This document shows positions 1-37,307 of a stretch of 37,307 nt of DNA, piece after piece. Within the stretch, counting starts at the first letter, position 1. Each line of letters opens with the position of its first letter. The notes beneath the pieces were generated by a model. The model was given only the letters and a program-made list of their open reading frames with translations. It ran no database searches and was not told the origin of the DNA. Both the position numbers and the translations under genes were made by a program. Origin of the DNA: an archaeon (lineage in GTDB: Archaea > Thermoproteota > Nitrososphaeria > Conexivisphaerales > UBA164); contig JAJYTP010000003.1 in the NCBI GenBank assembly GCA_021792955.1, positions 82,037-119,343 on the forward strand, read 5' to 3'.

Positions 1-2
1 AG

Positions 3-206
3 CCGCCTGTCCAGAAGATGGTCGATCGAAGCCTGGTCTTTTTTACACATTTAGATAAGGTGGAACTCGATGGGAAGATATACGGGCCGTTCGATAAGGG
101 TGATCTGGCCGATGGCTTGCCCCCTCAGTTGATGGAACAGTTGCGCGCCAATGGCTCGGTTGGGCAGTTCACCGTACAGGCGCTTGTGGAGGAGTTGTTC
201 GCATGA
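3..206 (+). CDS. C-terminal part of an unidentified protein, possibly GINS-like
   Basis: The frame is open from the window edge, so the gene may begin upstream; the first in-frame ATG is at 18. The visible 62 residues after that ATG carry the string GKIYGPFDKGD followed by a short helix-like stretch. This resembles the small C-terminal B domain of archaeal GINS replisome subunits, which typically read G-x-x-YGPF-x-x-GD and then a Pro-Glu-rich helix. The resemblance is short, and the residues after it do not match anything I recognise. The stop overlaps the fixB start in an ATGA at 203-206, so the two are translationally coupled. That would be odd for a replication gene, and an ETF-linked protein is an alternative. 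It does not look like the end of an ETF beta subunit. Confidence 0.45.
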   Translation, partial: PPVQKMVDRSLVFFTHLDKVELDGKIYGPFDKGDLADGLPPQLMEQLRANGSVGQFTVQALVEELFA

Positions 207-1318
207 GCGATTATAGTGATTATAAGGACGTATGGGTCTATCTTCAGGTGGAGGACGGGTCCCTGAGCAGGGAATCCCTTGAAGTGCTCGCTGCGGGCAG
301 AAAGGTGGCGGATAAGCTAAATCAGAAGCTCATCGGCGTGGTGCTCGGTCCAGCAACAAAGGAAACGCTCAAGCAGGCCATAACATATGGAGCTTCAAAG
401 GTGATTTACTGTAATGATGAATCACTTACACCATACTTTAATCTCCGATACATAGATGTACTGACTGAGCTGACTACAAAGAGGAAACCATATGCGTTCA
501 TTTTCGTTGAAAACGAGCTAGGCAGGGACATCGCCCCCCGTGTAGCTTATAGGCTGAACACCGGGTTGGCCACCGGAACGATCGAGCTAGATATAGGTGA
601 ATTTTTTAACGCCCTTGAAAAGAAGAAGTATGAAAACCTGCTAGTCCAGATAAGGCCGGATTTCGGGACCCGGATAGCTAAAATATTCACTCCGTCGAGG
701 CGACCTCAAATGGCAACAATAAGGCCAGGGAATTTCATTCCGCTTGAGCCGGACACTAAAAGGAGGGGAAGTTATGAGGAGTACAAATATGAAGGCGGAC
801 AGGGAAGTTATCCGGCGGTAGTTCAGGATATGAAGGAGCTTCCGAAGCCAAAGGTGGACCTCAGGGAGGCCAAGGTCATAATAAGCTTGGGCCTTGGCAT
901 ACTGAAAGATGGGAAGGGTAATGCGAGGAACCCAAGGGAGGCCTATGATTTTGCGGTGAAGCTCAAGGAAGTTATACAGGCAAAGTACAATCTAAAGGCT
1001 GAGCTGGGCGCGACCAGGGCGTTGCTCTATGCCAATTTAAAGGAGCTGGAAGGGCTTCTCACACACGATAATCAGGTGGGCCAGACCGGCGTTACGGTAG
1101 CCCCCGACGTTTATTTCGCTATAGGTATAAGTGGCTCGATACAGCACAGGGTTGGGATGCAGAAATCCAAGAAGATAGTGGCTGTAAATACGGATCCCGG
1201 TGCACCAATGCTTAAGATAGCGCATTATCCGATAGTTGAGGACCTCTATGATTTTATGCCGAAGATGATTTCTATGTTGACGGAAGGGAATGAGGGGAGG
1301 AAGATAGTTGCAACCTGA
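203..1318 (+). CDS. fixB: Electron transfer flavoprotein alpha subunit (FixB/EtfA)
   Basis: At 371 aa it is slightly longer than usual for ETF alpha. The N-terminal half has the adenine-nucleotide-hydrolase-like fold typical of ETF (VWVYLQVEDG, then GASKVIY). The C-terminal FAD domain is clear: GQTGVTVAPDVYFAIGISG, then QHRVGMQKSKKIVAVNTDP and APMLKIAHYPIVEDL, the classic ETF alpha FAD-binding block. The protein accepts electrons with ETF beta and passes them to the FixC flavoprotein encoded next. A GGAGG lies about 10 nt before the ATG. It overlaps the upstream stop (ATGA) and the fixCX start by 11 nt, so this is one operon. The beta subunit (fixA) is not in the visible part and may be further upstream or elsewhere. 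The family call is firm; the physiological donor and acceptor are inference. Confidence 0.93.
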   Translation: MSDYSDYKDVWVYLQVEDGSLSRESLEVLAAGRKVADKLNQKLIGVVLGPATKETLKQAITYGASKVIYCNDESLTPYFNLRYIDVLTELTTKRKPYAFIFVENELGRDIAPRVAYRLNTGLATGTIELDIGEFFNALEKKKYENLLVQIRPDFGTRIAKIFTPSRRPQMATIRPGNFIPLEPDTKRRGSYEEYKYEGGQGSYPAVVQDMKELPKPKVDLREAKVIISLGLGILKDGKGNARNPREAYDFAVKLKEVIQAKYNLKAELGATRALLYANLKELEGLLTHDNQVGQTGVTVAPDVYFAIGISGSIQHRVGMQKSKKIVAVNTDPGAPMLKIAHYPIVEDLYDFMPKMISMLTEGNEGRKIVAT

Positions 1319-3008
1319 GTTTGACGTCATCGTGGTGGGCGCCGGACCAGCAGGGGCCGCCAGCGCGTTGACCTTGGCACGCAAGGGATTCAACGTAATA
1401 ATGCTGGAGAAGGCCAAGATACCAGGTGAGCGAAACGTAACCGGCGGAGTGCTATACGGAGACTTTTCTGGAAAATATGGGCTCATAGATCTCGTTCCGG
1501 AGTTCGAAGCCGAAGCGCCGGTTGAAAGGAAGGTCGTATCTCATGAGGTCTATGTAGTCTCCAACGCACGGGACAATAAGTATAGGTACTATAAGATGAA
1601 CCGTAGCTCGGCGGCGGTCAGGATTGGCATCTTCAGCATCCCGCCCGAAGGCGGGCACGATTATACGGTGTTGAGAAGGGGCTTTGACCGCTGGTTTGCC
1701 CTGAAGGCTGTAGAGGCGGGCGCCATGCTTTCGACTTCTACCACAGTTGAGGGTCTGTTAAAGGAGGGGAACGCGGTGATCGGCGTAAAGACACCTCAGG
1801 GGGACATCAACTCAAAGGTGGTCATAGACTGTAGTGGGGTAACTTCCCCGCTCGTGGAAGAGGCTGGCCTCAGAGAACAGCTTGGACCTTCTCAGCTTTA
1901 CCACGGCGTCAAACACGTCCTCAAGCTGGATGAAGAAACTGTGAATAGCAGGTTCGGCGTTAAGAAGGGGGAAGGAAAGGCGATGGCGCTTCTGGGTGAG
2001 TTCATGGATGGCATCTCGGGCGGCGCGTTCATTTATACTAACAGGGAAACCATTTCAATAGGCATGGTAGTCTCCATGAACTCCATGCTTAAGAAGATCA
2101 CTACCGATTTCACAGGTACAGGGAAGCTATTAGACGTGCTTGAAAGGCTTGAAGGCAATCCGCTCGTTGCCGAGCTTATAGATGGGTCGGAGGTGTTGGA
2201 ATATTCGGCACACAATATCCCAAAATCCTACAAATGTATCCTTAAAAGGCCATATACAGATGGTTTCATGGTAGCCGGTGACGCCTTAGGTTCCTTCGTC
2301 AAAATAGGATCGATGATAGATGGAATGAGAAGGGCTATAGCATCGGGCATGATGGCGGCCGAGGCGTTCATTGGCGCCAGCACATCAGGTTCTTACGGCG
2401 CTGGTTCCCTAGCAAGATACATGGATATCCTGAAACCGATATACAGGGACGTGGCAAGATCCGGGAGGGACAGCACTATATCGGAGAGCTCATTGGCCTA
2501 CAGCCTTTTCCCGAAACTCGTGCTTGCAACCGGCCTTACTTCGAAGGAGGGGGAAGTTAAGGTTATGAAGCCGATCGACCAGCGAGACGCGATACAGAGG
2601 ATTCAGGACGGGACCAGCCTCCTGAATTACGACGAAGATAAGGATTATGCGCACATAAAGGTCAACGCCGAAGGATGTTCCAGAGCCCTTGATAAACCAT
2701 GGGTTCCGGCCTGTCCTGTCAACTGTTACACCATATTGACATCCAAAGGCGTGTTCGCCTCACTCAAGGACCTTTATATTTACAACCTAAAGAAGCTCCA
2801 GTCGGATGCCGGGGCCAAGGGTGGCACTGAAAAGAACCTCAGGTACAGGGCACTATTACAGTCAAGAAAGGATGTGGCACTGGCCGGTCTAAGGTTTGAC
2901 TGGGTGGCCTGCGTAGAGTGTGGCACGTGCGGCGCTATAGGTCCAAAGGATATGGTTGATTTCCACAGCGAGAAGGATGGTCATGGCGTAAGGTACAAAT
3001 TTGGGTAA
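1308..3008 (+). CDS. fixC: ETF:quinone oxidoreductase-like FixC-FixX fusion
   Basis: This is a 566-aa flavoprotein with the FAD-binding motif VVGAGPAGAASALTLARKG at the N-terminus and the second FAD contact region GFMVAGDALGSF near residue 320. After the FixC part the chain continues into a FixX-type iron-sulfur domain: one Cys in PACPVNC (about residue 469) and CVECGTC (about residues 535, 538, 541). This is the one-plus-three cysteine layout of the single [4Fe-4S] cluster in mitochondrial ETF-QO. In many prokaryotes fixC and fixX are separate genes; here they are one. The start is TTG at 1308, chosen because GGGGAGG sits about 8 nt upstream and the FAD motif begins a few residues in. Role: passing electrons from FixAB to the quinone pool, possibly with electron bifurcation to ferredoxin (inference). 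Confidence 0.92.
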   Translation: MQPEFDVIVVGAGPAGAASALTLARKGFNVIMLEKAKIPGERNVTGGVLYGDFSGKYGLIDLVPEFEAEAPVERKVVSHEVYVVSNARDNKYRYYKMNRSSAAVRIGIFSIPPEGGHDYTVLRRGFDRWFALKAVEAGAMLSTSTTVEGLLKEGNAVIGVKTPQGDINSKVVIDCSGVTSPLVEEAGLREQLGPSQLYHGVKHVLKLDEETVNSRFGVKKGEGKAMALLGEFMDGISGGAFIYTNRETISIGMVVSMNSMLKKITTDFTGTGKLLDVLERLEGNPLVAELIDGSEVLEYSAHNIPKSYKCILKRPYTDGFMVAGDALGSFVKIGSMIDGMRRAIASGMMAAEAFIGASTSGSYGAGSLARYMDILKPIYRDVARSGRDSTISESSLAYSLFPKLVLATGLTSKEGEVKVMKPIDQRDAIQRIQDGTSLLNYDEDKDYAHIKVNAEGCSRALDKPWVPACPVNCYTILTSKGVFASLKDLYIYNLKKLQSDAGAKGGTEKNLRYRALLQSRKDVALAGLRFDWVACVECGTCGAIGPKDMVDFHSEKDGHGVRYKFG

Positions 3009-3009
3009 G

Positions 3010-3786
3010 TTAGAGCCGATAAAAGCTTCTGGCGTTTTGATATACAACCATCCTTGCCACTTCTTTAGCCCCAATACTGTTAAGGCTTTGCTCTAGGTCA
3101 TAAACGCCCAGAGGCCAGCTGAGCTCGGTACTGGTGTCCGTATTAGCCATAATCATCGAACCATCGTACTTCATGGCGATCTTCACAGCATCCTCTACGG
3201 TAAGCTTTGCCGGCTGTACCGTCAAGCCCATCCAGCGGCCGCTTCTCCTGACGTCATCTGCGATTTCCGACGTGACATGGTCCACAACCGTTAGACTGGG
3301 GTCAATCCCAACACGATCGAGGAGCTTAAGCACCTTAGCCGTTACGACGGCCTTGTTTTTTCTCGGTGTGTGTACTATAGCCGGCTTGTCCAGGCGCTTG
3401 GCGATCCTGAGCTGTAGTTCGAGTACTTCCATCTCAATTTCGTCACCAGTTTCAAGCCCGACCTCCCCCAGCGCCTTTACTGAGGGCTGAGCCAAGAATT
3501 CCTCTACATAGGAAAGGGCCGCCTGCAGGCCTTGGGGAGGGATGCACCTTGGATGGATGCCAATAGCAGGATAGTGAGCAATGCCAACCCTGTCTAACCT
3601 CACCTTTTCAACTTCGACAACCCATTCGAACAGGTCGTGTATTGTCGTTTCCCCGCTAGGCCTAACCGGAATCCAGCTGGCTGATACAATACCTTCTAGG
3701 CCCTTTTCCTTAAGTTCGCTGAGGACGCTCAGGTTTGAAAGGTAATGATGTGAATGAGAATCTATCCAGGTCATAATCCTGCTCAA
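3010..3786 (-). CDS. TatD-family metal-dependent hydrolase
   Basis: The 258-aa TIM-barrel amidohydrolase shows the TatD metal ligands in order: DSHSH near residues 9-13, GIHPR in the middle of the first half, GEVGLE supplying the bridging Glu, VHTPRK, VVDH, and NTDTS near the C-terminus. TatD-family enzymes are Mg-dependent DNases or related phosphoesterases; the archaeal branch to which this seems to belong is poorly characterised, so the substrate is unknown. The gene converges on fixCX with a single nucleotide between the two stop codons. The first ATG is at 3786; a second ATG four codons in (3774) is also possible. A TATA-like AT-rich run lies directly upstream. Confident on fold, not on substrate. 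Confidence 0.85.
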   Translation of the reverse strand: MSRIMTWIDSHSHHYLSNLSVLSELKEKGLEGIVSASWIPVRPSGETTIHDLFEWVVEVEKVRLDRVGIAHYPAIGIHPRCIPPQGLQAALSYVEEFLAQPSVKALGEVGLETGDEIEMEVLELQLRIAKRLDKPAIVHTPRKNKAVVTAKVLKLLDRVGIDPSLTVVDHVTSEIADDVRRSGRWMGLTVQPAKLTVEDAVKIAMKYDGSMIMANTDTSTELSWPLGVYDLEQSLNSIGAKEVARMVVYQNARSFYRL

Positions 3787-3922
3787 TTTTTATCGATATT
3801 TAAGGATTGGGTCACTCCTGGCTTAAGGAGATGACCATATGGGGTCAGATATCTAGGTAGCACAGGCCTTATTGTGGTTTTTATCGCATGATTGGGTCAA
3901 TCTCTTGGTGTACTTGAAGTAT

Positions 3923-4245
3923 TCAAGCCGCCTGATCTTTTATGTATGAGCACACAAATCCCACCTTAGTTGCCTTCCCGACGATAATCTTTCTCCTGAC
4001 GGGTAAAAGCATGTTCCACTCCAGCGTTGGATTAACGATCTCCACTATGAACCGCCTGTGATATTTTTTCCAGCCATCCCCGTATGTGAAGTATGAACCT
4101 CTTAAGCATCTCCATCCAGGCGCCCGGTCCGCAGTGTGATATGTCCTTCTTGCGAATATCCTAGGAAGGGCTCCCGCCGACGCTATGGTCTAGCATAGCT
4201 CCTTTCTCTGAGATGAAAACCGTGTCGGCGTTTATGAGCAGTGCT
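3923..4245 (-). pseudogene. Decayed DDE transposase remnant
   Basis: The 562 nt between the TatD gene and the 4349 gene hold no intact ORF. On the minus strand a readable stretch of about 85 residues ends at 3923. It contains WKKYHRRFIVE, which fits the Y-x2-R-x3-E part of the IS4-type DDE signature; the lysine expected 7 residues further is Glu here. Upstream, the frame closes with a TAG and readable transposase-like sequence (INADTVFISEKG) continues in another frame to about 4245, so at least one frameshift is implied. No terminal inverted repeats or target duplications were found by eye. The rest of the gap (3787-3922 and 4246-4317) shows nothing I can identify. This could be an old insertion scar; the match is weak and needs a profile search. 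Confidence 0.4.
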
Positions 4246-4317
4246 TGCCCTTACAACACCACTGACTGCTTGAACGACGGTCCGATTAGAAACGGGATTC
4301 GTTGGCGTCGTCAAAAA

Positions 4318-4328
4318 GTTTATAAAAA
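4318..4328 (+). promoter_or_regulatory. TATA box of the 4349 gene
   Basis: GTTTATAAAAA is centred about 26 nt before the ATG at 4349, which would put the transcript start at or next to the start codon (leaderless). Confidence 0.6.
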
Positions 4329-4348
4329 AGATCAAGCAATATATTATC

Positions 4349-5608
4349 ATGAATTACAAAATATTATCTATAGTATTCATTATCCTGACAATAATTGGAT
4401 TTTCAGCGTTCGCATATAGTCAGTATTACGTGCTCCCCTCGGAGCAATCTCAGGTGACCAGCGTCAACAGTGATCTAGCGGCCGTGGCACAGAAGCTAAA
4501 TGATCTCAGTTCAGAACTTCTGCAGATAAATTCAACTTTAAAATCCACCGGAGCTGGCATAATATCCCTGAACTCAAGTATAATAGCCGAGAACTCCAAG
4601 TTACAGGCCATAGCTAACCAGCTTATTGAAGCACCGCGTATAGGCATAATATCGTCAGAAGCAAAGGTTACGTCCTTCTATGTGCCACTCATGACCGATG
4701 TAACATCCATCAACATAAGCGGTTACATATTTTACCTAGGGACGATGGATGGCAGGCCAGTGGTCGCTACACAGTCAAACCCGAGAGAGGCTGGAACAGC
4801 ACAGACGACTACCATAATGGACACCAATTTCAACATAATTGCCAATATATTCACGGGGATAGCCGGATCCAGGAATCCTAACGTATACGTAGGTGATGTG
4901 GTAGTTAGCGCATTCACAGTGAATAAGGCAGCAGTCCATTATCACAGGGAATATGTGGGTCCATATGATGTACCGGTGGTTTTGACTAACGGGACTGTCG
5001 TGTACGAATATTATATCCCCTCCAGCTATGGCCTTGTCTCAATCGCAAGCGGTTTCAGCAGCCTTGGAACGACCAACATAAGCATAGTAACTGGCAATTC
5101 CTCGGTGACTGGTACGATTCCAGCAAAGCTGGTTATAGGTGTAGACGGCTCCGCTAATCAGTGGACGGAGGACCTAGGCTGGATGGAATTTCAGAACGCC
5201 CTATATCAGACCGACGCTGGTGAAAACAACGCATATGGCTTCGCAAGCGTTAATCAGGCCTATGGTGTCCCCTACATCGTAATCCAGGGCATATCTGACT
5301 CGCCGTGGTTCCCTAACGCGTATGATGGTTCACTCGCCCAGCAGAGAGCAGCGGCCGTTGCAACGTACATCATTGATAATTTCAACAGCAATGACCTTCA
5401 GGCGCCCACCACCTTCGGCCAGCTATCGGCCATATCGAACGCCGCCATGAACGGCTATATAGTTGCAAGCAAGGTCTACACTTCAAACCCAAACACATCC
5501 ATAAACGTCACTAGCATAGTGTATACGGCGCAGAACGGCACCTCGATCACCATAAATAACATGTCTTCCATAAATAACGAATACATGTATTCAACACAGC
5601 TTCCATAA
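4349..5608 (+). CDS. Membrane-anchored extracellular nucleoside phosphorylase/nucleosidase-like protein
   Basis: The 419-aa protein starts with one hydrophobic segment (residues 4-23, no clear cleavage site), so it is probably anchored with the body outside. Residues about 35-90 form a Ser/Asn-rich heptad-like stalk. From about residue 97 it resembles the nucleoside phosphorylase/MTA-SAH nucleosidase (NP-I) family: IGIIS at the first strand, GIAGSRNPNVYVGDVVVS in the middle, and GENNAYGFASVNQAYGVPYIVI followed by ISD. The Glu of GEN and the Asp of ISD correspond to the catalytic Glu and Asp of MTA/SAH nucleosidase. Family members are normally cytosolic, so an exported one is unusual and may scavenge nucleosides outside the cell (inference). 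It has its own TATA box, and a poly-T run (5622-5628) follows it. Fold fairly sure, substrate unknown. Confidence 0.7.
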   Translation: MNYKILSIVFIILTIIGFSAFAYSQYYVLPSEQSQVTSVNSDLAAVAQKLNDLSSELLQINSTLKSTGAGIISLNSSIIAENSKLQAIANQLIEAPRIGIISSEAKVTSFYVPLMTDVTSINISGYIFYLGTMDGRPVVATQSNPREAGTAQTTTIMDTNFNIIANIFTGIAGSRNPNVYVGDVVVSAFTVNKAAVHYHREYVGPYDVPVVLTNGTVVYEYYIPSSYGLVSIASGFSSLGTTNISIVTGNSSVTGTIPAKLVIGVDGSANQWTEDLGWMEFQNALYQTDAGENNAYGFASVNQAYGVPYIVIQGISDSPWFPNAYDGSLAQQRAAAVATYIIDNFNSNDLQAPTTFGQLSAISNAAMNGYIVASKVYTSNPNTSINVTSIVYTAQNGTSITINNMSSINNEYMYSTQLP

Positions 5609-5617
5609 TCATCCCTT

Positions 5618-5656
5618 TCCCTTTTTTTATTGACATACCTTAAATCATGAGGTATG
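5618..5656 (+). terminator. Poly-T terminator with adjacent hairpin
   Basis: A run of seven T (about 5622-5628) follows the 4349 gene, as at archaeal gene ends. A 7-bp inverted repeat, CATACCT (5634-5640) and AGGTATG (5650-5656), lies just beyond. The T run is the likely terminator; the role of the inverted repeat is unclear. Confidence 0.45.
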
Positions 5657-5781
5657 AAATTGCCCGTGAGCTTAACTAACTGTGGCTGGCTTCAGGTATA
5701 AGTTGCCGGCTGGATCGTATAAAATGCTATTTTATATATTCTAGCGCCAAGGGCGCCTTCTGTGGTGAGGGTATCACGCGC

Positions 5782-5797
5782 ATTAAATATATATCTG
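5782..5797 (+). promoter_or_regulatory. Probable TATA box of the ABC exporter operon
   Basis: ATTAAATATATATCTG lies about 55 nt before the ATG at 5847, which would leave a leader of roughly 30 nt. A second TATA-like run (TTTTATATATT, about 5730) precedes it. The element TATCTGG occurs twice, at the end of this box and just before the start codon, and could be a repeated regulator site. Confidence 0.4.
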
Positions 5798-5846
5798 GAG
5801 GAAATATGTATTAACAGATAAATCAGCGATATCTGGTGCTGGGCTA

Positions 5847-6770
5847 ATGGCGAAAACCATCGATGCCAGGAATCTGACCAGAATATTTGGCGACACTACG
5901 GCCGTTGATAATATATCATTTAGTGTAGATGAAGGAGAGATCTTCGGATTGCTTGGGCCAAACGGTGCTGGAAAGACCACCACAATAAGAATGCTTTGTT
6001 GTCTAATTTCGCCTACCAGCGGTTCCGCAATAATTGGGGGTTATAATATCGCTGATAGAGAAGGAGCAATGAACATAAGGAGGATGATAGGTCTGGTTCC
6101 TGATAATGTAGGTCTTTATGAAACTTTAAGCGCATATGATAACCTTGAGTTCTTTGGTAAAATGTATGAACTGCCGGACGGACTGAGGAGGGAAAATGTC
6201 GAGAAGTACCTCAAATTGGTTGATTTATGGGACAAAAGGGATAGAGCTGTCGGCTCCTTTTCCAAGGGGATGAAACAGAAGGTTGCAATTGTAAGAGCGC
6301 TGATCCATGACCCCAAGGTGCTGTTAATGGACAAACCGACAGTAAATCTTGATCCAGAGGCGGCGAAGGGCATCAGGGATCTCATTCTTCAACTGAGGAA
6401 GGACGGTAGAACCGTTCTTATTAACACGCACAACCTGGATGAAGCGCAGCGCATGTGTGACAGAATAGGAGTGTTGAAGACAAAGCTGATCGCGGTTGAC
6501 ACGCCGCAAAACCTCGAGCGGGCCATATCTGGCACTCAAACCGTTGTTGTGTTGGAAGAAGTTAATGATGATATATTGAACGCAATTAAGGCTGTAAATC
6601 CTAAGGATATAAAAAGGGATGGAAATAAGCTGATAATAGATGTAAACAACCCTGAGAAGGAAACGCCTGTAATAATAAATGCGATAGTCTCTGCTGGAGG
6701 AAAGGTCATATCAGCTAATAGGATTGGTGCCTCGCTTGAGGAAGTCTACCTTAAGCTGGTCAAGGAGTGA
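5847..6770 (+). CDS. ABC exporter ATP-binding protein with altered Walker B
   Basis: The 307-aa protein has a CcmA/Drr-type ABC domain: Walker A GPNGAGKTTT (about residues 38-47), signature FSKGMKQK (about residue 140), D-loop region and H-loop NTHNLDEAQ, plus a C-terminal extension of about 80 residues typical of these exporters. Walker B reads LLMDKPTVNLDP: the catalytic Glu after the Asp is Lys, encoded by AAA at 6342-6344, and the D-loop is VNLDP. ABC transporters need that Glu for efficient hydrolysis, so this one may be slow, regulated or inactive. The permease gene follows after 4 nt. It would energise export across the cytoplasmic membrane; the substrate is unknown. Confidence 0.88.
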   Translation: MAKTIDARNLTRIFGDTTAVDNISFSVDEGEIFGLLGPNGAGKTTTIRMLCCLISPTSGSAIIGGYNIADREGAMNIRRMIGLVPDNVGLYETLSAYDNLEFFGKMYELPDGLRRENVEKYLKLVDLWDKRDRAVGSFSKGMKQKVAIVRALIHDPKVLLMDKPTVNLDPEAAKGIRDLILQLRKDGRTVLINTHNLDEAQRMCDRIGVLKTKLIAVDTPQNLERAISGTQTVVVLEEVNDDILNAIKAVNPKDIKRDGNKLIIDVNNPEKETPVIINAIVSAGGKVISANRIGASLEEVYLKLVKE

Positions 6771-6774
6771 AACC

Positions 6775-7512
6775 ATGAAATTCTGGAAAGCTTGGATTAT
6801 CGCAAAAAAGGATCTATCCATCTTAAAAAGAAGGAAAACTTTGGTCGGATTAATAATGGCTTTACCGCTGGCTCTGGGCATCGCGCTCCCATCCCTCACT
6901 TATTACTTGATGATCAGGCGCAATATACCATTATCCATGGCGACGGAGCTTCTGGCCTCCTTCGCATTCTTTTTTATGATCATAGCCGCCCTGTTACCGT
7001 TATATATTTCATCTTACAGTCTGGTTGGAGAGAAAATTGAAAAAAGTTTAGAATCATTGCTTGTCACTCCTGTTACCGATGAGGAAATACTGATTGGGAA
7101 ATACATAGGGGCATTCCTGCCGATGATAATTTCGATCTACCTTGGGGAAATCGTGTTTATGGCACTTGCCGATTTCCTAACGTTCACTAAATTAGGCTAT
7201 CTGTTTTATCCAAACTGGAGCTTTGGAATTGCAATGTTTATAGGCGTTCCGCTTGCGATCATATATGGCATCAGTTTCAGCGTACTCGTATCTTCAAAGG
7301 TAAATAGTGTTCAGAGTGCCTACCAGATAGGGGCGACTTCACTCATTCCTTTTTATGTGCTATACGTTATGGGTGAAATCAATTTGATATCGCTTACAAG
7401 CAGCACCAATATTTTGCTGATTTCTGCTGGCCTACTAATTGCCGTTGTAATATTATATTTAGTTAGCAAAAAAACCTTCAACCGGGAAAAAATCATAATG
7501 GAATGGAAATGA
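6775..7512 (+). CDS. ABC-2 type exporter permease
   Basis: The 245-aa membrane protein has about six hydrophobic segments. The cytosolic stretch SSYSLVGEKIEKSLESLLVTPVTDEEILIGKYIGAF is marked by EKxxxxLESLLVTP, the hallmark coupling region of ABC-2 permeases. I take the ATG at 6775 as the start: it lies 4 nt after the ATPase stop, and the frame upstream of it only overlaps the ATPase gene. It forms a half-permease that pairs with the ATPase encoded before it. No accessory protein or regulator is adjacent, and the substrate cannot be inferred. The 232 nt that follow to 7744 contain no gene I can support, only the promoter of the next one. Confidence 0.87.
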   Translation: MKFWKAWIIAKKDLSILKRRKTLVGLIMALPLALGIALPSLTYYLMIRRNIPLSMATELLASFAFFFMIIAALLPLYISSYSLVGEKIEKSLESLLVTPVTDEEILIGKYIGAFLPMIISIYLGEIVFMALADFLTFTKLGYLFYPNWSFGIAMFIGVPLAIIYGISFSVLVSSKVNSVQSAYQIGATSLIPFYVLYVMGEINLISLTSSTNILLISAGLLIAVVILYLVSKKTFNREKIIMEWK

Positions 7513-7711
7513 ATTAATATCCAATAACCTATTTTTGTTTACATCAATAATGTAGCGTTATACCGCGCATGCCAGGATAAAATTCAATTCCTATTAAAAG
7601 CAGTTAAGGGCGCTCGCCAAAGCCTAGGAATAGCCGCTGTCCAACCAGGTTTTTAACCTTCAAACATGGCCAAGGAACTTGTATGGAAGTGCAGAAATCT
7701 AGCCGCCGCGC

Positions 7712-7722
7712 ATTTTATAAAC
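7712..7722 (+). promoter_or_regulatory. TATA box of the 7745 gene
   Basis: ATTTTATAAAC is centred about 28 nt before the ATG at 7745, predicting a leaderless or near-leaderless transcript. Confidence 0.6.
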
Positions 7723-7744
7723 CCCAATAGTTCTAACTCAAGTA

Positions 7745-8485
7745 ATGGCAAAGCCTAATGTACCTATATCTATAACCGATATGAAATTCAGCATAGAAGA
7801 CATCGAGGATTTTCTGCGTGGCGCTCCTCCTGACCAGAAGCTATCAATTGAATACCCCGCTAAGTATATCCAGCTTGGGAATGGTGAAAAGGCCATAATC
7901 AGGCAGGCGAAGTTAGAGGATGCACCGGCTATACTAGAAACGCTCAAGGTGTTAATAGATCACAAATATGATAGGGACTTCTACCATTTGGTGGGTGTAC
8001 GGACCTACTCTGAAGTGCTTGCATGGACGCAAAACAGGATAAAGGATTCTCGTACGCTCGTAGCAACCAACGAAAGCGGCGAACTTATGGCGCTAGTCAA
8101 CTGGAGGATGTGGAACGCGCAGATAGCCATAAGCCTGCACACTATGACGTTCAAGAGGAAAGCAGGTCTCGGGATAGCGGCTTACGCTGCAAAGATTGAA
8201 GATGCGTTCGACTATCTGAATTCGCAGGAATGGTGGGCCACATTTGAAAGTCCGTTCGGCTTCAGGATGGGATTTCGGTTCGTTCATGAACAGAAGCCTT
8301 GGCCGGAGATGCAGCACGAGCTCGGAGGTAGCAGGATTTACTATCTAACTAAAGACCACTGGGACAGGATTGTCAAACCCAAGCTCATGCAACGGGGAAC
8401 TTTCGGCGAAAGGCCAGTTTCTAAGGAAGCGCTAGCAGCTACCTATCCGCTTAAACCTACTGAAACGCTAGAAATAGATCTATAG
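7745..8485 (+). CDS. GNAT-like acetyltransferase
   Basis: The 246-aa protein has an N-terminal helical extension of about 45 residues. A GNAT-like start follows (EKAIIRQAKLEDAPAILETL), then the central strands (SRTLVATNESGELMALVNW). The region where the acetyl-CoA P-loop should be reads FKRKAGLGIAAYAAKIEDA, an R/Q-x-x-G-x-G/A-like match (KAGLGIA). The C-terminal 60 residues, rich in aromatic residues, fall outside the domain. The acceptor substrate is unknown. The gene stands alone between its own TATA box and a poly-T end. The fold call is moderately sure; a member that binds acyl-CoA without transferring it cannot be excluded. Confidence 0.65.
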   Translation: MAKPNVPISITDMKFSIEDIEDFLRGAPPDQKLSIEYPAKYIQLGNGEKAIIRQAKLEDAPAILETLKVLIDHKYDRDFYHLVGVRTYSEVLAWTQNRIKDSRTLVATNESGELMALVNWRMWNAQIAISLHTMTFKRKAGLGIAAYAAKIEDAFDYLNSQEWWATFESPFGFRMGFRFVHEQKPWPEMQHELGGSRIYYLTKDHWDRIVKPKLMQRGTFGERPVSKEALAATYPLKPTETLEIDL

Positions 8486-8501
8486 TTATTACACCATCTA
8501 A

Positions 8502-8525
8502 CTTTCCTTTCCTTCCTTTTTTTTT
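8502..8525 (+). terminator. Pyrimidine-rich poly-T terminator
   Basis: A pyrimidine tract ending in nine T (8517-8525) begins about 16 nt after the stop at 8485, as is typical of archaeal intrinsic termination. No hairpin is needed or seen. Confidence 0.6.
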
Positions 8526-8544
8526 CCTGTTAACTTCCAGCTAA

Positions 8545-8556
8545 GCTTTTATATTT
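8545..8556 (+). promoter_or_regulatory. TATA box of the 8577 operon
   Basis: GCTTTTATATTT is centred about 26 nt before the ATG at 8577. No equally good box is seen before the SMC-like gene at 9161, so this promoter probably drives the block 8577-12283. Confidence 0.6.
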
Positions 8557-8576
8557 GCCTCCGGGAGATTAAGGTC

Positions 8577-9143
8577 ATGATGCAGCAAGCAACAGACTTC
8601 ATAAGAGGGAAAACCTCGGGATTAATCGTATGGGATATGCAGGAGGCGCTTGTGAACTTTTCTTTCAACAAGGTGGACCTGCTAAAGAGCGTGGGTCAGC
8701 TGATATCCGAGGCCAGGGCCCTAAGTATTCCTATCTTCTATACAAAAATAACACCTCTACCAGATAGGTTCGAATCAAGCGCCAGAAGGATCTCCATGAG
8801 AAGGGGTAAGTTCGAGCCGGGAGATATAGTCAGGGAGATCTATCCGCTTTCTAATGACATTGTAATCAATAAGAACACTGCAAGCCTTTTTGTAGGTACA
8901 AACTTCGAAATGATGGCACGGAACGCGTCTCTTACCTCCCTTGTATTTACAGGAATTGCCACGGAAATCGGCGTGGAAAGTTCGGCTAGGCATGCCCAAA
9001 ATCTGGGGTTTATTCCGGTAATAGCAAAGGAAGCAGTTTCATCATCCGATAGGGAGGCACACGAAAGATCACTTTTAAACATGCAAAAGCTGTTTCCTGT
9101 CCTTACCAATGACGAAATCATTCGGTACTGGAAACAGGTATAA
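8577..9143 (+). CDS. Isochorismatase-fold hydrolase lacking the catalytic Cys
   Basis: The 188-aa protein has the isochorismatase/cysteine-hydrolase fold: the catalytic Asp in IVWDMQEA (about residue 20), the Lys in INKNTASLF (about residue 100), and a non-proline loop in [16 protein letters not shown] (about residue 125). In nicotinamidase-type members the last motif carries a nucleophilic Cys; here that position is Gly (GGC codon). It is therefore closer to the isochorismatase-type members that work without a Cys, and the substrate is unknown. The SMC-like gene begins 17 nt downstream with no separate promoter, so it is probably the first gene of that transcript; whether the products cooperate is unknown. 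Confidence 0.8.
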
Positions 9144-9160
9144 CTGGGCTGGATAGTTCA

Positions 9161-10939
9161 ATGGCATCACGGCCCATCATCAAGGAACTGATACTTGAAA
9201 ACTTCATGAGCTACGAGTACGGCCGGATACCCCTTGAGGAGGGGCTGAATGTCATAGCCGGGCCCAACGGCGCTGGAAAGAGCACAATTCTTGTAGCAAT
9301 CTCACTAGTGATGGGTCAGCTTTATACCGAAAGGTCAAAGAAGCTTTCAGACCTTGTAAGGAGAGGTTCAGGGATGGCAAGAATAAGCCTGATGCTGGAT
9401 AACCGTGCTGTGGACGGCAAAAGGCCCTTTCCATTCCAGAAGGACGAAGTGATGCTGTCAAGGTATATCAGGAAGGATGGCTCCTACTGGTTCGAAATAG
9501 ATTATCACGAAATGTCCAGGGTTGAAGTGGTGGAACTCCTCAAAAAGGTAGGCATCAACCCAGATAACTACCTGATCATAATGCCACAAGGCGTCATTGA
9601 TGAATTTATCCTGATTAAGCCTGACCAGAAGCTCATGATGATGGAGGAAGCCCTGGGCATATCCTCGATAAGGGAAAACCTACATGATGCAAGGGTAAGG
9701 CTGGCAAAGATATTAAGCGACGAAGAGCAGTACCAATCGTTATTAGAAAGGGCTGTAGAAACGATGGGCCGATGGAAGGAGGAGTACGATAAACTAGTGC
9801 GGGCAAAGGAGCTAAAAAAGGAACTTGAGTCGCTGAACGGTGAGCTGGCCTGGTCATCTGTTGCGAAGGTCGAGAAAGCGCTTGAATCTCTGGGGGAGAA
9901 GCTCCGGCTTGCACAGGAGGAAAAGGATTCTCTGGAGAAATCCTCGGCCAGCGCATTGGCCGTTTTCAATGAAATTAATGACGGGCTCGATCGTAATATC
10001 GACCTTGCTCAGGACATGGCAATAAAGGTATATGATGGTAAAGGTGGTGAGCGCAAGGATCTCATTGACCTGCAAAACCTGCTGGGTGGATTAAAAGGTT
10101 CTGTGCAGAAGTTAGTAGAGGCGTATGGCGAGGTTACAGTGCTCATGTACAGGGTACGGTTAATGGAAAGGGAGGTCAAACAGCTGGATTCGTCAATTAA
10201 GGCATCGGCCGAAGAGCTCAAGGCCTTGGAAGATGAAGCTAGGAAAGGTTCCCCCCGTCCTAAAAGCGTTCGTACTCAGACAGAAGTGGAGGATAGCATA
10301 AGACTGGTGAACGCAGAGCTTAAGGTACTAGGTGAAGTGAACCAGGAAGCTGAGAAGGTATATATGGAGTTCAGAGATAAGATCGATCAGTACAAGGACA
10401 GGCTTGTAGAAGTGAGGAGGAATAAGGAAATGACCCAAAAGGAGATCGTAGAGAGGGCTAATTCCTGGAGGATCACAATTAAGGAAATAATGGATAAGGT
10501 GAACAGGAAGTTCTCCGAAATAATGGCTACGATAGGGGCGTCCGGAATGGTCATGCTGATAAATGACCAGGACCCTGAAGCCGCAGGTCTGAACATACTA
10601 ACTAATTTTTCTGGAGGTGGGATGGTGGCGCTCGACAGCTTCTCTGAGAGCGGCGGGGAGCTCAGCGCCTCGGTTACCGCCTTTCTGCTGGCGGTTCAGA
10701 ACTACATACTATCGCCGTTCAGAGCTCTAGATGAATTTGACGTGCATATGGACCCGGTGATAAGGGGGAGGTTCTTCAAATCCATCTATAACATGTTCAG
10801 GAATGACGTAGGCGTCCAGTACGTCGTTATAACACCGGCCCTCTTTTCGTTTTATGATCAAAGCATAAATTACATAATGGTACAAAAGGCTGCGGTAGGC
10901 AGTCAGGCTAAGGTGGTCAAGGTTGAAGGAAAGAAATGA
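9161..10939 (+). CDS. Short SMC5/6-like ATPase without a hinge
   Basis: The 592-aa protein is organised like a miniature SMC. Walker A is GPNGAGKST (residues 34-42) after the SMC-type start LILENFMSYEYG. The Q-loop region is IIMPQGVIDEFI (about residue 145). Coiled-coil arms span about 170-290 and 330-450. The signature SESGGELSAS (about residue 497) is followed by Walker B SPFRALDEFDVHMDPV (about residues 514-529). The Q-loop and the PFRALDEFD-x-x-MD Walker B look like eukaryotic Smc5/Smc6 more than canonical prokaryotic Smc. Canonical SMCs are about 1200 aa with a hinge; here the middle (about 290-330) is short, with no Gly-rich hinge and no CxxC zinc hook. The kleisin-like gene overlaps its stop. 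Inferred role: DNA-bridging or loop-forming ATPase with the two next gene products. Confidence 0.85.
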   Translation: MASRPIIKELILENFMSYEYGRIPLEEGLNVIAGPNGAGKSTILVAISLVMGQLYTERSKKLSDLVRRGSGMARISLMLDNRAVDGKRPFPFQKDEVMLSRYIRKDGSYWFEIDYHEMSRVEVVELLKKVGINPDNYLIIMPQGVIDEFILIKPDQKLMMMEEALGISSIRENLHDARVRLAKILSDEEQYQSLLERAVETMGRWKEEYDKLVRAKELKKELESLNGELAWSSVAKVEKALESLGEKLRLAQEEKDSLEKSSASALAVFNEINDGLDRNIDLAQDMAIKVYDGKGGERKDLIDLQNLLGGLKGSVQKLVEAYGEVTVLMYRVRLMEREVKQLDSSIKASAEELKALEDEARKGSPRPKSVRTQTEVEDSIRLVNAELKVLGEVNQEAEKVYMEFRDKIDQYKDRLVEVRRNKEMTQKEIVERANSWRITIKEIMDKVNRKFSEIMATIGASGMVMLINDQDPEAAGLNILTNFSGGGMVALDSFSESGGELSASVTAFLLAVQNYILSPFRALDEFDVHMDPVIRGRFFKSIYNMFRNDVGVQYVVITPALFSFYDQSINYIMVQKAAVGSQAKVVKVEGKK

Positions 10940-11654
10940 AGACGTAAGGAGGATAATAGATCTCCCTGATACGCTTGCAAGAAGGGGGGGTGACCCCTTC
11001 GCTATAGACGTAAGCCAGCTTCTTGGGGAGCTCAAGGGGACCAAAGGGGACAAGACTACCAGGCTCATCCTTGAAGCGGAGGCCCTCAATTCCGTTTCAA
11101 AGGTAGTAAAATATCAGGAGGAATGGGTTATAGAAGCCCTGCGAGGCATTAAGATAGACCCTCAGCTCATAAGGGAAAAGCTAGATAAAATGCAAGTCAA
11201 GGACATCGCTAGACTGCTTGCCAGAGACATATATCCATGCATGGGCATAAGGAGGTTATCAGGATCGAGGATCAGAGATGCCTTGGACTACTTTAGCCTC
11301 ACGGAACCCTGGGGCCGGGCACAGAGGATGGGTTCGGTCGTCTTCAGAAACAGAGAAAACACCGGTATCAAAATTGAGGAGATGGACCTTGAGAAGGAGG
11401 CGGAAGAGCTCTATGAGAAAATCAGGGAGAAACTCGAAGATGGCCCAATGGACTATAGCGCCCTCATTGGTGCAAGTGATAACCCGTTGCTTACGGCCTA
11501 CTGCATAGCTCAACTTTCGAGCGCGGGGAGGATAGCCATAAGGAAGGACCCGCTGGCAAACGACATTAGCATAATTAAGGCCCTGGAGGGCGGTTCATTG
11601 GTAAGCGTTGCGATAAGGCTGCCCAAGGTACAAAATAAGGCCGGGCGAGCGTGA
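10923..11654 (+). CDS. Kleisin-like (ScpA/Nse4-type) partner
   Basis: The 243-aa protein starts with TTG at 10923, with GGTGG about 7 nt upstream and a 17-nt overlap with the SMC-like gene. The N-terminus (DLPDTLARRGGDPFAIDVSQ) resembles the ScpA opening, in which a helix is followed by a DPWDIDV-like stretch. The middle is helical and charged (about 55-150). The C-terminus (about residues 150-215) reads as a small winged helix (GPMDYSALIGASDNPLLTAY, then IAQLSSAGRIAIRKD), as in kleisins, where it caps an SMC head. I cannot assign it by sequence alone with certainty; size, domain order and its position between an SMC and a tandem winged-helix gene are the main arguments. It would bridge the two SMC heads and bind the 11732 product. 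Confidence 0.55.
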   Translation: MKERNEDVRRIIDLPDTLARRGGDPFAIDVSQLLGELKGTKGDKTTRLILEAEALNSVSKVVKYQEEWVIEALRGIKIDPQLIREKLDKMQVKDIARLLARDIYPCMGIRRLSGSRIRDALDYFSLTEPWGRAQRMGSVVFRNRENTGIKIEEMDLEKEAEELYEKIREKLEDGPMDYSALIGASDNPLLTAYCIAQLSSAGRIAIRKDPLANDISIIKALEGGSLVSVAIRLPKVQNKAGRA

Positions 11655-11731
11655 TATAGCGTTTGCCACAGCCAAGTCCACGGTCTGTAAAATGGGGTCA
11701 AGCTTAAAATGCAGGCTGATTGTAGCTGTGG

Positions 11732-12283
11732 GTGAGATGGCCATTGTCAGAAGAAGAAGATGAAATTCGTAAAAAGGGCCTAAAGGCGCTGAGGCTTCTG
11801 ATGCTGGACACTTCAGTGCAGCCGGGCCTGAAAGGGTGGGAGCTCAGACGCCGCCTCGGTAAGGGATATGCAGACGCATTAAAAATAGCTACCATGGAGG
11901 CAGATAGGATAGGTCTCAAGATAGTTACGGTGCCTGATGAGGAGTTTCCGGAAGAAATTGACAAGGCTAGGTACGTCCTTCAGACCAAGGAGCCGCTCAC
12001 CGACCCGGACTATGGAGGGTGGCTTAGAATAGAGGAGGCCGCCGCCCTAGCAATCCTCATCATCGAACTTTCTATAAGGGGGGGTGTGATCCAAAGGGAT
12101 ACATCTGAAAAGGTTCTAAACAAGAAGTTACCGATCTGGAGAATAAAGCAAATACTGGAAAAGCTTAAGCGACTTGGTTACCTGACCGAAGAGGGCGCCC
12201 TGATCAGGAAGGGCTGGCGGGCCGAGATAGAAATAGATGAACCGGGATTTCTAAGGGACCTGGTAAACGCTAGTTCTACATAG
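11732..12283 (+). CDS. Tandem winged-helix KITE protein, Nse3/MAGE- or ScpB-like
   Basis: The 183-aa protein appears to contain two winged-helix units. The first covers about 15-80 (LRLLMLDTSVQ to GLKIVTVP). The second covers about 95-170 (LRIEEAAALAILIIELSIRG, a helix pair, then ILEKLKRLGYLTEEGALIRKG). The link RYVLQTKEPL, followed by a new helix ending ELSIRGGVI, recalls MAGE/Nse3 domains, where Y-x-L is followed by I-L-x-L-I-x-x-x-G. KITE proteins of this shape (ScpB, Nse1/Nse3, MukE) bind kleisins. The start is GTG at 11732, or TTG at 11744, which has GGTGAG 7 nt upstream. A TATA-like AGCTTAAAATG at 11701 may give an internal promoter. Moderately confident in the fold; Nse3 versus ScpB affinity is open. 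Confidence 0.55.
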   Translation: MRWPLSEEEDEIRKKGLKALRLLMLDTSVQPGLKGWELRRRLGKGYADALKIATMEADRIGLKIVTVPDEEFPEEIDKARYVLQTKEPLTDPDYGGWLRIEEAAALAILIIELSIRGGVIQRDTSEKVLNKKLPIWRIKQILEKLKRLGYLTEEGALIRKGWRAEIEIDEPGFLRDLVNASST

Positions 12284-12346
12284 CCAACCGAATAATATAT
12301 ATCTGTTCTCCAATATTAATTACGAGAAAAGGTAAATATTAAACTC

Positions 12347-12368
12347 ATTTTACTATATTAAGTAAAAT
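12347..12368. promoter_or_regulatory. Perfect 8-bp inverted repeat beside the TATA box (putative operator)
   Basis: ATTTTACT (12347-12354) and AGTAAAAT (12361-12368) are separated by ATATTA. The right arm runs into the TATA-like AAATATTTTAAGG (12366-12378), about 27 nt before the ATG at 12399. Position and symmetry suggest a dimeric regulator site, probably for the winged-helix protein encoded next (autoregulation, inferred). Confidence 0.45.
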
Positions 12369-12398
12369 ATTTTAAGGAGGCCATTAATCGTATGTAGC

Positions 12399-13328
12399 AT
12401 GGACACCTTTAATCATGAGCAGGGAAATGGCGAGCAACAGGGCGATGCTGGCCCCTCTCAGAATTCGATAAGGAATATCTATACAGCGCTATCGAAGGAG
12501 CATTGTTTTGCCATATTTGATGCTCTGCACGACAAGGCGCTTTCATCTAAAGAGTTATTGGGGACGTGTAAATGCACAAGAAGGGAGTACTATCTAGCTA
12601 TCGATACCCTTAGAATGTCCAAGTTAATAGAGAAAAGGGGTGGCAAATATGGCCTTACTTCCATCGGCGCGTTCATCTACTCAAATCAGATATATACGTG
12701 GAATGCTATGCAGCACGCTGACAAGTTCGAGCTATATTCAAAGGTCAACGGAATTCTGAACCAGAACCCTTCGGAGCATGCCCTTGAGCTCAGCGCAATG
12801 ATGCTCAAAGAACTGGAGGGCACTATCGGAACCAGTACGTTAGAGCCGGTCGTCATCTATTTGAGGTGGGAAGACCTGTCTAAGGATCTGTTCCAATTCA
12901 TTGAAAACGCGAGATCAGAGGTGTTACTGGCGAACCGAATGCTCGACCCCAACGCTGTTCCCCCTGTGATCAAGGCAGCACATGCTGGCAAGAAGGTAAG
13001 GGTATTAAACGACACTGATCTTGTTAATCAAAGGCTTAAGTTGGCCATTGTGGACAAAAATATCATGTCACTTTATAGAAGCCTTTTCAGCTCCCCTGGC
13101 GTTAAAATACGGGTCACCGGCGTACCGTACAGCTTCGTAATAGTGGATGGATTGGAATTAGGGATAGAAATCATTAATCCGATCAAACTGAATCAGTTCT
13201 TCATTGGATACAGGTTCAGGAGCGCCACCCTGGCCGAGAAAATGAAGTCATTTTATGAGGAAATGTGGGAAAGCGCGCGGGAATATAAAATTGAGGACGT
13301 GAATAAGATATATGCTGAAGCATATTAA
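12399..13328 (+). CDS. Winged-helix transcriptional regulator with C-terminal sensor-like domain
   Basis: The 309-aa protein has a disordered, Gln/Asn-rich N-terminus (about 1-25). A winged helix follows (about 27-90: HCFAIFDALHDKALSSKELL, then YLAIDTLRMSKLIEKRGGKYGLTSIG). The C-terminal domain of about 190 residues has alternating strands and helices. This layout matches archaeal regulators of the FilR1/DUF1724 kind, which keep a ligand or phospholipase-D-like domain behind the HTH. Two Cys (GTCKCTRRE) sit in the HTH and could sense metal or redox, but with only two Cys this is speculative. It shares a transcript with the UbiA gene, which it overlaps by 17 nt. The start ATG is 27 nt from a TATA box flanked by an inverted repeat. 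Confidence 0.7.
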   Translation: MDTFNHEQGNGEQQGDAGPSQNSIRNIYTALSKEHCFAIFDALHDKALSSKELLGTCKCTRREYYLAIDTLRMSKLIEKRGGKYGLTSIGAFIYSNQIYTWNAMQHADKFELYSKVNGILNQNPSEHALELSAMMLKELEGTIGTSTLEPVVIYLRWEDLSKDLFQFIENARSEVLLANRMLDPNAVPPVIKAAHAGKKVRVLNDTDLVNQRLKLAIVDKNIMSLYRSLFSSPGVKIRVTGVPYSFVIVDGLELGIEIINPIKLNQFFIGYRFRSATLAEKMKSFYEEMWESAREYKIEDVNKIYAEAY

Positions 13329-14187
13329 GGGAGTCCTGAGTATAGCCAGGGCGGAATCCAGGGTGCTGCTCTGGGCTGGTGCCATAGTCAGCGTAGTGAT
13401 TGCGGCCAGCGGCTTCAACCCGCCTCTCCTTAAGCTGATCTTGGCTGGAGTTGGAGGGTATCTTATTACGCTGAGTGCCTATACGCTTAATGAACTGTTT
13501 GATATGAAAGAAGATCTAGTAAACTCGCCAAACAGGCCGCTGGTTTCAGGAGCCGCAAAGCCTATTGATGCCATCCTTCTGTTCGTGCTGGCCGGCCTGA
13601 TCAGTTTGATATTGGCGTCTATGATAAATGGATTAACCATGATCTTTTTTTCGTTAGCGTTCGTTCTTGGTATCGCTTACTCAATGCCCAAAGTAAGGGC
13701 TAAGAGAAGGTTTCCGCACAAGTTAGTCGTAAGCGCCCTGGGTAGTGGATTGGATGCTTTAGCCGGCGGGGCGGTCCTCGGGCAGTTCACACCAATAGTG
13801 ATTATAATGGCGATTAGCTGGTCCCTCTTCATTACCCTTCTGGTTTCAATGGGTGATATGGCGGACGTGAAAGGGGATAGGGAGGCGAAGGTTAAGACAC
13901 TACCCATTATATTGGGCGAAGATAGGGCCCTCAGGGTTATGATGGCTTTCCCGATAGTCATCGGTGCTATCAGCGTAATCTTTTCGCCATATTATAGCCT
14001 TAACTATATCGCTCCCCTTTTATTGCTCTCCATAACCGTCTATATAATCTCGCAATTATCTGAACTAAGAAAGGGTTTCGATAACAAAAAGATTAGGTCC
14101 ACCAAGCAGCATTTCAGATTTGTTTCTGTAGCGATGCAAGCCTTCTTTATTATTTCGGTCTTACCATTACCATTGCTTCACCCTTAG
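13312..14187 (+). CDS. UbiA-family prenyltransferase
   Basis: The 291-aa integral membrane protein has about eight or nine hydrophobic segments. It carries the two Asp-rich motifs of UbiA enzymes: NELFDMKED (residues 60-68) and DMADVKGDREAK (about residues 182-193), both on cytosolic loops that bind Mg-prenyl diphosphate. In archaea this family makes digeranylgeranylglyceryl phosphate (membrane lipid), menaquinone or haem side chains; the sequence alone does not tell which. The ATG at 13312 lies inside the preceding regulator gene, so expression is coupled. The 265 nt to the next gene hold only AT-rich DNA and the next promoter. Confidence 0.85.
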   Translation: MLKHIKGVLSIARAESRVLLWAGAIVSVVIAASGFNPPLLKLILAGVGGYLITLSAYTLNELFDMKEDLVNSPNRPLVSGAAKPIDAILLFVLAGLISLILASMINGLTMIFFSLAFVLGIAYSMPKVRAKRRFPHKLVVSALGSGLDALAGGAVLGQFTPIVIIMAISWSLFITLLVSMGDMADVKGDREAKVKTLPIILGEDRALRVMMAFPIVIGAISVIFSPYYSLNYIAPLLLLSITVYIISQLSELRKGFDNKKIRSTKQHFRFVSVAMQAFFIISVLPLPLLHP

Positions 14188-14420
14188 CAGCCGGTGGGTA
14201 GGTAAAGTGGAGAGATATTTCTCGGAGTCGCAGTGCTTAGATCAAGCTTTATTGGACATCACCTCATCCTCTTGAGAACTATGGTGAAATGATTATCATA
14301 ATTTTTAGTTAATTATTATAATTATTCGCTAGATAATAGTGTATATGTTAGATTTTTGATGGCCAAATATTAAATTCGCAGGACAGAATTACCGATTTGG
14401 CTTTCACCCTTCTTTCGAAG

Positions 14421-14431
14421 CGTTTATATAG
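14421..14431 (+). promoter_or_regulatory. TATA box of the ferredoxin oxidoreductase operon
   Basis: CGTTTATATAG is centred about 27 nt before the ATG at 14453, predicting a leaderless transcript for both subunits. Confidence 0.65.
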
Positions 14432-14452
14432 AATATTAAAAGTTGCTTCCAT

Positions 14453-17270
<2,818 letters not shown>

Positions 17271-17360
17271 GATCACATCGCTTCCCTTTAATTTCAGTTA
17301 GTTTTCCAGGCACCTTCAGATAGTCATTATAAAAAAATTTGTGAGAAATTTAGATCAGCG

Positions 17361-17657
17361 TCAGCCTTTCCAGATGCCAATGGCTAGGCCAATTATAAAG
17401 AATATTGGGACGCCTATTAAGAACTGCGGAGCGACAGATGTAACGTATGCCAAAATCACCGGCACTTTGTCAAGTAATGTGGATGATGATATACCGGGTA
17501 TATTAATCCCAATGTAGGCCGCCAGTGCGAATCCTATTACCGCCAAAATTACTGATACTATGGCTCTTTTGATAGCCACTCCAAAGATCAAACCATCGAC
17601 TAATGCCAGCACTATAGCCACCAATGAGCTTATGTTCAACGAATTTATATCAAACAT
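17361..17657 (-). CDS. Small membrane protein of unknown function
   Basis: The 98-aa protein is almost entirely hydrophobic, with three likely transmembrane helices (about 10-50 as a split pair, and 66-96), a few charges (D20, KR at 29-30, K64) and a C-terminal WKG. I do not recognise a family. The ATG at 17657 lies 28 nt from a minus-strand TATA box (AACTTAAATAG, about 17680-17690), which supports a leaderless real gene. A perfect 12-bp inverted repeat lies just upstream of that box. It is convergent with the oxidoreductase operon. Possible roles include a small carrier subunit or a membrane-associated regulator; nothing decides between them. Confidence 0.65.
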   Translation of the reverse strand: MFDINSLNISSLVAIVLALVDGLIFGVAIKRAIVSVILAVIGFALAAYIGINIPGISSSTLLDKVPVILAYVTSVAPQFLIGVPIFFIIGLAIGIWKG

Positions 17658-17695
17658 AGAAGTTTTATGAGCCTGTTGGCTATTTAAGTTTGTCT

Positions 17696-17739
17696 AAGGA
17701 ACGGTCACCGATAAAAATATGAACTTTTGACCGTTCCTT
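17696..17739. promoter_or_regulatory. Perfect 12-bp inverted repeat upstream of the 98-aa gene
   Basis: AAGGAACGGTCA (17696-17707) and TGACCGTTCCTT (17728-17739) are exact reverse complements around a 20-nt AT-rich spacer that itself looks like a TATA element (GATAAAAATATG). The near arm is only 6-8 nt from the minus-strand TATA box of the small membrane protein, a position suited to an activator or repressor. A stem-loop in RNA is the alternative. Confidence 0.5.
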
Positions 17740-17842
17740 TAATTATGATTAGACCTGAGCAATTGGTGGTGAACTCGAGGATAAGCCTTTAGCTTTAGGT
17801 GATATCGACAGCATGCAAATCAGCCGTATTTGCTCTTGGCTC

Positions 17843-17855
17843 AGATATATTTAAA
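17843..17855 (+). promoter_or_regulatory. TATA box of the malic enzyme gene
   Basis: ATATATTTAAAAG would start transcription near 17875. That makes the GTG at 17892 the first usable start and argues against the in-frame GTG at 17799. Confidence 0.6.
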
Positions 17856-17891
17856 AGCTGTTCCGGGGAATGCCCGAATGAGGCCTTAATC

Positions 17892-19220
17892 GTGGGTAAT
17901 GATGAGAAGGAAAGTTTGAAGCAGAGGGTTTTAAAGTATCACTCGTTTTATGGCGGAAAGATTTCAACCGAGCTCAAATGCCCAGTTTCCAGCCTGAACG
18001 ACTTTTCACTCTGGTATACACCGGGTGTAGCCGATGTGTCCTTAGCCGTAGCAGCAAATAAGGACCTTTCGTTTGAGTACACCAACAGGCATAATTCTAT
18101 AGCAATAGTAAGCGATGGGACCAGAGTGTTAGGGTTGGGCAAAATAGGACCAGAAGCGGCGCTTCCGGTGATGGAGGGGAAGGCGCTGCTATATAAGTAC
18201 CTTGGCGGAGTCGACGCCTTCCCCATAGTTCTCAATACGACAACCGCCGAAGATCTAATCCAAAGCGTACTGTGGATGCAGCCATCATTTGGGGGAATAA
18301 ATCTAGAGGATATAGAAGTGCCCAAGTGTTTTTCCGTGCTTGAAAATTTGAGAAAGGCAGCTTCCATTCCTGTCTGGCACGATGACCAGCAGGGCACGGC
18401 ATCCGTTATAGTGGCCGGCTTTTTGAATGCGATCAAGGTCGTAGGGAAGAAGATTGGGAACGTATCCGTAACCATAGTTGGAGCTGGCGCCTCCACAATT
18501 ACTGCAGCAAGGTTGTTGTCCAAGGCTGGGCTTTCAATTGGCAATATAACCATGGTTGACACCAAGGGAATACTTAACCCTGATAGGGAGGACCTTGACA
18601 GGCTCCTGTTCACCAACCCTTGGAAGTACGACATGGCCATTAAGACCAACAGGGAGCGGAAGACTGGAGGCATAGCCGAGGCATTTAAGGGGGCTGACGT
18701 GTGTATAGCCGCATCATCTCCAGGTCCGGGGATAATAAAGAAAGAATGGATAAGGACAATGGCCGATGATAGCGTTGTATTTGCGCTGGCTAACCCCGTT
18801 CCGGAGATCTGGCCAGACGAAGCAAAGGAGGGTGGCGCAAGGGTCGTTGCTACCGGTCGCTCGGATTTCCCTAATCAGGTTAATAACTCGTTAATATTCC
18901 CTGCCATGTTCAGGGGTACGCTGGATTCGAGGGCCACTTCCATAACGGATGAGATGGCGCTGGCAGCCGCAAATGAACTTGCCAGATATGCCGAGGGCAG
19001 AGGCCTTTCGCAGGTTCACATTCTGCCCACTATGGATGAGTGGGAGGTCTATCCAGTAGAATCGGCCGCCGTGGCCCTGAAGGCACTGGAACAGGGGCTG
19101 GCCAGGCGCAAGGCGAGCAGGGATGAATTCATTGAAGAGGCCCGTACAAGGATCAAGGCTTCGAGGGATCAGGTGGGCCTACTCATGAAGGAAGGCTTAA
19201 TAGCCCCATTTCCCAAGTGA
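17892..19220 (+). CDS. Malic enzyme (malate dehydrogenase, decarboxylating)
   Basis: The protein is 442 aa from GTG 17892, matching short prokaryotic malic enzymes; an upstream GTG at 17799 would add 31 residues, but a TATA box falls inside that extension. Motifs in order: WYTPGVADV with the catalytic Tyr, TRVLGLGKIGPEAALPVMEGKALLYK with the catalytic Lys, the metal-binding DDQQGTA, the nucleotide loop GAGASTITAARLL, FALANPVPE, and PNQVNN-x-LIFP. It converts malate to pyruvate and CO2 with NAD(P) reduction. The residues after the nucleotide loop (VDTKGILN) do not decide the cofactor. It lies two genes from a pyruvate-type ferredoxin oxidoreductase and is translationally coupled to the following GNAT gene. 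Confidence 0.93.
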   Translation: MGNDEKESLKQRVLKYHSFYGGKISTELKCPVSSLNDFSLWYTPGVADVSLAVAANKDLSFEYTNRHNSIAIVSDGTRVLGLGKIGPEAALPVMEGKALLYKYLGGVDAFPIVLNTTTAEDLIQSVLWMQPSFGGINLEDIEVPKCFSVLENLRKAASIPVWHDDQQGTASVIVAGFLNAIKVVGKKIGNVSVTIVGAGASTITAARLLSKAGLSIGNITMVDTKGILNPDREDLDRLLFTNPWKYDMAIKTNRERKTGGIAEAFKGADVCIAASSPGPGIIKKEWIRTMADDSVVFALANPVPEIWPDEAKEGGARVVATGRSDFPNQVNNSLIFPAMFRGTLDSRATSITDEMALAAANELARYAEGRGLSQVHILPTMDEWEVYPVESAAVALKALEQGLARRKASRDEFIEEARTRIKASRDQVGLLMKEGLIAPFPK

Positions 19221-19744
19221 TATTGATGGTAACCAAGGATATCGTTTTGAGGAAGGCAAAGGAATCAGATATACCTTCTCTGGTAGAGCTGATCACAAGG
19301 TTAAAACGACTAAATGAGGAATTTGACCCGCTCTTTAAGGTATCAGACAACATTAAGGAGGAAGGACTCAAATATATCAAGAGTGCCATTGATTCAGATC
19401 GCTGTCTGGTAGTTGTTGCTGAACGTGGGTCAAAGGTAATTGGTATGGTCAAGGTGGACATCAAGGAAAGGTTGTTTTACGAACCACACGAGGAGGGCCA
19501 TATAGTTGACCTTTATGTCCTGCCAGAATTCAGGAGGCTTGACGTAGGAAAGAAGCTGGTTGCTCATATAATCAATAGCCTGAAGGGCAGGGTCGGAATA
19601 ATAACCGTAGAGTTTCCAACCTTGAACAGGATCTCCGTGGGCTTCTATACAGAGATGGGCTTCCGCTCAGTTCTAAGTTATTATGTGAAGTCGAGCTCGA
19701 CACAATCCAGCGATGAAAGAACAGTAAAGAACGCCCATAACTGA
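19217..19744 (+). CDS. GNAT acetyltransferase
   Basis: The 175-aa protein has the full GNAT layout: DIVLRKAKESDIPSLVELI at the start, CLVVVAERGSKVIGMVKVD, DLYVLPEFRRLDVGKKLVAHI with the acetyl-CoA loop R-R-x-x-V-G-K (the usual Q/R-x-x-G-x-G/A with G-K), and VGFYTEMGFRSV. The GTG at 19217 overlaps the malic enzyme stop (GTGA); the ATG at 19226 is an alternative. Close coupling to malic enzyme might mean acetylation control of a metabolic enzyme, but this is only inferred from position. Substrate unknown. The last 15 residues are polar and probably disordered. Confidence 0.82.
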   Translation: MILMVTKDIVLRKAKESDIPSLVELITRLKRLNEEFDPLFKVSDNIKEEGLKYIKSAIDSDRCLVVVAERGSKVIGMVKVDIKERLFYEPHEEGHIVDLYVLPEFRRLDVGKKLVAHIINSLKGRVGIITVEFPTLNRISVGFYTEMGFRSVLSYYVKSSSTQSSDERTVKNAHN

Positions 19745-19780
19745 AGTCCGCAAATACATGAAGGCTTGGTCACGAATAAG

Positions 19781-19790
19781 CTTAAAAATA
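19781..19790 (+). promoter_or_regulatory. TATA box of tRNA-Asn
   Basis: CTTAAAAATA is centred 37 nt before the mature 5' end, giving a short 5' leader of about 10 nt. Confidence 0.6.
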
Positions 19791-19822
19791 GTTCCATGTA
19801 TACATAGCGCTGAACGAAGAGT

Positions 19823-19921
19823 GCCGCCGTAGCTCAGCGTGGTAGAGCAGTTGTCGAAAGGCTGAAGCTGTTAATCCACGCGGAGACCAATTGGTCGCCC
19901 GTTCAAGTCGGGCCGGCGGCG
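19823..19921 (+). tRNA. tRNA-Asn(GUU) with two introns
   Basis: Acceptor GCCGCCG/CGGCGGC (7 of 7 G:C pairs), D stem GCUC/GAGC, T arm GCCCG-UUCAAGU-CGGGC and discriminator G are all intact. The anticodon arm is interrupted twice. Removing 19854-19866 (13 nt, after position 30) and 19874-19885 (12 nt, after position 37, the canonical site) restores GUUGG-CUGUUAA-CCAAU with anticodon GUU (19870-19872). Both junctions can form a bulge-helix-loop: 19848-19851 with 19861-19864 (CAGU/GCUG) and 19868-19871 with 19880-19883 (CUGU/GCGG), each flanked by 3-nt bulges with cuts in the expected place. CCA is not encoded. The 30/31 intron is non-canonical and needs the broad-specificity archaeal splicing endonuclease. 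Confidence 0.92.
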
Positions 19922-19929
19922 CTAACCAA

Positions 19930-19958
19930 CCACTTCCTAATTGGCCACTTCCTAATTG
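19930..19958. repeat. Tandem 14-bp direct repeat
   Basis: CCACTTCCTAATTG occurs at 19930-19943 and 19945-19958 with one base between, directly after the tRNA. It is probably a local duplication; no integrase or second copy suggesting an attachment site is present. Confidence 0.6.
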
Positions 19959-19973
19959 ATATAGCGTTAAAAA

Positions 19974-20300
19974 TCAACGCGGCTTGACGGCATCGAACAG
20001 CCTGTTAAAGACCCTGAGCTCAACCTCCAGCTGTTTGACGATGTCCATTTGCTGTAGCCTTCCGTCATCCGTAATTATGTAGGTCTTCTGGCCGCCTTCA
20101 AGCTCCATTATAAGCCCCTTCTGCTTTAACCTCTTGATAAGCGGATATATGGAGCCAGGGCTTGGCTTCCATTCACCTTCGGTTAACCTTTCAATGTTTC
20201 TAAGGGCTTCGGTCCCGGATATGGGATACCTTGAGCACAGGCTTAGCAGATACGCCTCGAGCAATCCCTTTGGCGCCTTTACCGCCTTTTTAACATTCAT
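19974..20300 (-). CDS. PadR-family transcriptional regulator
   Basis: The 108-aa winged-helix protein has the PadR pattern: GLLEAYLLSLCSRYPISGTEAL, then WKPSPGSIYPLIKRLKQKGLI as the recognition helix and GGQKTYIITDDGR as the wing. A C-terminal helix follows for dimerisation. PadR proteins usually repress a neighbouring transporter or detoxification gene. The neighbour here is a divergent HAD phosphatase, 39 nt away, which could share its control; no ABC genes are adjacent. The ATG at 20300 is the first in frame. No obvious palindrome is seen in the short divergent gap. Confidence 0.88.
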   Translation of the reverse strand: MNVKKAVKAPKGLLEAYLLSLCSRYPISGTEALRNIERLTEGEWKPSPGSIYPLIKRLKQKGLIMELEGGQKTYIITDDGRLQQMDIVKQLEVELRVFNRLFDAVKPR

Positions 20301-20339
20301 TTCTTAAACCTTAAACTAGGGGGGAGATATACATTTGCC

Positions 20340-21458
20340 ATGGAGAACATGAACCAGGATGTATATACTTCGTTTGGCAGCAACAGGGGGCTGGTTTTGC
20401 TGGATAAGCTGGACGAACTGGAGTCCATAATTTTCGACTTCGACGGGACAATAGTTGATGTTGTAAACTCTTACAATCAAGCGATTCTGAACACTGTAAA
20501 GATAATCTTTGGAAGGGCAACGGGGAAGATCCCCCCTGACGATATCATAAAGAGCGCTATTTTCACCCTGAGATCTTCCGGCGGTTTCAATAACGACTGG
20601 GATGCATCATATACGATAATAATGGGGCTGTTTGCAGGTCTGCCCGAGGATGCCCTTAAAACCATTGCGGGCGATATGGGCACTATTAACAGGGATATCA
20701 GGGGCGTCGCTGTAATGACAAACATGGAGAGCTGTATTTCTTCTTTGACTTATATCCTCAAGTACGCCGATGAAAGAGGGGTTAAGAGCATCGATGAGGG
20801 ATTTGAAAGCCTCTACAGGAAGAAGGACAAGCTCAATTATTTAAACGAATTAAAGCAGAAGCTTGGATATCCAGGTGGGCCGGATAAGAGCATCCTGTCC
20901 GCCCTGTTTGAAGAAATATTCTTAGGCAAAGAACTGTTCCTCAAGGTGTACAACCGTGAGCCCAGGTTGCATCTTAGCCGGGGGCTTATAGAAGAAGAAA
21001 TGGTTATACCCGATAAGGAGGCTATATCATACATAAAACGAAAGTTCAATGGAAAAATAGGTGTGGCCAGCGGACGCCCCAGGCTAGCCGCGGAAAGGAC
21101 ATCTGGCGATATGATGCATCAATTCATCAATGAAAAAGGAGCAATATTCCTAGACGATATAGTTGCAGAGTACAGCAGGAGGCTTAAGGAATCAAGTACC
21201 GCTAAATGGCCTGGCAAGCCCGAACCTTTTTCACTAATAAGGTCCATGGAAAAGCTCGGAGTTACCTCTTCATATTATGTCGGAGATTCATATGAAGATC
21301 TTCTTATGGCCCAAAAGGCTAGGGAGAATGGATACAGGGTGAATTTCATAGCGGTTTATGGGTCGTCATTGGATCCGCAGAGGACAATGAAGCTGTTCAC
21401 CGAGAAAAGGGCTAATGCAATAATCCCCACCGTCAACGAGCTCAAATACATAATTTAG
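20340..21458 (+). CDS. HAD-superfamily phosphatase (subfamily IA type)
   Basis: The 372-aa protein has HAD motif I FDFDGTIVD (Asp33 and Asp35), motif II in GVASGRPRLA, and motif IV in YVGDSYEDLLMA with Asp pairs near residue 320. Between motifs I and II lies a large helical cap (about 45-240). The opening FDFDGTIVDVVNSYNQAI resembles a hypothetical HAD-IA group (TIGR01548-like) found in archaea and a few eukaryotes, but I cannot confirm this without a search. The small-molecule phosphate substrate is unknown. It is divergent from the PadR gene. The 69 nt to the Hjc gene, which converges on it, show nothing notable. Confidence 0.82.
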   Translation: MENMNQDVYTSFGSNRGLVLLDKLDELESIIFDFDGTIVDVVNSYNQAILNTVKIIFGRATGKIPPDDIIKSAIFTLRSSGGFNNDWDASYTIIMGLFAGLPEDALKTIAGDMGTINRDIRGVAVMTNMESCISSLTYILKYADERGVKSIDEGFESLYRKKDKLNYLNELKQKLGYPGGPDKSILSALFEEIFLGKELFLKVYNREPRLHLSRGLIEEEMVIPDKEAISYIKRKFNGKIGVASGRPRLAAERTSGDMMHQFINEKGAIFLDDIVAEYSRRLKESSTAKWPGKPEPFSLIRSMEKLGVTSSYYVGDSYEDLLMAQKARENGYRVNFIAVYGSSLDPQRTMKLFTEKRANAIIPTVNELKYII

Positions 21459-21527
21459 GGTCTGTTGTAATCCACCTGCAACACATCTAAGGGCTGTACA
21501 GCAGGGGCTTAATGGGGAGGGAAGTTA

Positions 21528-21974
21528 TCATTGGCTAACCTTGATTGGTGTTGGATTTACAGAAAATGGGTCCTTCCAGGGTTCCAAACAGGGTAGCACA
21601 TTGTCTGAACTAATTGCTATATGTAGGTTTTTTGGAAAGCCTCTGCCTTTTAGCCTGAAGAATAGTTCCTCCCTCTTCCTCCTGTGAGGAACCATCAGGA
21701 ACTTGACCGCTAGCACCGCTTCCCTCTTCTTGTAGGCAGCAAATTCTTCCATGAACTTAACTATCTTATCAAGCTGTTCTGCCCTTACGCTTATGTAATC
21801 ACGCGAGGAGCTCTTTGCTTCGATTGCGACGAGCCTGCCTTCGTTATTGTTTATCGCCAGGACGTCCGGCAGGAACGGAGAGGGGGAGCCAAGCCTCACC
21901 GCGAACCATCCGGCCCTCTGAAATTTTTTAACAAGCTGATCTTCCCAGTCATAACCCTTCTTCCGGTTGTTCAC
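21528..21974 (-). CDS. hjc: Archaeal Holliday junction resolvase Hjc
   Basis: The 148-aa protein has the Hjc nuclease pattern: KGYDWEDQLVKKFQRAGWFAVRL with the first catalytic Glu, SPSPFLPDVLAIN with the metal-binding Asp, and GRLVAIEAKSSS with the E-x-K pair. Hjc cuts four-way DNA junctions during recombination and replication restart. The start is GTG at 21974, placed directly after the phosphoglucose isomerase stop, so translation is coupled to an otherwise metabolic operon. A C-terminal tail of about 45 residues goes beyond the usual core of about 125. The PINA-type ATPase later in the window (30716) belongs to a family that acts with Hjc in Sulfolobus. Confidence 0.9.
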   Translation of the reverse strand: MNNRKKGYDWEDQLVKKFQRAGWFAVRLGSPSPFLPDVLAINNNEGRLVAIEAKSSSRDYISVRAEQLDKIVKFMEEFAAYKKREAVLAVKFLMVPHRRKREELFFRLKGRGFPKNLHIAISSDNVLPCLEPWKDPFSVNPTPIKVSQ

Positions 21975-22967
21975 CTAGACGTCAACCCCTTTCAGCCCTT
22001 TCCTTGCAGCCGATTGTGTCCTGGTAACTGATGGATCCAGCCGCCTTCTGAGCGCAAGCCTGATCGTTGTCACGTCGGTCAAGAAAAGAGCTTCAAGCAA
22101 TGATCTGGCTAGATCTGTGCTGTCCGCAGAAATTTCCAAAACCCTGAACCTTAATGCTTCAATCATCCGCCTTACCAATGCGAACCTCTCTTCCACGATT
22201 TCCTCCTCCTTTTTCAGTTTGAAGAGGACCAGAGGCACGCCTACGCTCATTTCCCAGGCGGTGATGCCATTGTGTATGACCTCCATTATATCCTCCTGAG
22301 CGCAGTGCAACTTGGCATTCTCACTAAGCAGGTACCTGAACCTAAAGGCTAGGCTCTTGACCCTTTGCGAGTAATAGCTGACTACAAAGGGGGCCGTCTC
22401 AAGCGCATTAGAATTTACATCAGCAATTTCGACCAGCTTTTCCAGATCTTCACCAAGCGACCTGAACGAATCGGATAGCTGATCGCCTACATTCAGCCCA
22501 AAAGTACCGTCAACCACCGACGAAAGGCACGAAATAAGGTATGGGAATCCCATCCTAGTCGAAGGCGCCCTCTGAGTTTCGATCACTTCTACCCCGAGGC
22601 TGTTGGCCTTCCGGGTAAGGAGCCCTCCGCCGCTTATCGCAATGCAGCTGTAGCCGGACTCCTTGGCCTTTCCCAGCATGTAGGCAGTTTCTGGTGTATT
22701 TCCTGAGTGGCTCACCGCTACAAAAAGCGTGTCTTCGGATTTCCGGGGAAGGTACAGACCATCGATTGAAGAAAATGAGACCTTTTCCCCGAGCAGGTCC
22801 TTCATAAAGAGGATGGGTACGAGTGACGCCCCGGCTCCAAACGCCACTACGCTGCTATGAGTCCTGACCCTGGGTGCTTTCTTGATGAACATAGTCGGCC
22901 AGTTCAGATAGTAATCTATCATCCCCCCTCTATCAAAAGATTCGTACGACATACCATGCGATGCCAA
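21975..22967 (-). CDS. Bifunctional phosphoglucose/phosphomannose isomerase
   Basis: The 330-aa protein has two SIS domains, as in archaeal PGI/PMI enzymes. The N-terminal sugar-phosphate loop VSHSGNTPETAYML lies near residue 95, APSTRMGFPYL near 145, and the C-terminal part carries a His-Asn-Gly-like region EVIHNGITAWEM near 235. It interconverts glucose-6-P, fructose-6-P and mannose-6-P, feeding the sugar-nucleotide enzymes encoded upstream in the same operon. The start at 22967 (ATG) follows the beta-helix gene by 30 nt. Family members are about 300-330 aa, so it is full length. Confidence 0.88.
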   Translation of the reverse strand: MASHGMSYESFDRGGMIDYYLNWPTMFIKKAPRVRTHSSVVAFGAGASLVPILFMKDLLGEKVSFSSIDGLYLPRKSEDTLFVAVSHSGNTPETAYMLGKAKESGYSCIAISGGGLLTRKANSLGVEVIETQRAPSTRMGFPYLISCLSSVVDGTFGLNVGDQLSDSFRSLGEDLEKLVEIADVNSNALETAPFVVSYYSQRVKSLAFRFRYLLSENAKLHCAQEDIMEVIHNGITAWEMSVGVPLVLFKLKKEEEIVEERFALVRRMIEALRFRVLEISADSTDLARSLLEALFLTDVTTIRLALRRRLDPSVTRTQSAARKGLKGVDV

Positions 22968-22997
22968 TTTCAGGTATTTAACATTTGACGAGCTGGC

Positions 22998-24062
22998 TCA
23001 TGATGAGGCATGGGCTAGCTTTGCGGCCTCCTTTAATAGTTGCCTTTCGCCGGCGGTCAGTGAGAGGTTCCTCCTCCTTTTCATCCTGTCCACGATCTCT
23101 AGCAGCTTATCGATATCCATAATGCTTCCATCCACAAACTTGAACGGAGCGACATCGGACCTGACGGCTCCTTCTACATGTGATGCAGCGCCTATCGATA
23201 CTCCGCCAAATAGTGAAGTGTTGATGGACACCCTTACGTGATCTGCAATAAATGCACCCAACTTGATCATCCCGGTATCATACGATTTCCCTCTGGCTCT
23301 AATTGTTCCATATGTGTTTTTAAGATCGCTGACGGTCGAGCCAGCACCAACATTTACGAAATTCCCCACATACGAATGGCCGATATAACCGAAGTGTGCC
23401 TTATTGGTATAGTTACCTATTATGGTGCTGTCAACTTCGCCGCCCACCCTGCAGTTTTCCCCTATTACGGTGTTTGAATTGACCCTTGCAGACCTTATGA
23501 CTGTGCCCTTTCCTATTATAACCGGACCCACGATCCTGGAGAAGGCTTCAATCCGTACACCATCACCTATCTTCACCCCCCCTCCTTCAGCGCTAATGCT
23601 TACTGGCTCCTCAACCTTTACACCCCTGCCGATTTCAACCCCATTGGCAAGGCCGTTTTTTGAAGTTTCCAAAGCCCCTACAAGCTCCCATGGACCATCG
23701 ATCAGTGACTCATGTGTCTCCAGACGCTCGAAGTCCTTGATTAGGGACAGGTTTCCTCTAGCCGAAACAAGCCTACCGGCCTGATAAAGGGCCTGACCGG
23801 GCCTGAGGTTTTTGGCCAGTTGTAAGGATGAAGGTCTGATGGAACCGTTTATTGCTAGTTCTGCATCGCCGAAGTCATCTAAAAATCCCGCTATCGTTCC
23901 CCTGAATCTGCTCGGAAGCTTGTATCCCAGAGGGGTTCCTAGTTCCGCCTTGATTTCCTCTCCGATCCTTTTAAAACCGTAGTATAATTCATGTGACGGC
24001 GTCAGGAGTGTCAGGGGCGCCAGAGGGTTTGGATATTCTTCTTCAAATATTACATAATTCAC
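22998..24062 (-). CDS. Left-handed beta-helix acyltransferase, GlmU/GlgC-like with degenerate N-terminus
   Basis: The 354-aa protein has two parts. The N-terminal 125 residues (start MNYVIFEEEYPNPLAPLTLL, then PSHELYYGFKRIGEE) match the short putative-sugar-nucleotidyltransferase (GlmU_Nter-like) domain, without the GGxGTR phosphate loop. From about 135 to 300 hexapeptide repeats build a left-handed beta-helix (GVEIGRGVKV, VVIGKGTVIR, TVIGENCRVG, SYVGNFVNVGAGS). A helical tail follows. It overlaps the nucleotidyltransferase gene by 4 nt, which suggests that the two halves of a GlmU-like function (uridylyl and acetyl transfer) are split over two proteins. The exact sugar is inferred, probably GlcN-1-P or a relative. 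Confidence 0.75.
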   Translation of the reverse strand: MNYVIFEEEYPNPLAPLTLLTPSHELYYGFKRIGEEIKAELGTPLGYKLPSRFRGTIAGFLDDFGDAELAINGSIRPSSLQLAKNLRPGQALYQAGRLVSARGNLSLIKDFERLETHESLIDGPWELVGALETSKNGLANGVEIGRGVKVEEPVSISAEGGGVKIGDGVRIEAFSRIVGPVIIGKGTVIRSARVNSNTVIGENCRVGGEVDSTIIGNYTNKAHFGYIGHSYVGNFVNVGAGSTVSDLKNTYGTIRARGKSYDTGMIKLGAFIADHVRVSINTSLFGGVSIGAASHVEGAVRSDVAPFKFVDGSIMDIDKLLEIVDRMKRRRNLSLTAGERQLLKEAAKLAHASS

Positions 24063-24757
24063 GGTATATGGCCCATCTCCTCTACGGCGACCTTCGTCGC
24101 CTTCAGATATGACCTGCGATTGCCAACGTCAGTAAAGGACTTTACTCGGTCGAATACCGCTATTCTCTCCTTCATCCTAACCGCTCGGTTGACTGCCTGA
24201 TCCATGCCAAACCTTCCCTTATCTGGTACATATCTTAAAAAGCTAGGTTCAAATATGAATGCACCGGTTGCTATTAGCGAACTTTCGTTCGGCTTTTCAA
24301 TCCATTTCTTTAGAAGTCCCTTTTGCGCTTCTAGGACACCGTACTGTGAGCTTTCAGTGTAGCGGTAGGCTAGGATTGTACAAAGCGCCCCCTTATCCCT
24401 GTGGATCTTGATTGCTTCGGATAGCTCGCAGTCGATGATCGAATCTGAGTATACAGCGACAAAGGTCGAGCTTTGGTCAGCCGCCGCCCTCTTAAGCTGG
24501 CCAGCTGTTCCAGCTGGCTCTGGTTGAATATCGTAGCTGAGCCTTGCACCCATGAATACATCCCCAATTAACAGACGGTAAAGGTTAGCCTTTGACGATA
24601 TGGAGATGGTAACATCAGTGATTCCGCCCTTTACGAGCCACTTGAGCACCCTTTCAATAACAGTGTCGTTGCCTATTGAAAGCAATGGCTTTGGCAGGAT
24701 CAGGGAATAGGGATATAATCTGGTCCCCAAACCCCCAGCTAGGATGTAAGCCTTCAT
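24059..24757 (-). CDS. Sugar-phosphate nucleotidyltransferase
   Basis: The 232-aa Rossmann-type enzyme starts with the phosphate loop ILAGGLGTRLYPYSLILPKPL. It continues with PAGTAGQLKRA as the base/sugar loop, VYSDSI with a metal-binding Asp, and SFTDVGNRRSY near the end. Members make UDP-, GDP- or dTDP-sugars from sugar-1-phosphates. It is the first gene of a minus-strand operon (nucleotidyltransferase, beta-helix protein, PGI/PMI, Hjc). A TATA-like AATATAAAAG sits about 30-40 nt upstream on the minus strand. The fold is certain; the sugar and nucleotide cannot be read from the sequence. Confidence 0.9.
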   Translation of the reverse strand: MKAYILAGGLGTRLYPYSLILPKPLLSIGNDTVIERVLKWLVKGGITDVTISISSKANLYRLLIGDVFMGARLSYDIQPEPAGTAGQLKRAAADQSSTFVAVYSDSIIDCELSEAIKIHRDKGALCTILAYRYTESSQYGVLEAQKGLLKKWIEKPNESSLIATGAFIFEPSFLRYVPDKGRFGMDQAVNRAVRMKERIAVFDRVKSFTDVGNRRSYLKATKVAVEEMGHIP

Positions 24758-24878
24758 GCCTGCCTATTGCGAAAGGTTACTAATTTACTTTTATATTACT
24801 GAAACAGTGCCATTCGATTTCTAGGTCCGCATTGATACTAGAGGCGTGAGAGCTGCTTAGGTTAAGGTTCTACCCATC

Positions 24879-26441
24879 CTATACCGAGAGAAGCCCTTCG
24901 AGTTCGTTCCAACTGATCTTGCTCCTGTTAACCCACATGAACTTATTCCTTAGTGAAGCTGAATAGACCTTGTCAAGGGTTAACTGGCTTTTGTCGCACC
25001 ATCCCTTGATCACTCTTGGGTCAACGTAATTCTTGAAAGAAGTTATTAAATTATAGTCCTTAGACATTCTGGCGAACTTGAGCCCCATCTTGTACTTGTT
25101 GACAACCTGGAGGCGTCTCTGCTTTGCCTTTGGAGTTGTAGGCGGATTCTTTCGCAGATTATCGATCCTTTCCTCCAATCTCCTCATCCTCTCGTCCCAA
25201 TTCTTGGGAGGGGTTCTCTTATGATTAAGCGCTATAGCGGCATTGAGGTTAGCCACCTTTGTGTGATATATCTTCTGATATTCTGGCAGTTTATCCGGCC
25301 TTTTTACAGAGTTCAGATATCTGAAGACTTCAGTGGTTCCCCTGTAAGTCCTGAACACCTTTGCCGTTAGACCCTTTACTTTTTTACCAAGGAAATTATT
25401 TACGTGCCTTGATGTTATTCCGGCAAATAGCAGGGGGGTATCACCGTCATCCATAAAGGACCTGAGATTGTTAGCCAGTGAAGCCGGCGGGTCCACTATC
25501 TCCTTTTCCCAATGTACGCTATCTTTGCCTAGGAAGTCGAACCTGATCCTGTGATCTATAAAGGAGACGTGTTCCTTTCTCAACGTGGTGGCCCCAACGG
25601 TATCTGCCTCCTCCTTTGAGTCCTTTTCATCACCAACCCTCATCGCGAGCGAATCTATAAGGTAACACGCGGTGGCCACCTTGCGTGTTGTAATGTCCTT
25701 GGCATCCAATCGCTCTGTTATATATTTCCTTATTTCGCTCATCCTTGCTCCAAGCTTGAGAGCTCTGTCGTACTTCTCCTTGTTCCTCTGTTGTGAGAGG
25801 CTTGAACTTTCATGAAGCCAGACGTACTTCCTCTTCCCCGTAAGGCGATCATCCCAGTAGGCTATCCACATGGCATCTGGTCTGCTTATCACGCGTTTCC
25901 AGTTTCCTTGTGGGATCGGCGCCCCTTTGTCAAGGTTCAGGACTATATCCGATTCTGATATGGGAGGCTTCCAGCGTCCACGCAAAGGGTGATTTCCCCT
26001 TCCTATGAACAGGCCGGGTGGTTCGACAGCCCAGTTAGCTATAGGAACCGCTTTACCATCCATTAACGCGAATCCATACTTTTCTTTAAGCTTCTCCCTT
26101 GCTTCCTTTTTTAAGGCTCGTTCCTCCTTTGAGAGCTCCTTCTTTGCCATCCTATCCTGCTCGATAGCCCTGACAAAATCCGAAAAATCCATATCCTTTA
26201 TCCTTATTCGGCGATATTCCTCGGGTAGCTTTGGTAGGAAATCGCGTTCAAAGTTGGCGATAAACGTATCATCCACGGTGCCCAGCTTTCTAGCATATGC
26301 GAAGGCCATCATTTCTGCTTCATCGGATAGCTCAATGGGTCTCTCCCCGATCCGTAGCTTAATGCCCCTGTGGCTATACCTCTCGCCAGTGTAAACACCG
26401 TTGTGCCTTAGCGTGCTCCAGTAAGAAGCCATTCTCCTCAT
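24879..26441 (-). CDS. Eukaryote-type DNA topoisomerase IB
   Basis: The 520-aa protein contains core and C-terminal domains. The catalytic set is complete: Arg268 in MRVGDEKD before EADTVGATTLRKEH, the Lys in the following beta hairpin, KVFRTYRGTTEV with the second Arg, His407 in LNHKRTPP, and Tyr472 in FKNYVDPRV. Between them is a charged linker (about 415-445). It relaxes supercoils of both signs through a 3'-phosphotyrosine without ATP. In archaea TopoIB is known from Thaumarchaeota and close relatives, so it is the best lineage marker here. The eukaryotic disordered N-terminal region is absent. It lies 7 nt downstream of pelota, so one transcript is likely. Alternative start ATG at 26432. 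Confidence 0.95.
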   Translation of the reverse strand: MRRMASYWSTLRHNGVYTGERYSHRGIKLRIGERPIELSDEAEMMAFAYARKLGTVDDTFIANFERDFLPKLPEEYRRIRIKDMDFSDFVRAIEQDRMAKKELSKEERALKKEAREKLKEKYGFALMDGKAVPIANWAVEPPGLFIGRGNHPLRGRWKPPISESDIVLNLDKGAPIPQGNWKRVISRPDAMWIAYWDDRLTGKRKYVWLHESSSLSQQRNKEKYDRALKLGARMSEIRKYITERLDAKDITTRKVATACYLIDSLAMRVGDEKDSKEEADTVGATTLRKEHVSFIDHRIRFDFLGKDSVHWEKEIVDPPASLANNLRSFMDDGDTPLLFAGITSRHVNNFLGKKVKGLTAKVFRTYRGTTEVFRYLNSVKRPDKLPEYQKIYHTKVANLNAAIALNHKRTPPKNWDERMRRLEERIDNLRKNPPTTPKAKQRRLQVVNKYKMGLKFARMSKDYNLITSFKNYVDPRVIKGWCDKSQLTLDKVYSASLRNKFMWVNRSKISWNELEGLLSV

Positions 26442-26448
26442 TCAACCT

Positions 26449-27501
26449 CTAGACTTTGAACCTGAGCAGCGCTGCGATCCCTCCCAAGCTCTTCAACCAT
26501 ATCTTCGTATTGTGTTCTGCCATAAATATCTTGACCTTCCCCTTTTTCCTTTCAACATCCTCCATAAGTGAAATCGTCCTCCGTCTTATTTCCAAGTCTG
26601 AGGAGTGAAGGACGTCATTGGATACCATTAAGGTTTCAACTGCACCAATTTTGCTGGCTTCCTCTATGTCCTTGATCCCATACAATACGGCGCCATCCTT
26701 TGAAATTCTCCTGTTAAACTCCTCCATAAGCCTGTCCTCTTCAACTATATCGAATTCCCTTAGAAGCTCCTGCAGGGCCCCTTTTTTAACCACCTCATAT
26801 ATGCCCTTTACCCCCCCATAAGAAGTATCCATCAGGTCTATGTTAATAGCTGGGTTGATGTCCAGAACGGCCCGCTTTAGCTGCTCCTTAAGGAACGCCG
26901 GGCCTGCTATTATGACCTTCCTTGCTTGAATTGAGCCAGATTTTTGAATGATTTCCTTTGCGAGCATCTGGAGTTTGCTGGATTTATATTTCCCCTCTAA
27001 CTCGGGCGTCCCCTTTACGTGATAATCTATTGATATTTTTTCGAGGATATCTAGGCCATAGTTCATAAGCTTAGCGGCGGCGAAATCTTCACTATCCACA
27101 GCGCAGATCATTATTGAAGTTGTGACCCTCCTTTCTGCGTCCTTCAACCTTCGTATATCCATATCGAGCCAGCTTTCGTCTTTATAAATCGCTATCTCAT
27201 CTCCACTGGAAATGGAAATGGTGTGATTTTTGCCTAGGACGTCAAATTCTTCGGGGCCTGCAGTGACAATGCCGTGCACCCTTAGCCTGTTGGCCATGGG
27301 TTGCAGCTCCGCCCATTCAATTTTTACCTCTAAGAACATGGACCTCCTTTTGCTGGAGCTGCCCTCCTTTATTTCCCTGGTGGTTCTACCTATTAACCTG
27401 TCTCCCTTATATAGCACATTGTAAAGGTCCCAGAGATCATCTTCGCCGTCTATCCTGAGCTTCAAATAGTGAGACTTCGGATCCAGTTCCAGCAGCTTCA
27501 A
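26449..27501 (-). CDS. pelA: Pelota (ribosome rescue factor)
   Basis: The 350-aa protein has the eRF1-like three-domain layout. Domain A (1-130) contains DDLWDLYNVLYKGDRLIGRTTRE. Domain B (130-260) contains IICAVDSEDF-type strands and KVIIAGPAFLKEQL. Domain C (260-350) contains GIKDIEEASKIGAVETLMVSND. It lacks the GGQ of release factors, as expected. Pelota binds empty A sites and, with aEF1A/ABCE1, splits stalled ribosomes. The start is TTG at 27501, preceded by GGGGT and, about 30 nt upstream, a TATA-like GCTTTTAAAGG on the minus strand. It is co-transcribed with TopoIB. Confidence 0.93.
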   Translation of the reverse strand: MKLLELDPKSHYLKLRIDGEDDLWDLYNVLYKGDRLIGRTTREIKEGSSSKRRSMFLEVKIEWAELQPMANRLRVHGIVTAGPEEFDVLGKNHTISISSGDEIAIYKDESWLDMDIRRLKDAERRVTTSIMICAVDSEDFAAAKLMNYGLDILEKISIDYHVKGTPELEGKYKSSKLQMLAKEIIQKSGSIQARKVIIAGPAFLKEQLKRAVLDINPAINIDLMDTSYGGVKGIYEVVKKGALQELLREFDIVEEDRLMEEFNRRISKDGAVLYGIKDIEEASKIGAVETLMVSNDVLHSSDLEIRRRTISLMEDVERKKGKVKIFMAEHNTKIWLKSLGGIAALLRFKV

Positions 27502-27815
27502 TTTATACCCCGACTCTATAATTGGGCCTTTAAAAGCATATACAAATTAACGGGTCCCATATTTGGTGGATATAACGGTATGCGTTTTCAACTTCCTCAC
27601 TTGGTATTTACATTATTTACACGCTTTGGCAGTCCCTATACATGAAAGTGCGGCATTTACCCCTTTAAATTAGAATCGGACGCTGCATATGCTAACACTA
27701 ACAACTAGAGCTGATAGATCTGGTGATCAGGGGTTGTAGAATGCATTTATATGTACAGGTCAAATTTATTTTACAGTAGGTTATTAGCGTTGGGCATATT
27801 GTGCTAAAGTTTTAA

Positions 27816-27835
27816 CAGGGTATAATTGTATCCTG
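27816..27835. repeat. 20-nt palindrome
   Basis: The left half CAGGGTATAA and the right half TTGTATCCTG are reverse complements apart from two G:T steps. It lies in the 446-nt gap (27502-27947) between pelota and the ABC permease, in which I see no gene. The gap also holds the pelota promoter near 27530 and TATA-like AT-rich runs (about 27748). Confidence 0.45.
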
Positions 27836-27895
27836 GCCGGCGGGCGCTCAGCCTTCCCCCTTGATTTTATCCTTTGATTTTACCGTATATGGTTT

Positions 27896-27932
27896 GGTTA
27901 TGCCTCCAGTTTACGTAAACGGAAGGCATACC
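27896..27932. repeat. Nested palindrome downstream of the ABC exporter operon
   Basis: A perfect 12-bp palindrome, GTTTACGTAAAC (27909-27920), sits inside a wider imperfect inverted repeat (GGTTATGCCTCC and GGAAGGCATACC). It begins 15 nt beyond the permease stop, so it could be a 3' hairpin of that transcript. There is no T run after it on the minus strand, so it is not a classical terminator. Confidence 0.5.
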
Positions 27933-27947
27933 AATGGTAGTCAAATC

Positions 27948-28919
27948 CTACTTGCCCAACAGTTTCCAGGACATAACTATCCCCACAGCGGAGAGAACTA
28001 CTGCGAAGCCCACGACCACCGAAAAGTCCATCCATAATGGGAACATGCCCGTGGCTCCAATGAGGAGCTGCCTGATTCCATCGATAGAATAGCTAACCGG
28101 GTTGAACTTTACGACTGTCTGCAACCATGATGGCATTATCTTCACTGGGAATAGTGCGTTACTGGCAAATAGCAGAGGCAGGTTTAGCAGGTTTATCACC
28201 ATCATCTGAGTCTGCCAGTTGGAGGACCTCAGGGAGAGCGCTACGAAAAGCGCAGATAGGCCCATCGATATCAAGAATATAATGATAAATGCACCCATTA
28301 ACCCCACCGCGGTTAAGCTACCCACGTTCATGCCAAGCGCTATACCGATCAGAAGAACCGCTGCAGCTTGGACGAGGGATCTTATCACACTCTGCAGCAC
28401 CTTACCCATGATTATTGCGCTTCTGCCCACGGGCGTACTAAGGGCCTTGTTCATGAAGCCGAACCTCTTATCCCATACTACTGACATCCCGCTGAACGTG
28501 GAACTGAAAAGCACTACGAATATCAGCATCCCGGCCACTAGGTATGAGAAGTAGCTGGTCGTGCCGAAGAAGTAAATCATGATCTGATTGGCGCTGGCTC
28601 CGCTCGACCCTGCGCCCGCTGTAATAAACGAGCTGAAGTTCAGAGCTTTCCCAAATAGTGCAAGCCATATAACTGGCTGCACTAGCGACATAATCAGCTG
28701 ATAGGGATTGGTATACCACTTCTTTAGGTCCCTGTTGGTCAGAGCCCAAAGGCCGTGTAATGGGCTCGTGTTTAGCTTTGGTGCTGGCATGGATGCCCTT
28801 CTAATTCCTCCTGTTACCTGGACTACGCCTTCTATCTGTGAATTCCTTAAACCGGGTTCATTTGCCGGAGGCTCTTGTCTATCTACCAATTCGATCGCCC
28901 TCCTAAGACCTCGCCACAT
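27948..28919 (-). CDS. ABC-2 type exporter permease (DrrB-like)
   Basis: The 323-aa membrane protein has a cytosolic N-terminal stretch of about 70 residues, then about six transmembrane helices. It contains the ABC-2 permease block KRFGFMNKALSTPVGRSAIIMGKVL (near residue 150) and LLNLPLLFASNALFPV near the end, as in DrrB-type exporters of daunorubicin and lipids. The start overlaps the ATPase gene by 17 nt. The first 45 residues (Pro/Arg-rich, not membrane) are unusually long for the family, and the true start could be an internal Met (about residue 44, MPAPKLNTSP). It exports an unknown lipophilic substrate with the ATPase. Confidence 0.87.
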   Translation of the reverse strand: MWRGLRRAIELVDRQEPPANEPGLRNSQIEGVVQVTGGIRRASMPAPKLNTSPLHGLWALTNRDLKKWYTNPYQLIMSLVQPVIWLALFGKALNFSSFITAGAGSSGASANQIMIYFFGTTSYFSYLVAGMLIFVVLFSSTFSGMSVVWDKRFGFMNKALSTPVGRSAIIMGKVLQSVIRSLVQAAAVLLIGIALGMNVGSLTAVGLMGAFIIIFLISMGLSALFVALSLRSSNWQTQMMVINLLNLPLLFASNALFPVKIMPSWLQTVVKFNPVSYSIDGIRQLLIGATGMFPLWMDFSVVVGFAVVLSAVGIVMSWKLLGK

Positions 28920-29943
28920 GCATAGTTCTTCTCTGGCTTGCCATCTCCCATTTGTTGGTTTCCTCCTCCCTCAGCGTCCTTCCTGTCAATTCCAGATAGG
29001 CTTCATCTAGCGTTGGCTTCGTCAGTGAAATCTTAAGGACATGCATACCCTTTGATCGAACCACATCCATGATAGCCGGAGAAGCCACATCCCCTGATTC
29101 GGCCTTAATCCTGTACTCGTGATCCTTTTTGGTTACGGACTTAACTAGGCTCAACTTTGCGATATCAGAAGAGATATCTGGCTCGTCTTCCTTGACACCG
29201 ACAACGATAACATCTCCTCCCACGGAAGCCTTAAGCTCGTCCGGCGTGCCTATCCTTACAATCTGACCATGGTCTATAACCGCGATCCTGTCACAGAGCG
29301 AATCGGCTTCTTCAAGATAGTGCGTCGTCAAAAATAACGTCATATTGTAATCCTTTTTAAGTTTTCGAATGTACGACCAGACGGCGGTCCGCGTTTGAAC
29401 ATCGAGCCCAAGTGTGGGCTCATCAAGGAAGAGCAACTTAGGGTAATTAATAAGGCCCGAGGCAAGCTCCAGCCTCCTTCTCATTCCCCCCGAGTATGTG
29501 CTGACCTTTCTATTAGCGGCGTCATAGAGTTCCACTAACCTTAGGAGTTCATCTGCATGAGGCTTTGAGTCGGAGCGAGGCAATCCATAGAGATCTGCAC
29601 ATAACAGTATGTTTTCGAACCCGGTTAGGTCCTCATCGGCCGTGTAATCCTGAGGAACTACACCAACATTTCTTCTTACATCATTGGCCTGTTTGTGGAT
29701 ATCGTATCCGCATACGATAGCCTTGCCCGAAGTGGGTTGCGTCAGCGTAGTGAGCATGCTGATCGTTGTGGTCTTCCCTGCACCGTTAGGCCCAAGGAAT
29801 CCGAAAATCTCCCCCTCCTTTACTTCGAAGCTTATTTCCCTTACGGCCTTCGTCCTGCCGTTATAAACTTTGGTGAGGCCTTCCACCTTAATTATTGCAG
29901 GCCTATCGTTCTGTATCGTGTCCGGGTGTTCTGCCATAGTCAA
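28903..29943 (-). CDS. ABC exporter ATP-binding protein (DrrA-like)
   Basis: The 346-aa protein has a complete ABC domain: Walker A GPNGAGKTTTISML (about 52), signature TYSGGMRRRLELASG (about 155), Walker B LLFLDEPTLGLD with the catalytic Glu intact, and H-loop TTHYLEEAD. A DrrA-type C-terminal domain ends in SLTKPTLDEAYLELTGR. In contrast to the 5847 ATPase, all catalytic residues are present. Starts are TTG 29943, overlapping the previous stop, or ATG 29937, which seems equally likely. It is the third gene of a four-gene operon led by a PadR regulator, which suggests an inducible multidrug- or lipid-type exporter. Confidence 0.92.
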   Translation of the reverse strand: MTMAEHPDTIQNDRPAIIKVEGLTKVYNGRTKAVREISFEVKEGEIFGFLGPNGAGKTTTISMLTTLTQPTSGKAIVCGYDIHKQANDVRRNVGVVPQDYTADEDLTGFENILLCADLYGLPRSDSKPHADELLRLVELYDAANRKVSTYSGGMRRRLELASGLINYPKLLFLDEPTLGLDVQTRTAVWSYIRKLKKDYNMTLFLTTHYLEEADSLCDRIAVIDHGQIVRIGTPDELKASVGGDVIVVGVKEDEPDISSDIAKLSLVKSVTKKDHEYRIKAESGDVASPAIMDVVRSKGMHVLKISLTKPTLDEAYLELTGRTLREEETNKWEMASQRRTMHVARS

Positions 29944-30191
29944 TAACGCCCCTCATCGATCGGAACTGTGCACATCGGTAGTCCGGTAAATTTCATATTA
30001 TTGGCAGTCAATTTATGGTCTGCATAGGCATGGTTTAGCGTGGTACCCAATGCGCATGTTCTATCCTTTACATTGCATTCCACAACCCCAATAGACCTAA
30101 AATTGACGACTAGCTTATCTAGCTCCGCCAAGGATATGCCTTGATCGCGAACCCTAGCCAGAGAAATTGTCATCATCACTGAATAGTTCAT
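29940..30191 (-). CDS. Small uncharacterised protein in a PadR-ABC exporter operon
   Basis: The 83-aa protein begins with ATG 30191, overlapping the PadR stop (ATGA) and ending at the ABC ATPase start, so it is coupled on both sides. I recognise no family. It has three Cys (VVECNVKDRTC and PMCTV), no membrane segment and no signal peptide. The N-terminal half (about 5-40) resembles a helix-turn-helix-like stretch (QGISLAELDKLVVNFRSIGV). Its position suggests a ligand-binding or co-regulatory partner of PadR or the exporter, but that is inference only. The tight overlaps argue against a spurious ORF. Confidence 0.55.
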   Translation of the reverse strand: MNYSVMMTISLARVRDQGISLAELDKLVVNFRSIGVVECNVKDRTCALGTTLNHAYADHKLTANNMKFTGLPMCTVPIDEGRY

Positions 30192-30607
30192 TGATTAATC
30201 AACTTCTCTAATCTTTTAACGATGAGAGTTATTCTTTCCCTGTATGGTTCAATCTTGGATTTCTTCTCTTCCTCTAGGTATGTCGTACTATTCTCCATTT
30301 CGACTATTACATCATCTGTTGAGTAGATCATCTTAAATGGCGACCCGAAGTGGTCGTTCACTTCCTCTTCACCTCTCTGCGTAAGCCTATATCTACCATC
30401 ATCCATCTTTTCTATCAAACTAGATTTTAGAAGCGTTTCTAACAGAGGATAAACAGTGCCCGGCGACGGTCTCCAAAAACCCATGCTGATCTTCTCCACG
30501 GCATCCATTATTTCCGCTCCATTTCTAGGTCCTCCTTTCAGTATCCTAAGTGTTAAATATTTTAATCCTCCTTCTTTGCCAACTTGATATCTTAAATATG
30601 GCCACAT
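30188..30607 (-). CDS. PadR-family transcriptional repressor of the exporter operon
   Basis: The 139-aa protein has a PadR winged helix: LKYLTLRILKGGPRNGAEIMDAVEK, FWRPSPGTVYPLLETLLKSSLI with the recognition helix, and DGRYRLTQRGEEEV as the wing. A C-terminal coiled-coil tail (about 105-139) is used for dimerisation. It is the first gene of an operon with the 83-aa protein and a Drr-type exporter, a typical PadR setting in which the repressor controls its own operon and is released by the exported compound. A palindrome covers its start codon, and the TATA box is about 26 nt upstream. Confidence 0.9.
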   Translation of the reverse strand: MWPYLRYQVGKEGGLKYLTLRILKGGPRNGAEIMDAVEKISMGFWRPSPGTVYPLLETLLKSSLIEKMDDGRYRLTQRGEEEVNDHFGSPFKMIYSTDDVIVEMENSTTYLEEEKKSKIEPYRERITLIVKRLEKLINQ

Positions 30608-30621
30608 ATCGGAGCCGATAT
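30606..30621. promoter_or_regulatory. Palindromic operator over the start of the PadR operon
   Basis: ATATCGG (30606-30612), AG, CCGATAT (30615-30621): perfect 7-bp arms overlapping the PadR ATG (30605-30607). The minus-strand TATA box (30629-30638) puts the transcript start at about 30607, so a dimer bound here would block initiation. Confidence 0.55.
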
Positions 30622-30628
30622 CGGTACA

Positions 30629-30638
30629 TTATATAAAC
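30629..30638 (-). promoter_or_regulatory. TATA box of the PadR-ABC operon
   Basis: Minus-strand GTTTATATAA is centred 26 nt from the PadR ATG, giving a leaderless start at the palindrome. Confidence 0.6.
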
Positions 30639-30715
30639 GTATCTTATATTTCAACCTGTTTCAGCGATTGAACCATTCTCATTGCTCAAATTCTTTTGCT
30701 ATATAACCTCTGTGG

Positions 30716-32290
30716 TCAGTCCTTCGGTTCGATAGTGATTCGAACACCAGACGCCTTCTCCATCTTGGTTATGTTCTCTCCGCCCTTCCCGATTATACGG
30801 GGTATAACGTCCCTATCAACTTTTAGGATAATCCTATTTCCCCTGCTATGCAGTATTTCAGCGTCCGGATCGTATTCCGCTATTATGGCCTGTAGCGCAT
30901 CAATAGAGCGTCTTTTTAACGGTCTTCGTTGATTTGCCTCAGCCCGCCCGCCGATGGGCACCACGACCTTCTCCTCACCATATGTGTATATTTCGTACTC
31001 TAACTTGGCTGTGTCAAATTCCCTGACTTCAACTATAGGCCTGGAAAGGTCCTCTTCGCTCATTCCGTTCGGAACCCTGACGGCAAGGTTCAGCGTTAGC
31101 ACCTTTTTGATGTCGCCATTTTTCACAAATATTATAGTATCCACTATATGGGGTATCATTCCAAGGTCGATACGCCCGAAGAACCTCTGAACCGCATCGA
31201 TTGGCTCACTGGAGTGTACCACTCCGATCATTCCAACTCCAGCCAACCTCATATCTGCGAAAACCATAAAGTCTTTTGTCTTTCTCACTTCATCAAATAC
31301 AGTGTAGTCGGGGCGTACTAGTAACAATATCTCCGCGGTTTTTTCAAAGTCGCCTTCGAGCGGTCCATACTGAGTTATTTCAGGACCTACCTGTAGGTCC
31401 CGGGGAGATTCAAACGTCTTAACCACCTTACCTTTCCTGGTGTAAAATTCTGCGATAGAGCTGGCCAGCGTGGACTTCCCAGAGCCGGGTGGGCCGGCTA
31501 TTATCAACCCTTCGGCCTTCTTTTCCAATCTTTCAATGAGCTGAGGTTGAATGTGATAATCGTCAAGCGTCAGCTTCACAATTGGTCTAACTATAGTAAC
31601 CTCTTTTCCATCAGAGAATGGTGGACGGGCAATAACTATCCTGTAATTTTCTAATTGAATAACGGTCGCTCCTCCCATTTTCATCTCGATGAAAGTTCCA
31701 TTCCTGCCTCTGGAGCGGTTGTCAATTTCATTTATTATCGCTTCCATCCTGTCCGAATCAAGTGGCTTTTCGTTTAGCTTGACCAAGGTGAAGTTACCGG
31801 GACTCCCCTTTTTAACGTAAGGAGGAACACCTTCCTTCAGATGAACGCTCAGCACATCATCAGCAAAGAAACCTTCTACTATCATAGGTTTCTGCTCTGT
31901 TGGGGGGAGCATGTATTTGCTAGCTATGCCTTCAGCCTCACAGACCAGATGAAGTACAAAATCCGAAGTGTATAGTGTAGCATCATTTGAACGGGCTACG
32001 TCTTTAATCATTGAGTCTATCCTGCCGCTGTGCGCCAGTTTGATATCCTCCATGCTTGGCATGGGGCCAATGACGCTGTACTTAAGGCCCTTTTTTGAGC
32101 ATAATTGTCGTATAGACGCCAGTTCTTTGAGCCCCTTAAAGCCTATCTCAAGGCCTTTGGATGCTTGAGCTTGGAGTTCATCAAGTGCCGGTTTCGGTAT
32201 TATTATCTCCGTTTCCTCAAATTCGTCTTGATTGAGTTCCTTTAAAACCAATCCATTAATTATAACGCTTGTATCCAGAACTATTTTCAT
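30716..32290 (-). CDS. PINA-type PIN domain / ATPase / KH protein
   Basis: The 524-aa protein has three domains. The PIN domain (1-140) carries the acidic residues in VLDTSVIING, PALDELQAQ, RIDSMIKD and LYTSDFV. The central VirB11/PilT-like ATPase (about 225-420) has Walker A AGPPGSGKSTLAS near 266 and Walker B YTVFDEVRK. The C-terminal KH domain has VIPRIIGKGGENITKM (about 490-515). In Sulfolobus the homologue PINA is a hexameric ATPase that drives Holliday junction branch migration and works with Hjc, whose gene is also in this window. The gene has its own minus-strand TATA-like box (GCTTTATATC) about 35 nt upstream. Firm on architecture. Confidence 0.93.
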   Translation of the reverse strand: MKIVLDTSVIINGLVLKELNQDEFEETEIIIPKPALDELQAQASKGLEIGFKGLKELASIRQLCSKKGLKYSVIGPMPSMEDIKLAHSGRIDSMIKDVARSNDATLYTSDFVLHLVCEAEGIASKYMLPPTEQKPMIVEGFFADDVLSVHLKEGVPPYVKKGSPGNFTLVKLNEKPLDSDRMEAIINEIDNRSRGRNGTFIEMKMGGATVIQLENYRIVIARPPFSDGKEVTIVRPIVKLTLDDYHIQPQLIERLEKKAEGLIIAGPPGSGKSTLASSIAEFYTRKGKVVKTFESPRDLQVGPEITQYGPLEGDFEKTAEILLLVRPDYTVFDEVRKTKDFMVFADMRLAGVGMIGVVHSSEPIDAVQRFFGRIDLGMIPHIVDTIIFVKNGDIKKVLTLNLAVRVPNGMSEEDLSRPIVEVREFDTAKLEYEIYTYGEEKVVVPIGGRAEANQRRPLKRRSIDALQAIIAEYDPDAEILHSRGNRIILKVDRDVIPRIIGKGGENITKMEKASGVRITIEPKD

Positions 32291-32397
32291 TCTTTAAAAT
32301 CTGCTCCTCTGCCATTGATATAAAGCTTTGTGCCATCCTGTAGAGGCCATATTGAGGATGCGCATAAAGGCTAATCTAAATAATCGATGTAGTTTAT

Positions 32398-33123
32398 ATG
32401 AGGTTCGATAAGGTTAAAAATTCAAGATGTATCAGATGTATAATGGCTTTTACGATGATCCTAGCTGAGAGTTCGCTGGAGCTAATCCCAGAGGAATTGG
32501 CCAGTGAAAAAGGTATAATTTCATACTGTAGGAGGGTTGGAAGGCCAATCTCTGGTTGTCTTCTTGATAGGTCATATCATCATCAGGCCATGTCTAAATT
32601 ACCTCAGTCATACAAGAGGGGTAGGCCCGATATAGCGTATCATGTGATGCTCGACACCGTTTATTCCCCATTGTTCATGGATGGATTGATGAATTTCTAT
32701 ATCCACACCTTTAAGGACAAGGTGATTGAGTTTGGCCCAGGCGTCCGGCCTCCCAGGGAATACAGCAGGTATGAAGGTCTAATGGTAGACCTATTCAGAA
32801 AGGGAAGCATCATCGAAGATGGTAAGATATTGCTATCGATAAGGAACTGCGGAATTAAAGGGTTACTGAACAAAATCAAGCCAGCCTTGGTGATTGGCCT
32901 CAGCATACTGGGCGAGCCGAGCAGCGTAGAAAACGTCGCCAGAATTTGTGCAGCTACAGACTCAGCTGCCGTAGTGATCGGCGGTTTCCCTCATGGTCAT
33001 TTTTCACAAGGGCTTCAAGAAATGCTTGATCGAACCTTTTCCATAGCCAGTAAGGGGTTGGATGCTAGCCTAGTAAGTGCACGGGTTATATATGAAGTCG
33101 AAAGGTCGCTTGGTGTAACATAG
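32398..33123 (+). CDS. nep1: rRNA pseudouridine N1-methyltransferase Nep1/Emg1
   Basis: The SPOUT methyltransferase shows the Nep1 hallmarks: MILAESSLELIPEEL, LLDRSYHHQAM, YKRGRPDIAYHVMLD, IHTFKDKVIEFGPGVRPPRE, RYEGLMVDLF, and near the C-terminus VIGGFPHGHFS for SAM and the knot. It methylates N1 of a pseudouridine in the small-subunit rRNA and helps assemble that subunit. From ATG 32398 it is 241 aa; an in-frame ATG at 32443 starts exactly where the conserved region begins and gives 226 aa, which fits the family equally well. The extra 15 residues hold two Cys. A weak TATA-like run lies at about 32370-32380. Confidence 0.92.
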   Translation: MRFDKVKNSRCIRCIMAFTMILAESSLELIPEELASEKGIISYCRRVGRPISGCLLDRSYHHQAMSKLPQSYKRGRPDIAYHVMLDTVYSPLFMDGLMNFYIHTFKDKVIEFGPGVRPPREYSRYEGLMVDLFRKGSIIEDGKILLSIRNCGIKGLLNKIKPALVIGLSILGEPSSVENVARICAATDSAAVVIGGFPHGHFSQGLQEMLDRTFSIASKGLDASLVSARVIYEVERSLGVT

Positions 33124-33194
33124 GGGGCCATTGATAGGTTAAAGCTCCTGTACAGCGTCCATAGATAACCTTTTTACGGTATAATGACAGCATA

Positions 33195-34229
33195 ATGGAT
33201 ATGCCCGAGATCTGGTTACCTTATGGAGAAGTGGAAGTCGTGCTCGCTACAGGGTCCGAGAACCTTGGGTCCATAGTTGAATCCAAACTGTCGGGGATCT
33301 CGCAACAGGAGATAAATCTGAAGCCCTACAAGAACATAATAATAGACGGCAGAGATATGAGCAAGGTAGTGTTACAAAAATACCTTGGAACCGTTTCTGC
33401 ACAGGCCGATTCTTCCACGCCGGCAATCAGGACGGTCACCGTGGATGGTGTGGATGTGAATATTCCCCCCAATCTGTCAGATAATACGCTTCTGGTTGGA
33501 ACGACAAGAGTGGACCCCATGTATGGTTTCTTGGGCCCTCACAGCCTAGTGGCAAAGGAGCTAGGGTTGGATATGGAAGTTTGGAGGAGAAAGGATGGAG
33601 GCCTTCATGCCGTCAATGAAGACAATGGCGTATGGTTCTCGAAAAGACTGCTGGAATCGTGTGACGCCGATGCTCTATTCTATTTCGATTTAACCAAGCC
33701 TCCCATTTATGGCCAGGCGCTCAAGGTATACGAGGAGTTGTTAAACATATATAAGGTGAATAACCTCCCTCAGAAGCAGAGCAAATTCACCATCATTTCA
33801 GCAGGGGGGTCGCCGCACGATGATACCCTGTCCGACGCGCTCGCCGTCGCTCACTCGATAATAGGTTATCTGGCCGAGGATTCAGAACTGATAATCGTAG
33901 CGCAGATGAAGGACGGGCTTGGCTCGCCTGCGTTAAGGGGCCTTGTGGAGGGGAAGAAGTTCAAAACAGCTACAGGGGAGCAGTATCGTTCTGGAGTTGA
34001 AGGGGTGGCCGCCCTCGTCGAGCTAAAGGCTACGGCCAGGGTGCATCTGGTCTCCGCGCTTCCGTCGGCCTATGCCGATAGGCTGGGGGTCAGGCTATTC
34101 AGTTCATTAAGGGATGCCTTTAAGGCGGTCCAAGAAGCTCATAAGGGAAGGTTTAAGGCAAATATAATTAAAAACGCCTCGATCTATCATTCTAAAAAGC
34201 TAGTACAAGAGGCGTCAGGAACAGTATGA
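33195..34229 (+). CDS. LarA/DUF2088-like protein
   Basis: The 344-aa protein resembles the LarA lactate-racemase family. It has the WLPYGEVEVVLATGSENL opening, an FLGPHSLVAKELGLDMEV segment, and the C-terminal domain with ISAGGSPHDDTLSDAL, VAHSIIGYLAEDSELIIVAQ and KDGLGSPALRG, corresponding to the GG-x-P-x-D and D-G-x-G patterns of LarA. LarA uses a nickel-pincer cofactor. I cannot verify the His/Lys cofactor ligands here, so racemase activity is only a guess. It overlaps the convergent 34192 gene by 38 nt at the 3' ends. The ATG at 33201 is an alternative start. Confidence 0.55.
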   Translation: MDMPEIWLPYGEVEVVLATGSENLGSIVESKLSGISQQEINLKPYKNIIIDGRDMSKVVLQKYLGTVSAQADSSTPAIRTVTVDGVDVNIPPNLSDNTLLVGTTRVDPMYGFLGPHSLVAKELGLDMEVWRRKDGGLHAVNEDNGVWFSKRLLESCDADALFYFDLTKPPIYGQALKVYEELLNIYKVNNLPQKQSKFTIISAGGSPHDDTLSDALAVAHSIIGYLAEDSELIIVAQMKDGLGSPALRGLVEGKKFKTATGEQYRSGVEGVAALVELKATARVHLVSALPSAYADRLGVRLFSSLRDAFKAVQEAHKGRFKANIIKNASIYHSKKLVQEASGTV

Positions 34230-35199
34230 AGATAGCTATCATTATTGCCAGGAGGCCCGCGTAGACCGCCTTCCTAGATAGGGATACTTGAGATATATTA
34301 TCCAGAGGATCTTCAACCCTTGACCAGGAAGATAATATTATCATCAGGAAGGCTAGATAGAAAAATCCAAGGAGCGACATTACTATTATGCTTGCAAAGT
34401 CGGTGATTATCCTGAGCCTTCTGCTAAGTATGCTGGATATCATGTGCCCTCCGTCCAGCTGCCATATCGGCATGAAATTAAGGAAGGTTATAAGGAGCCC
34501 GAAAAGTGAAGCCAAGACGATGGGCGAAGAGATAGAGGAGACATTACTATAACCCAATAGCTTTAGGATGATTGGAAGCTGCAGGTTGATTTTTATTATG
34601 GATACGGGGAAACGCATGCCCAACACGAATAGCACAATAGCCATGAAAAGCCCACTGATGAGTCCGGCATATCCCATATCGAACTGCTGGTCCCGATTTA
34701 TAGGGTACCCATTGGTAAGTGATACATTACCCATTATGGGTATTGAGGTAGGAATGCCGGGAATAAGGTATGGGAGGTCGTTCTTGGTTCGCCATTTCCT
34801 CCTTATCAACAGTAGGCCCAATTCGTGAGCTGCTATAAAGGCAAGCAGTGAAGTTGCGTAAATCGATATATTTAGCAGCAGGGGCTCAACCGATCCTCTT
34901 AACCTAAAGTAGCCATCCAGCAAGATGGTCAAGGCAGAGGCTAAAATTAGCGCAAGCGGCAGTATCCTCCCTCTGTGTTTCTCTTCATGTGCCTTGACCA
35001 CACGAATGAGCATTCCCCTTCCGGAGGCCATCAGGGATGGAATATATCCTTCGTTGTAAAGTTTCCAATAGAGCTTTATGAAGCAGGCTTTAGCGTCATC
35101 CTTGGATTCAACATAATACTCATAACCATTCTCGATAGCGTAGGTATTCGTTATTGAGAAATCCTGAGAAATAGCGGCCTTTATTTCACCCTCGTCCAT
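34192..35199 (-). CDS. Site-2 protease (M50) family membrane protein, incomplete zinc motif
   Basis: The 335-aa protein has an N-terminal cytosolic part of about 75 residues, then about six or seven transmembrane helices. It carries the M50 landmarks: AAHELGLLLIRRKW near residue 123, where HExxH should be, and NFMPIWQLDGGHM near 245, where N-x-x-P-x-x-x-LDGGH supplies the third ligand. The first motif reads HELGL, so the second zinc His is Leu (CTA codon, + strand TAG at 34819-34821), and metal binding would be impaired. Either it is a pseudoprotease or the zinc site is unusual. It overlaps the LarA-like gene by 38 nt. Promoter: a shared AT-rich box with the 35260 gene. Confidence 0.8.
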   Translation of the reverse strand: MDEGEIKAAISQDFSITNTYAIENGYEYYVESKDDAKACFIKLYWKLYNEGYIPSLMASGRGMLIRVVKAHEEKHRGRILPLALILASALTILLDGYFRLRGSVEPLLLNISIYATSLLAFIAAHELGLLLIRRKWRTKNDLPYLIPGIPTSIPIMGNVSLTNGYPINRDQQFDMGYAGLISGLFMAIVLFVLGMRFPVSIIKINLQLPIILKLLGYSNVSSISSPIVLASLFGLLITFLNFMPIWQLDGGHMISSILSRRLRIITDFASIIVMSLLGFFYLAFLMIILSSWSRVEDPLDNISQVSLSRKAVYAGLLAIMIAIFILFLTPLVLAF

Positions 35200-35220
35200 G
35201 TCATTGTGTCTTGGCAGTAG

Positions 35221-35237
35221 CTTAAATATATATATTA
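35221..35237. promoter_or_regulatory. Shared bidirectional TATA region
   Basis: CTTAAATATATATATTA reads as a TATA box on both strands. It lies about 29 nt from the minus-strand ATG (35199) and about 32 nt from the plus-strand ATG (35260), so both divergent genes would be leaderless. Confidence 0.5.
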
Positions 35238-35259
35238 CATAATTTCTAGCTTGATATTA

Positions 35260-35742
35260 ATGAACCAGCCCTCAGCCGATTATATAGTAGGTGCGGTGAA
35301 AAAAGAGGAGCTTCAGGACATGATAAACATAAACCTTAAGACGCTCCCTGAGCATTATACTGATGACTTCTATCTGGAATTGATACAAAAATTTCCTGAG
35401 GGATGCCTTGTGGCAAAGGCAAACGGCGTCATTGTCGGGTACATACTCAACAGGGTTGAATTGAATTTCGGCAGCTTTGGGCTAAATCTGACGAAAAAGG
35501 GGCACGTTGTTTCGGTAGCGGTACTGGAGGACTATAGAAGAAAGGGGATTGGAAGAAGGCTTATCGAACTAAGCATTGCGGCCATGCAGAAAAGGGGATG
35601 TAAGGAGATATTTCTTGAAGTCAGAATAAGCAATGATGAAGCTATAAACCTGTACAAAAAACTAGGGTTTACCATAACCAAAACCATCGGTGGGTATTAT
35701 ACCAACGGGGAAGCCGCCTACGTGATGGAAAGGCCTATTTGA
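35260..35742 (+). CDS. Archaeal N-terminal acetyltransferase (RimI/Ard1 type)
   Basis: The 160-aa GNAT runs from ATG 35260; a TTG at 35251 would add three residues. It has the full set: LVAKANGVIVGYILNRVE, the strand SVAVLEDYRRKGIGRRLIEL with acetyl-CoA loop R-R-K-G-I-G-R, IFLEVRISNDEAINLYKKLGF, and the closing GYYTNGEAAYVMERP. These match archaeal N-alpha-acetyltransferases, which modify Ala/Ser/Met-starting proteins and combine Naa10- and Naa50-like activities. The middle GSFGLNLTKKGHVVSVAVL also fits archaeal Ard1, which carries a GH-V-S strand. It is divergent from the M50 gene. Confidence 0.92.
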   Translation: MNQPSADYIVGAVKKEELQDMININLKTLPEHYTDDFYLELIQKFPEGCLVAKANGVIVGYILNRVELNFGSFGLNLTKKGHVVSVAVLEDYRRKGIGRRLIELSIAAMQKRGCKEIFLEVRISNDEAINLYKKLGFTITKTIGGYYTNGEAAYVMERPI

Positions 35743-35802
35743 TGGGAAACCGGTAGTCAAGCTTTAATACAGCCCTCATGTTCAAATCACAGGTGAATTT
35801 CA

Positions 35803-36423
35803 ATGTCCATATCCACCGAAGAAATGAAAGATGTTGAGCACGCGGCGGAGGCTTTGGGACTATCTTCAACTATGATGATGGAAAATGCCGGCCGTGCTGT
35901 TGCTCAGGTCGTCCTTGAAAGGTTTGATAGGGGAACAAGCGTAGGCGTGGTCTGTGGCATGGGGAACAATGGCGGTGATGGGCTTGCAGCAGCGAGACAT
36001 CTCAGGCTTCTTGGTTATGACGATGTATCGCTATTCATAATCGGCGAAAGGGGGCAACTGAAAACCCAGAACGTTAGGCTGATGCTTTCCCTCTATGAAA
36101 AATTGGCGCCGGTGGTCTGGTTGCCTGCGCCAGGATTTGATCTTGGTCGTTTTTCCGTAATACTGGACTCGATATTTGGCACTGGGATGAGGGGATATGT
36201 TAAAGAGCCTCACCGTAGCGTAATAGAGTCCATAAACAGGTCTTCGGCATATATAATCGCAGTTGACGTTCCATCAGGCGTCAATTCTGATGACGGAACC
36301 GCGGCCGACCCTTCGGTTTTGGCGGATTTGACGGTAACATTTCATCGTGCGAAGAATGGCCTGCTTAAGAACAGGCTAAACGTGGGAATATTACGTGTAG
36401 AGGAAATAGGAATACCCCTATAA
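35803..36423 (+). CDS. nnrE: NAD(P)H-hydrate epimerase (YjeF N-terminal domain)
   Basis: The 206-aa protein consists of the epimerase domain alone: MMENAGRAVAQVVLERF, VCGMGNNGGDGLAAARHL with the nucleotide-binding Asn/Asp, LDSIFGTGMRG, and VDVPSGVNSDDG with the catalytic Asp. It converts R-NAD(P)HX to the S form for repair by the dehydratase (NnrD), which in many bacteria is fused to it and in this window is absent. The ATG at 35803 is preceded by AGGTGA, a good Shine-Dalgarno, after a TATA-like AAGCTTTAATAC. It converges on the F420:NADP reductase gene. Confidence 0.92.
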   Translation: MSISTEEMKDVEHAAEALGLSSTMMMENAGRAVAQVVLERFDRGTSVGVVCGMGNNGGDGLAAARHLRLLGYDDVSLFIIGERGQLKTQNVRLMLSLYEKLAPVVWLPAPGFDLGRFSVILDSIFGTGMRGYVKEPHRSVIESINRSSAYIIAVDVPSGVNSDDGTAADPSVLADLTVTFHRAKNGLLKNRLNVGILRVEEIGIPL

Positions 36424-36429
36424 CTCAGG

Positions 36430-37119
36430 TCAGCTCTTTCTTTCCGCGATTATCTTTAGGGAAGGCTGCTTTAGTCTATTGTTGATGGCTACGTTCAGCA
36501 TCAGGGGCGTCAGCGGCTCAAGATATCTCGAAAGGTAAAGCTTTCCCGCATAGTAAGGCCTTAAACCCTCAATGTCGCTTACTATTGAAGCGGTTCGCGT
36601 CCACCCATCCCCTGAATCTGACGCGATGAGAACATCAAAATCAAGCTTATAGGATAGATCGGCCAGACGGGCAGCTGGTACCGTATGGAACGCCGAAGCT
36701 ACGCATTCGACATTGGGGAGCGCCCTTGAGACGACCTCGGCCGCCGACATCTCCTTTCCATCGATGATATATGGATTATAGAAGAACCCAGTTTGCCCCT
36801 TTTCCATGGGCACTATGGGTGAAATTACCAGCTGATCCTTTCTGAAGTTGGCCTGCATCTGCGTCAGGAACGCGTTAACTGTATTATATGGTAAGGCAAT
36901 TATTATCACATCTGATGTCCTGATCACCTGCCCATTTTCAAACCCATTTATCTCTCCCTTTTTGCCTAATGCACTGCTCACCTCCTGCAAGTACGAATCC
37001 GCTAACGATCTCGCCTTTGTCTCCTCTCTGGATCCTATCATAACTTCATGATGAAGAGAAAGCCTCTGAGCTAACCCCTTTCCTAGGTCCCCCGTTCCGC
37101 CAAGTATTCCTATTCTCAT
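36430..37119 (-). CDS. npdG: F420H2:NADP oxidoreductase (Fno/NpdG)
   Basis: The 229-aa Rossmann protein starts MRIGILGGTGDLGKGLAQRL, the NADP loop, with IGSREETKARS at the 2'-phosphate site. It continues with SDVIIIALPYNTVNAFL, VVSRALPNVECVASAFHTVPAARLADL and the C-terminal block GLRPYYAGKLYLSRYLEPLTPLML, which are diagnostic of F420-dependent NADP reductase. It moves hydride between F420H2 and NADP in the cytosol, which implies that the organism makes F420. The upstream DHH gene stop is 4 nt before its start, so they are co-transcribed. Confidence 0.94.
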   Translation of the reverse strand: MRIGILGGTGDLGKGLAQRLSLHHEVMIGSREETKARSLADSYLQEVSSALGKKGEINGFENGQVIRTSDVIIIALPYNTVNAFLTQMQANFRKDQLVISPIVPMEKGQTGFFYNPYIIDGKEMSAAEVVSRALPNVECVASAFHTVPAARLADLSYKLDFDVLIASDSGDGWTRTASIVSDIEGLRPYYAGKLYLSRYLEPLTPLMLNVAINNRLKQPSLKIIAERKS

Positions 37120-37123
37120 GTCA

Positions 37124-37307
37124 TCATATACCCACAGATGTCACCTTAAAGCCTTTTTTAGATTGTGACGTCAGCATTTTTTTCATAGTTTCAGACATAT
37201 ACTCTAAAATCATCTCGTATTTTTCAAGATCCACCGAATTATAATCCGTTTTAGCTCCGGCTGCGTAGTCATGCCCGCCACCTCCAAATAGGGATGCTAA
37301 GATCGGA
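37124..37307 (-). CDS. C-terminus of a DHH/DHHA1-family phosphoesterase (partial)
   Basis: The frame is open to the window edge and ends at 37124. The visible 60 residues contain LFGGGGHDYAAGAKT, the GGHxxAAG motif of DHHA1 domains (RecJ-like nucleases, nanoRNases and cyclic-dinucleotide phosphodiesterases), followed by a helical tail. The rest, including the DHH motif, lies beyond the window. The two genes are in one operon with npdG. Family only; activity not decidable. Confidence 0.75.
   Translation of the reverse strand, partial: PILASLFGGGGHDYAAGAKTDYNSVDLEKYEMILEYMSETMKKMLTSQSKKGFKVTSVGI

What the first reader, a model, noticed from the sequence alone, without database searches (positions are those of the whole stretch)
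9161..12283. SMC-like ATPase, kleisin-like and KITE-like genes in one block
Three adjacent, mostly overlapping genes have the composition of an SMC complex: a head-and-arm ATPase, a protein with kleisin-like ends, and a tandem winged-helix protein with MAGE/Nse3-like spacing. The SMC protein is unlike canonical prokaryotic Smc, so this looks like a second, compact SMC5/6-like or JET/MukBEF-analogous complex. It could serve chromosome organisation or foreign-DNA defence. Seen: Walker A, signature and Walker B, gene order, overlaps. Inferred: the partners' roles. Relatives of Smc5/6 in archaea have been discussed, so novelty needs checking.
Basis: partly seen in the sequence, partly recalled or inferred. 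Interest (0 to 1): 0.88.

Follow-up and report, generated by a model that had tools for sequence, protein, structure and literature searches.

The report
Archaeal three-gene Smc5/6-type DNA complex
Three adjacent archaeal genes encode a stripped-down relative of the eukaryotic Smc5/6 chromosome-protecting machine (motor, bridging strap and DNA-gripping subunit), suggesting that the whole machine, and not only its motor, existed in archaea before eukaryotes.

Summary
In detail: three co-directional genes lie at 9161-10939, 10923-11654 and 11732-12283 (592, 243 and 183 aa). They are one conserved block. In 28 of 28 relatives with intact contigs the three are contiguous, and partner genes are present or absent together.

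Each subunit separately points to the eukaryotic Smc5/6 complex. The SMC family profile scores Smc6 and Smc5 above every other SMC in the PDB, and a tree groups it with them (UFBoot 100). The second protein is a kleisin: eukaryotic Nse4_C run blind over 121 archaeal genomes gave 30 matches, all in this gene. The third is a tandem winged-helix (KITE) protein whose model matches Nse3/MAGE and Nse1 first; 13 of 16 blind MAGE matches fall just 3' of the kleisin.

It differs from Smc5/6: one SMC gene, one KITE gene, no Pfam-detectable hinge, no RING, no Nse2/5/6. It is not ASRP/coalescin, JET or Smc-ScpAB.

The archaeal 'SMC5/6-related' SMC subunit was known. I found no description of the partners in the held literature, which lacks bioRxiv and the key 2021 paper. 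Function is inferred: an ATP-driven DNA clamp or loop extruder for junction and topology control.

The parts
9161..10939 (+). SMC subunit (592 aa), archaeal SMC5/6-related ATPase; no Pfam hinge and no zinc hook
9260..9283 (+). Walker A GPNGAGKS (residues 34-41)
   Evidence: Sequence; G34 P35 N36 G37 G39 K40 S41 invariant in 44
10649..10660 (+). ABC signature SGGE (residues 497-500)
   Evidence: Invariant in 44
10712..10765 (+). Walker B region SPFRALDEFDVHMDPVIR (residues 518-535), like human Smc6 SPFRCLDEFDVYMD and human Smc5 CPFRVVDEINQGMDP
10923..11654 (+). Kleisin subunit (243 aa), Nse4-like; TTG start inside the end of the SMC gene
10923..11228 (+). Predicted N-terminal helical domain with a long helix (residues 44-74), the position of the SMC-neck-binding part of kleisins
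   Evidence: Structure model; neck binding is inferred
11388..11582 (+). C-terminal winged helix of the kleisin (residues 156-220), Nse4_C / SMC-cap-binding type
   Evidence: (ScpA C-WHD 4i99_C rmsd 2.1, TMt 0.77)
11732..12283 (+). KITE subunit (183 aa), Nse3/MAGE-Nse1-like tandem winged-helix protein
11750..11986 (+). First winged helix (residues 7-85)
   Evidence: Structure model
12029..12232 (+). Second winged helix (residues 100-167), with conserved GWRxxxEID near its end
   Evidence: the part that matches the MAGE model in relatives

Best explanation
The three genes encode an archaeal SMC5/6-type complex. Shown here: an SMC ATPase of the Smc5/6 clade, an Nse4-family kleisin and an Nse3/Nse1-family KITE protein, encoded as one conserved unit. 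Inferred: two copies of the short SMC pair through their ATPase heads; the kleisin binds the neck of one SMC with its N-terminal helices and the cap of the other with its C-terminal winged helix, making an asymmetric ring; a KITE dimer sits on the kleisin's middle and presses DNA onto the ATP-engaged heads (a clamp); and the ATP cycle loads, holds or reels DNA. Most likely role (inferred, about 50%): handling of branched, supercoiled or intertwined DNA during replication and recombination, as for eukaryotic Smc5/6; general chromosome folding is next. One SMC gene and one KITE gene here, against Smc5+Smc6 and Nse1+Nse3 in eukaryotes, fits a simpler homodimeric form from which the eukaryotic complex arose by duplication and added parts.
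For: SMC: profile of 44 relatives versus the PDB ranks Smc6 (1.7e-62) and Smc5 (2.6e-56) above Pyrococcus Smc (1.1e-49), Smc2 (3e-45) and all others. The C-terminal part of P0001 alone has human Smc5 as best hit (1.9e-16). Trees join it with Smc5+Smc6 (UFBoot 100), and a tree that puts it with canonical SMC is rejected (AU p=0.0115). Kleisin: best PDB sequence hits are yeast Nse4 (6e-5) and human NSE4-type EID3 (3e-4), ahead of ScpA. Pfam Nse4_C matches 27 of 44 members and, searched blind over 121 archaeal genomes, gives 30 matches, all 30 inside this gene. The structure model's top nine fold matches are all kleisins. KITE: model pLDDT 88, two winged helices. The five best fold matches are Nse3/MAGE-G1/Nse1 chains, then MukE and JetABC follow. 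13 of 16 blind MAGE matches, including the best eight, lie immediately 3' of the kleisin. Linkage: in 28 of 28 relatives with intact contigs all three are adjacent, and all eight genomes of family f7 in that set lack both partner genes, as do 17 of 17 in the wider sample for the kleisin. Conserved neighbours in relatives include an Lhr-type helicase (36 loci) and, in Methanomethylicota, topoisomerase IB.
Against: P0002 and P0003 themselves do not reach Nse4_C or MAGE; their assignment rests on family members, profiles and folds. P0003's best single Pfam hit is a weak PIN match (E 0.004, below cut-off). The kleisin model is only moderate (pLDDT 72) with no fold match below E 0.001, and the KITE fold matches have low TM (0.36-0.39), presumably because the two domains pack differently. 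P0001 has no detectable hinge, a defining part of eukaryotic Smc5/6 arms. Branching order within the Smc5/Smc6/archaeal clade is unresolved, and Smc5/6 plus canonical SMC excluding the archaeal family is not rejected at 5% (AU p=0.07). No interaction, ATPase or phenotype data exist here, and the complex itself was not modelled.
Confidence: 0.85

Rival explanations
1. A second condensin-like complex of the bacterial/archaeal Smc-ScpAB type that merely diverged, with chromosome compaction and segregation as its job.
For: Kleisin and KITE logic is shared with ScpA/ScpB; ScpA C-WHD is among the structural matches; in one closed genome (G012) the triad was the only non-Rad50 SMC found, with no hinge SMC and no ScpA, so it may fold the chromosome there.
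Against: Canonical SMC with a hinge coexists in most relatives, with its own ScpA beside it where detectable (G011, G014, G016). SMC, kleisin and KITE all rank Smc5/6 subunits above Smc/ScpA/ScpB. Grouping with canonical SMC is rejected.
Confidence: 0.08
2. An anti-plasmid or anti-virus system (JET/Wadjet, Lamassu or MADS-like) that uses SMC-kleisin-KITE architecture.
For: Architecture resembles JetABC; P0001 gives PADLOC hits to mad3 (91 bits) and LmuB (71 bits); eukaryotic SMC5/6 silences circular extrachromosomal DNA (PMC12656486, abstract).
Against: Partners have no PADLOC match. The large conserved neighbour is an Lhr-type helicase and no nuclease like JetD was seen. The distribution is stable across whole lineages (29 of 33 non-f7 genomes in the relatives set, ours included, have the kleisin; about half of 121 genomes across the phylum do), unlike patchy defence islands.
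Confidence: 0.05
3. A member of the archaea-specific SMC-related protein family (ASRP: coalescin/ClsN, Sph) acting alone.
For: Similar length (~590-690 aa), short arms, archaeal.
Against: NCBIfam ASRP model gives 43.8 bits against a cut-off of 300; the zinc hook typical of ASRPs (PMC9389158) is absent: 0 of 44 members have CxxC in the arm and P0001 has no cysteine; it has conserved partner genes.
Confidence: 0.02

Closest known systems
Eukaryotic Smc5/6 complex (Smc5-Smc6-Nse4 with Nse1-Nse3)
   Same: SMC of the same clade, Nse4_C-type kleisin, Nse3/Nse1-type KITE; same three-part core
   Different: One SMC gene and one KITE gene; SMC half the length with no detectable hinge; no RING, Nse2 SUMO ligase or Nse5/6 seen in the block
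[quoted passage not shown]
   Same: Archaeal SMC that clusters with Smc5/Smc6; P0001 very probably belongs to this group
   Different: That work, as far as readable here, describes the SMC only; partners, operon and the likely lack of a hinge were not found in held texts (original paper not held)
Smc-ScpA(B), bacterial/archaeal condensin
   Same: SMC plus kleisin plus (in bacteria) KITE
   Different: Separate genes in the same relatives; long arms with hinge; lower scores for all three subunits
MukBEF / MksBEF / Wadjet (JetABCD)
   Same: SMC, kleisin and KITE in one block; KITE fold matches MukE and JetABC chains
   Different: SMC sequence far away; no JetD-type nuclease; KITE matches Nse1/Nse3 better
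ASRP family (coalescin ClsN, Sph)
   Same: Short archaeal SMC-like ATPases
   Different: Zinc hook in ASRPs; different clade; no partner operon described

Membership tests
Smc5/6 complex | SMC ATPase of the Smc5/Smc6 clade with Walker A, signature and Walker B | tested here: met
Smc5/6 complex | Nse4-family (delta) kleisin with Nse4_C winged helix | tested here: met
   At family level: (30 of 30 blind matches); P0002 alone below threshold
Smc5/6 complex | KITE subunit of the Nse1/Nse3 (MAGE) kind | tested here: met
   (top five folds); sequence signal weak
Smc5/6 complex | Two different SMCs (Smc5 and Smc6) and two different KITEs | tested here: not met
   One gene of each found per genome
Smc5/6 complex | Hinge domain between long arms | tested here: not met
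   No SMC_hinge in P0001 or G000; a very divergent mini-hinge is not excluded
Smc5/6 complex | Nse1 RING, Nse2 SUMO ligase, Nse5/6 | tested here: not met
   Not in the three proteins; genome-wide absence not searched
Smc5/6 complex | ATP-dependent DNA clamping or loop extrusion; role in recombination and replication | not testable with these tools
   Needs biochemistry and genetics
Kleisin superfamily | N-terminal helical domain, middle linker, C-terminal winged helix | tested here: met
ASRP (coalescin/Sph) | Zinc hook CxxC at the arm tip; match to ASRP model | tested here: not met
JET/Wadjet | JetC-type SMC with JetD nuclease, Jet partners | tested here: not met
   no such neighbour
Smc-ScpAB | Long hinge SMC with ScpA kleisin | tested here: not met

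The most novel reading that the evidence does not exclude
This is a living representative of the ancestral Smc5/6 machine: a hinge-less (or mini-hinge) homodimeric SMC with one Nse4 and one Nse1/3 ancestor. It would show that the entire core of Smc5/6, not only its ATPase, predates eukaryotes and that SMC clamping can work without a canonical hinge; in some archaea it may be the only SMC complex.
Probability: 0.6. Interest if true: 0.88.

Novelty: new variant of a known kind. Interest (0 to 1): 0.78.

Why it matters
Smc5/6 is the least understood eukaryotic SMC complex, and its KITE subunits (Nse1, Nse3) link it to prokaryotic complexes. An archaeal complex with homologous SMC, kleisin and KITE would date the whole core to before eukaryotes and explain Smc5/Smc6 and Nse1/Nse3 as duplications. 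It would also give a minimal three-protein system, apparently without a hinge, for testing how SMC clamps and loop extruders work. Archaeal Smc-ScpA is reported to lack a KITE subunit (PMC7055376); this would be an archaeal SMC complex that has one.

Tried and rejected
Literature: several searches found no paper on archaeal Nse4/Nse3 partners. The key 2021 paper is not held, and two searches failed because of a slash in a term. Single-sequence Pfam/NCBIfam on P0002 and P0003 gave nothing useful (weak PIN for P0003); only family-level profiles worked. phmmer with P0001 alone put Pyrococcus Smc first; the family profile reversed this. A first tree script failed on a pattern. The concatenated tree has no outgroup, so its constraint tests do not decide the root; I rely on the C-terminal tree rooted with Rad50. 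Support labels printed after re-rooting are shifted along the root path; one search gives them per split. The Smc5 N-terminal heads were not available, so Smc5 is represented by its C-terminal head only, and eukaryotic sequences were taken from printed PDB alignments. Asgard archaea could not be sampled.

Full report
OBSERVATION. The window holds three co-directional genes: 9161-10939 (592 aa, P0001), 10923-11654 (243 aa, TTG start, P0002) and 11732-12283 (183 aa, GTG start, P0003). The first two overlap by 17 nt; the third starts 77 nt after the second. P0001 has SMC_N (1e-30, above cut-off). P0002 and P0003 alone match no family above threshold.

CONSERVATION. One scan of species-representative genomes found 332 relatives of P0001 and kept 78 loci, in Nitrososphaerota, Bathyarchaeota, Methanomethylicota, Hecatellales and ANME-1/Methanophagales-type archaea. 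Downstream of the SMC gene a ~250 aa protein (K) and a ~190 aa protein (T) recur: K in 57 and T in 61 of 79 loci, nearly always on the same strand and in the same order. In Methanophagales loci the partners are often not adjacent. In whole genomes of 40 relatives plus our own, K and T were found in the same 29 genomes. Reading coordinates across, the three are contiguous in 28 of 28; in the 29th (G023) the contig begins inside K and T follows. All eight genomes of family f7 in that set lack the partners and carry only long hinge SMC and Rad50-like hits. In a draw of 121 genomes across the phylum, 59 had a K match (58 strong, one marginal) and 17 of 17 f7 genomes had none.

SMC SUBUNIT. A profile of 44 relatives (A3) searched against PDB sequences ranks Smc6 (1.7e-62), then Smc5 (2.6e-56 to 1.5e-51), then Pyrococcus Smc (1.1e-49), Smc2 (3e-45) and the rest. 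The Walker B block of the family, SPFRAVDEFDVHMDPxNRE, reads like human Smc6 SPFRCLDEFDVYMD and human Smc5 CPFRVVDEINQGMDP. Maximum-likelihood trees give 99.3/100 (two heads) and 97.3/100 (C-terminal head, Rad50-rooted) SH-aLRT/UFBoot for archaeal+Smc5+Smc6 apart from canonical SMC. In the Rad50-rooted tree, placing the archaeal family with canonical SMC is rejected (AU p=0.0115); excluding it from a Smc5/6+canonical group is not (p=0.07); order inside the clade is open. The protein lacks the Pfam SMC hinge, which was found in most relatives' canonical SMCs but not in our incomplete genome, and it has no zinc hook.

KLEISIN. The K profile finds yeast Nse4 (6e-5) and human NSE4-type EID3 (3e-4) first among PDB sequences, then a designed tandem-repeat protein, then ScpA (0.014-0.037). 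Pfam Nse4_C matches 27 of 44 members, best 1.5e-7. As a blind test, Nse4_C was run six-frame over 121 archaeal genomes: 30 matches, and comparison shows that all 30 lie inside K. The model of P0002 has N-terminal helices including one of 31 residues, a poorly defined middle and a C-terminal winged helix; its nine best fold matches are kleisins (Rad21, ScpA C-domain, Nse4, condensin kleisin, MukF), though none is below E 0.001.

KITE. The model of P0003 (pLDDT 88) is two winged helices. Its five best fold matches are chains of Nse1-Nse3-Nse4 and MAGE-G1-NSE1 structures (2e-5 to 9e-5), followed by MukE and, two ranks on, JetABC. Pfam MAGE matches 5 of 44 members (best 3.6e-4). A blind MAGE search gave 16 matches in 121 genomes; 13, including the eight best, are immediately 3' of K.

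TWO SYSTEMS SIDE BY SIDE. Most relatives also carry a ~1120-1200 aa canonical SMC. Where ScpA was detectable beside it (G011, G014, G016) it lies far from the triad. In the closed genome G012 the only SMC-type proteins detected were the triad SMC and Rad50, with no hinge SMC and no ScpA.

CONTEXT. Conserved neighbours in relatives are an Lhr-type helicase (36 loci), an unknown 227-aa protein (36 loci), a metallophosphoesterase (13 loci) and, in Methanomethylicota, topoisomerase IB divergent from the SMC gene (7 loci). In this window an Hjc-like resolvase and topoisomerase IB lie about 9 and 13 kb downstream of the block. This hints at recombination and topology but is only suggestive.

MECHANISM. 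By homology with KITE-based SMC complexes (reviewed in PMC10512200), I propose an SMC homodimer bridged asymmetrically by the kleisin, with a KITE dimer holding DNA on the ATP-engaged heads. Composition is shown; assembly, stoichiometry and activity are inferred. The role is uncertain: junction and topology management about 0.5, chromosome folding about 0.3, defence about 0.1.

NOVELTY. The archaeal SMC5/6-related SMC is known (Yoshinaga and Inagaki 2021, cited in PMC9389158). Searches of the held library found no account of its kleisin and KITE partners, but the 2021 paper and bioRxiv are not held, so priority cannot be settled here. I therefore call it a new variant of a known kind.

Noticed in passing
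L096 (G012:C1:1236800-1241000) and L097: In a closed relative genome the triad SMC and Rad50 were the only SMC-type proteins detected; no hinge SMC or ScpA. The triad may be the sole SMC complex there.
   Followed up: partly
L049:3525-4208 (-), and 35 other loci: A conserved ~227 aa protein with no Pfam match sits near the SMC gene, nearly always on the opposite strand, in 36 loci; function unknown.
   Followed up: partly
L042:9216-12071 (-): Lhr-type helicase (DEAD, WH_Lhr, DEAD_assoc) is a frequent convergent neighbour (36 loci).
   Followed up: partly
L046:904-2442 (-); window 24879-26441 (-): Eukaryote-type topoisomerase IB lies divergent and adjacent to the SMC gene in Methanomethylicota, and 12.6 kb away in the window.
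   Followed up: partly
L014, L021, L026, L031, L043, L062, L065, L073 (Methanosarcinales/Methanophagales MAGs): These carry the SMC but partners are often not adjacent or not found; only diverged K- or T-like hits in L045 and L026. Partner loss or relocation in this lineage is unexplained.
   Followed up: no
L023:8883-10257: The kleisin-KITE pair stays together but lies 2.7 kb downstream of the SMC gene.
   Followed up: no
window 21528-21974 (-): Hjc-like Holliday junction resolvase in the same 37 kb window.
   Followed up: no
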